50,423 nt of DNA, taken from positions 1 to 50,423 of the forward strand of contig DASYCE010000021.1 in the NCBI GenBank assembly GCA_036500345.1. Reading direction: 5' to 3'. This document shows positions 1-50,423 of this stretch, one piece after another. Both the position numbers and the translations under genes were made by a program. The notes under the pieces are model-generated. The model saw only the letters and a program-made list of their open reading frames with translations. It did no database searches and had not been told where the DNA came from. This DNA is from Gemmatimonadales bacterium (GTDB taxonomy: Bacteria > Gemmatimonadota > Gemmatimonadetes > Gemmatimonadales > GWC2-71-9). Positions within the stretch are counted from its first letter, which is position 1, and the number at the start of each line of letters is the position of its first letter.

Positions 1-1730
1 GCCAGGAGCATGATCAGGTTGCCCCAATGCTCGCAACTCGGCTCGTGCGAGATATCGCCCGGCTCATACCCGAAGTAGAACGCCTGCGAACCGCCATGCG
101 AAAAGAAATTCCCGAGGAGGTCGGCATCGAAGAGCGCCGCCGGCATCGTCACTTCCGCGGTCGAGAGATGCGCCGAATAGCCGTATTCGGTGATGACGCG
201 AGGAATCGAATCGGCGAGACCGGTCTTCCGGAGTTGCGACAATGCATCGGCGAGCATGCCGGGCGCCGCGGCGAGATTGTCCGCCGGATCGTCGCAGACG
301 TCATCGAACGGATACCACTCGAACGACAGGAACTGGTAGTCCGCGACGCGATGATGTGCCTGGAGATATTCGAGAAACCGGCCGACCGGCGTCGGGTGTC
401 TTGCCGGAGCCGCGGGGTCGGGCCAGATATCGAGCGGATCGTCGATGAGATTCTGGTAACTCGGCCCGCCGAGCCGCACCGCGGGCGCGACACGGCGCAG
501 CGCCGCGGCAAACCGGACGTACAGCGCCCCGTAGTCCTCCGGCGTGATCCGTTGTCCGTCGGGCTCCTCGCCAAGCTCGATGCCGGAGATCGGGTAGCGG
601 CGCGACCGGAGGAATCGGACTTCCGCCGCAGCGTTCTCCGGTGTGTCGAAGAGCAATCCTGTCGGGAAATAGACGGGACGATGGTTGGTGAGTCCGGTCT
701 TCATCACGGCATCGATCCCTGGCTGTGCCGTGCTGCTGTCGATGTCGCTCGCACGATGCCACGGATCGGTGGATGACACGATGACCGCACTCTGCGTCGT
801 CGGGAGGGTGTCGTGTTGGACGCCGTCGTGCAGCATCCCCCGTGCGTCGCGCGCACCGAAGTACACCTCGCGCAGCGCAAAACCTGCGCTGTCTCGCGGG
901 TCGCCGCCGGATGCCGTGTGCGAACTCCGCGACATCACCACCCGGATGAATCGCGTGGTAACCGGCGTGTCGCCGAGGGCGAGCTCCGCGCTTCCGCCGC
1001 GGCTTTCGGTGATGGTGCCGTGCGGGAAATGCCGCCACCGCCCGTCGGGGTTGTAATCGATCGGCTGGGTCTGGTCGCCATCCCAGTAGTCGACGGTGTA
1101 GTCGAACGGATAGGGGTTCCCCCAGATGATCCGCGCCGCGTCAACCGGTTGCGCGTGCCGCAGGTCGATCGTGAACCACTGCGGATGCATCGATTCGGGA
1201 TCGCCGGTAAAACGCGGATCGAGGTACGGATTGGTCTTCCAGAATGTGGTGGTATCGCCGTCGTCGATGCGCGAATAGCCGTCGTTGTTGGCGTCGTCGA
1301 TCGTCCGGCCGCGTCGTGGCAGCCGATAGCCGAATGACACCGTGATCGGCCGCGGAGCCTGCGCGTCGGAGATCCAGTATCCGCGATGGTGCGCGGCGTC
1401 GCTCCAGTGCCCGGCCGGATTCCAGTGCCACGTTTCGATGCCGAGTTCGGTGCGAAGCCGGTAGGTCACCGGCCCGAAGCCGGCACTGCGCATGGCCGCG
1501 ATGTTCTTCGGGGTGTAGATCCGGGGGAGGTCGTCGGCGTCGTGGCCGTCGAGCGCCGCGCCCCAGTCGCGCTTCGGGTCGAAGGTGGTGAGACGGATGG
1601 TCGTATCGATGCGCACAGTGATCGAGGGAGCCACGTGTGCAACCGCGCCGCGCTGGTGCCCGGCGAGGAGCCAGGTCGCGGCAGCGGCGAGTGTGGCGAG
1701 AATCGGCGATCCGATCGTCAGATAGTTCAT
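1..1730 (-). CDS. Secreted discoidin-domain glycoside hydrolase (clan GH-A type), partial at 3' end
   Basis: The reading frame is open from an ATG at 1728-1730 to the window edge, giving about 576 residues with the C-terminus missing. The N-terminus is hydrophobic (NYLTIGSPILATLAAAATWL) and looks like a signal or anchor. Residues around 150-300 resemble a discoidin (F5/8 type C) carbohydrate-binding domain, with DDGDTTTFWKTNPYLDPRF, WFTIDLRHAQPVDAARIIWG and TRFIRVVMSRSS. The following part looks like a (beta/alpha)8 glycosidase. ELGEEPDGQ near residue 388 would carry the acid/base Glu, and ITEYGYS near residue 515 the nucleophile Glu. The exact GH family cannot be told; GH39- or GH5-like is my guess. 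The start has no clear Shine-Dalgarno. It is divergent from the lipoprotein gene at 1873. Role inferred: hydrolysis of a polysaccharide outside the cytoplasm. Confidence 0.75.
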   Translation of the reverse strand, partial: MNYLTIGSPILATLAAAATWLLAGHQRGAVAHVAPSITVRIDTTIRLTTFDPKRDWGAALDGHDADDLPRIYTPKNIAAMRSAGFGPVTYRLRTELGIETWHWNPAGHWSDAAHHRGYWISDAQAPRPITVSFGYRLPRRGRTIDDANNDGYSRIDDGDTTTFWKTNPYLDPRFTGDPESMHPQWFTIDLRHAQPVDAARIIWGNPYPFDYTVDYWDGDQTQPIDYNPDGRWRHFPHGTITESRGGSAELALGDTPVTTRFIRVVMSRSSHTASGGDPRDSAGFALREVYFGARDARGMLHDGVQHDTLPTTQSAVIVSSTDPWHRASDIDSSTAQPGIDAVMKTGLTNHRPVYFPTGLLFDTPENAAAEVRFLRSRRYPISGIELGEEPDGQRITPEDYGALYVRFAAALRRVAPAVRLGGPSYQNLIDDPLDIWPDPAAPARHPTPVGRFLEYLQAHHRVADYQFLSFEWYPFDDVCDDPADNLAAAPGMLADALSQLRKTGLADSIPRVITEYGYSAHLSTAEVTMPAALFDADLLGNFFSHGGSQAFYFGYEPGDISHEPSCEHWGNLIMLL

Positions 1731-1826
1731 CGAGGCGGTCTCGCCCGAAAGATGGCACGCCGCGCACGGTGCGGCACGCCGCGGGGAGCAGGGATTAACA
1801 TCGACCGCCCCGGAAGGTCCTGAAAC

Positions 1827-1850
1827 ATGCTGGGGAACGGTCCCCAGCAT
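1827..1850. promoter_or_regulatory. Perfect 10-bp inverted repeat upstream of lipoprotein gene
   Basis: ATGCTGGGGA (1827-1836) and TCCCCAGCAT (1841-1850) form a perfect stem with a four-base loop, 22 bases before the ATG at 1873. No T-run follows on the + strand, so a terminator there is unlikely. It lies in the divergent intergenic region between the glycosidase and the lipoprotein, so it could be an operator or a 5'-UTR hairpin. Confidence 0.4.
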
Positions 1851-1872
1851 CCACCCGCGAAGGGGAACGCTG

Positions 1873-2199
1873 ATGTCGCGATCGAGACTGTTCCGCCACA
1901 GTGTGCAAGCCATGGCGCTGGGGGCACTCCTGGTCACCGCCGGATGCGCCGCCAGCATTTCGCCGTCCGGCGCCGAGGTGGTGGTGCGGCGCCCGCCACC
2001 ACGACGCGTCGAGGTCCGCGGCGTTGCGCCGGGCCGCGGATATGTGTGGATCGACGGTCACTACGCCTGGCAGGGCGGCGACTATGTCTGGGTCGCCGGC
2101 CGCTGGGAATCGCCGCCGGCGCCTCGCCAGCACTGGGTTGGGGGACGGTGGGTCCACGCCCGCGGTGGCTGGTACTGGCAGGAAGGTCATTGGGGCTGA
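1873..2199 (+). CDS. WXXGXW-repeat lipoprotein
   Basis: This is a 108-residue exported lipoprotein. The N-terminal signal peptide ends in a lipobox, VTAGC, with Cys25 as the lipidation site. The mature part has a short VVVRRPPPRR stretch, then five aromatic repeats of the type W-x-x-G-x-W/Y (WIDGHY, WQGGDY, WVAGRW, WVGGRW, WQEGHW). This matches the YXWXGXW repeat family found in Gram-negative envelope lipoproteins, whose function is not established. AAGGGG lies about 8 bases before the ATG and supports the start. A perfect inverted repeat sits in its upstream region and a strong hairpin follows its stop codon, so it is probably monocistronic. Confidence 0.85.
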   Translation: MSRSRLFRHSVQAMALGALLVTAGCAASISPSGAEVVVRRPPPRRVEVRGVAPGRGYVWIDGHYAWQGGDYVWVAGRWESPPAPRQHWVGGRWVHARGGWYWQEGHWG

Positions 2200-2211
2200 G
2201 CCGGGAATTCG

Positions 2212-2247
2212 GAGCGGGTGCATTCTCACTGGAGAGTGCACCCGCTT
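2212..2247. terminator. Long hairpin between convergent genes
   Basis: Bases 2214-2227 pair with 2232-2245 (core GCGGGTGCA / TGCACCCGC, then TCTC / GAGA, with one T-G pair) around an ACTG loop; A2213-T2246 can extend it. It lies between the convergent lipoprotein (ends 2199) and membrane-protein (ends 2279) genes. There is no good T-run, so it is called a terminator from its strength and position. Confidence 0.6.
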
Positions 2248-2278
2248 CACCATTTCGTGCGCAGGGCCGCCGCCGAGA

Positions 2279-3253
2279 TCAGCTGCGCAGCGCGGCCTGC
2301 AACCATCCGAGTCCGATCACCACCGCCACCGCCTGACCCCATCGCGGCCACGAACGCCAGAGCACCGCGAGACTCACCGCAAGAACCAGCGCGGTCACCG
2401 CGACGAGCGGAAGGATGGCGGCGAGATCGGGCTCCGGCGTCCCTTCGACCAGCAGCGTCCTGCCGGCGAGGCCGATCGCAAGGGCAGCGACCAGCAAACC
2501 ACCCACGGCGAAGACGTGTCGCAGCGGCGCGTTGATCGGCGCGCGTCGCCCGGCGCGACGCCAGCCGACCACGAGCAGCCCGATCACGATCAGCGAGAGA
2601 TCGGCGATCACCAGAAACCGGAGCGCCGGCTGGGAGATCGATGGTGCGAGCTGGTTGCCGATGATCGATCCAGCAGCGCGAAGTCCGCGGTCGAGACCTC
2701 CACGCCATCCGTACGCCATCCGGTGTGGCCACGCTCCCCCAAGAAGTTGCGCGAGGAGGAGGACGATCACCGCAGGAATGAGCGCGAGAATCACACGCTG
2801 CCAGCGGTTGCGGTCACGCCACGGCGCCGTGTTGCCGCTCCCGGTTCCCTGCAGCAGCGCCCACGCCGCAGCGGCGAGCGGCAGTCCGACACCTTCGGTC
2901 GCGACAAAGATCCCGCCCACGGCGCCGATCGTTCCGTAGGCGATCGAAAATCGCGGTGCGTGAACCATCGTGGCGCACATCAACATCGCGACGGCGAGGA
3001 GCGGCGGACCGGCGAGGGACGACTCGTGCAGCCGCATGAATCCCGGCATCGCGGCGATCATCACGGCGGCGATCACCCCGGCGATCATCCCGCCCGCGGC
3101 ATCGGCAACGAGCAGCGCCATCGCGATGGTGATCCCGCCGCAGATCGCGGGGAGGAGCGGCCCGAGATTGTCCGACGCGGCACTGGTGAGACCGGGAATG
3201 GAGAAATACCCCGTGCCGCGAGCGTGCCACCAGATCAGTGCGGCAACGACCAC
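2279..3253 (-). CDS. Multi-pass membrane protein of unknown function
   Basis: The protein is about 324 residues and mostly hydrophobic, with roughly eight predicted membrane segments (for example ICGGITIAMALLVADAAGG, VILALIPAVIVLLLAQLLGG and LLVAALAIGLAG). I do not recognise a family. The layout resembles part of a GT-C-type membrane glycosyltransferase, but no signature motif is visible. The GTG at 3253 has no Shine-Dalgarno and cuts into the first membrane helix. A CTG at 3287-3289 overlaps the fadJ stop (CTGA) and would add an Arg-rich start, (M)RARRRRAAVAF, before a full helix. That upstream start looks more natural. The gene is probably co-transcribed with and translationally coupled to fadJ. 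Confidence 0.65.
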   Translation of the reverse strand: MVVAALIWWHARGTGYFSIPGLTSAASDNLGPLLPAICGGITIAMALLVADAAGGMIAGVIAAVMIAAMPGFMRLHESSLAGPPLLAVAMLMCATMVHAPRFSIAYGTIGAVGGIFVATEGVGLPLAAAAWALLQGTGSGNTAPWRDRNRWQRVILALIPAVIVLLLAQLLGGAWPHRMAYGWRGGLDRGLRAAGSIIGNQLAPSISQPALRFLVIADLSLIVIGLLVVGWRRAGRRAPINAPLRHVFAVGGLLVAALAIGLAGRTLLVEGTPEPDLAAILPLVAVTALVLAVSLAVLWRSWPRWGQAVAVVIGLGWLQAALRS

Positions 3254-3285
3254 GAAGGCGACGGCGGCGCGACGCCGCCGCGCTC

Positions 3286-5418
3286 TCAGTGGTCTGCTCC
3301 GCTGGGATACCAGCGCTGGCCGGTGCGGGCCATCTCGTCGAGCACCGGCGCCGGTTCGAACCGCGGTCCGTGCGCCGCCGCCAGTCGCTCGAGTCGTCCC
3401 ACCGCCTCGGCGGCACCAATAGTGTCGAGCTCGCGAAGCGGACCGCCACGGAACGCCGGGAAGCCGATCCCGAAGAGCGCGCCGATGTCGGCGTCGCGCG
3501 GCGTGCGGACCACGCCTTCGCTCATCGCCCGCGCCGCTTCGTTGAGCATCGCGAAGACGAGCCGGTCCTCGATCCTCCGGCGATCGGCGTCGCCCGCCTG
3601 CCGCACACCGAGGAGATGGAAGACGCTGCTGTCCGGGTCGGTCTTGTGGCCGTCCTTGTAGAAATAGAAACCACGCCCGTTCTTGCGGCCGAGGCGATCG
3701 TCCGCGCGCATCACGGCGATGACGCGGGACGGCGAAAGCCGGTCGCCCAGCGCCTGGTGCATCACCTTCCCCGCCTTTTCCGCGACGTCGAGCCCGACTT
3801 CATCCATCAGCGCCACCGGTCCGACCGGGAATCCCCATTGCGTCATCACGTCGTCGATCGTCTCGATCGGAATCCCTTCCTCGAGGAGATGGCCCGCTTC
3901 GTTGAGGTACGGCAGGAGGATGCGGTTGACCCAGAACCCCGGCGAGTCCGCCACCACGATCACGGTCTTCCCGAGGCGCCGGCCGAATTGCACTGCCGTC
4001 ACAACCGCCTCCGCCGACGTCATGTCGGTAGGGATCACTTCGAGTAGCGGCATCTTCTCGACCGGCGAGAAGAAGTGCATGCCGAGGATTCGCTCCGGAT
4101 GATGCGCCGCTGCGGCGATCTCGTGCACCGGAAGGGTTGAAGTGTTGGTGGCGATCACGGTCGAGATCGGCACCGCCGGCTCGAGTTCCTCGATCACCTG
4201 GCGCTTGACGCCGAGATCTTCGAAGACCGCTTCGATCACGAGATCGGTGGCACCGAATCCGTCGAACGCCGCGGTCCCCGAGAGGTAGGCCTTGCGGCGC
4301 ACGAACTCGTGCGGCGTGATGCGCCGGCGTTCGAGCTGATGCGCCAGGATGTCGGTCGCCGCCTTGAGTCCGCGACCGACCTTCGCGAGATCGGCGTCCT
4401 TCATCCGCACCTCGACGCCGGCCTGCATCACCGCCGTGCCGGCGATTCCCGATCCCATGAAGCCGGCCCCGACGACGCCGAGACGGCGTACCGGACGCGG
4501 ACGCGCCATCCCGGGGGGAACGCCGTCGTCCTTCTTGAGTTCGCTCGTCGCGAAGAAGATCTCGACCAGCCGTCGCGACACGTCGGTCATCGCCAGTTCA
4601 CCGAACGCCTGCGCTTCCGCTTCGAGGCCACGGTTCACGCCGTGTTCGAGCGCGGTGCGCACCACCTCGATCGCCCGGAGCGGCGCGGGATAGTGGCCGC
4701 CGGTCTTCCTGGTCGTCTCTTCGCGCGCCTTGCGATAGACCATCCGCCGGCCGATCGGATTTCCGTCGATGAGGAACGACCCGTGCCGCCGGCGCGGCGG
4801 CTTGCCGCCGCGGCTCAGACGTTCGGCGGCGGCGACCGCGATGTCGAGGAGGATCGCTTCGGGAACGAGTTCGTCGATCAGGCCGATGGCGAGCGCCTTG
4901 CGGCCGCGTTCGTGCCGCGCCGTGAGGATCATGTCGAGCGCCGCGTGCGCCCCGACCAGCCTCGGCAGTCGCGTCGATCCGCCGGCGGCCGGGATCACGC
5001 CGAGCTGGACTTCGGGGAAACCGAGCACGGTGCGCGGATGATCGCTGGCGATGCGATAGGAGCACGCCAGCGCGAGCTCGAGCCCGCCGCCGAGACAGGC
5101 GCCGTGGATCGCCGCGACGACCGGCTTGGCGCTGTCGGCGATCCGCTGCATCAGCAGCTGGCCGTCCCGCGACAGGCGAACGCCTTCTTCCACCGATCGC
5201 AGCACGACGAACTCACCGATGTCGGCGCCGGCGATGAAGATGTCGGGCTTCCCCGAGCGCAGCACGATCGACTTGACGACCTCGTCGCCGTCGAGCCGCT
5301 GCAGCAGCTCCTCGAGTTCCCAGCCGATCGCCTTGCTGATCTTGTTGACCGTCTCATGCGGCGTATCGAAGGTGATGATCGCGACACCGCCGCGCCGCTC
5401 GACCGCGAACGCCGTCAT
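3286..5418 (-). CDS. fadJ: Fatty acid oxidation alpha subunit: enoyl-CoA hydratase / 3-hydroxyacyl-CoA dehydrogenase
   Basis: This is a 710-residue bifunctional cytoplasmic beta-oxidation enzyme that hydrates trans-2-enoyl-CoA and then oxidises 3-hydroxyacyl-CoA with NAD. Residues 1-190 are the crotonase domain: IAGADIGEF forms part of the CoA/oxyanion pocket, and GACLGGGLELALAC and GFPEVQLGVIP carry the two catalytic Glu positions. From about residue 313 the Rossmann motif VVGAGFMGSGIAG opens the dehydrogenase half. Later motifs include NTSTLPVHEIA, GMHFFSPVEKMPLLEVI and DSPGFWVNRILLPY. Length matches FadB/FadJ. The ATG at 5416-5418 overlaps the fadI stop as ATGA, so the two subunits are translationally coupled. 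fadJ rather than fadB is chosen from the fadI-fadJ order and the thiolase type. Confidence 0.93.
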   Translation of the reverse strand: MTAFAVERRGGVAIITFDTPHETVNKISKAIGWELEELLQRLDGDEVVKSIVLRSGKPDIFIAGADIGEFVVLRSVEEGVRLSRDGQLLMQRIADSAKPVVAAIHGACLGGGLELALACSYRIASDHPRTVLGFPEVQLGVIPAAGGSTRLPRLVGAHAALDMILTARHERGRKALAIGLIDELVPEAILLDIAVAAAERLSRGGKPPRRRHGSFLIDGNPIGRRMVYRKAREETTRKTGGHYPAPLRAIEVVRTALEHGVNRGLEAEAQAFGELAMTDVSRRLVEIFFATSELKKDDGVPPGMARPRPVRRLGVVGAGFMGSGIAGTAVMQAGVEVRMKDADLAKVGRGLKAATDILAHQLERRRITPHEFVRRKAYLSGTAAFDGFGATDLVIEAVFEDLGVKRQVIEELEPAVPISTVIATNTSTLPVHEIAAAAHHPERILGMHFFSPVEKMPLLEVIPTDMTSAEAVVTAVQFGRRLGKTVIVVADSPGFWVNRILLPYLNEAGHLLEEGIPIETIDDVMTQWGFPVGPVALMDEVGLDVAEKAGKVMHQALGDRLSPSRVIAVMRADDRLGRKNGRGFYFYKDGHKTDPDSSVFHLLGVRQAGDADRRRIEDRLVFAMLNEAARAMSEGVVRTPRDADIGALFGIGFPAFRGGPLRELDTIGAAEAVGRLERLAAAHGPRFEPAPVLDEMARTGQRWYPSGADH

Positions 5419-6713
5419 GCCACGCGCTCCAGCACGACGGCGAACCCCATCCCGCCCTGCGCGCAGATCGAGATCAGGCCGAACTCGACGTTGCGCCGCG
5501 CCATTTCGTTGGCGAGCGTCGTGACGAGCCGCGACCCGGTGGCACCGAACGGATGCCCGACGGCGATCGACCCACCCATCACGTTGGTGATGTTCCAGTC
5601 GACGTCGCCCACCGGCCCCGGCAACCCGAGCCGTTGCGCCCATTCGGCCGAACTCCACGCCTGGATGTTCGAGAGCACCTGCGCCGCAAACGCCTCGTGA
5701 ATCTCGACGAGCCCCAGCTGCTGCCAGGTGATGCCCGCGCGGCGCAACGCGATCGGCACCGCGTACGCGGGCCCCATGAGCAGCTGCCATCCCGGATCGA
5801 CCGCCGCCACCGCGTAGCTCCGGATCGCCGCGAGCGGGCGATAGCCCATCGCGCGCGCCGTTTCCTCCGCCATCAGCAGCGTGGTCGATGCGCCATCGGT
5901 GAGTGGCGAAGAATTTCCCGCTGTCACCGAACCGTAGCGCTTGTCAAAGACCGGCCTGAGCTTCGCCAGCGCGTCGAGCGAGCTGTCGGCGCGAATCAGG
6001 TTGTCGCTGGTGAGCACCTGGTCCATCTGCGGACCGCCAAACCACGGCGCAATTTCGGCGGTGATCCGTCCATCAGCGGTGGCGGCGGCGGCGCGCTGAT
6101 GGCTCATCAGCGCCACCTCGTCCTGCGCCTCGCGACTGATCCGGTTCTCCTTCGCCATCTTCTCCGCCGACTGTCCCATCGTCTCGCCGGTGCTCGGCTC
6201 CGCGATCGCCGGTGAGACCGGCCGGAGGTCGCGTGGGCGGATCTGGGCAAAGAGCGCGAGGCGTTCGCGCAGCGAGCGTGCGCGGCTCGCGGCGGCGAGG
6301 ATCTGCGCCACTTTGCGCGTATGGAGCACCGGCACATCGGAAATCGTGTCGACGCCGCCGGCGAGAATCACGTCGGCGTGTCGCGCGATGATCTGGTCAG
6401 CGGCGTTGCAGATCGCCTGCGCACCCGAGGCGCAGGCGCGATTGAGCGTGTAGGCGGGAACCGTCTTCGGCAGCTGCGGGAGGAGCGCCACCTCGCGCGC
6501 GATGTTGAACACCAGCGGCGACGAGATCACCTGCCCCATGATCACTTCGTCGACCTTGTTCCCCGGGAGTTCGGTGCGATAGAGGAGCTCGCGGGTGCAG
6601 TGCCGGGCAAGATCGGAGGCAGTCGCATCGCGAAACGCGGTACCAGCTTTCGCGAATGGGGTCCGCAATCCGGCGACGACGACCGCCCGGCGCCCGGGTG
6701 GTGGGGTGAGCAT
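5415..6713 (-). CDS. fadI: Acetyl-CoA acyltransferase (3-ketoacyl-CoA thiolase)
   Basis: This 432-residue thiolase performs the last step of beta-oxidation, cleaving 3-ketoacyl-CoA with CoA to acetyl-CoA and a shortened acyl-CoA. The acylated Cys lies in NRACASGAQAI (about residue 93). The C-terminal catalytic pair is in GGSIAVGHPFGATGSRLV (His near 386) and SICAQGGMGFAVVLE (Cys near 418). The length fits the FadI type, which is longer than FadA. It is the first gene of a fadI-fadJ-membrane protein operon and is divergent from kgd. No Shine-Dalgarno precedes the ATG. TAGCTT lies six bases upstream, so the transcript could be leaderless (inference). Confidence 0.93.
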   Translation of the reverse strand: MLTPPPGRRAVVVAGLRTPFAKAGTAFRDATASDLARHCTRELLYRTELPGNKVDEVIMGQVISSPLVFNIAREVALLPQLPKTVPAYTLNRACASGAQAICNAADQIIARHADVILAGGVDTISDVPVLHTRKVAQILAAASRARSLRERLALFAQIRPRDLRPVSPAIAEPSTGETMGQSAEKMAKENRISREAQDEVALMSHQRAAAATADGRITAEIAPWFGGPQMDQVLTSDNLIRADSSLDALAKLRPVFDKRYGSVTAGNSSPLTDGASTTLLMAEETARAMGYRPLAAIRSYAVAAVDPGWQLLMGPAYAVPIALRRAGITWQQLGLVEIHEAFAAQVLSNIQAWSSAEWAQRLGLPGPVGDVDWNITNVMGGSIAVGHPFGATGSRLVTTLANEMARRNVEFGLISICAQGGMGFAVVLERVA

Positions 6714-6797
6714 CCGAAGAAGCTAAGGGGTCAAACCGGCTCGGGCCGGGGTTGGTGGCGGCTATCTTTCGACAGCGCCCAGATGATGGAGTTTGAC

Positions 6798-9700
6798 GTG
6801 GTCCCAGTCGATCCCGAGCTGCCCGACGTGGCCGTTCCGGCCGAATTGATGTATCAGGCACTGCTCGAAGAGCAGGCACCGGTCCCGTTCGAGTCGAGAC
6901 GGGTCTCCGGCCCCGCGGTTTCCGCGCCGAACGACGCGCCGGCCGCCGCACCGACGCCAACGGTCCCGGTCCCGGCCAACGCGGTCCAGCTCAAGGGACC
7001 GGCGCTCAAGCTGGCACAGAACATGGAAGCGTCGCTGGCGCTGCCGGTCGCGACGACCTTCCGCGATATCCCGGTGCGCGTCCTCGAAGGAGAACGGGCC
7101 TCGCTCAACGCCAGGCTCAAGAGCGCCGGGCGTCCCGAGAAACTCTCGTTCACCCACCTGATCGGCTGGGCGCTCGTCAAGGCGGCGCAGCAGTTCCCGA
7201 TGATGGGGACGAGCGTCCTCAAGAGCGGTGGCGACAGCTACAAGGTCGTTCCCGAGCACGTGAACCTCGGCCTCGCCGTCGATGTGGAGCGGAAGGATGG
7301 CTCGCGCGGCCTCGTCGTCCCCGTCCTCAAGAAGGCCGACACACATTCGTTCGCTGAGTATCTCGGCACGTACGAAGGACTCGTCGACAAGGCGCGCCAC
7401 AACAAGCTGATGCCCGACGACTTCGCCGGTGCGACGATGACGCTTACCAATCCCGGCGGACTCGGCACCGTCGCATCGGTGCCGCGGCTGATGCCCGGCC
7501 AGGGGACGATCATCGCCACCGGCTCGATCGCCTATCCGCCCGAGTTCTCGGCAATGGATCCCGGCGCGGTGCACCAGCTTGGCATTTCCAAGATCATGAC
7601 GATGACGAGCACCTACGATCATCGAGTGATTCAGGGCGCCGAGTCGGGATCGTACCTCCGGCTCGTTGATCAACTGCTGCAGGGCGACGCCGGTTTCTAT
7701 CACGATATCGGTGCGTCGCTCGGTCTCGGCGATGCACCCGCTCCGGCGACGCCGGCGCCGACATCGGCCGCGGCGCCTGCGTTGCAGTCCGCCGATCCGG
7801 CGATGCTCTCGCACGTCGCCGCAGCGATGGGGCTGGTGAAGGCGTTCCGCACCCATGGACACCTCGCCGCGAACCTCGATCCCCTCGGCACGCCGCCGCC
7901 GGGAGATCCGGCGCTCGATCCCGCCGCAGCGGGGCTCACTCCGGCGATCATGAAGGCAATCCCGGCGTCGGTCCTCGACATCGATCTTCCCGGTGCCTCC
8001 CTCGCCGACGTGCTGCCAAAGCTCGAGGCCACGTACTGCGGCACCATCGCGTACGAGGTCGAGCATCTCGCCTCGCACGAGCGGCGGCACTGGCTCCATC
8101 AGCAGATCGAGTCGGGCGCGCATCGCGCACCGTTGTCGTCGGAGGAATCGAAGGGGCTCCTCGCGCGGCTCACGGCGGTCGAGGGGATGGAACACTTCCT
8201 CGACAAGGCGTATCTCGGTGCCAAGCGCTTCTCGATCGAGGGCGTCGACATCATGGTGCCGATGCTCGATCTCGTGGTGGAGATTTCGGGCGAAGCGGGG
8301 ATCCGTCACATGGTCCTCGGCATGGCGCACCGCGGACGCCTCAACGTCCTGGCCCATACCGTCGGCCGGCCGTACGAAGTGATCCTGGCCGAGTTCGAGG
8401 GGAACAAGGGCGATGCAACGCCCGATGGCGGCACCGGCGACGTGAAATACCACCACGGTGCCGACGGGGCGTTCATCACGAAGAGCGGGCGCGGCGTCAC
8501 GGTCACGCTGATCGCCAATCCGAGCCATCTCGAGTTCGTCGATCCCGTGGTCACCGGGCGCGCGCGCGCGGAACAGACCGATCGCCACAATCCGCAGGTG
8601 GCGCGCGATCCGAGCGCCGCACTGCCGGTGACGATTCACGGTGACGCCGCGTTCCCCGGACAGGGCGTCGTCGCCGAAACGCTCAACCTGAGCAACCTCG
8701 ACGGCTACAGCACCGGCGGGACGCTGCACATCATCGCCAACAATCAGATCGGCTTCACCACCGATCCGGGTGACGGACGTTCGACGCGGTACTCGTCGGA
8801 TCTCGCCAAGGGATTCGACATTCCGATCATCCACGTCAACGCCGATGACGCGGCAGCGTCGCTCGCTGCGGTGCGGCTGGCGATGGCGTACCGGCTGCAG
8901 TTCCACGGCGACGTACTGATCGACCTGATCGGCTACCGCCGCCACGGGCACAACGAAACGGATGAAGCGAGCTTCACGCAGCCGATCATGGCGGCGGCGA
9001 TCAAGGCCCATCCCACGCTGCGGCAATTGTACGCGACGTCGCTCGAACAAGGTGGCGTGATCGCCGCCGGCGAAGCCGACGCGCTGGTCGAACAGATGTA
9101 CCAGCGGCTCCTCGAGCTGCAGACGCGGTTCCGCGACGCACGCGCCGAGGGCGGCCCCCCGGCGGCGGCCGCGCCGATCGTGCAGGCCAATTCCGATCTC
9201 GGCACCGGGCTCTCCGCCGAGACGCTGACCGCACTCAACGATCAACTGCTGGCGTGGCCTGCCGATTTCACGGTCCATCCCAAGGTCAACGCGCTGCTGC
9301 AGCGCCGCCGCACCGGCCTCACCACGCCGGGCGGCATCGACTGGGGCCATGCCGAAGCGCTCGCCCTCGCGTCGCTGCTCACGGAAAACGTTCCCGTCCG
9401 GCTCACCGGCCAGGATGTCGGCCGCGGCACCTTCTCGCATCGCCACATCGTGCTGCACGACGCCAGCAACGGGCACGCATACTCGCCGATGCAGGCGATC
9501 CCGGGTGCCAGGGCAACACTCGAAGTGCACAACTCTCCGCTCTCCGAGCTCGCGACGATCGGCTTTGAATACGGCTACGCACTCGCTGCGAGCGACACGC
9601 TGGTGCTGTGGGAAGCGCAGTACGGCGACTTCGTCAACGGCGCGCAGGTGATGCTCGATCAGTTCATCGCATCGGGACTGAGCAAGTGGGGCGTGACATC

Positions 9701-10394
9701 GCGGCTGACGCTGCTCCTGCCGCACGGCTACGAAGGGAGCGGCCCGGAACATTCGAGCGGGCGCGTCGAACGATTCCTGCAGGCCGCAGCCGAAGGAAAT
9801 ATCCGCGTCGCCAACTGCACGACGCCGGCGCAGTACTTCCACCTGCTTCGCCGCCAGGCGCACTGGTCGCTGCAACGTCCGCTGGTGATGATGACGCCGA
9901 AGTCGAAGTTGCGCAGCAAGGACGCCGGCTCGTCGCTCGCGGATTTCACCACCGGTTCATTCCGGACGGTGCTTGACGACGGCGTGATGAACGACCATCG
10001 CGCGTCGGCACGGGCGCTGGTGCTCTGCAGCGGCAAGGTGTATTACGATCTCCTCGCCGAGGCAACGAAGCGCGGCGACGAGCGGCCGCCGATCGCCCGC
10101 GTCGAGCAGCTGTACCCGTTCCCCGACCACGAACTTCGCGATCTCCTCTCGCATTACCCGTCGCTCACCGAAGTGGTGTGGACGCAGGAAGAGCCGCGCA
10201 ACATGGGTCCGTGGACCTTCATGGAGCAGCGGCTCTCTCCGATCCTCCCGCCGGGCGTCTATCTGCGTTACGTGGGACGCCCCGAGCGTGCGGCACCGTC
10301 AGAGGGCTACTCCGCAGCGCACAACGCCGAGCAGGCGCGGATCGTGGCGGAAGCGCTTTCGGCCGGATCGTCGCCGGCAAAAGCGCGGGTGTAG
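6798..10394 (+). CDS. kgd: Multifunctional 2-oxoglutarate dehydrogenase (fused E2 succinyltransferase / E1)
   Basis: This protein of about 1,198 residues is a Kgd-type enzyme of the TCA cycle. The N-terminal part (about residues 65-315) is an acyltransferase catalytic domain ending in TYDHRVIQGAESGSYL, with the active His near 275. The remainder is a thiamine-diphosphate E1 domain: GMAHRGRLNVLAH (near 507), NNQIGFTTDP, YRRHGHNETDEASFTQP (near 714) and NSPLSELATIGFEYGYA (near 911). There is no lipoyl domain, as in mycobacterial Kgd, and the usual E1 N-terminal helix (WLVEEMY) is absent. An Ala/Pro linker lies at about 40-65. I chose the GTG at 6798 because GGAG lies six bases upstream. The ATGATG at 6783 is in frame but has no Shine-Dalgarno. 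Confidence 0.93.
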   Translation: MVPVDPELPDVAVPAELMYQALLEEQAPVPFESRRVSGPAVSAPNDAPAAAPTPTVPVPANAVQLKGPALKLAQNMEASLALPVATTFRDIPVRVLEGERASLNARLKSAGRPEKLSFTHLIGWALVKAAQQFPMMGTSVLKSGGDSYKVVPEHVNLGLAVDVERKDGSRGLVVPVLKKADTHSFAEYLGTYEGLVDKARHNKLMPDDFAGATMTLTNPGGLGTVASVPRLMPGQGTIIATGSIAYPPEFSAMDPGAVHQLGISKIMTMTSTYDHRVIQGAESGSYLRLVDQLLQGDAGFYHDIGASLGLGDAPAPATPAPTSAAAPALQSADPAMLSHVAAAMGLVKAFRTHGHLAANLDPLGTPPPGDPALDPAAAGLTPAIMKAIPASVLDIDLPGASLADVLPKLEATYCGTIAYEVEHLASHERRHWLHQQIESGAHRAPLSSEESKGLLARLTAVEGMEHFLDKAYLGAKRFSIEGVDIMVPMLDLVVEISGEAGIRHMVLGMAHRGRLNVLAHTVGRPYEVILAEFEGNKGDATPDGGTGDVKYHHGADGAFITKSGRGVTVTLIANPSHLEFVDPVVTGRARAEQTDRHNPQVARDPSAALPVTIHGDAAFPGQGVVAETLNLSNLDGYSTGGTLHIIANNQIGFTTDPGDGRSTRYSSDLAKGFDIPIIHVNADDAAASLAAVRLAMAYRLQFHGDVLIDLIGYRRHGHNETDEASFTQPIMAAAIKAHPTLRQLYATSLEQGGVIAAGEADALVEQMYQRLLELQTRFRDARAEGGPPAAAAPIVQANSDLGTGLSAETLTALNDQLLAWPADFTVHPKVNALLQRRRTGLTTPGGIDWGHAEALALASLLTENVPVRLTGQDVGRGTFSHRHIVLHDASNGHAYSPMQAIPGARATLEVHNSPLSELATIGFEYGYALAASDTLVLWEAQYGDFVNGAQVMLDQFIASGLSKWGVTSRLTLLLPHGYEGSGPEHSSGRVERFLQAAAEGNIRVANCTTPAQYFHLLRRQAHWSLQRPLVMMTPKSKLRSKDAGSSLADFTTGSFRTVLDDGVMNDHRASARALVLCSGKVYYDLLAEATKRGDERPPIARVEQLYPFPDHELRDLLSHYPSLTEVVWTQEEPRNMGPWTFMEQRLSPILPPGVYLRYVGRPERAAPSEGYSAAHNAEQARIVAEALSAGSSPAKARV

Positions 10395-10399
10395 CGACG

Positions 10400-11221
10400 T
10401 CAGTATTTGACTGACGCCCCGATCGTGACGATCGCCTTCACGTCGTCGCGGATGCTCTCTTGCGTGAACGTGCCAAGCTCCGCGAAGGGGCGCAGTCTCC
10501 CATTGCTGCCTTCAACGCGGACCGCCAACTGCAGGTCGGTCTTGTCGCCGAGTGAACCGCCGGCGCCGTTGCTTCCGAGATAGGTGAGCCCGGACCCGAT
10601 CAACGACGTGAGGATTCCACTCTCTGCGACGCCAAGACGGACGGCATAGTTCGCGTAGATCTGCGCGTCGCTGCCCCGGCTGGAAAAGATGTACGTCCCG
10701 CCCACCAGTCCGCTGACGAAGGTCCCGTGCTCCGGCACGTTGCCGAGGTGGAGCATGGCACGCGCGCTCGTCGTCTTTGGGGCCCACTCCTCGAAGCGCT
10801 GGAAGTCGGCAAACACTCCGAGCGCCGTCGCATCGAAGTGCGAGAGATCACCCGAACTGATCCCGGGACGCAGGCCACCCTCGAAGACGACGCTCGGGGC
10901 TGCGACGACGTCGGCACCGATCCATGGATTCCCGATCGCAGTCGAACCGGGCTGATCGAACCCATCATCGTGCCTGTAGCTGATCGTCGCGTACGGGATC
11001 CCGACGGTGATTGAGACCTTCTGATTCACCGGGAATCGCCCGCTGGCGATGACTGCAATCGACCCGAACGAGATGTCGCTGCCCGACTTGAAGAACGGCT
11101 TTGCGACGTCGAGCGCGACCATCCCTTCGTCATCGGCCGTTCGCCAGAATCGTTGCGCCGAGAGCGATACCAACGGGAGAGCGACCATCACGCCGACCAT
11201 GACCAGTTGACGGACTCGCAT
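10400..11221 (-). CDS. Outer-membrane beta-barrel-like exported protein
   Basis: The protein is about 273 residues with a Sec signal peptide (MRVRQLVMVGVMVALPLVSL, cut after SAQ). The mature part has alternating, glycine- and aromatic-rich strands (for example SIAVIASGRFPVNQKVSITVG and GTFVSGLVGGTYIFSS). It ends in VTIGASVKY, a terminal aromatic residue typical of barrel proteins inserted by BAM. It resembles the putative transporter/MetA-like outer-membrane family, but that is tentative. The start was set at the second ATG, directly before the positive n-region; an upstream ATG at 11239 would add six residues. Only five bases separate its stop from that of the convergent kgd, and I see no terminator between them. 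Confidence 0.7.
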   Translation of the reverse strand: MRVRQLVMVGVMVALPLVSLSAQRFWRTADDEGMVALDVAKPFFKSGSDISFGSIAVIASGRFPVNQKVSITVGIPYATISYRHDDGFDQPGSTAIGNPWIGADVVAAPSVVFEGGLRPGISSGDLSHFDATALGVFADFQRFEEWAPKTTSARAMLHLGNVPEHGTFVSGLVGGTYIFSSRGSDAQIYANYAVRLGVAESGILTSLIGSGLTYLGSNGAGGSLGDKTDLQLAVRVEGSNGRLRPFAELGTFTQESIRDDVKAIVTIGASVKY

Positions 11222-11305
11222 CGTGACCCCCGGATTCATGAGATGCCAGCGGACGCAGGCGCGCCCGGCTGAGGGGCGTCGCGTACTGCGTCTACAGTAT
11301 CGGGA

Positions 11306-11740
11306 TCAATCCGGAGGGAGAAGGGGACGTTCGCTGGCGTTCCGGGCGAGCGCCTTGAGCGGCTCGGAGAGATGATCGCCGTAGTGGAGGAGGAAGACTC
11401 CTCGCGACCGCTTCGCCATCAGGAAGGCGAGGAGCGGCGTGTCGGCTTTCGCCGCGTTGCAGGTGCGGCAGGCGAGGACGAGGTTGTCCGGCCGATCGTA
11501 TGCCGACTGTCCTCGCCGCGGGCGAACGTGGTCAAGGGTGATCGTCTCGGCGGGAACGCGGGTACCGCAATAAGCGCACACTGCGCCGTGCCGCTCGAGC
11601 AGCCAATCGCGATGCGCACCGTACGAGCGTCCGGGAGAGCGACGAAGGCGGGAACCGCTGGAACCACTACTGCCACCGGCGTGTGCTGCTGGTGCCGATG
11701 ATGCGGCGGCCTTGCCACCGCGACGTCTGGGTCGTGCCAC
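11306..11740 (-). CDS. HNH endonuclease domain protein
   Basis: This protein of about 144 residues has a compact HNH nuclease fold. CAYCGTRV and LACRTCNAAK hold the four structural Cys, ITLDHVRPRRGQSAYDRPDNLVLAC holds the HNH core (DH...N), and the Lys after CN is typical. The first 45 residues are a basic, Ser/Gly-rich linker without a fold. The GTG at 11738-11740 is preceded by AGAAGGA at good spacing, which decides the start; an ATG at 11797 has no such site. It is similar to McrA-like or DUF1524-type standalone HNH proteins. The substrate is unknown, and no methylase or restriction gene is adjacent. Confidence 0.85.
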   Translation of the reverse strand: MARPRRRGGKAAASSAPAAHAGGSSGSSGSRLRRSPGRSYGAHRDWLLERHGAVCAYCGTRVPAETITLDHVRPRRGQSAYDRPDNLVLACRTCNAAKADTPLLAFLMAKRSRGVFLLHYGDHLSEPLKALARNASERPLLPPD

Positions 11741-11831
11741 GCAAATCCTTCTGAAAATCAGGTTATCCAGGCCGCCAAACGATAACGGCTCGTCCACAGA
11801 ACGAAAAGCAGCGCCCCGAAGTTCTGCCGAG

Positions 11832-12680
11832 CTACGTCCGGGTGATGAAGAGGATCGCAGCGAGAGCGGCCACGGCGATCCCGACCATCAGCCACGGCGC
11901 CTGACGGCGGGGGCGGCTGTCGAAGAATCCCGCGTCGAGCATCGCCGGAAATTCGGAGGTACGGCGGGTCGGAATCACGTCGAGCACGTCGAGGATCTCT
12001 TCGGCGCTCTGCGGGCGCGCCGCAGGGTCGGCGGCGAACATCGCGACGCAGAGGTCGTCGAGCCGCGGTGGCACCCGGCGCCGGATCGCCGAGAGCCGCG
12101 GCGACCCTGGCGTCCGCATCTGACCGCTGAAGAGCGTCCATGCCAGCTGCGCCAGCGCATCGAGATCATCGCGGACCGAGACTCCCATCGAGAGTGCGGC
12201 ACCGCCAAGCTTCACGCCGTCCGGATTCCATTGCACCGTGTCGAGCCCGATCGCCCCGTGGGTGAGCCCGGCTCGATGCATTGCGACGATCGCCCGCCCA
12301 AGATCGCGTACCGCCGCAACACCCTCCGAGAGAGGTAGCGGCGAGCGGACCACGCGGTCGCGAGCAGTGGGGAGTGCCGAGGCGGTTTCGAGAGTCCACG
12401 CCATGCCGTCGACCGCACCACACGACAACGGCAGTTCGAGCGCGGGATGCTCAAGCGCGCCGAGCCGGGTGAGACGCTCGGAGAGCGCGGCAGGGGTCGG
12501 TCCCACCGGCGGCGCCTGGTGCACCGAGACGATCATCGCCGCGCCGCCGTTCCGGTCGGCCGCTTCGAAAACTCGCAACCCCGGTGCACCGTGCACCTCG
12601 TCGCCGAGTCGTGCGGCAGCGCCGATCGCCAGCTGGACGCGCGCCCGCAGTTTGTCGCCCACCGTCCGTAGACCAGACAT
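11832..12680 (-). CDS. Membrane-anchored pseudokinase (PknB-like fold, catalytic residues lost)
   Basis: The protein is about 282 residues, with a bacterial Ser/Thr-kinase-like domain and one C-terminal membrane helix (APWLMVGIAVAALAAILFI), so the domain would face the cytoplasm. The order of kinase motifs is kept but the key residues are gone. The VAIK Lys is replaced in AMIVSVHQ. The HRDLKPEN loop reads THGAIGLDTVQ, lacking the catalytic Asp. The DFG position reads KLGGA. The later lobe is recognisable (DDLDALAQLAWTLFSGQ, DLCVAMFAADPAARPQSAEEIL). Loss of catalysis is inferred from the sequence. The ATG at 12680 has AGGA just upstream; an alternative start at 12734 is possible. TTGGCA-type sites lie upstream. 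Confidence 0.72.
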   Translation of the reverse strand: MSGLRTVGDKLRARVQLAIGAAARLGDEVHGAPGLRVFEAADRNGGAAMIVSVHQAPPVGPTPAALSERLTRLGALEHPALELPLSCGAVDGMAWTLETASALPTARDRVVRSPLPLSEGVAAVRDLGRAIVAMHRAGLTHGAIGLDTVQWNPDGVKLGGAALSMGVSVRDDLDALAQLAWTLFSGQMRTPGSPRLSAIRRRVPPRLDDLCVAMFAADPAARPQSAEEILDVLDVIPTRRTSEFPAMLDAGFFDSRPRRQAPWLMVGIAVAALAAILFITRT

Positions 12681-12738
12681 CTTCCTCGCCGATCGGAGTC
12701 GCCCCGCGCCAGGAAGGCACAAGGGATCAGCCAATCAC

Positions 12739-12789
12739 TTGGCAGTAGTCATGCCAATGACCCGGCTTCCCGGCATGCCGTTGGCATGA
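12739..12789. promoter_or_regulatory. Cluster of TTGGCA/TGCCAA half-sites upstream of pseudokinase
   Basis: TTGGCA (12739-12744) and TGCCAA (12752-12757) form an inverted pair with seven bases between. A further arm, TTGGCATGA (12781-12789), is a perfect inverted match to TCATGCCAA (12749-12757). The perfect palindrome CGGCATGCCG lies at 12771-12780. The cluster is about 60-110 bases upstream of the pseudokinase start and looks like an operator region, though no cognate regulator is identified. The rest of the gap 12681-13049 shows no gene, only this cluster and the hairpin at 12995. Confidence 0.4.
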
Positions 12790-12994
12790 CGCCGGAGACG
12801 GCAGCCGCTGCGACGGGAGCACAGAGCGGGCAACTCCATGGTGGGGAATGAATTAGCTGGATTGCTGCGAGGCAGGCCAAGGGGTCGTCCAACCACCGGT
12901 AGCGAGGTCGATGGACCGTCGGGGAGATGATCACCTGCCGCTCCGATGCCTCGGCGTCGCTCTCGACTTGCGGGTACCGGGCACCCCGAACGGA

Positions 12995-13027
12995 ATGCGC
13001 GCCGGCGAGCGGGTCGCCGGCGCGCAT
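12995..13027 (-). terminator. Terminator-like hairpin after the HEAT operon
   Basis: A perfect 14-bp stem (ATGCGCGCCGGCGA with its complement) around a five-base loop lies about 20 bases past the last stop codon (13050) of the sigma/HEAT operon, reading on the minus strand. The following bases are TTCCGTT, so the T-tract is weak. Position and stem strength support the call. Confidence 0.6.
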
Positions 13028-13049
13028 CACTTTCCCAGGGCTCGAACGC

Positions 13050-14153
13050 TCAGGGGGCGATCAGGCTCTTCAGCTGTTCCCGGATCTTCGGGTCGTCATT
13101 CCGTGAAAGGGCGCTCACCGCCTGGCGCCGGCGGCCGCTGGTTTCGGTCGGCGACTTGGCGAGCGCCAGGAGCCACGCGTTATTCGCTGTCCCACCCGCG
13201 TTCGCGAGTGCCGAGATGACGGCGTTGCGTTCCTGGTCGCTGTCGAGCGTGGGATAGAGGTCGCGGAGCGTCTGGTAGTCGTTACCGACGGCGTACTCGT
13301 TGCCGAGGCCGCGGATCATCGACGCGCGACTGTCGTCGGGTAGATCGGAGCGCTTCACCGCCTGGCGGATGAACTGCCGCGCGCGCGGATCACCCGAGTT
13401 TGCCAACGACATCTGCGCCGTCTTCGCCACCCACAGATCGGCGTCGCCGGCCATCGTGATCAGCAGTGGTACCCCTTCGCCACGATCAAGATTGCCGAGG
13501 GTCGACATCGCCTGACGGCGCGTCGTTTCACTCTCGTCGCGGTCGTGGACGATCCCGTCGAGGGTCCGCTGCACCGTCGCGGCGCCGACCCCGCCCGGTT
13601 CTTCGCGGCGCCGGGCGAGCCAGCTGATCGCGCTGCTGCGGATGTCGCGCGAACGGGTCTGATCGGTGGCGAGCCGCAGGAGTTGCGGGGTGACCACCGC
13701 GCTGTCGGCGAGGATCGCGGGCTGGATCGCGTCGCGCGCCGGACGCCCTTCGAGGGTCGCCGCCTGGTTGATCAGCCAGCTCGCTGCATCGCGAGCGGAG
13801 ACGGCGCCGAGATCCTTGCCGCCATCAGGATCCTGCGCCAGCGGCCCGGCGTACGTCTCGATCCGGATGATCTCGGTGCCGAAGCGCACGACGACGACGC
13901 GCACCGGCCCGCGGGCGCAACTTTCGTCGCCATCCGCCCCGTTGTTGTAGCTGCTGAAGTAGCCGATCCCCATGTCGGAGGCGCGATAGAAATTGCGGCC
14001 GTTGCCGCAGACGCCGTCACGCGAGGCGAAATGGAACTGGACCGTGCCGCCACCCGCGCCGGCGAGGGCGCGATCGACCGATTGTCCCATGGCGATCGCG
14101 GGGACGATCACCAGCGACGCTCCGAGAAGGAGACTCCGCGACGCGCCGCGCAT
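13050..14153 (-). CDS. Exported HEAT-repeat protein
   Basis: This is a 367-residue protein with a signal peptide (GASRSLLLGASLVIVPAIAM, cleavage near GQS). Residues 25-130 are a distinct domain with two Cys (GVCGNG, ESCARG). From about residue 140 the chain is built of HEAT/armadillo-type helical repeats, for example IRSSAISWLARRREE, TRRQAMSTLGNLDRGEGVPLLI, WVAKTAQMSLANSGDPRARQFI and RRRQAVSALSRNDDPKIREQL. Such repeats act as protein-binding solenoids in the periplasm. Its ATG shares one base with the stop of the upstream HEAT gene (TGATG), so the two are translationally coupled. It is the last gene of the ECF-sigma operon, and its likely role is envelope sensing or scaffolding (inference). 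Confidence 0.8.
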   Translation of the reverse strand: MRGASRSLLLGASLVIVPAIAMGQSVDRALAGAGGGTVQFHFASRDGVCGNGRNFYRASDMGIGYFSSYNNGADGDESCARGPVRVVVVRFGTEIIRIETYAGPLAQDPDGGKDLGAVSARDAASWLINQAATLEGRPARDAIQPAILADSAVVTPQLLRLATDQTRSRDIRSSAISWLARRREEPGGVGAATVQRTLDGIVHDRDESETTRRQAMSTLGNLDRGEGVPLLITMAGDADLWVAKTAQMSLANSGDPRARQFIRQAVKRSDLPDDSRASMIRGLGNEYAVGNDYQTLRDLYPTLDSDQERNAVISALANAGGTANNAWLLALAKSPTETSGRRRQAVSALSRNDDPKIREQLKSLIAP

Positions 14154-15850
14154 CAGTGATCGACCAGCTGCAGGAGCGCCGCACTGGCGCGTGGATCCTT
14201 GCTGCGGGCCAGCGCCGAGATGGCACTGCGGCGCATCATCGGATCGGTACCGTTCTTGGCCACGTCGACGAGCTTGTCGACCGCCGCCGGCTCCTTGCGC
14301 TGCGACAGGAGCTGAATCACCTGCTCGCGGATCGGGCGCTCCGGCGACGTGTCGTACATCCGGCCGAGCGTGGCAACATCGAGGGTACGGCCCGCTTCGC
14401 TGAGCGCTTCGCTGCGCGATTCGAGCGGTTCATCCTCGTTGCGGACCAGGGCGAGCAACCACTGGCTGCCTGCGTCGCCGCCGGAGCGCGCGACGGCCGA
14501 GATGATCCGTTCCTTGACGCGGGCGTCGGTGGTCCTGGTGTAGAGGGAGCGCAGCCATGCGGCATCATCGGCGCTGATCCGGTCGCGATCGAAACCGTCG
14601 ATCGCACTGAGCCGCACCGCTTCGTCGGTACCGTTGTTCTCGATCATGGTGCGCACTTCCGACCGCGCGCGCGGACTGGAGCTCTGGCTCAGCGCGCGTG
14701 CCGCCATCCGCTTCACGTCGCTGCTGGTGTCGTTGCGCGCGATATCGATCACCGCACCGATCGCCGCGTCGCTCGTCGAGTGGGAGAGGTATTCGATCGC
14801 CGTCATCCGGACCGCCGATGACGGATCCGACTTGGCCACCGGGATGAGCGTCGACACCGCGGCATCGTCATGCGAGTTCGCGATGACCATCAGCGCGTTG
14901 CGACGGAGCGGCACCGAGCACTCGTCGCGGTTGGCGAGGATCTTCGCCGCCATCTGCCGGCCGGTCGCGGGGTCGTTCTGCATCAGGGCGCTGAGCGCCT
15001 CGGCCCGCACCGACTGCTCTTCCTGGTCACAGCTGTTCCCGCCGGCCGACAGCGCGCGCTTCACCGCCGCGTCGTTGGCGAGGCCACGCGTCGAGAGGAC
15101 GTTGGCGATGCGGGCCGCGAGTGCGGCAGCGTCGTCCTGGGTGTGCGACCGTCCAAAGAGATTGGCACTCTGGTAGGCGAGCTGCGCCTTGTCGGCGGAA
15201 CCGACGTAGACGCTGGTCGTCGTGCCGTTCAGCGTTCTCGCCGCCGGTCGATCGGATACACGGCGGTCGTCAGTTTCGGTCGGCTTGCGCGCCGCCAGGA
15301 CCACGAGTGCTTCCTGCAGTTCCGGCGTCCCGCCGATCCGATAGAGCGAGAACGCCTGCCAGTATTGCGCGTCGCCGACGTACGCCGAGTTGGGATACTT
15401 CTGCGGCAGCGACTTGAAAAGATCTGCGGCGTGGCGGTAGTCGCCGCGGTTGAGCTTGTCGCGTGCATCGCGGTAGAGCGAATCGGCCGGATCGTTCTGC
15501 GCCCATGCCACCGGTCCGCCGGAGAGATAGCTCCCCCACGAACCGAGGGTGGTATTCAGCGACGCGAGCTTGGCATCGGCCGCGGCGAGCTGCGCGTCCT
15601 GCCACGCGAGCGACGCGCCGAGATCGAGGTTCATGTCGCTGCTGATGTACGCGCCGGTGTAACTCTTGTAGTCGTAGTTGAAATCGTACGGAGCGACCGC
15701 GCTCGGCGCCCACACTGACGTCATCGGTGCCGGCGTCTTCGATGCGCGGGGTGCGACGGGAGCGGTCGCCGGCGGGACCGGTGTCACCGGTACCTGCGCC
15801 GCCAGTGCGCTCACGGCAAGGAATGGAATGGCAATCTGCAGTCGGAACAT
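14153..15850 (-). CDS. Exported TPR/HEAT-repeat protein
   Basis: The protein is 565 residues. The signal peptide is FRLQIAIPFLAVSALAA. A Pro/Ala-rich linker and a Tyr-rich segment (YDFNYDYKSYTGAYISSD) follow. A TPR-like part at about 120-165 (LYRDARDKLNRGDYRHAADLFKSLPQKYP, shown here only as DKLNRGDYRHAADLFK) resembles YbgF-type repeats. From about 230 to the end there are many HEAT repeats (AVRMTAIEYLSHSTSDAAIG, DVKRMAARALSQSSSPRARS, MMRRSAISALARSKDPRAS). No enzyme motif is visible. It starts 10 bases after the anti-sigma stop and overlaps the second HEAT gene by one base. The tandem pair probably arose by duplication. Location is inferred to be periplasmic. Confidence 0.8.
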   Translation of the reverse strand: MFRLQIAIPFLAVSALAAQVPVTPVPPATAPVAPRASKTPAPMTSVWAPSAVAPYDFNYDYKSYTGAYISSDMNLDLGASLAWQDAQLAAADAKLASLNTTLGSWGSYLSGGPVAWAQNDPADSLYRDARDKLNRGDYRHAADLFKSLPQKYPNSAYVGDAQYWQAFSLYRIGGTPELQEALVVLAARKPTETDDRRVSDRPAARTLNGTTTSVYVGSADKAQLAYQSANLFGRSHTQDDAAALAARIANVLSTRGLANDAAVKRALSAGGNSCDQEEQSVRAEALSALMQNDPATGRQMAAKILANRDECSVPLRRNALMVIANSHDDAAVSTLIPVAKSDPSSAVRMTAIEYLSHSTSDAAIGAVIDIARNDTSSDVKRMAARALSQSSSPRARSEVRTMIENNGTDEAVRLSAIDGFDRDRISADDAAWLRSLYTRTTDARVKERIISAVARSGGDAGSQWLLALVRNEDEPLESRSEALSEAGRTLDVATLGRMYDTSPERPIREQVIQLLSQRKEPAAVDKLVDVAKNGTDPMMRRSAISALARSKDPRASAALLQLVDH

Positions 15851-15860
15851 GGCGGGTCCC

Positions 15861-16481
15861 CTAGAATTCGTCCTGAGTGAGGTCGGCGGCCGCGGTGCGA
15901 AGGCGCGGCACGATGTCGTGTTCGTCGACCGCCGTGCGAATGAACTGGATCTCGTCCCTGCGATGCTCCGGTTCGAGGCGCGCCACCTGGGCGAGCACCA
16001 GTTCGAGGTCCTGGAGCAGATTGCGAAGCCGCGGATCGGCGCCGATCGGCGCGTCGAGCAGCAGCCGGGTCGTGGTGAGCAGGCGCGCGCCCTCGCGGGT
16101 CAGCTGCGGATCGAACGGCCGCGCCGTCGAATCGGTGCGGAGCGCGGCGAGGAGGACCGCGGTGCGGCCGAGGAGGTCTCCCATCTCGACCTGGTTCGGA
16201 TCATTCGCTGCGGCGGGAATCAGCGCGCCGGACGCGGTAGCCGCTGTATGAACCGCTGGTGTGGCTGACCGGCGGCCCCAGAGCCGCCCGCCGGCGACAC
16301 CGATCACCAGTGCCGCGGCGGCGGCGATTCCCACCGCACTCCACCCCGGTGCGCGACGCGACGGAGCGCGAAATGCTTCGGCCAGGACGCGCTCCCAGAT
16401 CGCATCGAGCGGCAGATCGTTCTCCACGCGCCAGCTGCGTGCCGCCTGCTGCAGTGCCTGGTCGAGCTGCTGTTCATCCAT
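15861..16481 (-). CDS. Anti-sigma-factor-like single-pass membrane protein
   Basis: This 206-residue protein has a short N-terminal cytoplasmic helix region (DEQQLDQALQQAARSWRVEN, then LPLDAIWERVLAEAF), one membrane helix at about 55-75 (SAVGIAAAAALVIGVAGG) and a periplasmic helical domain. The layout matches anti-sigma factors encoded next to ECF sigma genes. There is no zinc-binding H-x3-C-x2-C motif, so it is not a ZAS-type anti-sigma and the call rests on topology and position. Its ATG lies inside the end of the sigma gene (eight-base overlap), with AAGGAG upstream. It probably holds the sigma factor at the membrane until a periplasmic signal arrives. Confidence 0.7.
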   Translation of the reverse strand: MDEQQLDQALQQAARSWRVENDLPLDAIWERVLAEAFRAPSRRAPGWSAVGIAAAAALVIGVAGGRLWGRRSATPAVHTAATASGALIPAAANDPNQVEMGDLLGRTAVLLAALRTDSTARPFDPQLTREGARLLTTTRLLLDAPIGADPRLRNLLQDLELVLAQVARLEPEHRRDEIQFIRTAVDEHDIVPRLRTAAADLTQDEF

Positions 16482-17061
16482 CCTGATACTCCTTCCCATG
16501 CGATGCGAGCAGGTCCCGCAGTCGCGCCCGGGCTTCCGACACCCGGCTCTTGCTGGTTCCTTCGGCGATCCCCAGCGCCGCGGCGATCTCGACGTGGGTA
16601 TATCCCTCGATCGCGTGCATCACGAGCGCGATGCGAAGCCCTTCGGGAAGTGCGTCGATGGCATCGCCGAGCGCACGCTGCAGCGCAGGGTCACTCGGCT
16701 GCTCGGTCCCGCGATCACTGGCGTGCTCCAGATCGACTTCACGGCTCCGGAACCGCTTCACCTTGCGCAGCGTGTTGAGGCAGGTCGTGACCGCCACGCG
16801 GTGCAGCCAGGTCGTGAACGCCGATTCGCCGCGGAACTGCCCCAGCTGCCGGAACACCCTGACGAAGACATCCTGCGTCAGGTCGGAGGCGAGGTCGCGG
16901 TCGCCGCACATCCGATAGGCAAGACGATGGACGCGGCCGGCGTGCCGGTCGTACAAGGTCCGCGCTGCCGCGAGGTCACCGTTCACCGCGAGGGCGACAA
17001 GCGACCGGGTCTCTTCCCTGTCGTCGGCCGGCCCGGCCGCCACGATCTCGACACTCTGCAT
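16474..17061 (-). CDS. ECF (sigma-70 family, group 4) RNA polymerase sigma factor
   Basis: The 195-residue protein has the two DNA- and core-binding regions of ECF sigma factors. Region 2 is at about 25-95, including RLAYRMCGDRDLASDLTQDV, FVRVFRQLGQFRGESAFTTW and LHRVAVTTCLNTLRK. Region 4 is at about 130-185, including LPEGLRIALVMHAIEGYTHV and the helix-turn-helix EIAAALGIAEGTSKSRVSEA. The acidic linker is short and there is no C-terminal extension. The ATG at 17061 is preceded by AGGA and gives the usual ECF length; longer in-frame versions would start with non-conserved residues. It heads an operon with the anti-sigma-like protein and two HEAT proteins, and probably activates its own promoter. 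Confidence 0.9.
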   Translation of the reverse strand: MQSVEIVAAGPADDREETRSLVALAVNGDLAAARTLYDRHAGRVHRLAYRMCGDRDLASDLTQDVFVRVFRQLGQFRGESAFTTWLHRVAVTTCLNTLRKVKRFRSREVDLEHASDRGTEQPSDPALQRALGDAIDALPEGLRIALVMHAIEGYTHVEIAAALGIAEGTSKSRVSEARARLRDLLASHGKEYQDG

Positions 17062-17200
17062 CTTCCTGGCAGGGTTGGACACGCGACGCTCGCAGAGGGT
17101 TGGGAGGGAAGCCACCGTTAGCTTACACCGGCACCGAAACAGCTGCTTCTGCGCCGGATGATGTCCGGCCCCACGTGACCGTCGCATTCCAGCGAGGACC

Positions 17201-18862
17201 ATGACGAAGCGCCGCGCGCGCCCCGCTGCGCCCGCACCAGTCGCCGCGCCGCCACCGCCCGATACCACCAGATTCTTGCGCTGGGAAGGGCCGCTCTTCG
17301 TCGGGATCGCGGCCGTGCTGGTCATCGCGCTCGGCTATCTCTCGCGCAAGGCGATGAACCCCGACGGCGTGTCGTATCTCGACCTCGCCGACGCAGTGCG
17401 CCGCGGCGACTGGACCCACCTGGTGCAAGGATACTGGTCGCCGCTGCTGCCGCTCATTGCGGGCGCGGCCGGCGGCGTGCTCGGCCTCGGACACTCCGCG
17501 TCGATCGCGCTGGTCCACGGGATCAATGTCGACGCCGCGATCATCGCCCTCGGCATACTGTTCGTCTGGGCCCGGCGGATCGAATCACCGACGATGCTGG
17601 TGGGATCCGTGGCGGCGTTTTTTCTCGCCAGCGCCGGAATGCCCCGCCTCGAAGCGGTGACACCCGACATCATCCTCTTCGCCGTGATGATCGCGCTGAG
17701 CTATGAACTCGCCTTCCATCACGGCCGCCGATCGCTCGTGACCGGGATCCTCCTCGGCGCGGCGTATCTGGTCAAGACCAGCTGCTGGCCGTGGCTCGTG
17801 GTGACGCTCGTCGTCCGCCTCTTTGCCGCGCGCGATCGCGATGCGCGCACTCTGGTGCTGCGATCGACCGGCATCTCGCTGATCGTGATGGCACTGTGGA
17901 TCGTTCCGCTGAGCATCAAGAGCGGCAGGCCGACGCTCGGATCATCGGGGCGCCTCAACTATTCCTGGTATATCGACGCGAACACCTCGAGACTCCCCGA
18001 CGTCGATCTCGGCGGCAACGGCGCCTATCGCGAAGTACGCGCGCCCAACAATCAGCTGGTCACGGTCGCGACATTCAACGATGCGGCGTACTGGACCTAC
18101 CAGCCGTGGGGTGACCCGACGTCGTGGGCGCAGCAGGTCACCACCGAAACCGGCGGGTCACCAACGGTGGTGGCGCTGATCGCCTACTGGCTGCGACAGA
18201 GCGGCCGCATCATCGGTCTCTGGCTCCTGCCGATGGTCGTCACGGTGCTGCTACCGATCTGGTACCTCCGGCGGCGCGACGGACTCTGGCGCGATGCCCT
18301 CGGCACCGACCGCGACGCCGCCGTGGTGACGGTGCTCGGCACCGTCGGGGTGCTCCAGTTTGCCGCGATCCACGCCGAACCGCGCCTCATTGCGCCATTC
18401 GCGATGATGCTGGCGCTCGGGGCGCTGCAGTGGTGGTGCAGGCCGGCCGCGGTGCCGATGACGACGAGGCTCCCGCGCAGCGGTCAGCTCGCGATGATGT
18501 CGATCGGCCTGGTCGCGGGAGTGGCGTTCGCGGTGCCCAAGTTCGTTGAGGGAGTGACATCCGCCGCGCGACTCGACGTCGTCACTGAGAAGCTCGAAGA
18601 AGTGCGGGCACGTCTCGGCACCGGTGATGCGCCGATCGACGTGGCGATCGTCGGCCCCGCCGCACCGGTCCTGAGTGCCGCCTATCTCATCGGTGCGCAT
18701 ATCACGGGGCAGGTGCTGCCGCGGTCGGCGCGGATCGTCGAATCGCTGCCCACCGAGCAGAAGTCCGCTCTGCTGACCCAACTCTTCGGCTCGCGCGCGG
18801 TCCTCGTCTGGGAATCGCAGGACGACGGCGCCATGCAGATGCTGCTGCTGCCTAGGTCGTGA
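17201..18862 (+). CDS. GT-C-type membrane glycosyltransferase-like protein
   Basis: The protein is 553 residues with about 11 membrane helices. After a basic/Pro-rich cytoplasmic start and a first helix comes the extracytoplasmic loop MNPDGVSYLDLADAVRRGDW, typical of GT-C/ArnT-PMT-like transferases, in which the acidic residues bind the lipid-linked sugar. The C-terminal 90 residues are a soluble domain (DVVTEKLEEVRARLGTGDAP onwards). Substrate unknown. GAGGA lies five bases before the ATG. The gene is divergent from the sigma operon (139-base gap), and its last 11 bases overlap the tail of the convergent O-methyltransferase gene. Confidence 0.65.
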   Translation: MTKRRARPAAPAPVAAPPPPDTTRFLRWEGPLFVGIAAVLVIALGYLSRKAMNPDGVSYLDLADAVRRGDWTHLVQGYWSPLLPLIAGAAGGVLGLGHSASIALVHGINVDAAIIALGILFVWARRIESPTMLVGSVAAFFLASAGMPRLEAVTPDIILFAVMIALSYELAFHHGRRSLVTGILLGAAYLVKTSCWPWLVVTLVVRLFAARDRDARTLVLRSTGISLIVMALWIVPLSIKSGRPTLGSSGRLNYSWYIDANTSRLPDVDLGGNGAYREVRAPNNQLVTVATFNDAAYWTYQPWGDPTSWAQQVTTETGGSPTVVALIAYWLRQSGRIIGLWLLPMVVTVLLPIWYLRRRDGLWRDALGTDRDAAVVTVLGTVGVLQFAAIHAEPRLIAPFAMMLALGALQWWCRPAAVPMTTRLPRSGQLAMMSIGLVAGVAFAVPKFVEGVTSAARLDVVTEKLEEVRARLGTGDAPIDVAIVGPAAPVLSAAYLIGAHITGQVLPRSARIVESLPTEQKSALLTQLFGSRAVLVWESQDDGAMQMLLLPRS

Positions 18863-19523
18863 CCACCCGCGCCATCGTGAAGCCGTCGTACCCCTTCGAT
18901 CCCACCGTCTGAATCGTCGTCGCCACGACACGCGCGTCGCGAGACAGCGCATCGTTGAGTCGCCGCACGCCGTTCACGTTGGGATCGCTGCTCGCGGTGT
19001 CGACGATCTTGCCCTCGCGCACCACGTTGTCGACGATGATCACGCTTCCCTTCCGCGCCAGCCTGACCGCCCACTCGAAATACTCGGGAATCGACGGCTT
19101 GTCGGCGTCGATGAAGATCAGATCGAAGCGGCCGCCGTGCTCCTGCTCGAGGAGTGCCAGCGAGTCGAGCGCGCGCCCCTCGCGCAGGTCGATCTGGTCG
19201 GCAACGCCGGCGCGTTCGAAGTTGCGGCGTGCCACCGTCGCGTGCTTCTGATCGACTTCGAGCGTGACGATGCGGCCGCCCGGCGCGAGACCGCGCGCCA
19301 TCCAGATCGTGCTGTAGCCGGCGAGGGTGCCGATCTCGAGGACGCGTGACGCCGCCATGATCTGCGTCAGCAGCATCAGGAACTTCCCCTGATTGGGCGC
19401 GACGTTGATCGCCGGCATCCCGGCTTCGGCGCCGCTGGTGAGGGCCGCGTCGAGAAGATCGTCGGGGCGGACGATCAGCTGTTCGTGGTACTTGTCGACG
19501 TTGGTCCAGGTCTCGTGATCCAT
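18852..19523 (-). CDS. Class I SAM-dependent O-methyltransferase (family 3)
   Basis: This is a 223-residue soluble methyltransferase of the caffeoyl-CoA/catechol type. SAM motif I is VLEIGTLAGYSTIWMARGL near residue 62. IVTLEVDQKHATVARRNFE is the acidic ribose-binding strand. FIDADKPSIPEYFEWA and IIVDNVVREGKIVD carry the Asp, Asp and Asn that bind the catalytic divalent metal. Substrates of the family are catechol-like phenols; the natural substrate here is unknown. GGAG lies upstream of the ATG, and TATCTT about 30 bases before it could be a -10 element. It may be transcribed from its own promoter downstream of the sulfatase gene. Confidence 0.88.
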   Translation of the reverse strand: MDHETWTNVDKYHEQLIVRPDDLLDAALTSGAEAGMPAINVAPNQGKFLMLLTQIMAASRVLEIGTLAGYSTIWMARGLAPGGRIVTLEVDQKHATVARRNFERAGVADQIDLREGRALDSLALLEQEHGGRFDLIFIDADKPSIPEYFEWAVRLARKGSVIIVDNVVREGKIVDTASSDPNVNGVRRLNDALSRDARVVATTIQTVGSKGYDGFTMARVVTT

Positions 19524-19567
19524 CGGGCGCTCCGGGTGTGGAGCGGGAAAGATATCCGGCGGCCGAT

Positions 19568-19610
19568 CCCTCGCTTTGCTCGGGATGACATCGGTCGGGA
19601 TGACGCCTCA
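19568..19610. repeat. Intergenic GTCATCCCGAGC-type repeat, copy 1
   Basis: On the minus strand, directly after the sulfatase stop, two copies of GTCATCCCGA(C/G) occur, the second continuing as GCAAAGCGAGGGA. The same element is found at 32923-32990, also right behind a stop codon of a minus-strand gene. The GAGCAAAGCGAG core can form a small imperfect hairpin. It looks like a dispersed, REP-like element. Confidence 0.55.
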
Positions 19611-21470
19611 ACGCGCGATGTAGTCGTCCATCAATCGCTGCATCATTGCCTTGCCGGCGTGCAGGTCGCCGGGACCGACCTGCCCAGTCTGTCCGATGAC
19701 CTGCCGGCCGACGTTGTCCCAGGCAATCTCGCCGTTGGCCTCGTTGACCCATCCGAATCCATCGGAGAAGGTGAACCAGGCCCATGGCTTGATATCCTTC
19801 GCGAAGAGATTGCGGCTCCACGAATAGGCGCGCGCATCAAGGCCCAATTGCGAGAGCAGCGTCTTCGGAATGTCGGTCTGGACGCCGAGCTGGTGCACCA
19901 CGGTATCGCGAACGGCGAGCGCCCCGCCGACCCAGAGCATCGGAATCGAATAGAGCTTCCAGCGCAGAATGTCCTGAAGTGAATCGAGGACGGGGAGGCG
20001 ATGCCCATGATCGCCGGTGATGATGATCACGGTACTGTCCCACCACGGCTGGGTCTTCGCGTGGCGGATGAAATCGCCGATGCTGCGGTCGGTATACGCG
20101 TGTGAATTGAGGAAGAGCGACCGTTCGTCACGCCCCGGGATCACCGTCGCCATCGGCACCGTGAACGGCTCATGACTGCTCAGCGTGAAGAGTGTCACGA
20201 AGAAGGGGCGATGCATCGACGGGATATCGGTCGCGAGACGTCCGAGGACGATGTGATCGGGAGCGCCCCAGTCGGAGAGCCAGTCGCTGCGGGGAAACGC
20301 GCCCTTGGTCACCATCCGGCCGAACCCCGCCTGCAGCACGAATGACTTGAAGTTGGTGAACTCCGGATCGCCCCCGTAGTAGAAGGTGCTGCTGTATCCC
20401 GCCCGGGCGAGGTCGCGCGGCAACCCCGGAAGCGACGCGCTCTTGCGCGGATGCTGGATGATTTCCGTGGTTGGCTGCGCCGGGTATCCTGCAACCACGC
20501 CGGTGAGCCCTTCGGGTGATCGATCGCCGGTGGCGTAGAATCGGTCGAAGAGCATCCCTTCGTGCGTCAGTGAATCGACGTTCGGCGTCACCCCGGGAAC
20601 GCCGCCGAGTCGCGCGACGATCTTCGACGTCATGCTCTCCCAGATGATCACGATGACATTCGGCCGCGGCACTCGAAGGAGATGGATCGCAGCGACGTCG
20701 CTGCTGGCGCGGAGCGAATCGGCGGTGCGCACCGCCTCGGCGGCGGGAAGCATCACGTCGGGATTGTCGGTACGGTAGGTCCGCCACCAGACCGAGTCGA
20801 AGAAGTTCCACGCCACGTTGATCGCGGCCTGGTTGGCGAACGCGTTGTGCGAGAAGTAGACGGTGCTCTGCGTCATCGGCATCTTCTGGATGCCGCCGCG
20901 CGACGGATAGTAGAGTCCCCACGTCAGCAGTCCGCAGAGCACCGCAGTGCCGAGGGACGCGGGAATCGACAGCCGCTGCCACGATGCGACCATCGGCCAC
21001 CACCACCGGAAGTACGCCATCAATACAATCGCGACCAGCACCACGAGGATCACGGCGAGGAGCTTGATCGGCGCGGACCCGGCCGAGGCGAGCATCTCGC
21101 GCGGCGTGTTGAGATAGCGGAGCACCGCGTCGTCGATCCGGAATCCCCACTCGCGGAAGAGCTGGAGGTCGATCGTCGCGAGGAGAAGAAACGAAATCAT
21201 GAGCAGCAGCGAGACGGCGGTGACGAGCCGCGCGGCGAACTTCGGCGCCAATCCGGAGAAGAGACCGGTGAGGACGAAGGCAATCGCCGCGGGGAAGCAC
21301 GACGCCGACATGTCCATCCGGGCGCCGTAGAGGAAGATCCCGCCGACGTTCAGCAACCCCGCGCGCGCAGCCTCGGTGTGGTGATAGAGGACGAAGGCGA
21401 CACGCAGCAGGGTGAAGAACGCCATCCACATCGCGAAGTACGCGATGCAGAACTTGAGGCGTTGCAGCAT
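19608..21470 (-). CDS. LTA-synthase-like membrane sulfatase-family protein
   Basis: The protein is 620 residues with five to six N-terminal membrane helices (residues 1-190), then an extracytoplasmic alkaline-phosphatase/sulfatase domain. NVIVIIWESMTSKI near 277 holds the first metal-binding Glu. FYATGDRSPEGLTGVVAGYP near 314 is the nucleophile region; as in LtaS-like proteins a Thr or Ser acts, not formylglycine. IIITGDHGHRL near 485 gives the late Asp-His metal ligands. Such enzymes transfer or cleave phosphoglycerol, phosphoethanolamine or similar groups. True lipoteichoic acid is not expected in a diderm, so the substrate is open. It starts four bases after the M28 peptidase stop, so the two form an operon. 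Confidence 0.85.
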   Translation of the reverse strand: MLQRLKFCIAYFAMWMAFFTLLRVAFVLYHHTEAARAGLLNVGGIFLYGARMDMSASCFPAAIAFVLTGLFSGLAPKFAARLVTAVSLLLMISFLLLATIDLQLFREWGFRIDDAVLRYLNTPREMLASAGSAPIKLLAVILVVLVAIVLMAYFRWWWPMVASWQRLSIPASLGTAVLCGLLTWGLYYPSRGGIQKMPMTQSTVYFSHNAFANQAAINVAWNFFDSVWWRTYRTDNPDVMLPAAEAVRTADSLRASSDVAAIHLLRVPRPNVIVIIWESMTSKIVARLGGVPGVTPNVDSLTHEGMLFDRFYATGDRSPEGLTGVVAGYPAQPTTEIIQHPRKSASLPGLPRDLARAGYSSTFYYGGDPEFTNFKSFVLQAGFGRMVTKGAFPRSDWLSDWGAPDHIVLGRLATDIPSMHRPFFVTLFTLSSHEPFTVPMATVIPGRDERSLFLNSHAYTDRSIGDFIRHAKTQPWWDSTVIIITGDHGHRLPVLDSLQDILRWKLYSIPMLWVGGALAVRDTVVHQLGVQTDIPKTLLSQLGLDARAYSWSRNLFAKDIKPWAWFTFSDGFGWVNEANGEIAWDNVGRQVIGQTGQVGPGDLHAGKAMMQRLMDDYIAR

Positions 21471-21474
21471 CGGT

Positions 21475-22728
21475 CTACTTGATCGTCGCCCCGACCAGTT
21501 GTGCGACGGCACTCAGCGTCGTTTGTGCGGCGTTGAGGCCGAGCATGAAATCCTTGTCGGAATAGGTGGAGAAGACGTCGGTCGGCTGGTGCCACTGCGG
21601 ATCCCATCCGGTCCCGATCTGCGCCAGGCGTTCGTCCTCCCGGAGCGACAGCGTCGCGGTGAGATCCTTGAACGGATCGGAATCGGTGTTGCTCATGTGG
21701 TCGCTGACGGTCGCCGGATAGGTCGTGGCGTACTTCTCGTTCGAGGTGCGGAAGTACCAGGCGAGCTTCTGCGACGAATCGACCATCTTCGACGTCCCGG
21801 CGAATTCGATATTGACGTCGGCTTCGGGGCGCTGCTCGGGATTCATCGTCCCGTCGGCACGCGGCATCCCGTGATCGAACATCATCATGTCGTGCTGGAT
21901 CATGCCAAGCCAGCGCGGCTCCGGATACTTGCCGGAGCCGGCGGGATCTTCCTTCCCCTGCAGACCCTGGCGCTGTTCCACGTACGCCTTGCTCCCGTTC
22001 AATCCGGTTTCCTCGTTGTTCCAGAGGATGAAGCGGATCGAGCGGTCGGTGTGCACGTCGGGCGATGAGAAGACGCGCGCCAGCTGCATCACCAGCGCCG
22101 ACCCCGAGCCATCGTCGTTGGCCGCGGCGCCGAATCCGTGACCATCCATGTGGCCGCCGACGATGTACATCTCGTCGGGGTGCGTCGTGCCGATCTTGGT
22201 GCAGTAGACCTCCTCGCGCTCGCCCGGCTCGTCGGGCTGCGCGTCGATGCGCCGGAGGGTCGTGTCCGGCTGGCGCATCGGATCCATGTTGACGCCGGTG
22301 GCGGTGCGCACGCCCTTGAGCACGTCGCCGCCGCGATCGGTCGCCCCGGGTTCGTACGGAATCGGAGTGCCGGCAGCGCGCGGCGTGCCGCCACGGCCGG
22401 TGCGCGTCGAATCAGGTGGCCGAATCTGCCGGCCGGTGTACTGGTACTTGATCCGCTCGGTGTTGGTGCAGCCGTAGCTCTTGAGCTGCGCCTCGATCCA
22501 GTCGATCGCCGCGCGATTGCGGTCGGTACCCTGCCGCCGGTCGCCGAATCGCGTCAGCCCGCGCACGTTCTCCTTGTATTGCCCCAGCGTGAGGCGCGAG
22601 ACGAGGGTGCGAACCGGGTCATCGGCCTGCGGCGCACTGGTCCGTGGCTGGCCGCCCTGGCCCGGGAGTGCAGCGGGTAGACTCCACGCCGCAACCGCGG
22701 CGAGGGCAATGGCAACAGTGGAACGCAC
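21475..22728 (-). CDS. Secreted M28-family zinc aminopeptidase
   Basis: This 417-residue exported metallopeptidase begins at GTG 22726-22728, where GGAG six bases upstream and a following signal peptide (RSTVAIALAAVAAWSLPAAL) decide the start. The M28 di-zinc site is complete. VGGHMDGHGFGAAANDDGSG gives the first His and the bridging Asp, LWNNEETGLNGS gives the catalytic Glu and next ligand, LGMIQHDMMMFD gives Asp, and PQWHQPTDVF gives the last His. The N-terminal region carries a Cys pair around SYGCTNTE and EVYCTKIG. It removes N-terminal residues from peptides outside the cytoplasm. It is co-transcribed with the sulfatase and divergent from ctaA. Confidence 0.9.
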   Translation of the reverse strand: MRSTVAIALAAVAAWSLPAALPGQGGQPRTSAPQADDPVRTLVSRLTLGQYKENVRGLTRFGDRRQGTDRNRAAIDWIEAQLKSYGCTNTERIKYQYTGRQIRPPDSTRTGRGGTPRAAGTPIPYEPGATDRGGDVLKGVRTATGVNMDPMRQPDTTLRRIDAQPDEPGEREEVYCTKIGTTHPDEMYIVGGHMDGHGFGAAANDDGSGSALVMQLARVFSSPDVHTDRSIRFILWNNEETGLNGSKAYVEQRQGLQGKEDPAGSGKYPEPRWLGMIQHDMMMFDHGMPRADGTMNPEQRPEADVNIEFAGTSKMVDSSQKLAWYFRTSNEKYATTYPATVSDHMSNTDSDPFKDLTATLSLREDERLAQIGTGWDPQWHQPTDVFSTYSDKDFMLGLNAAQTTLSAVAQLVGATIK

Positions 22729-22837
22729 GTGGTACTCCGGATCGTGGTGAGTGAACGACGGAACGATACCATCGAGTGAGCTGATGATGCACTCCCCGCA
22801 CTGGGTCTCCAGATGGCGCGTCCTATATTCGGAACCC

Positions 22838-23875
22838 ATGAATCCGAATCGTCCGCTGGGGATCTGGCTCGCCGTCTGGGCGGGGATGCTCTTCGTCCTG
22901 ATCCTGATCGGCGGGGCGACCCGGCTCACCGAGAGCGGGTTGTCGATCACCGAGTGGCAGCCGGTGGCGGGGGTGATCCCGCCGCTGACACAATCGCAAT
23001 GGAACGACGAGTTCTCGCGCTACAAGGAAATCCCGCAGTACCAGGCGGTCCACGCCGGGATGACCGTCGACCAGTTCAAGACGATCTTCCTCTGGGAATA
23101 CACCCATCGCCTCTGGGCGCGGCTCGTCGGTGTCGCGTTCCTCGGTCCGCTGCTCTGGTTCCTCTTCCGTGGCATGGTTCCACGCAACGTGCGCGGCCGT
23201 CTCTGGCTGCTGCTGATCCTCCTCGGCGCGCAGGGCGCGCTCGGCTGGTTCATGGTGTCGAGCGGATTGAGCGGGCGGATCGAGGTGAGCCAGTACCGTC
23301 TCGCCGCTCACTTCTCGGCGGCACTCCTGATCTATGGTGCGACGGTGTGGATGGCGGCAGACTTTCTCGTCGATCGGCATCCGGTCGGGCACGCCAGCGA
23401 ACCGCGACTGAGGCGCTGGGCCGGAACGTTGACCGGACTCGCGGTGGTGACGGCGATCGCCGGCGCGTTCGTGGCGGGCTTGCGCGGCGGACATGTCTTC
23501 AACACCTGGCCGCTGATGGGCGGAAGTGTCGTGCCGCCGGGATACACAATGCTGTCGCCGTGGATCCGCAATCCGTTCGAGAATCCCGGGGCGGCGCAAT
23601 TCGACCATCGCTGCCTGGCGTATCTCACCGTGATCAGCGTGGTGCTCTTCTGGATGATTGCGCGCCGGCATCAACTCGGCCGCCATCAGCGGATTGCGCT
23701 GGGGCTCTTCGCCCTGGCTGCGGTGGGCCAGGTCTGTCTCGGGATCGCGACGCTGCTGCTGATCGTGCCGATCCCGCTTGGTATTGCGCACCAGGGAGGT
23801 GCGATCGTCTTGATTACTGCTGGATTGGTGGCAACGCACGCGCTGAGAACCGAACAAGTCCCCAACCAACGGTAG
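22838..23875 (+). CDS. ctaA: Heme A synthase (COX15/CtaA)
   Basis: This 345-residue integral membrane protein with eight helices converts heme O to heme A for aa3-type oxidases. The signature GGATRLTESGLSITEWQPVA follows helix 1, as in the alpha-proteobacterial/mitochondrial COX15 type. The four heme-ligand His positions are in LWEYTHRLWARLVG, YRLAAHFSAALL, AAQFDHRCLAYLT and IPLGIAHQGGAIV. RGGHVFNTWPLMGG is the conserved loop of the second half. The ATG at 22838 gives the standard N-terminus; TATATT lies eight bases before it with no Shine-Dalgarno, which hints at a leaderless transcript. No oxidase or ctaB gene is nearby. Confidence 0.93.
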   Translation: MNPNRPLGIWLAVWAGMLFVLILIGGATRLTESGLSITEWQPVAGVIPPLTQSQWNDEFSRYKEIPQYQAVHAGMTVDQFKTIFLWEYTHRLWARLVGVAFLGPLLWFLFRGMVPRNVRGRLWLLLILLGAQGALGWFMVSSGLSGRIEVSQYRLAAHFSAALLIYGATVWMAADFLVDRHPVGHASEPRLRRWAGTLTGLAVVTAIAGAFVAGLRGGHVFNTWPLMGGSVVPPGYTMLSPWIRNPFENPGAAQFDHRCLAYLTVISVVLFWMIARRHQLGRHQRIALGLFALAAVGQVCLGIATLLLIVPIPLGIAHQGGAIVLITAGLVATHALRTEQVPNQR

Positions 23876-23890
23876 CACTCCGCCGGGAGG

Positions 23891-24425
23891 TCGCTTCAAA
23901 CCGTCGACAGGGACCTTCAACAGTTGAACAGGGCGTTCCGCTCTGGTGACAGCGGAGTTCGCGAGGCGATCACCACGCTTCATGGAAGACACACAGCGGT
24001 TCAAGTGAGTCACACAGCGCTTCAAGTGAGTCACACAGCGTTCCAACTGTGTCACACAGCAGTTCAACCGTGTCACAGGGCATTCCAACAGTGTCACACG
24101 GCGTTCCAACAATACCAAACCCGATTTCGCGGACTGATCAGCGCGTTCATCGGAAGAATCGGCGCCTCCCGCGTGCGACATCCAGCGGGTCGTGACTGTT
24201 TCATCGCGCTTCATGTCGGTCATTCGACGCTTCATGACGGACAGAGGCTGGCGATCGGCATACGAAGCGCCGCAGATGGTAGAAAGACAGCGTCGATCGG
24301 TTCACGAAGCGCGGTCCAGGTGCAACCGACAGCGTCGGGTGACGGGCATCGCATCGTCGGGGTCGCCGTCCCGGCGATCCGTTGTAGAATGAGCGAGGTC
24401 CGTCATCGGATCCGCGAGTTCCGCT
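23891..24425 (+). repeat. Degenerate 21-bp periodic array (about 24 units)
   Basis: From about 23895 to 24400 a TTC-centred pattern recurs every 21 bases. The best units, at 23979, 24000, 24021, 24042, 24063, 24084 and 24105, share GTCACACAGCG followed by TTCAA or TTCCAAC. Outer units are decayed but stay in phase (TTC at 23895, 23916, 23958, 24126, 24210, 24231; ACGAAGCG at 24262 and 24304; ACAGCGTCG at 24287 and 24329, both 42 apart). One + frame is open from a TTG at 23924 to 24427 and would encode heptads such as VSHTAFQ and LCHTAVQ. There is no convincing start or Shine-Dalgarno, so I call it a repeat, not a gene. 21 bp equals two helical turns. Confidence 0.8.
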
Positions 24426-24464
24426 GACGAATCACGTCACTTCGTCTTCCAATCAGTCGACTTC

Positions 24465-24488
24465 GCGACGGAGTGTCCGACGTTTTTT
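24465..24488 (+). terminator. Rho-independent terminator
   Basis: CGACGG (24466-24471) pairs with CCGACG (24477-24482), with one A-A mismatch, around an AGTGT loop, and is followed by six T (24483-24488). It closes the region of ctaA and the 21-bp array, and separates it from the leader of the next gene. Confidence 0.55.
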
Positions 24489-24506
24489 GTATTAATTCAC
24501 GACAAC

Positions 24507-24528
24507 AGTGTCCCTAAATCAGGACACT
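24507..24528. promoter_or_regulatory. Palindrome AGTGTCC-N8-GGACACT
   Basis: A perfect seven-base inverted repeat with an eight-base AT-rich spacer lies about 180 bases before the ATG at 24711. A third GTGTCC occurs at 24473 in the terminator loop. The form is typical of a dimeric repressor operator. No regulator gene is adjacent. Confidence 0.4.
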
Positions 24529-24600
24529 CCTGACACCCCCGTTTTTCGTATCTCGCGACTGCACAATCACTTGCACTTTGGCACACCGGTCGCATGAACA

Positions 24601-24691
24601 GGCTGCGGCCGGGTGCCCTGGGCAGCCGGCATTCCCATTGAACATTCCGCTGGATCACTGGTTCGCATGGCCCCAGGGGCCTGTGCGAATC
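24601..24691 (+). promoter_or_regulatory. Structured 5' leader with two hairpins
   Basis: The first hairpin pairs GGCTGC (24601-24606) with GCAGCC (24622-24627). The second pairs TTCGCA (24662-24667) with TGCGAA (24684-24689), and inside it GGCCC (24669-24673) with GGGCC (24677-24681). The second ends about 12 bases before GGAGGAG of the next gene. The layout suggests a regulated leader RNA, for example a protein- or ligand-responsive element. This matches no riboswitch class that I recognise. Confidence 0.4.
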
Positions 24692-24710
24692 CCCTTGAGT
24701 GGAGGAGTAT

Positions 24711-25442
24711 ATGAAGTCGACAACGCGCAGGAGACTCTCGATGGCGCGCCGGGTGCTGGAATTCGTGCTGGCGCACCCGCAGACGGACACCGGCTACGCC
24801 GCGGTGGTCACGCGTCTGCAGCAGGAAGTCGCCCAGGCCGACACGGCCGGGGTACAGCAGGACAGCGGGATCGAGCGGGAGCATGCCGCGATCGGGCGGC
24901 GGACCGTTCTGCGCGACGCGGTGCGATCGCAGCACCTCGTCCGGCTGTCGCGGATCGTCAAGCGGGCGGCGAAGGAGCACCCGGAGCTGTATGGCCGGTT
25001 CACGCTCCCGACCCATAACACGCCGAACCGTGGCTTCCTCAACAAGGCGAAGAGCATGCTCGCCACCGCGACGGAGATGAAGGACGTCCTGAGCACCCTC
25101 GGCCTGGGTGACACCTTCATCGACGAGTTGACCCAGGCGGTCGCGGCACTGGAAGGGGCGACGACGGATGCGCACGTCGCGCGGAATGACCATGTTGGCG
25201 CCAGCGCGCAGCTCGACCAGATCGCATCGGTCGCGGCTGTCGATGTGAGCGTGCTCGACACCTTCGTGAAGCGGATCTACGGCAATGATCCGATGACGAT
25301 GGCGGCGTGGCAGAGCGCCAAGAACATCGCGGGACCGTTCAGGAAGGGCGAGGAAGCAGAGACGCCGGAGCCCGCGCCGGCACCTGAACCGGTGGCACCG
25401 CCGCCGGTGCCGCCAGTCCCGTCAGCGGCGGGTCAGCAGTAA
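24711..25442 (+). CDS. Hypothetical protein with Pro-rich tail
   Basis: I do not recognise this 243-residue protein. It is soluble and mainly helical. The N-terminus is basic (KSTTRRRLSMARRVLEFVLA), followed by helices with many Gln, Asp and Ala residues. A central basic segment contains HLVRLSRIVKRAAKEHPELY. The last 25 residues are a Pro/Ala/Glu tail (EPAPAPEPVAPPPVPPVPSA). No signal peptide, membrane helix or Cys is present. GGAGG stands five bases before the ATG at 24711 and makes this the start; a GTG at 24699 is less likely. It follows the 21-bp array and a hairpin-rich leader, and is monocistronic and convergent with the ankyrin gene. Confidence 0.7.
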   Translation: MKSTTRRRLSMARRVLEFVLAHPQTDTGYAAVVTRLQQEVAQADTAGVQQDSGIEREHAAIGRRTVLRDAVRSQHLVRLSRIVKRAAKEHPELYGRFTLPTHNTPNRGFLNKAKSMLATATEMKDVLSTLGLGDTFIDELTQAVAALEGATTDAHVARNDHVGASAQLDQIASVAAVDVSVLDTFVKRIYGNDPMTMAAWQSAKNIAGPFRKGEEAETPEPAPAPEPVAPPPVPPVPSAAGQQ

Positions 25443-25481
25443 CAAGGTGTTGAAGAGAAGCAGGATGACACGAATCGGCTG

Positions 25482-25518
25482 ATGCCGCTTGCATGATGGA
25501 ATTGGACGCGAGCGGCAT
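25482..25518. terminator. Possible hairpin between convergent genes
   Basis: ATGCCGCT (25482-25489) pairs with AGCGGCAT (25511-25518) over a 21-base loop, with partial pairing further out. It lies between the convergent ends at 25442 and 25547. The loop is large and there is no T-run, so the call is weak. Confidence 0.3.
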
Positions 25519-25546
25519 TGGCTGAGCGTGCCGTCAGGGAACAACC

Positions 25547-26809
25547 TTACCGACCACCACCACGCTCCTCAACCAGTCGCATCGACTCACGGCTGACGAA
25601 AATCTGTGCCGCAAACTGTTCGCCCCAGCCGAGCGGCGTCACGTCGCGATACTCGCGCAGCGGCCCGCCACCGTGCCCTTCTTCCAGCCTCGCCCTGATC
25701 GACGCGCGGATGTTCGGATCGGCGCCGCGAGCGAGGAGGAGCCGGGTAAACGCTGCGTCATCGGGACGCCCCTTGCCGTAGTTCACCCAGAAGTTGTGCT
25801 GCGATACGACCGTCGAGAAGAGCGCGGTGTAGCCACCAAAGCCATCGGCATCGACGGCCGCCCGCGCGTCGACAGGCATCCCGTGATCGAGGAGCCACGT
25901 CGCGATCTCCAGTTCGTCGAAATACGCGGCGATGTGCAGCAACGTCGTCCCGGCAACCGGCGTTCCCTGCGCAGTATACGGCTCGCGGAGCCGGGTCATC
26001 GGAAAGACGTCGGCGACGTCGAAAGTGCGCGTGAGCAGATCCGGATCGCGGGCGAGGTGTGATTCGAGGAGGTCGATCCGGCCGCGATGGAGCGCCATCA
26101 CCGGCGTGTCGGGGAGCTCGAGACCGTGTTCGACGTACATCGCGAGGATGCGATGCTTGGCGTCAGGCTTTCGCGAGTCGGAGCCGAGCAGATGCTCCAT
26201 CGTGTTGATGTCGAGCCCCTCCGGCGGGATGCGAACGCCTAAGGCGAAGAGGGCGGCGGTTCCCGCGTCGTTGAGGGTGTATGCGGGTCCGGTGAGGGCG
26301 CGGACGTCGAGCGGCGGACGACCGGCCATCTCGTAGATCATTTGCAGCGTGCCGGTCTTCCCCTGGAGGGCGGCGCGGCCCGCGGCCGACAGCAGGTCGG
26401 TGGCACCCATCTGGTGGAGCATCCGGATAATCTCGTCGCGGCCGAGATTGGCCGCGTAGGTCAGCGGCGGTCCCCAGTTGCTGTCGGTGCGAATCAACAC
26501 CGGCTCGTGCAGGAGATGCGGATTCGCCGTGATGAGCGATCGGACGGTGTCGATCGAATCGTCGCAGATCGCGCGCGCGAGATTCACCCCCTGGACAAGG
26601 CGCGGCCAGCTCGTCGCCTGATAGGAGCGCGCCAGGACGAGTTGCGCATCGGCAAGCTTTGCTGTCGAGGGGTCGACCGGATCGGGGTGATGTTCGCGGA
26701 GTTCGGCGACGGCGATGGGATCGCCGGCGTGGATGGCGCGAAGGAGTTCCTTCGCCTGGCGGTGCAGCTGATCGAGGTCGGGATGAACGGGAAGGCGGCG
26801 GACGGGCAT
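25547..26809 (-). CDS. Ankyrin-repeat protein
   Basis: This is a 420-residue cytoplasmic protein. It opens with RRLPVHPDLDQLHRQAKELL, the conserved N-terminal helix of a bacterial ankyrin family in which 'LxxQAKxLL' precedes the repeats. Ankyrin units follow, for example GPPLTYAANLGRDEIIRMLH, TTLLHIAAYFDELEIATWLL and FTRLLLARGADPNIRASI; the middle repeats are divergent. Such proteins bind other proteins, and the partner is unknown. AAGGAGG lies six bases before the ATG. A complementary CCTCCTT 27 bases further upstream may mask it. It could be in one transcript with the zinc-ribbon protein gene at 26984, 174 bases upstream. Confidence 0.85.
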   Translation of the reverse strand: MPVRRLPVHPDLDQLHRQAKELLRAIHAGDPIAVAELREHHPDPVDPSTAKLADAQLVLARSYQATSWPRLVQGVNLARAICDDSIDTVRSLITANPHLLHEPVLIRTDSNWGPPLTYAANLGRDEIIRMLHQMGATDLLSAAGRAALQGKTGTLQMIYEMAGRPPLDVRALTGPAYTLNDAGTAALFALGVRIPPEGLDINTMEHLLGSDSRKPDAKHRILAMYVEHGLELPDTPVMALHRGRIDLLESHLARDPDLLTRTFDVADVFPMTRLREPYTAQGTPVAGTTLLHIAAYFDELEIATWLLDHGMPVDARAAVDADGFGGYTALFSTVVSQHNFWVNYGKGRPDDAAFTRLLLARGADPNIRASIRARLEEGHGGGPLREYRDVTPLGWGEQFAAQIFVSRESMRLVEERGGGR

Positions 26810-26815
26810 GACGAT

Positions 26816-26856
26816 CCTCCTTGAGGTCGCCCTGGTCCGCTGACGGGCTAAGGAGG
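26816..26856 (-). promoter_or_regulatory. Possible Shine-Dalgarno-masking stem upstream of ankyrin gene
   Basis: On the minus strand the ribosome binding site AAGGAGG (complement of 26816-26822) can pair perfectly with CCTCCTT (complement of 26850-26856). If the transcript includes both, initiation of the ankyrin protein could be limited by this seven-pair stem with its 27-base loop. Confidence 0.35.
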
Positions 26857-26983
26857 TTCGGGATGTATCCGGAAACTCGGCACTACTGCAGGTGGACGCA
26901 GTCCTTCCCGCGGACAGGCGGCGCCCTGCGCGCCGTGCAGAGAAGGTAGGCGCAGGTAAGGGAGGCGCAAGGCGAAGGTCGGT

Positions 26984-28120
26984 TCACGGGTCGAGCGCCT
27001 CCGCTTCGTCGGCGACAGTCGATGCAGCGAGTGCGCGGCTCCTGAGCTCGCCGGTGCCGTCATCATGACCATCGACCTTGAGTGCAAGCTCGAGGGCGGC
27101 GAGATAGATCCATGGAAGTGTCGCGAGTTGGATCCGTCCGTCCTGATCGGTGCGGAATCCGTCAAGTGCGCGGAAGAGACCGCGCAACCCGCCGACGGCG
27201 CGGAGCAGTTCGGCGGCGCGTTCATCGTTGCGCACGGAATAGAGCTTCGGCTTTCCGGGTGCCTTGGTCGCTATCCACGGCCACAGATGGTGGTAGAGAT
27301 CGATGGCGTGATCGCCGATGACGATCTGATCATCGCGAAGGCCGCAGATCATCAGCTCACCGGCGTGGGTCCAGTCGATAGTGAGACGGCGGACATCTTC
27401 GCGGCTGATTGGCACCAGCCTGCTGTATTGAGTGAAACCGTGCGCCAGCGGAAACCACCGAAGCGACGCGTAGCTGACAGCAAGAATCAATGGCGTGGCC
27501 AGCGTCATGCCCACAACAGCATAGCCAACATACGCAGTTCCTTCGTGTAGGCCGATCGTAACGAGGCCTGCAACAGCAACAGCAATCGCGATGAACCACG
27601 ACCACAAAGCGACGCGTTCCTTCGCAAGCCATCGCTGGAGGAGGAAGACCGGAGCAGTAAGCGTGTACTCTGAAAGCGCGACGATCCACATCCACGGATC
27701 GGTGCCGAAGATCAGGTATCCCAGAACGATGGATATAAGACCGCTGACGCCGAAAAAAATGTAGACCAAGCGATACATTCTCGATCGCTTGTCCACTTCT
27801 CGCTGCAGCTGAAAAGCGAGCGACTCCTCTCCACTTTCCGGCGCTCCGATCTTGATCAGTTCAACGGTGCCGAGCCTGACTGGGGCAAACGCGGACGGCG
27901 CCTCGCCAGCCGGAGTTCGCGCGGCGAACCGGGCCGAGAGTTCCGGAAGTGCGGCCTCGGAGGCGTCAGGACCGAGAAGATTCCACTCGCCGCAATCGGA
28001 GCAGATGCGCCACACACGGTGGCGCACCGGGTCGAAAGCGATGCGTGACGCGTCGGGAATCGACGCGAGCTCGCCGTTCGGCGGGAACGGGCGGTGACAT
28101 GTGATGCAGGTGAGGGACAT
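26984..28120 (-). CDS. Zinc-ribbon membrane protein of unknown function
   Basis: The 378-residue protein begins with a zinc-ribbon-like knuckle pair, CITC at residues 5-8 and CSDC at 40-43. An Ala/Pro-rich linker follows, then four membrane helices at about 118-215 (RLVYIFFGVSGLISIVLGYL, FIAIAVAVAGLVTIGL and VGMTLATPLILAVSYA among them). The remaining 160 residues are soluble and contain HHLWPWIATKAPG and an acidic C-terminus. I know no named family for this layout. The ribbon may bind zinc on the cytoplasmic side. No Shine-Dalgarno was used to fix the start; the ATG at 28120 is chosen because the Cys pair begins at residue 5. Confidence 0.7.
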   Translation of the reverse strand: MSLTCITCHRPFPPNGELASIPDASRIAFDPVRHRVWRICSDCGEWNLLGPDASEAALPELSARFAARTPAGEAPSAFAPVRLGTVELIKIGAPESGEESLAFQLQREVDKRSRMYRLVYIFFGVSGLISIVLGYLIFGTDPWMWIVALSEYTLTAPVFLLQRWLAKERVALWSWFIAIAVAVAGLVTIGLHEGTAYVGYAVVGMTLATPLILAVSYASLRWFPLAHGFTQYSRLVPISREDVRRLTIDWTHAGELMICGLRDDQIVIGDHAIDLYHHLWPWIATKAPGKPKLYSVRNDERAAELLRAVGGLRGLFRALDGFRTDQDGRIQLATLPWIYLAALELALKVDGHDDGTGELRSRALAASTVADEAEALDP

Positions 28121-28214
28121 TGGTCAGCGTCTCGACCCTGAGAGTAACCAGCTTCAGGGAACGAGGCGAGTGAAGTCGACGGTCGGAGGAGGGAGTCGCT
28201 GGGTGGCGGTGGCG

Positions 28215-28856
28215 CTAGTTGCCGAGGATCCAGCCGAAGCCGAACTGGATCAGCGCGTCGGTCTGGTTGCCGTGCTGCAGCTGACCGGGATTCAAACGCA
28301 ATGACTGCGGCAGCGGAAGATCGAAGGTGTACATCAGCGCGCTCAGATCAAGGGTCGCGAGCAGGTGACGACTGACGTTGAGCTGCGCTCCGGCGCCGAC
28401 GGCACCCGCGGGTTGGGCCGAGGAACCGTATCGCGAGTAGGCATCACCGCCATGGCGGATGAGTGCGGGGCCGGCACTAACCCAGAGATGATTCCCCGAG
28501 CGATTGCCGGCAACGGTCACCATCCCCTGCGCGACAATCATCTCGACTTGCGCCGGCGTCGTTGGAGTCGGACCTTCAGGACTGAAGATCGACGGCACCG
28601 TGCTTCTCGCGACAGACGCCATGATCTCGGCGCCGAATCGGTGGCCGAACCATGCCTTGGCTGCACCCCCGATCGCCGTCCCGCTGAGCCCCTGCGGCGT
28701 GAGCGGGAGATCGGTTGCGTAGACCGACGCAGCGTCGAAGTGCCCCAGCGGCCGGTAGTAGCCGATCGTCGGAGCGAGTGTCACGCTCACCTGCGCATGC
28801 AGTGACTGTGCAAGCGCGACGAGCACAATGGCTGCGCTGCAGATCGATCGTCGCAT
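28215..28856 (-). CDS. Outer-membrane beta-barrel-like protein
   Basis: The 213-residue exported protein has signal peptide RRSICSAAIVLVALAQSLHA, cut before QVS. The mature chain shows amphipathic strands with alternating hydrophobic residues (AQVSVTLAPTIGYYRPLGHF, LWVSAGPALIRHG, AVGAGAQLNVSRHLLATLDL). It ends in DALIQFGFGWILGN; the barrel signal is not canonical because the last residue is Asn. The ATG at 28856 directly precedes the n-region; a GTG at 28874 would add six residues. It follows the Cys-rich secreted protein gene closely and is probably in one operon with it. Function unknown. Confidence 0.65.
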   Translation of the reverse strand: MRRSICSAAIVLVALAQSLHAQVSVTLAPTIGYYRPLGHFDAASVYATDLPLTPQGLSGTAIGGAAKAWFGHRFGAEIMASVARSTVPSIFSPEGPTPTTPAQVEMIVAQGMVTVAGNRSGNHLWVSAGPALIRHGGDAYSRYGSSAQPAGAVGAGAQLNVSRHLLATLDLSALMYTFDLPLPQSLRLNPGQLQHGNQTDALIQFGFGWILGN

Positions 28857-28877
28857 GCTGGATGGAAAAATCACGAG

Positions 28878-29288
28878 TCAGCTGGGTGGCGGAAGCGTTT
28901 CGACATCGAGCTCGGTGATTCGCGCACGACATGGCGTGAATCCGCATCCCCACTCAAGTGTGCGCCAGGCGGTGCCGTTCAACCGCTTGGCGGTGATGCC
29001 GTCGGGTGTACCGTGAAGGGTGAACGAGAATTTCGGGTCGAGCGCGCGGTGGTTATCGAGCGTGATGATGCCGAGCGCATCGACTCGTGCTCCGCAGCTC
29101 CGCGCGCTGGCGCAGGTGAACGACGCCTTCCATGGCGTGCTGCAGCCGGTCATGCACTCGGCCGACCAGGTGGCAGCCGAATGCTCGAGAATGATGGTGA
29201 AATGCGCAGGGGCGGCAGCGCGAGGTTGCGGCGCCGCGCTCGCGGCAACGAGAAATGCGCCAGTCAGGATTGCAGCGGGTCGGAACAT
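28878..29288 (-). CDS. Small secreted cysteine-rich protein
   Basis: This is a 136-residue protein with signal peptide FRPAAILTGAFLVAASAAP. The mature part holds six Cys in close pairs: AECMTGC, FTCASARSC and WGCGFTPC. Three disulfides would form outside the cytoplasm. The strands HFTIILEHSAATW and PKFSFTLHGTPDGITAKRLN suggest a small beta domain. I do not recognise a family. GGAGGGAA eight bases before the ATG at 29288 decides the start; longer in-frame versions lack a signal peptide. It lies just upstream of the beta-barrel gene (22 bases from stop to its ATG), so the two may be co-expressed. Confidence 0.7.
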   Translation of the reverse strand: MFRPAAILTGAFLVAASAAPQPRAAAPAHFTIILEHSAATWSAECMTGCSTPWKASFTCASARSCGARVDALGIITLDNHRALDPKFSFTLHGTPDGITAKRLNGTAWRTLEWGCGFTPCRARITELDVETLPPPS

Positions 29289-29383
29289 TGCAGGTTCCCT
29301 CCGGATGCGGGCCCATGTCGGCGATACAGGTGCACCAATACTACAGCGTCGTGCGCTTGGGCGGCGGCGCTCCTGGCCCCCGC

Positions 29384-29887
29384 TCAGTGAAAATGGCAGG
29401 CCTTTCCCGGCGACCAGTCGCCGTTGGACCTGCGGATCATCAGGCGCGCGCGCCGTCTCGTGTCGACGCCCTCCCCGATCGTCCATGGCACCATGGTCGC
29501 ATACTCTCCGAGCCAGCGTGCCAGCTCGGCGACCGGCAGTTCGAACTGGTCTGCGTCGGTCTCGAAGAGGAAGAGATCAGTCGGCGCCAGGCCAAGATGC
29601 GTGATCCCCTTGTTCAGCCATTGCAGCTGATTGGCGAATCGCTGCTCGGCGCGAACGCGCTGCTCATCGTCGAACGTGCCGATGTTCCACAGGGCGATCA
29701 TCCCCGGTTCGGCGAGCGGCGCCGCGATCAGCGGCTTTGGGGCGCGGGAGAGGTGCTCGCGCGCAGCGGCCCAGCGCTCGCGCCTTCCATGCGGGGCGAA
29801 TATCCATTCGAGCGGCGACGCAGGATGGTCTCGCGGCTGTTGTACAAACCGCATCACCTGAAGGGTCAGCTCAGCACACAGGTCCAT
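29384..29887 (-). CDS. Hypothetical protein
   Basis: This is a 167-residue soluble protein with no signal peptide or membrane helix. The sequence is rich in Trp, Arg and Glu (for example EWIFAPHGRRERWAAAREHL and DLFLFETDADQFELPVAELA). No family is recognised. GGGGGTG lies before the ATG at 29887. It is divergent from the beta-propeller gene at 30012 and is followed 95 bases later by the Cys-rich secreted protein gene. The reading frame looks genuine because codon use agrees with its neighbours, but there is no functional clue. Confidence 0.55.
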   Translation of the reverse strand: MDLCAELTLQVMRFVQQPRDHPASPLEWIFAPHGRRERWAAAREHLSRAPKPLIAAPLAEPGMIALWNIGTFDDEQRVRAEQRFANQLQWLNKGITHLGLAPTDLFLFETDADQFELPVAELARWLGEYATMVPWTIGEGVDTRRRARLMIRRSNGDWSPGKACHFH

Positions 29888-30011
29888 CGTGCACCCCCAC
29901 AGAGACGTTCGCAGCAGGGAGCATACTCGGCGAACCGGTCAGCTGTCACCTCTCGACCGTCTGCCGGCCGGCTCATCCGCTGGCGCCCGGAATTTGCCGT
30001 ACATTCTGTTC

Positions 30012-31061
30012 ATGCGCATCCGCGTTCATGGCGCCCTGGCAGTGCTCATTGTCGCGCATGCCACGGCGCAGCAGCCGGGCGATCTCAACAAGGCCAACCG
30101 CGACTCTCTCGCGGCGCATCGGATCAGCAGCACCACGCTCCGTGGCGAGGTCGTCGTGGACGACACCGCCATCGGCTCTCCGCGATCGCTGGCGACGCAG
30201 GGGCACTTCCTCTGGATCGCCGACCGCAACGGGCCGCCATTCGTCCACGTGGTCGACGTGCAATCCGATCGCGTGGTCGCATCGTACGGGGCCAAGGGCG
30301 AGGGACCGGGTGACTTTGCGGGGTTTCCCCGCCTGAGCATTCGACCTGGCGAGCCGTCGAATGGATGGGGGTACGACGAGCACCTGCGCCGCATGACACC
30401 GCTGCCCGAAGCCGCAAGATCAGCGGAACCGTCGACCCTCGGGCTGCCAGCCGACCGTTCCCTGTATGATCTTCGCTGGAACTCGCACGACCGCCTCCTC
30501 GGCGTCACCGACATGGATACCAGCCGGTATGTGGTCTACGATGCCAGCGGCAAACTTGTCGACAGATTCCTCGGCGGATTGCTCGGTAACAGCGACATTC
30601 CGATCCTGAGCCGGCGCTCCGCGTCCAATGGCTTCTCGTTCTGCAGTGCCGGCGATGGACGCCACGCGGCCGTCACGTTCGTCGCCGCCGGCCGCATCGA
30701 GCTCGTTGATGCATCGACGCACACGTTGCGGCGGGCGGCGGTCCCGTTTGCGTCGGACGGCGGTTTCACTCACGCACCCGACGGTCGCTGGACGTTTGAC
30801 CATGGCACGCGGTATTACGCGGACTGCGCGGCGACGTCACGGCACCTGTATGCGTTGTTCGTCGGCAAGGCGTTCGCCGCGACGGGGGGTCGAGCCGTCG
30901 CGGCGGACTATCTGCAGATGTTCGACTGGACCGGACGACTGGAGGCGGTGTACCTCCTCGATCAGCCGATGAGTACACTCACGGTGAGCGGCGACAGCGT
31001 GGTGTATGCGGGCGGGACAGAAGTGACCGCAATCTATCGATTCAGGCTGCCGCGCCCTTAG
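30012..31061 (+). CDS. Exported six-bladed beta-propeller-like protein
   Basis: This 349-residue protein has a signal peptide (RIRVHGALAVLIVAHATA) followed by QQPGD. Repeated four-strand units fit a TolB/NHL-like six-bladed propeller: PRSLATQGHFLWIADRNGPP, FVHVVDVQSDRVVASYGAKG, LRWNSHDRLLGVTDMDTSRY, RHAAVTFVAAGRIELVD and MSTLTVSGDSVVYAGGTE. The segment GAKGEGPGDFAGFPRLSIRP is typical of secreted 6-bladed propellers in this phylum. Two Cys are present (FSFCSAG, YADCAAT). The ATG at 30012 has no Shine-Dalgarno; TACATT ends seven bases before it, fitting a leaderless promoter. Ligand unknown. Confidence 0.7.
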   Translation: MRIRVHGALAVLIVAHATAQQPGDLNKANRDSLAAHRISSTTLRGEVVVDDTAIGSPRSLATQGHFLWIADRNGPPFVHVVDVQSDRVVASYGAKGEGPGDFAGFPRLSIRPGEPSNGWGYDEHLRRMTPLPEAARSAEPSTLGLPADRSLYDLRWNSHDRLLGVTDMDTSRYVVYDASGKLVDRFLGGLLGNSDIPILSRRSASNGFSFCSAGDGRHAAVTFVAAGRIELVDASTHTLRRAAVPFASDGGFTHAPDGRWTFDHGTRYYADCAATSRHLYALFVGKAFAATGGRAVAADYLQMFDWTGRLEAVYLLDQPMSTLTVSGDSVVYAGGTEVTAIYRFRLPRP

Positions 31062-31080
31062 TCGCACCGCCCGCCTTCCT

Positions 31081-31098
31081 CGCGCCGCGACCGGCGCG
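31081..31098. terminator. Hairpin between convergent genes
   Basis: CGCGCCG (31081-31087) pairs perfectly with CGGCGCG (31092-31098) around a four-base loop, between the convergent stops at 31061 and 31114. It is GC-rich without a T-run. Confidence 0.4.
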
Positions 31099-31113
31099 GA
31101 CCGCCACCCCCAG

Positions 31114-31290
31114 CTAGTCGTCGTCGTGCTGGATGATGACGATCGGGTCCTTCTCCTTCTCTTCCTTGACGGTCCGCTCGGTCCTCACCGTCGTCTCGTC
31201 CTTCGATTCCGTCTGGCGACTTCCGCCGGAGTCCCGCTTCGTCTCGGTCCGTGTCTCGGAGGTCCGGGTGTATTCGCTTGGCTCGCTCAT
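31114..31290 (-). CDS. Small charged disordered protein
   Basis: The protein is 58 residues, nearly all polar and charged: Thr/Arg/Glu/Lys-rich repeats (SEYTRTSETRTETKRDS) and an acidic end (IVIIQHDDD). Six hydrophobic residues near the C-terminus could form one beta-strand. It is probably unstructured. No family is recognised. GGAG six to seven bases before the ATG at 31290 supports the start; the longer in-frame version has no such site. It may be a stress- or binding-type small protein (no direct evidence). It is divergent from the small membrane protein at 31417. Confidence 0.6.
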   Translation of the reverse strand: MSEPSEYTRTSETRTETKRDSGGSRQTESKDETTVRTERTVKEEKEKDPIVIIQHDDD

Positions 31291-31416
31291 CGTCGATCTC
31301 CGTTGAAGGTGGTCGATTCCCATTCTCGGAGACGGCGCACTCGCCCCGCGATGCACTGTGCGAGTGATATCCCAGAAGGCGTCACCGCTTGACGTCAACC
31401 GAACCGGGAGGGAGCC

Positions 31417-31665
31417 ATGCGTTTCATCAAGCCGCTGCTCACGTCACTTGGATTGCTGATGATCACAGGCGTGAACGCCGTAGCCCTGGCCGCGCAGGAT
31501 CCCGCGGTCAAGGTGAACGTCAAGACCGACGCCACGGATACGACGTGGTACACAACGCCGGCGGCGATCGCGATCGGGTGCCTGATCGTGCTGCTGATCA
31601 TCGTGCTGACGGTGCTGGCGGCGCGACGGAAGGGCGGAGGCAGCACCACCACGGTGATTCGCTAG
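31417..31665 (+). CDS. Small single-pass membrane protein
   Basis: This is an 82-residue protein with an N-terminal signal-like helix (RFIKPLLTSLGLLMITGVNA, then VALAAQ, probably cleaved). A short extracytoplasmic stretch, DPAVKVNVKTDATDTTWYTT, follows, then one membrane helix (AIAIGCLIVLLIIVLTVLAA) and a basic cytoplasmic tail (RRKGGGSTTTVIR). GGGAGGGAG precedes the ATG at a good distance. No family or function is recognised. It stands alone: divergent from the small charged protein and convergent with the acyl-CoA dehydrogenase. Confidence 0.7.
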   Translation: MRFIKPLLTSLGLLMITGVNAVALAAQDPAVKVNVKTDATDTTWYTTPAAIAIGCLIVLLIIVLTVLAARRKGGGSTTTVIR

Positions 31666-31711
31666 CGCTTCGGGAGCGGGCCGACCGTACCGGCCGGCCC
31701 GGCATCCGGCG

Positions 31712-32851
31712 TTACATACCCAGCACATTCCTCGCGATCACCATCCGCTGAATTTCGCTGGTCCCTTCGCCGATGGTGCAGAGCTTCACGTCGCGATAGA
31801 ACTTCTCCGCCGGGAATTCCTTGATGAAACCGTACCCGCCGAAGATCTGCACGCACTTCTCGGTCGCGCGGACGGCGACCTCCGACGCGTAGAGCTTCGC
31901 CATCGACGACCAGAGCGTCGTCTTCTCGCCGGCATCCTTCATCGCCGCGGCGCGATAGCAGAGGAGCCGAGCCGCTTCGATCTCCGTCGCCATGTCGGCG
32001 AGCATGAACTGGATCGCCTGGAAACTCGCGATCGGCTGGCCGAACGCCGGCCGCTGTTTGGCGTACTCGCGAGCCGCGTCGTAGGCACCGCGCGCAATCC
32101 CCACCGACAGCGCCGCGATCGAGATCCGCCCGCCGTCGAGGACCTTCATCGCATCGCTGAAGCCGTGGCCAACCTGGCCGAGGACGTTGGCATCGCTGAC
32201 CCGGCAGTTCTCGAGAATCAGCTCCGCGGTGTCCGAGATCCGCATGCCGAGCTTGTTCTCCTTCTTCCCGGCGCGAATACCCGGCCGGTCCATCTCGATC
32301 GCGAACGCCGTGACGCCGTGACGGGCGCCGCGCTCGGTGACCGTGAGCACCACCGCGACCTGCGCGTGGCTGGCGTTGGTGATGAAGTTCTTGGTGCCGT
32401 TGATCACCCACTCGTTGCCGTCCTTGACGGCGGTAGTCTGCATCCCCGACGCGTCGCTCCCCGATCCCGGCTCGGTGAGCGCCCAGCATCCGATCCACTC
32501 GCCGGTGGTGAGCTTGCTCAGATACTTCCGCTTCTGCTCATCGTTCCCGGCGAGATAGATGTGCCCGCTGCAGAGCGAGTTGTGCGCCGCGACCGCGAGC
32601 GCGATCCCCGACTCGACCGCAGCAAGCTCCTCGACGATGTTGACGTAGTCGACATACGAGAGCCCGGCGCCGCCGAATTTCTCGGGGAAGATCGCGCCGA
32701 GCATGCCAAGGTCGCCGAGCTGGTGAATCACTTCGAGCGGGAGGTGCTGCGCTTCGTCCCATTCCATCACGTGCGGCTTGATCTCGCGCACGGCAAAGTC
32801 CCGCACCATCTGGCGGACCTGTTCCTGCTCGGCGGTCAGCTTGAAATCCAT
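31712..32851 (-). CDS. Short-chain acyl-CoA dehydrogenase
   Basis: This 379-residue FAD enzyme oxidises acyl-CoA to trans-2-enoyl-CoA, the first beta-oxidation step, so it can feed the fadI/fadJ products of this window. Motifs of the family in order: FKLTAEQEQVRQMVRDFA at the start, CWALTEPGSGSDASGM (flavin/substrate loop), GTKNFITNASHA, LDGGRISIAALSVGIARGAY, AFGQPIASFQAIQFMLADMA, and IFGGYGFIKEFPAEKFYRD. The terminal segment IGEGTSEIQRMVIARNVL holds the catalytic-base Glu, as in butyryl-CoA dehydrogenases. GGGAGAG lies upstream of the ATG at 32851. The exact chain-length preference cannot be read. It is followed by a small protein gene on the other strand. Confidence 0.93.
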   Translation of the reverse strand: MDFKLTAEQEQVRQMVRDFAVREIKPHVMEWDEAQHLPLEVIHQLGDLGMLGAIFPEKFGGAGLSYVDYVNIVEELAAVESGIALAVAAHNSLCSGHIYLAGNDEQKRKYLSKLTTGEWIGCWALTEPGSGSDASGMQTTAVKDGNEWVINGTKNFITNASHAQVAVVLTVTERGARHGVTAFAIEMDRPGIRAGKKENKLGMRISDTAELILENCRVSDANVLGQVGHGFSDAMKVLDGGRISIAALSVGIARGAYDAAREYAKQRPAFGQPIASFQAIQFMLADMATEIEAARLLCYRAAAMKDAGEKTTLWSSMAKLYASEVAVRATEKCVQIFGGYGFIKEFPAEKFYRDVKLCTIGEGTSEIQRMVIARNVLGM

Positions 32852-32922
32852 CGGCGATGCTCTCCCAGGGGCTGTTCGTCGCGCCATTTTCGCGCGGTCG
32901 CGGCATAGTAGCGCGGTCGGGG

Positions 32923-32990
32923 CCGGGATGACAGCTGTGTCCCTCGGCTTCGGCGCTTCCCTCGCTTCGCTCGGGACAGGCGGGATGACA
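32923..32990. repeat. Intergenic GTCATCCCGAGC-type repeat, copy 2
   Basis: On the minus strand, directly behind the phosphoesterase stop, two GTCATCCCG units (complement of 32982-32990 and 32923-32931) flank GTCCCGAGCGAAGCGAGGGA (complement of 32957-32976). It shares GAGC(G/A)AAGCGAGGGA with the copy at 19568 and has the same position relative to a gene end. Confidence 0.55.
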
Positions 32991-32991
32991 A

Positions 32992-35643
32992 TCAGTGATC
33001 GTCGCCGTCGCGGTCCTTGTCGGGGACGTCGACCGTCATCGGGAAGAAGAGCGAGGCCCGGGTCGCGGGGTACTTCGCTCCCCATCCCCTGGCGTCCTGC
33101 CAGAGGATCCGATTGAGCTTGGCGGTCGGTGCGGCGTCGGGAATGTCGAATCGCATCTTCGCCGAGGCGAGCGCCGCCTGGCGCTGGGCGCCGTGCAGGC
33201 GCGCCGGCGCCGGATTCACTTCGTAGATCGACTGCGCCGGTTCGATCGCCGTGTACGGGTGCAGGTCGGGCTTCTCCTTGGGAGTGATGAAGGCGTCGCC
33301 GAGATCGGTCGCCGCGAGATCGAAGATCGACAGCGCCGGGAGTCCGAGCATCAGTTCGATCGTCTTGAGCAGCGACGGATGATTGTAGAAGGTGGAATCG
33401 ACGGCACCTCGCCGCGTGTACGGCGAGATCGCGAGTGCCACGGTGCGATGACCGTCGACATGGTCGACGCCGTTCTGCGCGTCGTCCTCCACGACGAAAA
33501 TCGCCATATCCTTCCAGAAGCCGGAATGACTCAACGCGTCGACCACCTGCCCCACCGCGAGATCGTTGTCGGCCACACATGCCTTTGGCGTGCAGTCTCC
33601 CGCGCCGGTCCCCGCGGTGTGATCGCTCGGCAGCTGCAGCAGCACCAGATTCGGCATGCTGTCGCCGGCTTCCCACTGCGCCAGCGATCGCTTGAACATC
33701 TGCGCGCGGACCACGTCGGGAACGGCGAGGGTCCACGACGGGAAGTCGCGCACCAGGATGTGATCGAGCGACGGAATCGGCGAAGTGGTGTGAAATGGCG
33801 GATCGAGCCGCACTTCGCCGCCGGTGTGGTACTGCGCCAGCAATGCGCTCCGCACCGGGCCGGCGCTCTGGTCGCGCGGCTCGGGAGCGAATTCGCCGAA
33901 CACCTCGACGCTCTTCCCTTTCGAGATTGCATCGTCCCAGATGAAGCCGCCGTTGGAATACGCCAGCGGATCGGAACCGTCGTAGGGATAGCTGCGTCCC
34001 TCATAGAGTGGCCAGAGGGTGTACTCGGTTTCGTTCGCCTGAGTCAGCCACTGATGTCCATCGGCAGAATTGCCGCCTTCGGCGAAGAAGCGGTCGAGCG
34101 TGACGAACTGTTCCGAGAGCGCATGGGCGTTGGGCGTGACGCTCCGCCCGTACATCACGAACTGCGAATCGTTGTCGCCTCGCGGGAGATCGCCGAGGAT
34201 CTGGTCGTAGGTGCGATTCTCGCGGATGATGTAGACGACGTGGTGGATCAGCGACGGTTCGCCGGGGCGTTCGGGAACGGCGCGTGCCGCGACATTGGCC
34301 CGCGCCGCAGCAGCACCGGCGCCACTCGCGAGCGGCAGGCGATTGTTCTGCGACACGGCGACGGTGAACGCCGCGAGCTGGCCGCGCGTCGGCACGGGAA
34401 CGACATTCACCGCACCCCGAACGGCATGAACGTACCGGCCGGTCATTCCGGCATTCGCTCCGGTCCCGGAGCCGACACCGAGCAGCGTGCCGATTGCGAG
34501 GTATTTCCCGTCGCCGCTGGCGTCGAGCGTCGACGGATACCACGCCGTCGGAATCATCCCGCGCAGCGACGCTCCTCGTGGTGCCACCGCGACATCATAG
34601 ATCGCCACGGCGTTGACGCCACCGAGTGCCACGTACAGCGTGGCGCCATCGGGCGAGAGCGCCAGCGCGGTCGGCGCGAGACCCGCCGCGCGCGACCGGA
34701 ACGGCGCCACGACGATGGAGCCGAGGAGTGAATCACCGCGCGAATCGATGACGGAGATCTCGTCGCTGTTGCCGTCGGTCACGTAGATCCGGTCGCGTCG
34801 CTGATCCCAGACGATATCGGTGGGATGGCGCCCGACGGTAATGCGCGATGAGACCTCGCCGGTGCGCAGATCGACGCGAGCCACGGTCCCCGCCATCGCG
34901 ATCCCGCGGGGATCGATCCGCACCGCTTCGGCGCGCGCTTCGCAGCATTGCTTCGCCGACATCTCGGTTCCCTGCGGCTGCTTGCCGGCGAGTTCGGTGA
35001 CCCATCCCGTCGCACCATCGTCGGCGATCACGGCACCGAGGGGTGCAACACCGAGTGCCACGGTGCGAATCGGTGCGCCGCTCGCCGCGTTCACGACGGC
35101 GAGTTGATCGTCGGCGGTGAGCGGGAGGACCGCGACGCGAACGCCTCCCGCACCGGCACCCGCCGCCACCGCCGGCGAACCCGCCATGTCGTGACCGAAT
35201 CCACCCAGCGGATGGAGGCCATCCGCACCGATCGCAGTGAGTTGCGCAATCGATCCGGCGTTCGCCGCCGTCCCGGCGAGAGGGTGCGCGCCGGCGGGAA
35301 CGCGCCCGACCGACGACAGCAGGAAGCGATTCGCGGCGGTATCCGCGGCGATGCCGTAGATCCCGGTGCGGCCACTGATCTTCCAGTGATCGGCGACGCG
35401 ATTATCGACCCACGCCATCCGATAGACGTCGCTGCCGACCGCGACGACGATCTCGCTCGAGTTGCGAGCGAAGCGCAGGCCGGTCACGCGCCCCTGAAAG
35501 ACTGTTTCGGCGCCGGCCGGCGTGATCCGCTGATTGGTGGCGATGACACCGGGGTCGGCAACACCGCGTTGCGGCCCCGCTGCCGCCTGAATGCCGTTCT
35601 GCGGGATCGAGGCGACCTGGAGGAGGATGTGGAGGATCAGCAT
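32992..35643 (-). CDS. Secreted YVTN-type beta-propeller / phosphoesterase fusion
   Basis: This 883-residue protein has two parts. Residues 40-430 are a beta-propeller of YVTN/YncE type (HPTDIVWDQRRDRIYVTDGN, ALALSPDGATLYVALGGVNA). Residues about 465-880 are a phosphoesterase domain (PF04185, phospholipase C/acid-phosphatase-like). VVYIIRENRTYDQILGDLPR carries the metal-binding Glu-Asn and nucleophile Thr. AEGGNSADGHQWLTQANETE, IFVVEDDAQNGVDHVDGHRT and ALAISPYTRRGAVDSTFYNH give the remaining ligands. The N-terminus (LILHILLQVASIPQNG) is a weak export signal. The likely role is removal of phosphate from extracellular phosphoesters, with the propeller binding a substrate or surface. A small membrane protein gene lies just upstream, possibly in one operon. 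Confidence 0.87.
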   Translation of the reverse strand: MLILHILLQVASIPQNGIQAAAGPQRGVADPGVIATNQRITPAGAETVFQGRVTGLRFARNSSEIVVAVGSDVYRMAWVDNRVADHWKISGRTGIYGIAADTAANRFLLSSVGRVPAGAHPLAGTAANAGSIAQLTAIGADGLHPLGGFGHDMAGSPAVAAGAGAGGVRVAVLPLTADDQLAVVNAASGAPIRTVALGVAPLGAVIADDGATGWVTELAGKQPQGTEMSAKQCCEARAEAVRIDPRGIAMAGTVARVDLRTGEVSSRITVGRHPTDIVWDQRRDRIYVTDGNSDEISVIDSRGDSLLGSIVVAPFRSRAAGLAPTALALSPDGATLYVALGGVNAVAIYDVAVAPRGASLRGMIPTAWYPSTLDASGDGKYLAIGTLLGVGSGTGANAGMTGRYVHAVRGAVNVVPVPTRGQLAAFTVAVSQNNRLPLASGAGAAAARANVAARAVPERPGEPSLIHHVVYIIRENRTYDQILGDLPRGDNDSQFVMYGRSVTPNAHALSEQFVTLDRFFAEGGNSADGHQWLTQANETEYTLWPLYEGRSYPYDGSDPLAYSNGGFIWDDAISKGKSVEVFGEFAPEPRDQSAGPVRSALLAQYHTGGEVRLDPPFHTTSPIPSLDHILVRDFPSWTLAVPDVVRAQMFKRSLAQWEAGDSMPNLVLLQLPSDHTAGTGAGDCTPKACVADNDLAVGQVVDALSHSGFWKDMAIFVVEDDAQNGVDHVDGHRTVALAISPYTRRGAVDSTFYNHPSLLKTIELMLGLPALSIFDLAATDLGDAFITPKEKPDLHPYTAIEPAQSIYEVNPAPARLHGAQRQAALASAKMRFDIPDAAPTAKLNRILWQDARGWGAKYPATRASLFFPMTVDVPDKDRDGDDH

Positions 35644-35717
35644 CCCTGAACGCTACGACGAAATCCCCGCGAATGCTCCCCCATTGCGAGTCACGGTCGG
35701 ATCACGCGGACCACGGC

Positions 35718-36155
35718 CTACGTCGCCGCAGTGGCGACCTGGATCGCGAGCGTCCCTGCCGCGTGCCAGGCGTAAAGCAACGATGCGAGGATGATCGTCA
35801 GGTAGACCGCGTCGACCACCCACCAGGTGCGCCGCATCCGTCGCACGTCGGCGTCGATGCCGCGTTGCGCTTCGTGCAGGGTGTACTGGCGCACCATCGC
35901 GATGACGATCTGCGCCACTGCGATGAAGGCGAGAAACGCGACCAGCGCGCCGAGGAACTTGAGCAGCTGCGGCATCAAGGTCTTGTCGAGGCCGAGGGAT
36001 TCGCGTGCCGAGACCATCGCCACCGCGCCGAGCGCCACCACGACGACGAACTTGCCGTAGGTAGCGAAGGCGTCGCGCGCCATCACCGTGCAATAGCGCT
36101 CCCGTTCGACCAGGAGCTTGTAGCGTTCGAGGACAAAGCCGTCGTGAAGTTCCAC
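35718..36155 (-). CDS. Small membrane protein of unknown function
   Basis: The 145-residue protein has a cytoplasmic N-terminal segment (ELHDGFVLERYKLLVERERY), then three membrane helices: about 37-54 (FVVVVALGAVAMVSA), 65-88 (LKFLGALVAFLAFIAVAQIV) and 118-138 (WWVVDAVYLTIILASLLYAW). The loop between the last two is basic (RRMRRT). No signature residues are seen and I do not recognise a family. The start codon is ATG at 36155 with GAGGGATG just upstream. It stands between the methyltransferase and phosphoesterase genes on the same strand and may belong to their transcript. Confidence 0.6.
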   Translation of the reverse strand: MELHDGFVLERYKLLVERERYCTVMARDAFATYGKFVVVVALGAVAMVSARESLGLDKTLMPQLLKFLGALVAFLAFIAVAQIVIAMVRQYTLHEAQRGIDADVRRMRRTWWVVDAVYLTIILASLLYAWHAAGTLAIQVATAAT

Positions 36156-36253
36156 CGGTCATCCCTCCTCGCAGATAATGCGCGGAAACCGGAATCGCCG
36201 TAAGGGGCCGCAGTATCAGGAAGAGGGGACGGCGATCGGCCGCCGGCAGGCAC

Positions 36254-37123
36254 TTACGGCGTGGCGGCTGGGCCGGTCTCCGCGATCAGGACGTGCCCGA
36301 CCGGTCCGTTGCGGAGGCCGTCGGTGCGGTTGGCGAAGAGGCGTTGGTGTATCTCGTCGGGGCCGAGATCGATGACGGTGGAAAAGCCGATCCGGTGGAG
36401 CGTCGCCGCCAGCTCTTCCGGCTCGAACCGCGCGATCCACGGCTCCCCATGGCGCGCCACGCGACGTGCGCTCCGCCCGACGAACCATTTCACGAGGAGC
36501 GAGAGGTGACGGTCGCTGATCATGTAATCGAAGACGACGCTCGTCCCCGGCGCGCAGCCGGCGATATCGGTCAGGGTCGCGATCACTTCCGATTCGTGCA
36601 GATACATCGTCACGCCGAGCCACGTGAAGCAGGCGGGACGATCGAGGGCGAATCCCGCCGCCACGAGCGACGCGATCAGCTTGTCGGTCGTGAAGTCGAT
36701 CGGCACGTACGTGACGCTCGGCGGAATCGTGATCGATGCGGCGGCGAGCCGCTCGCGCTTCCAGATCTGTGTGGCAGGGTAATCGACTTCGAAGACGCGG
36801 AGAGATGGAAAGCGGTCGTGCGAGCGATATGCGAAGGTGTCGAGCCCGGCACCGAGAATCACGTACTGATCGACGCCGCGGGCGACTCCCAGGGCGAGCT
36901 GGTCTTCGGCGATCCTGCTGCGTGCCGCGAGAAATCCGCGGAGCTGCGATGATCCCGGGAAGCGGCGGCGCGCCGCATCGCGCTGCACCCGCGCCACGCC
37001 TTCGGGCGGGAGGATGTCGAGCGCGAGCGGATCGTCGAGAATCAACGGATCATCGAGCACGCGATGCAGCGCGCGTCGCGCGGCAGCACCGAGCGCGGTG
37101 CGGCTGGGGCGGCCCTCGATCAC
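36254..37123 (-). CDS. SAM-dependent methyltransferase, TIGR00027 / leucine carboxyl methyltransferase-like
   Basis: This is a 289-residue class I methyltransferase. AARSRIAEDQLALGVARGVD and QYVILGAGLDTFAYR form the SAM-binding motif I with the preceding helix. VFEVDYPATQIWKRERLAA is the acidic strand that binds ribose. FTWLGVTMYLHESEVIATL is the typical post-motif 'WxGVxxYL' of the family (PF04072). The substrate for bacterial members is mostly unknown; carboxyl groups are methylated by related eukaryotic enzymes. The start at 37123 gives the expected length. It is on the same strand as the bactofilin and zinc-ribbon genes just upstream (24 bases), so it may be part of that operon. Confidence 0.87.
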   Translation of the reverse strand: MIEGRPSRTALGAAARRALHRVLDDPLILDDPLALDILPPEGVARVQRDAARRRFPGSSQLRGFLAARSRIAEDQLALGVARGVDQYVILGAGLDTFAYRSHDRFPSLRVFEVDYPATQIWKRERLAAASITIPPSVTYVPIDFTTDKLIASLVAAGFALDRPACFTWLGVTMYLHESEVIATLTDIAGCAPGTSVVFDYMISDRHLSLLVKWFVGRSARRVARHGEPWIARFEPEELAATLHRIGFSTVIDLGPDEIHQRLFANRTDGLRNGPVGHVLIAETGPAATP

Positions 37124-37147
37124 GTCAGTGCGGTGTGACGGGCCGGG

Positions 37148-37525
37148 TCACGCGTCAGGTGGATCGAAGCGCGGCACGCCGTTCTGTCCCGGCGTGAAGA
37201 CTTCGACCGACAAGGTGAAGGTGCGCTGCTCCGATGGGCGCAACGCACCGACACCGACGATCTGCCGCGCGACTTCCTCGCCGCGCTCGTTGCGAATCGA
37301 GAGGAGGACCGAGTATTCCCACGCCCCGCCATCAGCTGGATGGCGGAGCGTCCCCTCGACTCGCAGCGGTGAAAAACTTGGTGCAGCCTTCTGCTGCTGC
37401 GCGCTGGCATCGAATCGCAACCGATGCTTGCACGCTGGGCAGATGCTGGCGCTCTCGAGAATCGTGGCCCGGCAGTGCGGACAGGTCCGGGTGGTGCCCG
37501 GCGCGCCCTGACGGGTCGTGCTCAT
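37148..37525 (-). CDS. Small zinc-ribbon protein coupled to bactofilin
   Basis: This is a 125-residue cytoplasmic protein. CPHC (15-18) and CPAC (29-32) form a double-Cys zinc ribbon near the N-terminus. The rest is a beta-strand domain (SPLRVEGTLRHPADGGAWEY, SVLLSIRNERGEEVARQIVG, RTFTLSVEVFTPG) resembling an FxLYD-like immunoglobulin-type fold (tentative). Its ATG overlaps the bactofilin stop as ATGA, so translation is coupled. It may serve as a partner or adaptor of the bactofilin filament. The longer in-frame start at 37579 lies inside the bactofilin gene and is not needed. Confidence 0.7.
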   Translation of the reverse strand: MSTTRQGAPGTTRTCPHCRATILESASICPACKHRLRFDASAQQQKAAPSFSPLRVEGTLRHPADGGAWEYSVLLSIRNERGEEVARQIVGVGALRPSEQRTFTLSVEVFTPGQNGVPRFDPPDA

Positions 37526-38022
37526 GACGCGGAGCCACTCTCCATGCGAAGCGCGGCCTTGCCACCCTTCTCTTCCCATCCGAACTCGACCTGACCGCGC
37601 ATCCGCGATCCGGCCGCCACGGTGAGTGACCCGGCCTTGAGGTCGCCGTTCAGCACGCCGGAATCGAGCAGCTCGACGCGCGAGGCGGCTTCGATATTCC
37701 CCTCGAGTTCGCCGCCGATGATCACGGTGTTGGCGCGGACGCCGCCGGTCACCTTGGCGCCGACTTCGATGGTAAGATGGCCCTGCACGTTGACGTCGCC
37801 CTTGAAGCGTCCGGCGATCCGCACATGGCCGGCGCCTTCGATCTTCCCTTCCACCGTCAGGTCGGAGGCGATCAGCGATTCCTTCGCTTCGGAGTTACGG
37901 CGCGGAAGATCAAAGCTCTGCGTGGGCTCGGGGCGCGGCGGGGTGTCGAGCTTGGGCGCCGGCGTATTGGTAATCGGCACGGATTCCTTCTTGGCTGGGG
38001 TCTGTTCCTTCCAGATCGTCAT
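37522..38022 (-). CDS. Bactofilin
   Basis: This 166-residue bactofilin (PF04519) is a cytoskeletal protein that polymerises without nucleotides into filaments, often at the membrane, and positions cell-wall or stalk enzymes. Residues 1-48 are a Pro/Lys-rich unfolded tail (TPAPKLDTPPRPEPTQSFDL). From 50 on is the right-handed beta-helix: SDLTVEGKIEGAGHVRIAGR, FKGDVNVQGHLTIEVGAKVT, GGVRANTVIIGGELEGNIEA and VELLDSGVLNGDLKAGSL. The length is standard. Its stop codon overlaps the start of the zinc-ribbon gene. No M23 peptidase or other usual partner is adjacent, so the coupled zinc-ribbon protein is the best partner candidate. Confidence 0.9.
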   Translation of the reverse strand: MTIWKEQTPAKKESVPITNTPAPKLDTPPRPEPTQSFDLPRRNSEAKESLIASDLTVEGKIEGAGHVRIAGRFKGDVNVQGHLTIEVGAKVTGGVRANTVIIGGELEGNIEAASRVELLDSGVLNGDLKAGSLTVAAGSRMRGQVEFGWEEKGGKAALRMESGSAS

Positions 38023-38119
38023 GGCTCGAAGTTCCTGTGGTGGTTACACAGCGCCGCCGCGTGGAGGCGCCGCGATTGTTGGCTACGTGTGGGGGAGCGA
38101 CGAAGATACCCCCGTCCGG

Positions 38120-38608
38120 CTACATCCGCTCGTCCGCACTCGGCCCGTAAATCGATGGTATCGGCACGTCGAGCAGCCGCAAATAGACGGTGAGCTGACC
38201 GCGGTGGTGCGCGAGGTGCGAGATGTGGTTCCGCACCACCACGCTCCGGGGCGCCGCCCAGAAAACCTGGTCCCCTCGCTTGAGCGACCAGGTCCCCGCG
38301 AAAGTCTCGTCGCTCGCCCGGGAAAGCGCCTCCCGCCCCTCGCGGACGTTGCGGTCGAACTCGTCCATCAACGCGGAGTGCGTCTGGTTGCCATACCCGG
38401 TACCTCCGCCGAGATCGAGCGAGTCGTTGGTGAGGGTCTGGGCGATCCACCCCGGCATCCAGCTCACCAGCTGGGCCAGATGGCCGAGGGAGAACGACTT
38501 GGGATGCGGCTTCCAGTCCCCCTTCTCCTCCGGGACCCGCTCGAGGAGGCGGCGAGTGGGAACCATTTCCTGGTCGAATTCGGGGAGGAGCGAGGTGCCG
38601 ATGGTCAT
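38120..38608 (-). CDS. DinB-family protein
   Basis: The 162-residue protein has the four-helix DinB/YfiT fold with its three metal-binding His positions: SFSLGHLAQLVSWMPGW (first His) and NHISHLAHHRGQLTVYLRLL (last two). The sequence after that, VPIPSIYGPSADE, is the typical end of this family. Members are thought to be metal-dependent thiol transferases or related enzymes; the substrate here is unknown. The start ATG at 38608 gives the normal length; the in-frame extension to 38764 does not match the family and holds no Shine-Dalgarno. The 252 bases upstream are a divergent promoter region shared with the DUF305 gene at 38861. Confidence 0.82.
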   Translation of the reverse strand: MTIGTSLLPEFDQEMVPTRRLLERVPEEKGDWKPHPKSFSLGHLAQLVSWMPGWIAQTLTNDSLDLGGGTGYGNQTHSALMDEFDRNVREGREALSRASDETFAGTWSLKRGDQVFWAAPRSVVVRNHISHLAHHRGQLTVYLRLLDVPIPSIYGPSADERM

Positions 38609-38748
38609 CGGAGACTCCACGTCGATGGATCGAACCGGTGGGGACGATCGCATTCCCGGACCGCGCACCAATGCGAAGCGGTTCCCGGGGCCAGTTCCAA
38701 TTCTATACGTGATGACGAGTTCGCTGCACCGGGGGGTATCGGTCACAA

Positions 38749-38777
38749 TTGCGTACTGCTGCAAGCGGGCCTAACGT
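38749..38777 (+). promoter_or_regulatory. Promoter-like box of first DUF305-LVIVD module
   Basis: TTGCGT (38749-38754), a 17-base spacer and TAACGT (38772-38777) lie 83 bases before the DUF305 start. A near-identical arrangement, TTGCGC-N17-TAGCGT, precedes the second module at 43087-43115. The shared TTC following both -10-like boxes adds support. It could be a sigma-70 or alternative-sigma promoter. Confidence 0.45.
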
Positions 38778-38860
38778 TCGCGCCTCCCCCGAGTAGATGG
38801 TCCGCTCACACCGGCTGGTGGCAGGTGATCGGCGCCATTTCGCCGACCAAGAGGTGTCTC

Positions 38861-39517
38861 GTGATCCGGTTGCGTCATCGATTCGTTGCTGCGGGCATTG
38901 CGGCGCTCGCATTCACGTTTTCCGTTCCGCAACTCCAGGCACAATCGACGACGGCCGCCGTACCCGATCGCTATCCGGTGTCGAAGGCCGATGCGGATTT
39001 CATGCAGGGGATGATCATGCATCACGCCCAGGCGGTGGAGATGGCGCGGTGGGCGCCGACGCATGGCGCGAGTCAGGCGATCCAGACGCTCTGCGCACGG
39101 ATCGCGGTGTCGCAGCGCGACGACATCTTCTTCATGCAGAACTGGCTCCGCGAACACAACTTCGCCGTGCCGGATACCAATGGTCACATGCCGATGGCGT
39201 CGATGCAGGGAATGTCCGGGATGTCGATGAGCTCCGACACGGCGCCGATGCTGATGCCGGGGATGCTCACGCCGGCGCAGATGAAGATGCTCGACGCATC
39301 GCGCGGCCCCGATTTCGACCGCCTCTTCATGACGTTCATGATCCAGCATCACAATGGTGCGCTGCAGATGGTCGATACGCTCTTCGCTTCGCCGGCCGGC
39401 GGGCAGGACGACGACATCTTCAAGTTTGCCACGGCGGTGCACGCCGACCAGACCGCGGAGATCGCCCGGATGGAAGCGATGCTCCAGGGGAAGTCGGTCA
39501 CCGCCGTTGATCCATGA
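38861..39517 (+). CDS. Exported DUF305 (ferritin-like, metal-binding type) protein
   Basis: This 218-residue exported protein belongs to the DUF305 family, a four-helix bundle with His/Met-rich metal sites; one studied member, CopM, binds copper. A signal peptide (LRHRFVAAGIAALAFTFSVP) precedes QAQST. The paired family motifs are FMQGMIMHHAQAVEMARWAP near residue 50 and FMTFMIQHHNGALQMVDTLF near residue 160. The middle is Met-rich (HMPMASMQGMSGMSMSS, and PMLMPGML). AGAGG before the GTG at 38861 decides the start. The gene is followed, 52 bases later, by an LVIVD propeller gene; the same pair occurs at 43223. Metal binding is known for the family; copper here is inference. Confidence 0.87.
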   Translation: MIRLRHRFVAAGIAALAFTFSVPQLQAQSTTAAVPDRYPVSKADADFMQGMIMHHAQAVEMARWAPTHGASQAIQTLCARIAVSQRDDIFFMQNWLREHNFAVPDTNGHMPMASMQGMSGMSMSSDTAPMLMPGMLTPAQMKMLDASRGPDFDRLFMTFMIQHHNGALQMVDTLFASPAGGQDDDIFKFATAVHADQTAEIARMEAMLQGKSVTAVDP

Positions 39518-39569
39518 TCCCGATTTCACTCACCACTGTTGTCCCGCTGTCCCTTAAACGGATTCGTCC

Positions 39570-41870
39570 ATGACATCACTGCATCGAACGTCCGCGCGGT
39601 GGACCACCGCACTCCTTTCGCTCGCCGGCGTAGCGCTCTACGTCTCGGCGTGCGGTCACTCCTCGACGCAGGCATCGACCGCGCCGACACCGGCGGCGGG
39701 CTCGGGCCCGATGTCGCAGATGTCGCCGCTGCCGACGCCTGACATGTCGGCGATGGACGCGATCGCCGCGCCGTCACCCGATCCGCGCGTTGGCCTCGCA
39801 CCCGGCGAATGGGACGCGGCGACGAAGACGATCACCAAGCCCGCGGCCGAGGCGATCTGGAACATGAACATGGTGTCGCACACGCCGCCGAGCCCGGCTT
39901 CGGCGGGGGCGACGCACTCCGATCTCGCCTTCGAGGGGAAGTACGTCATCCAGGGGAACTACAACGGATACGAGGTATGGGATATCTCGAATCCGAGCCA
40001 CCCGACGCTCGCGACCGGGTATAGCTGCCCGGCGTCGCAGGATGATATCTCGGTGTGGGGACATCTCCTCTTCGTCTCGGCAGAAGCGACCAACTCGCGC
40101 ACCGATTGCGGCACCGGCGGCGCGCCGGGCGCGGTCAACAAGGACCGCATCCGCGGCGTGCGCATCTTCGACATCACCGACATCGCGCATCCGAAGGTGA
40201 TCACCGAAGTGCAGACCTGCCGCGGGTCGCACACGCACACCGTGGTGACCGACCCGAACGACAAGAACAACATCTACATCTACATCTCGGGAACGTCGGG
40301 CGTGCGCCCGGCGGCGGAGCTGGCGCGCTGCATCCCTGATCCGCGCGATCCGAACACCGCGCTCTTCAACATCGAAGTGATCAAGGTGCCGTTGGCGCAC
40401 CCCGAGCAGGCGGCGGTGGTGAGTCACGCGCGCATCTTCCAGGATGCAGCGACCGGTGGTGATCTCGTCAACCGGATCGGCTCGCATGGCGCACCGGCGT
40501 CGGATGTCGGCGCGGCAGCTGGTGGACGTGGTCGGGGTGCAGGTGCCGGCGCGGGTGCCGCACCGACGGTGTTCGTCCGTCCGGCTCCCGGCAACATGAC
40601 CGGCGCAATCGCCGAGATTGCTCCCGGCGTCACCGATGATGCGCGTCAGAAGACCGCTGACTCACTGACCGCCGCGGGCTACTTCGCGCTCAACCGTGGT
40701 GGCTTCGGCGGCCGCGGTGGTGCTGGTCGCGGTGGCCGCGGTGGTGGTCGCGGCAACGTGCCGGCGACGCACGACGACTCGCTGACGATCTGGAGCGAGT
40801 ACGCGCTGTCGAAGGTGACGCCGCTCACTGCGACGTCGAGCAAGGCCGATTCGATGAAGTGGTCGAAGTCGACCGACTCGCTCCGCGCACTCGGCTACGC
40901 CAACATTCCGTTCCCGCCGACGCCGCGCGGCACGCTGACCCAGTGCCACGACATCACGGTGTATCCGAGCGTCGGCCTCGCCGGCGGCGCCTGCGCCGGG
41001 ATGGGCCTGCTCCTCGACATTCACGATCCGGCGAACCCGCGCCGCATCGATGCCGTCGCCGACACCAACTTCTCGTTCTGGCACTCGGCAACGTTCAGCA
41101 ACGACGGGTCGAAGGTCCTCTTCTCCGATGAGTGGGGTGGCGGCGGGCGTGCCTACTGCCGCGCCACCGACCCGAAGAACTGGGGCGGCGACGCGATGTT
41201 CGACATCGTCAAGGGGAAGATGGTCTTCGAGGGGTACTACAAGATGCCCGCGGCGCAGACGCAGGCGGAAAACTGCGTGGCGCACAACGGCTCGCTGATT
41301 CCGGTCCCCGGGCGCACCGTCATGGTGCAGTCGTGGTACCAGGGCGGGATCTCGGTGTTCGACTGGACCGATCCGACGCACCCGAAGGAGATCGCCTTCT
41401 TCGATCGCGGCCCGCTCGATGTCCCGGCGAACAATGGGACGAGCGACGCAGGCTTCTGGTCGTCGTACTGGTACAACGGCTACATCGTCGGGTCGGAGAT
41501 TCAGCGCGGCATGGACATCTTCGAGCTGAAGCCGAGCCCGTATCTCTCGCAGAACGAGATCGACGCGGCGAAACTGGTGAAGTTCGACTGGCTCAACGTG
41601 CAGGATCAGCCGCACTTCGTCTGGCCGGCGAACATCGCGGTGCCGCGCGCCTACCTCGACCAGCTGGTTCGCTGGAACGGGATCTCCGGCTCGCGTGCCG
41701 CGGCGATCAAGACCGAACTCGATGCGGCGGACGCCATGTCGGGCGGGGCCAAGAAGGCCGCCTTCAGCAAGCTCGCCGGTGAGCTCAACGGCGATGCCGC
41801 GAGTGCCAAGGATGGCGCCCGGGTCCGCGCGATGGCTGCGTCGGTGACGCAACTCGCCAACGCGAGCTGA
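39570..41870 (+). CDS. LVIVD-repeat beta-propeller lipoprotein
   Basis: This 766-residue surface or periplasmic lipoprotein has lipobox VSAC with Cys28. It contains LVIVD-type propeller strands such as GYEVWDISNPSHPTLATGYS, RIRGVRIFDITDIAHPKVIT, GGISVFDWTDPTHPKEIAFF. Eight Cys (SCPASQ, TDCGTG, QTCRGSHTH, ARCIPD, QCHDIT, GACAGM, YCRATD, ENCVAHN) and His-containing turns (SHTHTV, CHDITV, FWHSATF, VAHNGS) match the second paralogue one by one. Residues 310-330 and 373-398 are low-complexity Gly/Arg inserts (GGRGRGAGAGAGAA, RGGFGGRGGAGRGGRGG). The C-terminal 80 residues are helical. It is the partner of the DUF305 gene just upstream. Role unknown; a metal or redox site at the propeller centre is my inference. 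Confidence 0.85.
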   Translation: MTSLHRTSARWTTALLSLAGVALYVSACGHSSTQASTAPTPAAGSGPMSQMSPLPTPDMSAMDAIAAPSPDPRVGLAPGEWDAATKTITKPAAEAIWNMNMVSHTPPSPASAGATHSDLAFEGKYVIQGNYNGYEVWDISNPSHPTLATGYSCPASQDDISVWGHLLFVSAEATNSRTDCGTGGAPGAVNKDRIRGVRIFDITDIAHPKVITEVQTCRGSHTHTVVTDPNDKNNIYIYISGTSGVRPAAELARCIPDPRDPNTALFNIEVIKVPLAHPEQAAVVSHARIFQDAATGGDLVNRIGSHGAPASDVGAAAGGRGRGAGAGAGAAPTVFVRPAPGNMTGAIAEIAPGVTDDARQKTADSLTAAGYFALNRGGFGGRGGAGRGGRGGGRGNVPATHDDSLTIWSEYALSKVTPLTATSSKADSMKWSKSTDSLRALGYANIPFPPTPRGTLTQCHDITVYPSVGLAGGACAGMGLLLDIHDPANPRRIDAVADTNFSFWHSATFSNDGSKVLFSDEWGGGGRAYCRATDPKNWGGDAMFDIVKGKMVFEGYYKMPAAQTQAENCVAHNGSLIPVPGRTVMVQSWYQGGISVFDWTDPTHPKEIAFFDRGPLDVPANNGTSDAGFWSSYWYNGYIVGSEIQRGMDIFELKPSPYLSQNEIDAAKLVKFDWLNVQDQPHFVWPANIAVPRAYLDQLVRWNGISGSRAAAIKTELDAADAMSGGAKKAAFSKLAGELNGDAASAKDGARVRAMAASVTQLANAS

Positions 41871-41903
41871 ACGGCAGCAGCACTGTAGTAGCGGGTGATA
41901 GAG

Positions 41904-41933
41904 CGAATGGCCGCCAGCAATGGCGGCCATTCG
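41904..41933. terminator. Hairpin after first DUF305-LVIVD module
   Basis: CGAATGGCCGCC (41904-41915) pairs perfectly with GGCGGCCATTCG (41922-41933) around a six-base loop, 33 bases after the LVIVD stop. It lies before the convergent small gene ending at 41976 and probably ends transcription of both. Confidence 0.65.
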
Positions 41934-41975
41934 TGCGTTCGGGGCCTTCGCCACTCCGCTTCAGTGGTGATGCAA

Positions 41976-42326
41976 TTAGCGTCCTCGAACAGCGAGACCG
42001 ACCATGTAGCCGAGAAACGCACCGATCGCCGCGAGCAGGAGTATGCCCCCGCCCCCGAAAGGACCACTGTCACGATCGTGGAAAGTGACGTAGCCGATCG
42101 CGGGCAGTGCGACCGCACCGATCGCCGCCCCAATGGCCGGCGCATTCGAAGCGTGGCGAGCGTCGACATCCGGGTGTCGAGGAACCGCCGGAACTCCCTC
42201 GAGGCGCGCGGCCGCTCGGAGCTGCCAGTCATATCGACCGGGCGATGGAACTGACTGCGCTCCTGCCCTGGCGCCGATCAGCGTGAACGCTGCGATCGTA
42301 AACGAACGTCTGAGATAGATGTGCAT
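41976..42326 (-). CDS. Small exported glycine-rich protein
   Basis: This 116-residue protein has a signal peptide (RRSFTIAAFTLIGARAGA, cut before QSV). A polar segment follows (GRYDWQLRAAARLEGVPAVP), then two short hydrophobic Gly/Ala-rich helices: APAIGAAIGAVALPAIGYVT and GGGILLLAAIGAFLGYMVGL. These are glycine-zipper-like and may insert into a membrane. No family is identified. It lies between the two DUF305-LVIVD modules and 22 bases after the methyltransferase stop, so the two may be one transcript. Confidence 0.55.
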   Translation of the reverse strand: MHIYLRRSFTIAAFTLIGARAGAQSVPSPGRYDWQLRAAARLEGVPAVPRHPDVDARHASNAPAIGAAIGAVALPAIGYVTFHDRDSGPFGGGGILLLAAIGAFLGYMVGLAVRGR

Positions 42327-42348
42327 CAGCCAATCGCGTCGAGAGGAC

Positions 42349-42990
42349 TCAGTAGATCCCCGGAATGAACCGCGCCACGCGCGATGAATACTCGCGGTAC
42401 TGATCGCCGAACGCTTCGGTGAGCACTGTCTCTTCCGCCCGTGCCCGGATGTCGGCGCCGAGAAGCATGAGGACCACGGCGACCCACATGATCGTGGTGG
42501 GAATCCAGATCGCAGAGCCCAGGGCGAGGAGATCGAGACCGGCGTAGATCGGATGGCGCACCAGGGCGAACGGTCCGCCGGTGGCGAGCTCGTGATCGCT
42601 CTCGATCCGTGCCTGGAAGCGCCACGACCGGAAGTGAAGGAGCGCCCAGCACATCAGCCGCGCGCCGACCGCTATCACCAGTGCACCGACCACCTGTTGC
42701 CCGGTAAACCAGTGCGGCACGCCGGTGCCGAAGACCGCGCTGCCAATTCCCATGTACATCACGAAAAAGCCGATGGCATGGATCGCGACGAGGAGCCGGG
42801 AGAAGCGCGCGGTCGTGGGGACTGCCGCGGCGGGTTGGGCGGTGGCCGGCTCTGACGTGGTCGGCTCCGCCGCTGCCGCGGGATCGGGCTCCGTCGACCG
42901 GCTCAGTGATCGGGTGATCCCGAAGGCGGCCCAGAAGGCGCCGTGGACGGCATAGATCGCGATGTCGAGGGTGATCCTGACGGTAACCAT
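42349..42990 (-). CDS. ICMT-like isoprenylcysteine/phospholipid methyltransferase family membrane protein
   Basis: This 213-residue membrane protein has about five helices. The C-terminal catalytic part has the signature of the ICMT/PEMT/NnrU-like superfamily: GGPFALVRHPIYAGLDLLAL (RHP-x-Y-x-G, SAM-binding), and RARAEETVLTEAFGDQYREY with the E-E pair and terminal SSRVARFIPGIY. An Ala/Pro/Glu-rich loop lies between helices 1 and 2. Family members methylate prenyl-cysteine, lipids or small thiols; here the substrate is unknown. The start at 42990 is the first ATG before the hydrophobic helix; a longer version to 43149 would cover the promoter of the neighbour. It sits between the two DUF305-LVIVD modules. 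Confidence 0.8.
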   Translation of the reverse strand: MVTVRITLDIAIYAVHGAFWAAFGITRSLSRSTEPDPAAAAEPTTSEPATAQPAAAVPTTARFSRLLVAIHAIGFFVMYMGIGSAVFGTGVPHWFTGQQVVGALVIAVGARLMCWALLHFRSWRFQARIESDHELATGGPFALVRHPIYAGLDLLALGSAIWIPTTIMWVAVVLMLLGADIRARAEETVLTEAFGDQYREYSSRVARFIPGIY

Positions 42991-43086
42991 CCTCAAATGT
43001 CGCCCGGCAATGGAATCGGGCAACTCCCTGAACCGGGAACCGGATCGGGGCAACCTCGCTTCCAGTTGCAGCGTCCAACCGATGCA

Positions 43087-43115
43087 TTGCGCTGAAATGG
43101 ATACTGCCGTAGCGT
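43087..43115 (+). promoter_or_regulatory. Promoter-like box of second DUF305-LVIVD module
   Basis: TTGCGC (43087-43092), a 17-base spacer and TAGCGT (43110-43115) lie 107 bases before the DUF305 start codon. It matches the box before the first module (TTGCGT-N17-TAACGT) in ten of twelve hexamer positions, with equal spacing. Confidence 0.45.
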
Positions 43116-43222
43116 TCTGAAACCGCGACTTAGCAAGTCCCGTACGCAATCCACTGGCACCGATGCGTCCCGAGCAACATGATCTAGGCGCGCGGTACCA
43201 TCGAAGATTCCGGAGGAATAGC

Positions 43223-43870
43223 GTGAACAGGAGCGGGCGTTTCTACGCGGCGGTTCTTGCCGCGGTCGTCGGATTGGCCGGTACCCGGTGGCAGCCAGCC
43301 GCGGCGCAGGCAGCGTCGACCGCGCCTTCGGCGAGCCCCCGGCCGCCGGTCTTTCCGCAGCTCTATCCGGTGACCCCCGAAGACGTGAATTTCGTGACCG
43401 GGATGATCGCACATCACTCGCAGGCGATCGTGATGGCCAAGTGGGCGCCGACGCACGGTGCGAGCGAGGACATCCAGACCCTCTGCTCCCGGATCATCAA
43501 CGCGCAGACGGACGAGATCGCGCTGATGCAGCGATGGCTGCAGGACCGCCATCAGCCGGTTCCCGAGGCGAAGCCGGTGCCGATGAAGATGATGATGAAC
43601 GGTGTCGAGACCGAAATGCTCATGCCGGGGATGCTGACCGACGAGCAGATGAAGCAGCTTGATGCCGCGCGTGGAACCGATTTCGACCATCTCTTTCTTC
43701 GTTTCATGATTCAGCATCACCGTGGCGCGGTGCAGATGGTCACCGATCTCTTTGCCGCGGGCGCAGGGCAGGATGAAGGGGTCTTCAAGATGGCCAACGA
43801 TATCCAGGCCGATCAGACCACGGAAATCAACCGGATGGCCAGAATGTTTCTCACCATGCCAGGGGTATGA
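43223..43870 (+). CDS. Exported DUF305 protein, second copy
   Basis: This 215-residue paralogue of the product of the gene at 38861 has signal peptide RFYAAVLAAVVGLAGTRWQP, cut near AQA. Family motifs: FVTGMIAHHSQAIVMAKWAP and FLRFMIQHHRGAVQMVTDLF. Compared with copy 1, the spacer has fewer Met (KPVPMKMMMNG, EMLMPGML). The start is GTG 43223 with CGGAGGA upstream; the ATG at 43163 would lack a proper signal peptide. Its stop codon overlaps the ATG of the following LVIVD gene (ATGA), so the two are translationally coupled, more tightly than in the first module, where the gap is 52 bases. Probably a periplasmic metal-binding protein. Confidence 0.87.
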   Translation: MNRSGRFYAAVLAAVVGLAGTRWQPAAAQAASTAPSASPRPPVFPQLYPVTPEDVNFVTGMIAHHSQAIVMAKWAPTHGASEDIQTLCSRIINAQTDEIALMQRWLQDRHQPVPEAKPVPMKMMMNGVETEMLMPGMLTDEQMKQLDAARGTDFDHLFLRFMIQHHRGAVQMVTDLFAAGAGQDEGVFKMANDIQADQTTEINRMARMFLTMPGV

Positions 43871-45828
43871 CGATGACACTCTCGATGCACCGAACGGTTC
43901 TTGGACTCGCGGTCGCAGCGGCTGCGGTTCTCACCATCCCCGCGGCGGGGCAGGCGCCGAATCCCGACCCGCGGGTCGGATTGCGCGGCGGCAAGCTCGA
44001 CACCAACGGCGTGGTCGAGCCCGCAGCGATGGCCGCGTGGAACATGCGGCTCCTCTCGAATACCACGCCGCCGGCGCCGTTTCTCGGCAAGACCAACGCC
44101 GACCTCGCCTTCTCCGGGAAGTACGTGATCCAGGGGAACTACGGCGGGCCGCTGCTGTGGGATATCTCCGATCCCGCACATCCGGTGCTGGCAAAGACCG
44201 ATCTCTGCCCCGCGTCGCAGGACGACGTCTCGATCTACAAGAACCTGATGTTCGTGTCGAGCGAGTCGAATACCGGCCGCCTCGATTGCGGCGCCGGCGG
44301 TACCGGCCGCGATTCGGTATCGTCGGAGCGGATGCGCGGCGTGCGCATCTTCGACGTCAGCGACATCAACAATCCGAAGTACGTCGCCAACGTCCAGACC
44401 TGCCGCGGTTCGCACACGCACACCGTGGTGAATGATCTGCACGATCCGGCAAACGTATACGTCTATGTGTCGGGACAGGCGCAGGTGCGGCCGTCGTCGG
44501 AACTCGCTGGCTGCGTGAGTGATTCGCCCGACAAGAATCCCAATTCCGCGCGCTTCCGGATCGAAGTGATCAAGGTGCCGCTGGCGCATCCGGAGCAGGC
44601 GGCGATCGTCAACTCGCCGCGCATCTTCAACGATCTTGCCGCCCCGCCGACCCATGGCGAAGCGGCCCTCGAGATCGCGGCGCTCGACTCCGCGCGGCGC
44701 GTCGGCGCGTTCATCGCCGAAATCGGGACGCAGCACATCGTGCTCCCGCCGGCGTTCGTGAAGCCGCAGCTCGACAGCGTGGTCAAGGCACGCGGCGGCA
44801 CCGGCGCACCGACCAAGGCCGACAGTGATGCCTTCCGGGCGTACCTGCCGACCTTCATCAACAAGCTCACCGGCGGCGGCGGCGGCAAGCCGACCGGTCC
44901 GGACCAGTGCCACGACATCACCGTCTATCCGTCGATCGGGTACGCCGGTGGTGCCTGTGCGGGATACGGACTCCTCCTCGACATCAAGAACCCGGCGAAC
45001 CCGGTGCGCGTCGATGCGGCGTCGGATTCGAATTTCTCGTACTGGCATTCGGCGACCTTCAACAACGACGGCACCAAGCTCCTCTTCTCGGATGAATGGG
45101 GCGGTGGCGGCGCGCCGAAGTGCCGCGCCAGCGATCCGAAGGACTGGGGTGCCGACGCGATCTTCACGATGAAGGACGGCAAGCTCACGTTCCAGAGCTA
45201 TTACAAGATGCCGGCGGCGCAGACCTCGCTCGAGAACTGCGTGGCGCACAACGGCTCGCTGATTCCGATCCCCGGCCGCGACGTGATGGTGCAGGCGTGG
45301 TACCAGGGTGGCGTGTCGGTGTTCGACTGGACCGATGGCGCGCATCCGAAGGAGATCGCCTTCTTCGATCGCGGGCCGGTCGATTCGAGCTCGTTCCAGA
45401 TGGGCGGCTCGTGGTCGGCATACTGGTACAACGGCCGCATCTACTCGTCGGAAATCGCGCGCGGCCTCGACATCTTCGAGTTGACGCCGAGCCCGATGCT
45501 GTCGGAAAATGAAATTGCTGCGGCGCGCACGGTGCACGTCGACCAGCTCAACGTCCAGGACCAGCCGAAGTACAGCTGGCCGGCGACGTTCGCGCTGTCG
45601 GGCGCGTACCTCGACCAGCTCGAGCGGGACCACGGTCAGTCGGCGGCGAAGATCGCCTCGGCGCGCACCGGCCTGGCGAGTGCGGAGAAGTTGCAGGGTG
45701 CCGCACGGAAGGCCGCGTTGACGAAGCTGGCAACGCAGCTGCACAGCGATGCCACCAGCGCCACCGACCAGACGAAGGCGCATACCTTCGCGACGTCGGT
45801 GCAGGAGCTGGCAGCCGCGACGAAGTAA
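43867..45828 (+). CDS. Secreted LVIVD-repeat beta-propeller protein, second copy
   Basis: This 653-residue paralogue of the product of the gene at 39570 has a Sec signal peptide (RTVLGLAVAAAAVLTIPAAG), but no lipobox Cys, so this copy is probably soluble in the periplasm while the first is lipid-anchored. Propeller motifs include GGPLLWDISDPAHPVLAKTD, RMRGVRIFDVSDINNPKYVA and GGVSVFDWTDGAHPKEIAFF. All eight Cys and the His-rich turns of the first copy are conserved (LCPASQ, LDCGAG, QTCRGSHTH, AGCVSD, QCHDIT, GACAGY, KCRASD, ENCVAHN). The low-complexity Gly/Arg insert is reduced to TGGGGGKPTG. It overlaps the DUF305 stop by four bases and is followed by a strong hairpin. Confidence 0.85.
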   Translation: MTMTLSMHRTVLGLAVAAAAVLTIPAAGQAPNPDPRVGLRGGKLDTNGVVEPAAMAAWNMRLLSNTTPPAPFLGKTNADLAFSGKYVIQGNYGGPLLWDISDPAHPVLAKTDLCPASQDDVSIYKNLMFVSSESNTGRLDCGAGGTGRDSVSSERMRGVRIFDVSDINNPKYVANVQTCRGSHTHTVVNDLHDPANVYVYVSGQAQVRPSSELAGCVSDSPDKNPNSARFRIEVIKVPLAHPEQAAIVNSPRIFNDLAAPPTHGEAALEIAALDSARRVGAFIAEIGTQHIVLPPAFVKPQLDSVVKARGGTGAPTKADSDAFRAYLPTFINKLTGGGGGKPTGPDQCHDITVYPSIGYAGGACAGYGLLLDIKNPANPVRVDAASDSNFSYWHSATFNNDGTKLLFSDEWGGGGAPKCRASDPKDWGADAIFTMKDGKLTFQSYYKMPAAQTSLENCVAHNGSLIPIPGRDVMVQAWYQGGVSVFDWTDGAHPKEIAFFDRGPVDSSSFQMGGSWSAYWYNGRIYSSEIARGLDIFELTPSPMLSENEIAAARTVHVDQLNVQDQPKYSWPATFALSGAYLDQLERDHGQSAAKIASARTGLASAEKLQGAARKAALTKLATQLHSDATSATDQTKAHTFATSVQELAAATK

Positions 45829-45855
45829 CGATCAGCAGCTTGGTCGGCAGACAAG

Positions 45856-45891
45856 AACCCGGGGGTCGCGGAGTACCGCGGCCCCCGGGTT
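45856..45891. terminator. Strong hairpin after second DUF305-LVIVD module
   Basis: Bases 45856-45871 pair with 45876-45891 (16 bp, AACCCGGGGG at the base, one T-G pair) around an AGTA loop, 27 bases after the LVIVD stop. It also lies near the stop of the convergent sortilin-like gene, so it is probably bidirectional. The T-run is poor. Confidence 0.7.
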
Positions 45892-45914
45892 CGCTCTATA
45901 CAACCACTACCGGT

Positions 45915-48900
45915 CTAGCGCCCGGTACCGCAACCCGTGACGGGAACGGTCACAGGCAGCAAGTCCCCTCCCCCAACTCGTTTCCGCTCGGCGTCGAGGT
46001 CCCCGATTCGCTGAACCTGGACTTGATTCAACTTGACAAGCGCCCGTTGGAGATCAGCGCAATTACCGTTGACCGCCGCAAGCACGCTTGCTGTCGGCAT
46101 GACCTCGCCGTATTCCATGTCAGTGAGTCGACGAGCAAGATCGCGATTGAGGGAACCGAATCCTCCTTGCGGTGCGTTGGCGAGCAGTGTGAGCGTTGAA
46201 TCGAACGACCGCGCCGCTGCGCGAAGCGCAGGATCACCACTCTTGATGTCGGACGCCAACCAGTCGTGAAAATGGGCGACTGTCATGAATCCCTTGTTGC
46301 TTGCCTCCAGCCCTGCACTCATCCTCCGCTCGAACGCGACCTGCGCCACGATCGCGGCCTGCGACACCGGGACACGCGGATCCGGCGTGACAGCAAAGGT
46401 CCGGGTGAGGTGCTGATCGCCGGCACTCAAGGTCACGGTGTACCGCCCCGGTGCGATCATCGGCCCCATCGGCACAGTGCGCGGCGTGTTACCCGGAATC
46501 GCATGCCACGAGACGGTGAATTCGGTGTAGTCGAGCAGCGTCCCGGTGTAACCGTAGTTCAACACGCTCGGCGACGGATAGCGGAGATCCCACGCGAAGC
46601 GATGCATCCCCGGTTCGGTGGAGAGAATTGTCGCCGGCTTGATCCAGTACGGCGGCACGTTGATCATCGTGGTGTCGGGCGGAGGCGCCGCATTACTGAA
46701 CTCGCGGATCACGTGCCCGGCGGGATCGGAGAAGGTGACGGTGATCGGACCGCGCACCGGCGCCTTGAGGAAGTAATCGATGATCACCCCTTCCGGCGGA
46801 TTCTGCCCCACCGTCACCTCGGGCGGAAGCGGTGTGTCCTGGGTGTTGTCCCAGCGGGCATGCGTCGCGCTCTCGGGGCGATAGAGGAAGGCATCACCGG
46901 TGGCCGCCACGACATCGTGCGCCTGCCGCAGCGGCGTCACGTCGTCGAGAATCCAGAAGCCGCGGCCGTACGTCGAGATCACCAGGTCGCTCCCGTGCAC
47001 CGTCATATCGCTGATGACAGTGGTCGGCAGATTGATCTGCAACGACTGCCAGTGATCGCCGCGATCGAACGAGACCCAGGTACCGGTCACGGTGCCGGCG
47101 TAGAGCAGATCGGGATTGACCGGGTCCTCGCGCATCACGCGCGCAGTGCCGCCGTCAGCGATGCCGTTGTCGATCTCCTTCCAGGTCGTGCCGAAGTCGG
47201 CGGTGCGATAGAGGTGGGGATGATTGTCACGCGACAGCAGCGCCACGTAGGCGGTGCCGTCAACGCTGTGTGAAGGGTCGATGGTGTTGATCCCGCCTGC
47301 CGGCATTCCCGGCGGCGTGACGTCGTGCCAGGTGAGGCCGCCATCGCGGGTCATCTGCACCAGTCCGTTGCCGGTGCCGACCCAGATTTCGCCGGCCTTG
47401 AGCGTCGACGGCGCGAGTGACTGGATCGAACCGCCGACCACCGGTCCGCTGCGACGACCGGGAACGGCGATCTGCGTGGAATCGGTGCCGACAGTGTGGC
47501 GGACGGTGAGATCGGGCGAGAGGTGACGCCACGTCCTGGCGCTGTCACTCGATGCCATCACGTATTGCGCGCCCATGTAGAGCAGATGCGGATTCTGTGG
47601 CGAGAAGACCAGCGGCGGCGCGCCGCCGAACCGATCGGTGGGCGTCGGCGTGTAGAGGATCGCAATCTCGCTGGTCTTCCGGTCGAACCGCTGCAGCACA
47701 TGGTACCACCCCTGATCGTACACCCAGCGCGGGTTGAGCGGATCGGTCGCGATGAATCCGTTCTCGAAGCCGCCGACCGGAGTCCAGTCGCTGGGACGGA
47801 TCTGGCCGAAGTCGCTCCGGCTCACCACGCAGGCGTCACCGCTGTCCTGCTGCGGACCGCAGACGTGATACGGAAAATCGTTGTCAGTCGACACTCGGTA
47901 GAACTGACCGTTCCGCATGTTGTACCAGCCGTTCCACGTCTCGCCGCCGTCGACCGAAATCGTCGGCCCCTGATCGGCACCGGCGATCATCCGCCGAGGG
48001 TTGGTCGGATCAATCCACAGCAACCGGATATCCGCACCGCTCGGCGCTCCCATGTACGAAACGAAATGCTTGCCGCCATCGAGCGAGCGGTACATCGACG
48101 TGCCCATCAGGTAGGCGACGTCGGGATTCTTCGGATCGGCGTAGATGTGACCGCCGGCGCTGGCTATGGCGGAGGTGCCGAGGGTCCATGACTCGCCGCC
48201 ATCGTCGGAACGATAGAGACCGCCCGGACCGCCTCCGCCGCGCGCGCCGCCGCGGACTTCGCCGTAGAGGCGGTTGCCGTGCGTCCCCGATGCAACGGCG
48301 AGGGCGAAGCCTGCGGCGCCCGGCGGAAGCCCCTTCCCACCGATCGGCTTCCACGTCACGCCGCCGTCAGCCGATCGATAGATGCCAGTCGACGCGCCGC
48401 CGCTCGGTGCCGCTGGTGCGCCGCCACCGCGACCACCGGCGCCCGCGCGCTGCATCGTGGCGTAGATGATCGATGGATCGTCGAAGTCGTAGCTGAGATC
48501 GGAGGCGCCGGTGGCGTCGTCACCGAGAACGCGCGTCCAGTCGTGACCACCGTCGGTCGAGCGATACACGCCGCGCTCGTGATCACCGGGAGGTTCGGCG
48601 CCACGCCCACCCTGCACCGCCACGAGCACAGTATTGGCCTGCCGCGGATCAACGACGATCGCGCTGGTGTATTGCGAGTTGTGGAGGCCGATGTTGGTCC
48701 ACGTCGCTCCGGCGTCGGTGGACTTGTAGACGCCGTCACCGGGAGTGAACGACCAGCCGGACGAATTGCCGGTGCCGACATACACTGTGTTCGGCGACGA
48801 CGGCGCGACGGCAACGGCGCCGACCGACGCAACGTGGACGGAATCGAAGATCGGATTCCAGACGGTGCCGCCGTCGGTGGTCTTCCAGACGCCACCTTCC

Positions 48901-49121
48901 GGAAGACCGACGTAGTAGGTGTTGGGATCTCCCGGAATGCCGGCGACAGCTGCCACGTATCCCGAACGATTGGGACCGATCGATCTCCATCGCATACCGG
49001 CGTAGTAGTCGGGAGTGATCCCCTGCGCGGACGCGATGGCTGCAACGGTGACGGCAAGCGCGCCGGCGAGAGCGATGGAACGGGATGAAGCGCGGTACGG
49101 ACGGGTGAGCGGCGGGATCAC
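45915..49121 (-). CDS. Large secreted sortilin/BNR-type beta-propeller protein
   Basis: The 1068-residue exported protein begins with signal peptide RSIALAGALAVTVAAIASA, cut before QGI. Residues 35-740 hold many BNR/Asp-box-like turns of VPS10/sortilin-type propellers: GGVWKTTDGGTVWNPIFDSV, GVYKSTDAGATWTNIGLHNS, GIYRSADGGVTWKPIGGKG, GLYRSDDGGESWTLG and LVQMTRDGGLTWHDVTPPG. The C-terminal 250 residues include a beta-sandwich-like region (GPITVTFSDPAGHVIREFSN) and a helical end. A Gly-rich insert (GAGGRGGGAPAAPSGGAS) lies near 235. GTG at 49119-49121 with GAGGAG upstream sets the start. Family members are common in Gemmatimonadota and other phyla; they bind or hydrolyse unknown ligands. It is divergent from a related gene at 49297. 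Confidence 0.85.
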   Translation of the reverse strand: MIPPLTRPYRASSRSIALAGALAVTVAAIASAQGITPDYYAGMRWRSIGPNRSGYVAAVAGIPGDPNTYYVGLPEGGVWKTTDGGTVWNPIFDSVHVASVGAVAVAPSSPNTVYVGTGNSSGWSFTPGDGVYKSTDAGATWTNIGLHNSQYTSAIVVDPRQANTVLVAVQGGRGAEPPGDHERGVYRSTDGGHDWTRVLGDDATGASDLSYDFDDPSIIYATMQRAGAGGRGGGAPAAPSGGASTGIYRSADGGVTWKPIGGKGLPPGAAGFALAVASGTHGNRLYGEVRGGARGGGGPGGLYRSDDGGESWTLGTSAIASAGGHIYADPKNPDVAYLMGTSMYRSLDGGKHFVSYMGAPSGADIRLLWIDPTNPRRMIAGADQGPTISVDGGETWNGWYNMRNGQFYRVSTDNDFPYHVCGPQQDSGDACVVSRSDFGQIRPSDWTPVGGFENGFIATDPLNPRWVYDQGWYHVLQRFDRKTSEIAILYTPTPTDRFGGAPPLVFSPQNPHLLYMGAQYVMASSDSARTWRHLSPDLTVRHTVGTDSTQIAVPGRRSGPVVGGSIQSLAPSTLKAGEIWVGTGNGLVQMTRDGGLTWHDVTPPGMPAGGINTIDPSHSVDGTAYVALLSRDNHPHLYRTADFGTTWKEIDNGIADGGTARVMREDPVNPDLLYAGTVTGTWVSFDRGDHWQSLQINLPTTVISDMTVHGSDLVISTYGRGFWILDDVTPLRQAHDVVAATGDAFLYRPESATHARWDNTQDTPLPPEVTVGQNPPEGVIIDYFLKAPVRGPITVTFSDPAGHVIREFSNAAPPPDTTMINVPPYWIKPATILSTEPGMHRFAWDLRYPSPSVLNYGYTGTLLDYTEFTVSWHAIPGNTPRTVPMGPMIAPGRYTVTLSAGDQHLTRTFAVTPDPRVPVSQAAIVAQVAFERRMSAGLEASNKGFMTVAHFHDWLASDIKSGDPALRAAARSFDSTLTLLANAPQGGFGSLNRDLARRLTDMEYGEVMPTASVLAAVNGNCADLQRALVKLNQVQVQRIGDLDAERKRVGGGDLLPVTVPVTGCGTGR

Positions 49122-49296
49122 TGCGGCTCCTCAGGCAACTGAACGATTGCGGTCTGTGGGGGTGGGCCGCCGAAGTATCACGACCCACGCGGTTGTGCGC
49201 CAGCGATCTCTCCTCCCTTCCGCCGGCGAGAGCGCGCTGCATATTGGAGCTACCCCCGACGTCATCTCTCGCCTTCCTCCGACTGGAGCAGTTTCA

Positions 49297-50423
49297 GTGC
49301 GCACCGTCGCCCTTCGATTTGGCTTCGTCACGCTCCTGTTGTCATCTGTCGTTCAGCTTTCGCCAGCGCAGTCACCCGAGATGTACTCCGAGATGCACTG
49401 GCGAGAAATCGGACCGACCCGTGCCGGCCGCGCGCGCGCGCTGGCGGGGGTGCCGAACCAGCCGAACGTCTTCTACATCGGGTTCGACAATGGCGGGGTG
49501 TGGCGATCGACCGATTACGGCTCCAACTGGGGGCCGCTCTTCGATCATGAGCCAACCGGGTCGATTGGCGCGATCGGGGTGTCGCAGTCGAACCCCGACG
49601 TGATCTACGTCGGCACCGGCGCGGGGATCATCCGGCCCGATCTCGCGGTCGGCGACGGCGTGTACAAGTCGACCGACGGCGGGAAGACCTGGACCCATCT
49701 CGGCCTCTTCGAGACCCAGATGATCGCCAACATCGATGTCGATCCGAAGAATCCCGATATCGTCTTCGTTGCGGCCCTCGGCCATCCGTACGGACCCAAC
49801 GCAGAGCGCGGCATTTTCCGCTCGACCGACGGCGGGAAGACTTTCCAGAAGGTGTTGTACAAGGATGAATACACCAGCGGCAACGATGTCCGGATCGATC
49901 CGTCGAATCCGCAGGTCGTCTACGCGGCACTCTGGCAGCAACAGCAATCGTTCGGCGAGAATGGCGCCGGATTCGCCGGAGCGTCTGGCGGGATTTTCAA
50001 GTCGACCGACGGCGGCACGACGTGGAAGCAGCTCACCGACGGATTGCCGGCCGTAGGTCAGGCGAACCTGGCGATTGCCGCGAGCAATTCGCAGGTGGTC
50101 TACGCCGTGGTCGGGACTGCGCCGGGTTCGGGTGGCCGGGGCGGCGGCGCAGGCGGTGGCGGGCGTGGTGGCGGAGGAGGAGGCGCCGGAACGGGACTCT
50201 ACAAGTCGACTGACGGCGGCGAGCACTGGCATCTCGCGGTGAACGACGCGGCACAACCGCACGCCGCCGATGGCCGCCCGATGGCGCGAATTGGCGGCGG
50301 TGATCTCCCGACGATTGCAGTCGATCCGAAGAACGACCAGGTCGTGTACAGCTCGTCAACAGTGTTGTGGCGGACCGAGGATGGCGGAATCACCTGGCCG
50401 GCAGTTCGTGGCGCCCCGGGTGG
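49297..50423 (+). CDS. Sortilin/BNR-type beta-propeller protein, partial at 3' end
   Basis: The first 375 residues are visible and the gene runs off the right edge. The signal peptide RFGFVTLLLSSVVQLSPA is cut before QSPEM. Asp-box turns recur: GGVWRSTDYGSNWGPLFDHE, GVYKSTDGGKTWTHLGLF, GIFRSTDGGKTFQKVLYKDE, GIFKSTDGGTTWKQLTDGLP and GLYKSTDGGEHWHLAVND. Its Gly/Arg insert (GGRGGGAGGGGRGGGGGG) sits between blades near residue 290. The start is GTG 49297 with GGAG eight bases upstream. It is a divergent paralogue of the product of the gene at 45915, and the 175-base space holds both promoters. Family function is not established. Confidence 0.82.
   Translation, partial: MRTVALRFGFVTLLLSSVVQLSPAQSPEMYSEMHWREIGPTRAGRARALAGVPNQPNVFYIGFDNGGVWRSTDYGSNWGPLFDHEPTGSIGAIGVSQSNPDVIYVGTGAGIIRPDLAVGDGVYKSTDGGKTWTHLGLFETQMIANIDVDPKNPDIVFVAALGHPYGPNAERGIFRSTDGGKTFQKVLYKDEYTSGNDVRIDPSNPQVVYAALWQQQQSFGENGAGFAGASGGIFKSTDGGTTWKQLTDGLPAVGQANLAIAASNSQVVYAVVGTAPGSGGRGGGAGGGGRGGGGGGAGTGLYKSTDGGEHWHLAVNDAAQPHAADGRPMARIGGGDLPTIAVDPKNDQVVYSSSTVLWRTEDGGITWPAVRGAPG

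Follow-up and report, generated by a model that had tools for sequence, protein, structure and literature searches.

A near-obligate gene pair of Gemmatimonadota encodes a DUF305 protein and a seven-bladed propeller with a candidate metal site

Two neighboring genes in a Gemmatimonadales genome, one encoding a DUF305 protein and the other a propeller protein, belong to a pairing that is near-obligate across the phylum Gemmatimonadota and whose two genes are co-evolving. The families themselves are known; the near-obligate pairing is undescribed in the literature that we found, which included no paper on DUF305 with LVIVD proteins or on DUF305 in Gemmatimonadota. DUF305 proteins form a large family, and their physiological partners have seldom been identified; a near-obligate partner present throughout a phylum turns a metal binder of obscure role into a testable donor–acceptor pair. 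The pairing also links the propeller of Sb-PTE (the haloalkylphosphorus hydrolase of Sphingobium sp. TCM1; PDB 5hrm, 5ioj), which degrades synthetic organophosphates, to a natural family that is widespread in a common, little-studied soil phylum.

The window, by which we mean the whole stretch of 50,423 nucleotides that was analyzed, contains two DUF305–propeller units, identified through open reading frames and Pfam profile searches (Table 1). The two genes of unit A are separated by 52 bases; those of unit B overlap at ATGA, which combines the propeller start codon with the DUF305 stop codon. The stretch between the units contains two genes on the minus strand. DUF305-A likely starts at GTG 38861, with GTG 38825 as the alternative. 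The start of DUF305-B is probably GTG 43223, which stands behind a GGAGG sequence, the longest frame beginning at ATG 43163. By inspection, all four proteins carry export signals, that of propeller A including a VSAC lipobox at C28. A first-pass annotation of this DNA had recorded the two-gene unit twice, one propeller as a lipoprotein and the other with a plain signal peptide, and eight cysteines together with the motifs SHTHTV, CHDITV, WHSATF, and VAHNGS as common to both propellers. All of these observations were confirmed; moreover, the eight cysteines and the motif histidines are retained in a third propeller copy and are invariant across 66 propeller relatives. The third copy belongs to a further DUF305–propeller unit on another contig of the same genome, and all strong DUF305 genes of that genome, three in number, are accompanied by a propeller. 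Two weak DUF305-like matches on one other contig have no propeller near them.

Other features of that annotation had to be revised. Units A and B had been described as a tandem duplication, and their propellers and DUF305 proteins are 49% and 55% identical, respectively. Each gene nonetheless resembles genes from other genomes more closely than its neighboring copy, and the two copies are therefore old paralogues rather than the products of a recent tandem event. One DUF305 protein had been called Met-rich and the other Met-poor, whereas both are Met-rich (21 Met in 181 residues and 17 in 168). The divergent localization of the two propellers had been taken as meaningful; lipobox-like N termini occur in 48 of 77 related propellers, so both kinds of N terminus are common and the contrast is not supported as a meaningful one.

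Table 1. Positions of the paired genes and of the conserved propeller B motifs in the window
Feature	Position	Strand	Description
DUF305-A	38861..39517	+	Exported four-helix protein rich in His and Met, CopM-like; mature domain preceded by a signal peptide
Propeller A	39570..41870	+	766-aa lipoprotein; seven-bladed, eight conserved Cys, C-terminal helical region
DUF305-B	43223..43870	+	Exported CopM-like protein; PF03713 E 9e-43; CopM model 99.1 bits
Propeller B	43867..45828	+	653 aa; plain signal peptide (by inspection)
Blade 3 motif H183-T-H185 (SHTHT)	44413..44421	+	Invariant; aligned with Sb-PTE H258
Blade 4 motif H349-D350 (CHDITV)	44911..44916	+	Invariant
Blade 5 motif H394 to D409-E410 (WHSATF...SDEWGGG)	45046..45096	+	Invariant; Sb-PTE H389, E407
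Blade 6 H461 (VAHNGS)	45247..45249	+	Invariant; possible Sb-PTE H475 counterpart, alignment ambiguous

The propeller is present in 331 of 395 Gemmatimonadota genomes. We fetched 80 propeller loci with their record titles, nearly all labeled Gemmatimonadota, and found a DUF305 gene in 66 of the 70 with enough upstream sequence. Both queries were then run on thirty related genomes: 26 contain the two genes, and the other four have neither a strong DUF305 match nor a full propeller. All propeller-carrying genomes of this set (26/26) thus have a strong DUF305 gene. Within them, the propeller lies directly downstream and on the same strand for 58 of 60 strong DUF305 genes, typically with about 130 bases between the domain edges. 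Viewed from the propeller, DUF305 is upstream of 60 of 71 copies, the exceptions being tandem second propellers, lone extra copies, and fragments. No strong DUF305 gene was found among 40 propeller-negative genomes, where the best match was partial (41.6 bits). The latter set includes at least one genome twice, and the presence/absence association calculated over 26 and 39 distinct genomes, ignoring phylogeny, gives a Fisher value of 1e-18. The gene trees of the 71 pairs agree (mirror-tree r of 0.76 versus a null maximum of 0.26), and all nine re-pairings of partners within genomes lowered the fit. Together, these data establish a near-obligate pairing of two co-evolving genes, and the conservation of gene neighborhood outside the window, proposed at the outset as a check, is very strong. 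No natural DUF305–propeller fusion was found, nor was a recurrent third neighbor among the 80 loci, the best being a VPS10-like protein at 8 of 80.

Relative to the PF03713 gathering score of 27, the DUF305 proteins of the window score 130.7 bits (A; E 6e-38) and 146.3 bits (B). The CopM equivalog-domain model NF049983 (cut-off 90) is passed by DUF305-B and narrowly missed by DUF305-A, at 82.6 bits. The predicted fold of DUF305-B is a four-helix bundle that matches 2qf9 and CopM (VIA Z of 21.0 and 18.9, respectively, with rmsd of about 2 Å; CopM and DUF305 structures include PDB 5fej, 5ffc, 2qf9, and 3bt5). Two HH motifs (H84-H85 and H185-H186) and several methionines are invariant in DUF305 relatives; paired HH motifs, conserved methionines, and export are, like the four-helix fold, shared with CopM. 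CopM binds Cu(I) with a KD of about 3.7e-16 and protects Synechocystis from copper (PMC4335983). Homology in sequence and predicted fold suggests that the window DUF305 proteins are CopM-like, copper-type binders, in keeping with the His/Met metal binder first proposed. The genetic settings differ: in copMRS (PMC4335983), a two-component system accompanies CopM, whereas the window DUF305 genes are encoded with a propeller and have no recognizable copper genes nearby.

The model of propeller B (pLDDT 89, pTM 0.89) has seven blades at about residues 60 to 540, an insert in blade 4, and C-terminal helices at residues 547 to 651. The C-terminal helical region is absent from a Nonomuraea relative and from one of two related contigs deposited as faecal phage. 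By profile score, the window propellers are only borderline LVIVD proteins: the label originally given to both is marginally upheld for copy A (PF08309, 21.3 bits against a gathering score of 20.2) and fails for copy B, which has no match at E 0.01. The Nonomuraea protein reaches 52.4 bits with the same profile. Choice-of-anchor B and LVIVD proteins share a repeat signature and the C-terminal blades with the window propellers as a weak match, and the TIGR04312 (choice-of-anchor B) scores of 52.4 and 54.6 bits lie under the cut-off of 100. As judged by profiles and by the predicted fold, Sb-PTE is the nearest solved relative. It is the top solved Foldseek match of the model (E 9e-11) and the sole match below E 0.1 in a profile search of solved-structure sequences (E 0.002). 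Alignment to four Sb-PTE-family sequences with hhalign gave probabilities of 98 to 99%, from shallow profiles and with E-values that refer to a single comparison. A phmmer search with only propeller B as query yielded no relative of solved structure. VIA-align of the propeller returned WD40 and generic propellers at Z near 29 to 30, with Sb-PTE absent among the best 50 rows, and such a list does not discriminate between propeller families.

The five invariant histidines of the propeller family all lie where strand B begins, in blades 3 to 6. By motif and blade register, they are therefore gathered at the same turn, not scattered, as the first-pass annotation had anticipated for a metal site. 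The P value of this clustering, 3e-5, is only indicative because the windows were chosen after the motifs had been seen. The metal ligands of Sb-PTE, which we take to be E201, H258, H389, E407, and H475, have fitting residue types at all five positions of the 5ioj sequence and are kept in a Novosphingobium relative. Blade register and global hhalign, as opposed to coordinates, equate H394 with H389, E410 with E407, and either H183 or H185 with H258; local hhalign displaces the blades from residue 240 to residue 470 and lacks the blade-5 match, so that these equivalences are provisional. The two proteins share seven blades in the same order, at about 20% identity over the profile alignment, and C419 and C458 align with Sb-PTE cysteines in the blade register. 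The propeller differs from Sb-PTE in having Q118/D120 in blade 2, with no match to E201, in its added blade-4 insert and helical C terminus, and in having no activity on record. H461 belongs to the same blade as H475 of Sb-PTE, where the Sb-PTE loop is longer and the alignments differ, and this correspondence is uncertain. The propeller is homologous to Sb-PTE in fold and in ligand type, and from these alignments it appears to carry a metal site at its His ring.

The same correspondences would also suit an Sb-PTE-like hydrolase that uses Mn, Zn, Fe, or a similar metal, with DUF305 as a co-secreted partner (an assembly factor, an inhibitor, or other) and not a donor. The Sb-PTE metal centre has been described as binuclear, according to a title cited in PMC11656708, and a Paraburkholderia homologue of Sb-PTE likewise has a DUF305 neighbor. 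We consider this hydrolase unlikely. Because E201 is not kept, we do not call the propeller a phosphotriesterase; no DUF305 gene was found in the searched flanks of Sb-PTE itself or of its Novosphingobium and Variovorax relatives; and the neighboring genes in the 80 loci give no hint of a substrate. A structural or binding protein, in which His and Cys only stabilize the fold and shared regulation maintains the pairing, would accord with the literature found, which records no activity for LVIVD-type propellers, and with the abundance of VPS10-like and other propeller genes in these genomes. Such a role is quite improbable given that the five invariant histidines concentrate at one turn of blades 3 to 6 and partly coincide with the metal ligands of a solved homologue.

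The reading that we favor, tentatively, is a secreted two-protein metal system, in which a disulfide-stabilized metalloprotein propeller has a CopM-like partner that loads or guards its site. The propeller would be a distant, seven-bladed relative of Sb-PTE, and a ring of His, Asp, and Glu at one end of its axis would hold one or two metal ions. DUF305, made together with the propeller, would supply or protect this metal outside the cytoplasm. We infer metal binding at the ring, metal transfer by DUF305, contact between the two proteins, and any catalysis from the pairing and the homologies described above.

By analogy, DUF305 homology and the curA operon of Myxococcus xanthus suggest copper as the metal. 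The copper-induced curA operon (MXAN_3417/3416) has a DUF305 lipoprotein gene beside a lipoprotein gene with PQQ_2 repeats, and Snov_0990/0991 of Starkeya novella joins a DUF305 gene to a YVTN-annotated propeller (PMC3707914, PMC6527743). Both operons resemble ours in that a DUF305 gene adjoins a repeat-propeller gene; they differ in that their propellers are annotated as PQQ_2 and YVTN types. In the available parts of these papers, the operons are not proposed as a system. Counting against copper, recognizable copper genes are absent beside the pair in the 80 loci, the flanks of which contain no specific P-type ATPase, multicopper oxidase, or MerR patterns (loose cupredoxin, CsoR, Sco, and CxxCH patterns were uninformative). 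The first-pass annotation had proposed a metal, perhaps copper, system: CopM homology supports DUF305 as a copper-type binder, whereas copper is not established, since the flanks of the 80 loci lack copper-efflux and multicopper-oxidase signatures and the closest propeller of solved structure is a hydrolase whose metal centre is binuclear. A new kind of secreted copper enzyme, with copper bound at the axial His ring of the propeller and loaded by an adjacent, dedicated CopM-type chaperone, seems doubtful to us.

As a control, we sampled ten plasmid DUF305 genes without such a propeller (from Actinomycetota, Deinococcota, Cyanobacteriota, and Janthinobacterium), several of which adjoin copC, Nramp, SCO, copper oxidase, or metal-ATPase genes. 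DUF305 thus does not need the propeller and is generally a metal-context protein, the propeller partner being particular to some lineages. These contexts, the protective role of CopM, and the curA operon would be consistent with a copper sequestration pair, in which both proteins bind excess extracellular copper, neither is an enzyme, and the His ring serves for storage or sensing. The lack of recognized copper genes beside the pair makes sequestration improbable in our estimation, and the presence of several copies per genome (three here), together with invariant acidic residues, would seem more in keeping with an enzyme-like site than with a soft-ligand store.

Adjacent DUF305 and propeller genes also occur outside the phylum. 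In Nonomuraea gerenzanensis (Actinomycetota) they are divergently oriented, as they are on the two cellular-looking contigs that were deposited as faecal phage; a scan of viral contigs found no relative. On a Paraburkholderia megapolitana plasmid, the Sb-PTE homologue, a distant relative of the propeller, is followed by DUF305, in reversed order. Three gene orders for one pairing favor function over inherited order alone. Three loci labeled Gammaproteobacteria (L014, L024, and L025) were considered as spread to another phylum; the label was treated as wrong because class-level relatives of the L025 genome include genomes that share contig places with the Gemmatimonadota set. The Nonomuraea propeller protein also gives a weak methanethiol-oxidase match (E 0.009).

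At 8 of the 80 propeller loci scanned, the sequence flanking the paired DUF305 and seven-bladed propeller genes contains a relative of the VPS10/sortilin-type gene; the sheer abundance of this family may possibly be the sole cause of this recurrence. The isoprenylcysteine-methyltransferase-like gene is not conserved next to the pair. A gene with the same type of annotation lies close to a DUF305 gene and a metal ATPase gene on a Tolypothrix plasmid (L172). The Gemmatimonadota propellers are predicted to carry an extra C-terminal helical region, which is lacking from the Nonomuraea gerenzanensis protein and from contig L142.

Features in and around units A and B
Feature	Position	Strand	Remark
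YncE/lactonase-like propeller region and phosphoesterase (acid phosphatase/PLC-like) domain	32992-35643	-	single protein
Isoprenylcysteine-methyltransferase-like gene	42349-43149	-	between units A and B
C-terminal helical region, propeller B	45505-45819	+	residues 547-651; confident prediction
VPS10/sortilin-type BNR propeller gene	45915-49121	-	adjoins unit B

L142 (MT837812.1) and a second pair-carrying record, L143 (MT835605.1), come from human faeces and were deposited as "Bacteriophage sp."; the genes around the pair are of cellular appearance, and both records probably represent bacterial contamination. Separately, a 466-aa frame (L157, G341:C105:112-1308) contains three DUF305-like stretches, in a genome without the propeller.

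The propeller also occurs in metagenome bins labeled Gammaproteobacteria (loci L014, L024, and L025). Because the class-level relatives of the L025 genome include the Gemmatimonadota set, this label is probably wrong. At L014, L025, L061, and L069, one DUF305 gene is common to two tandem propeller genes.
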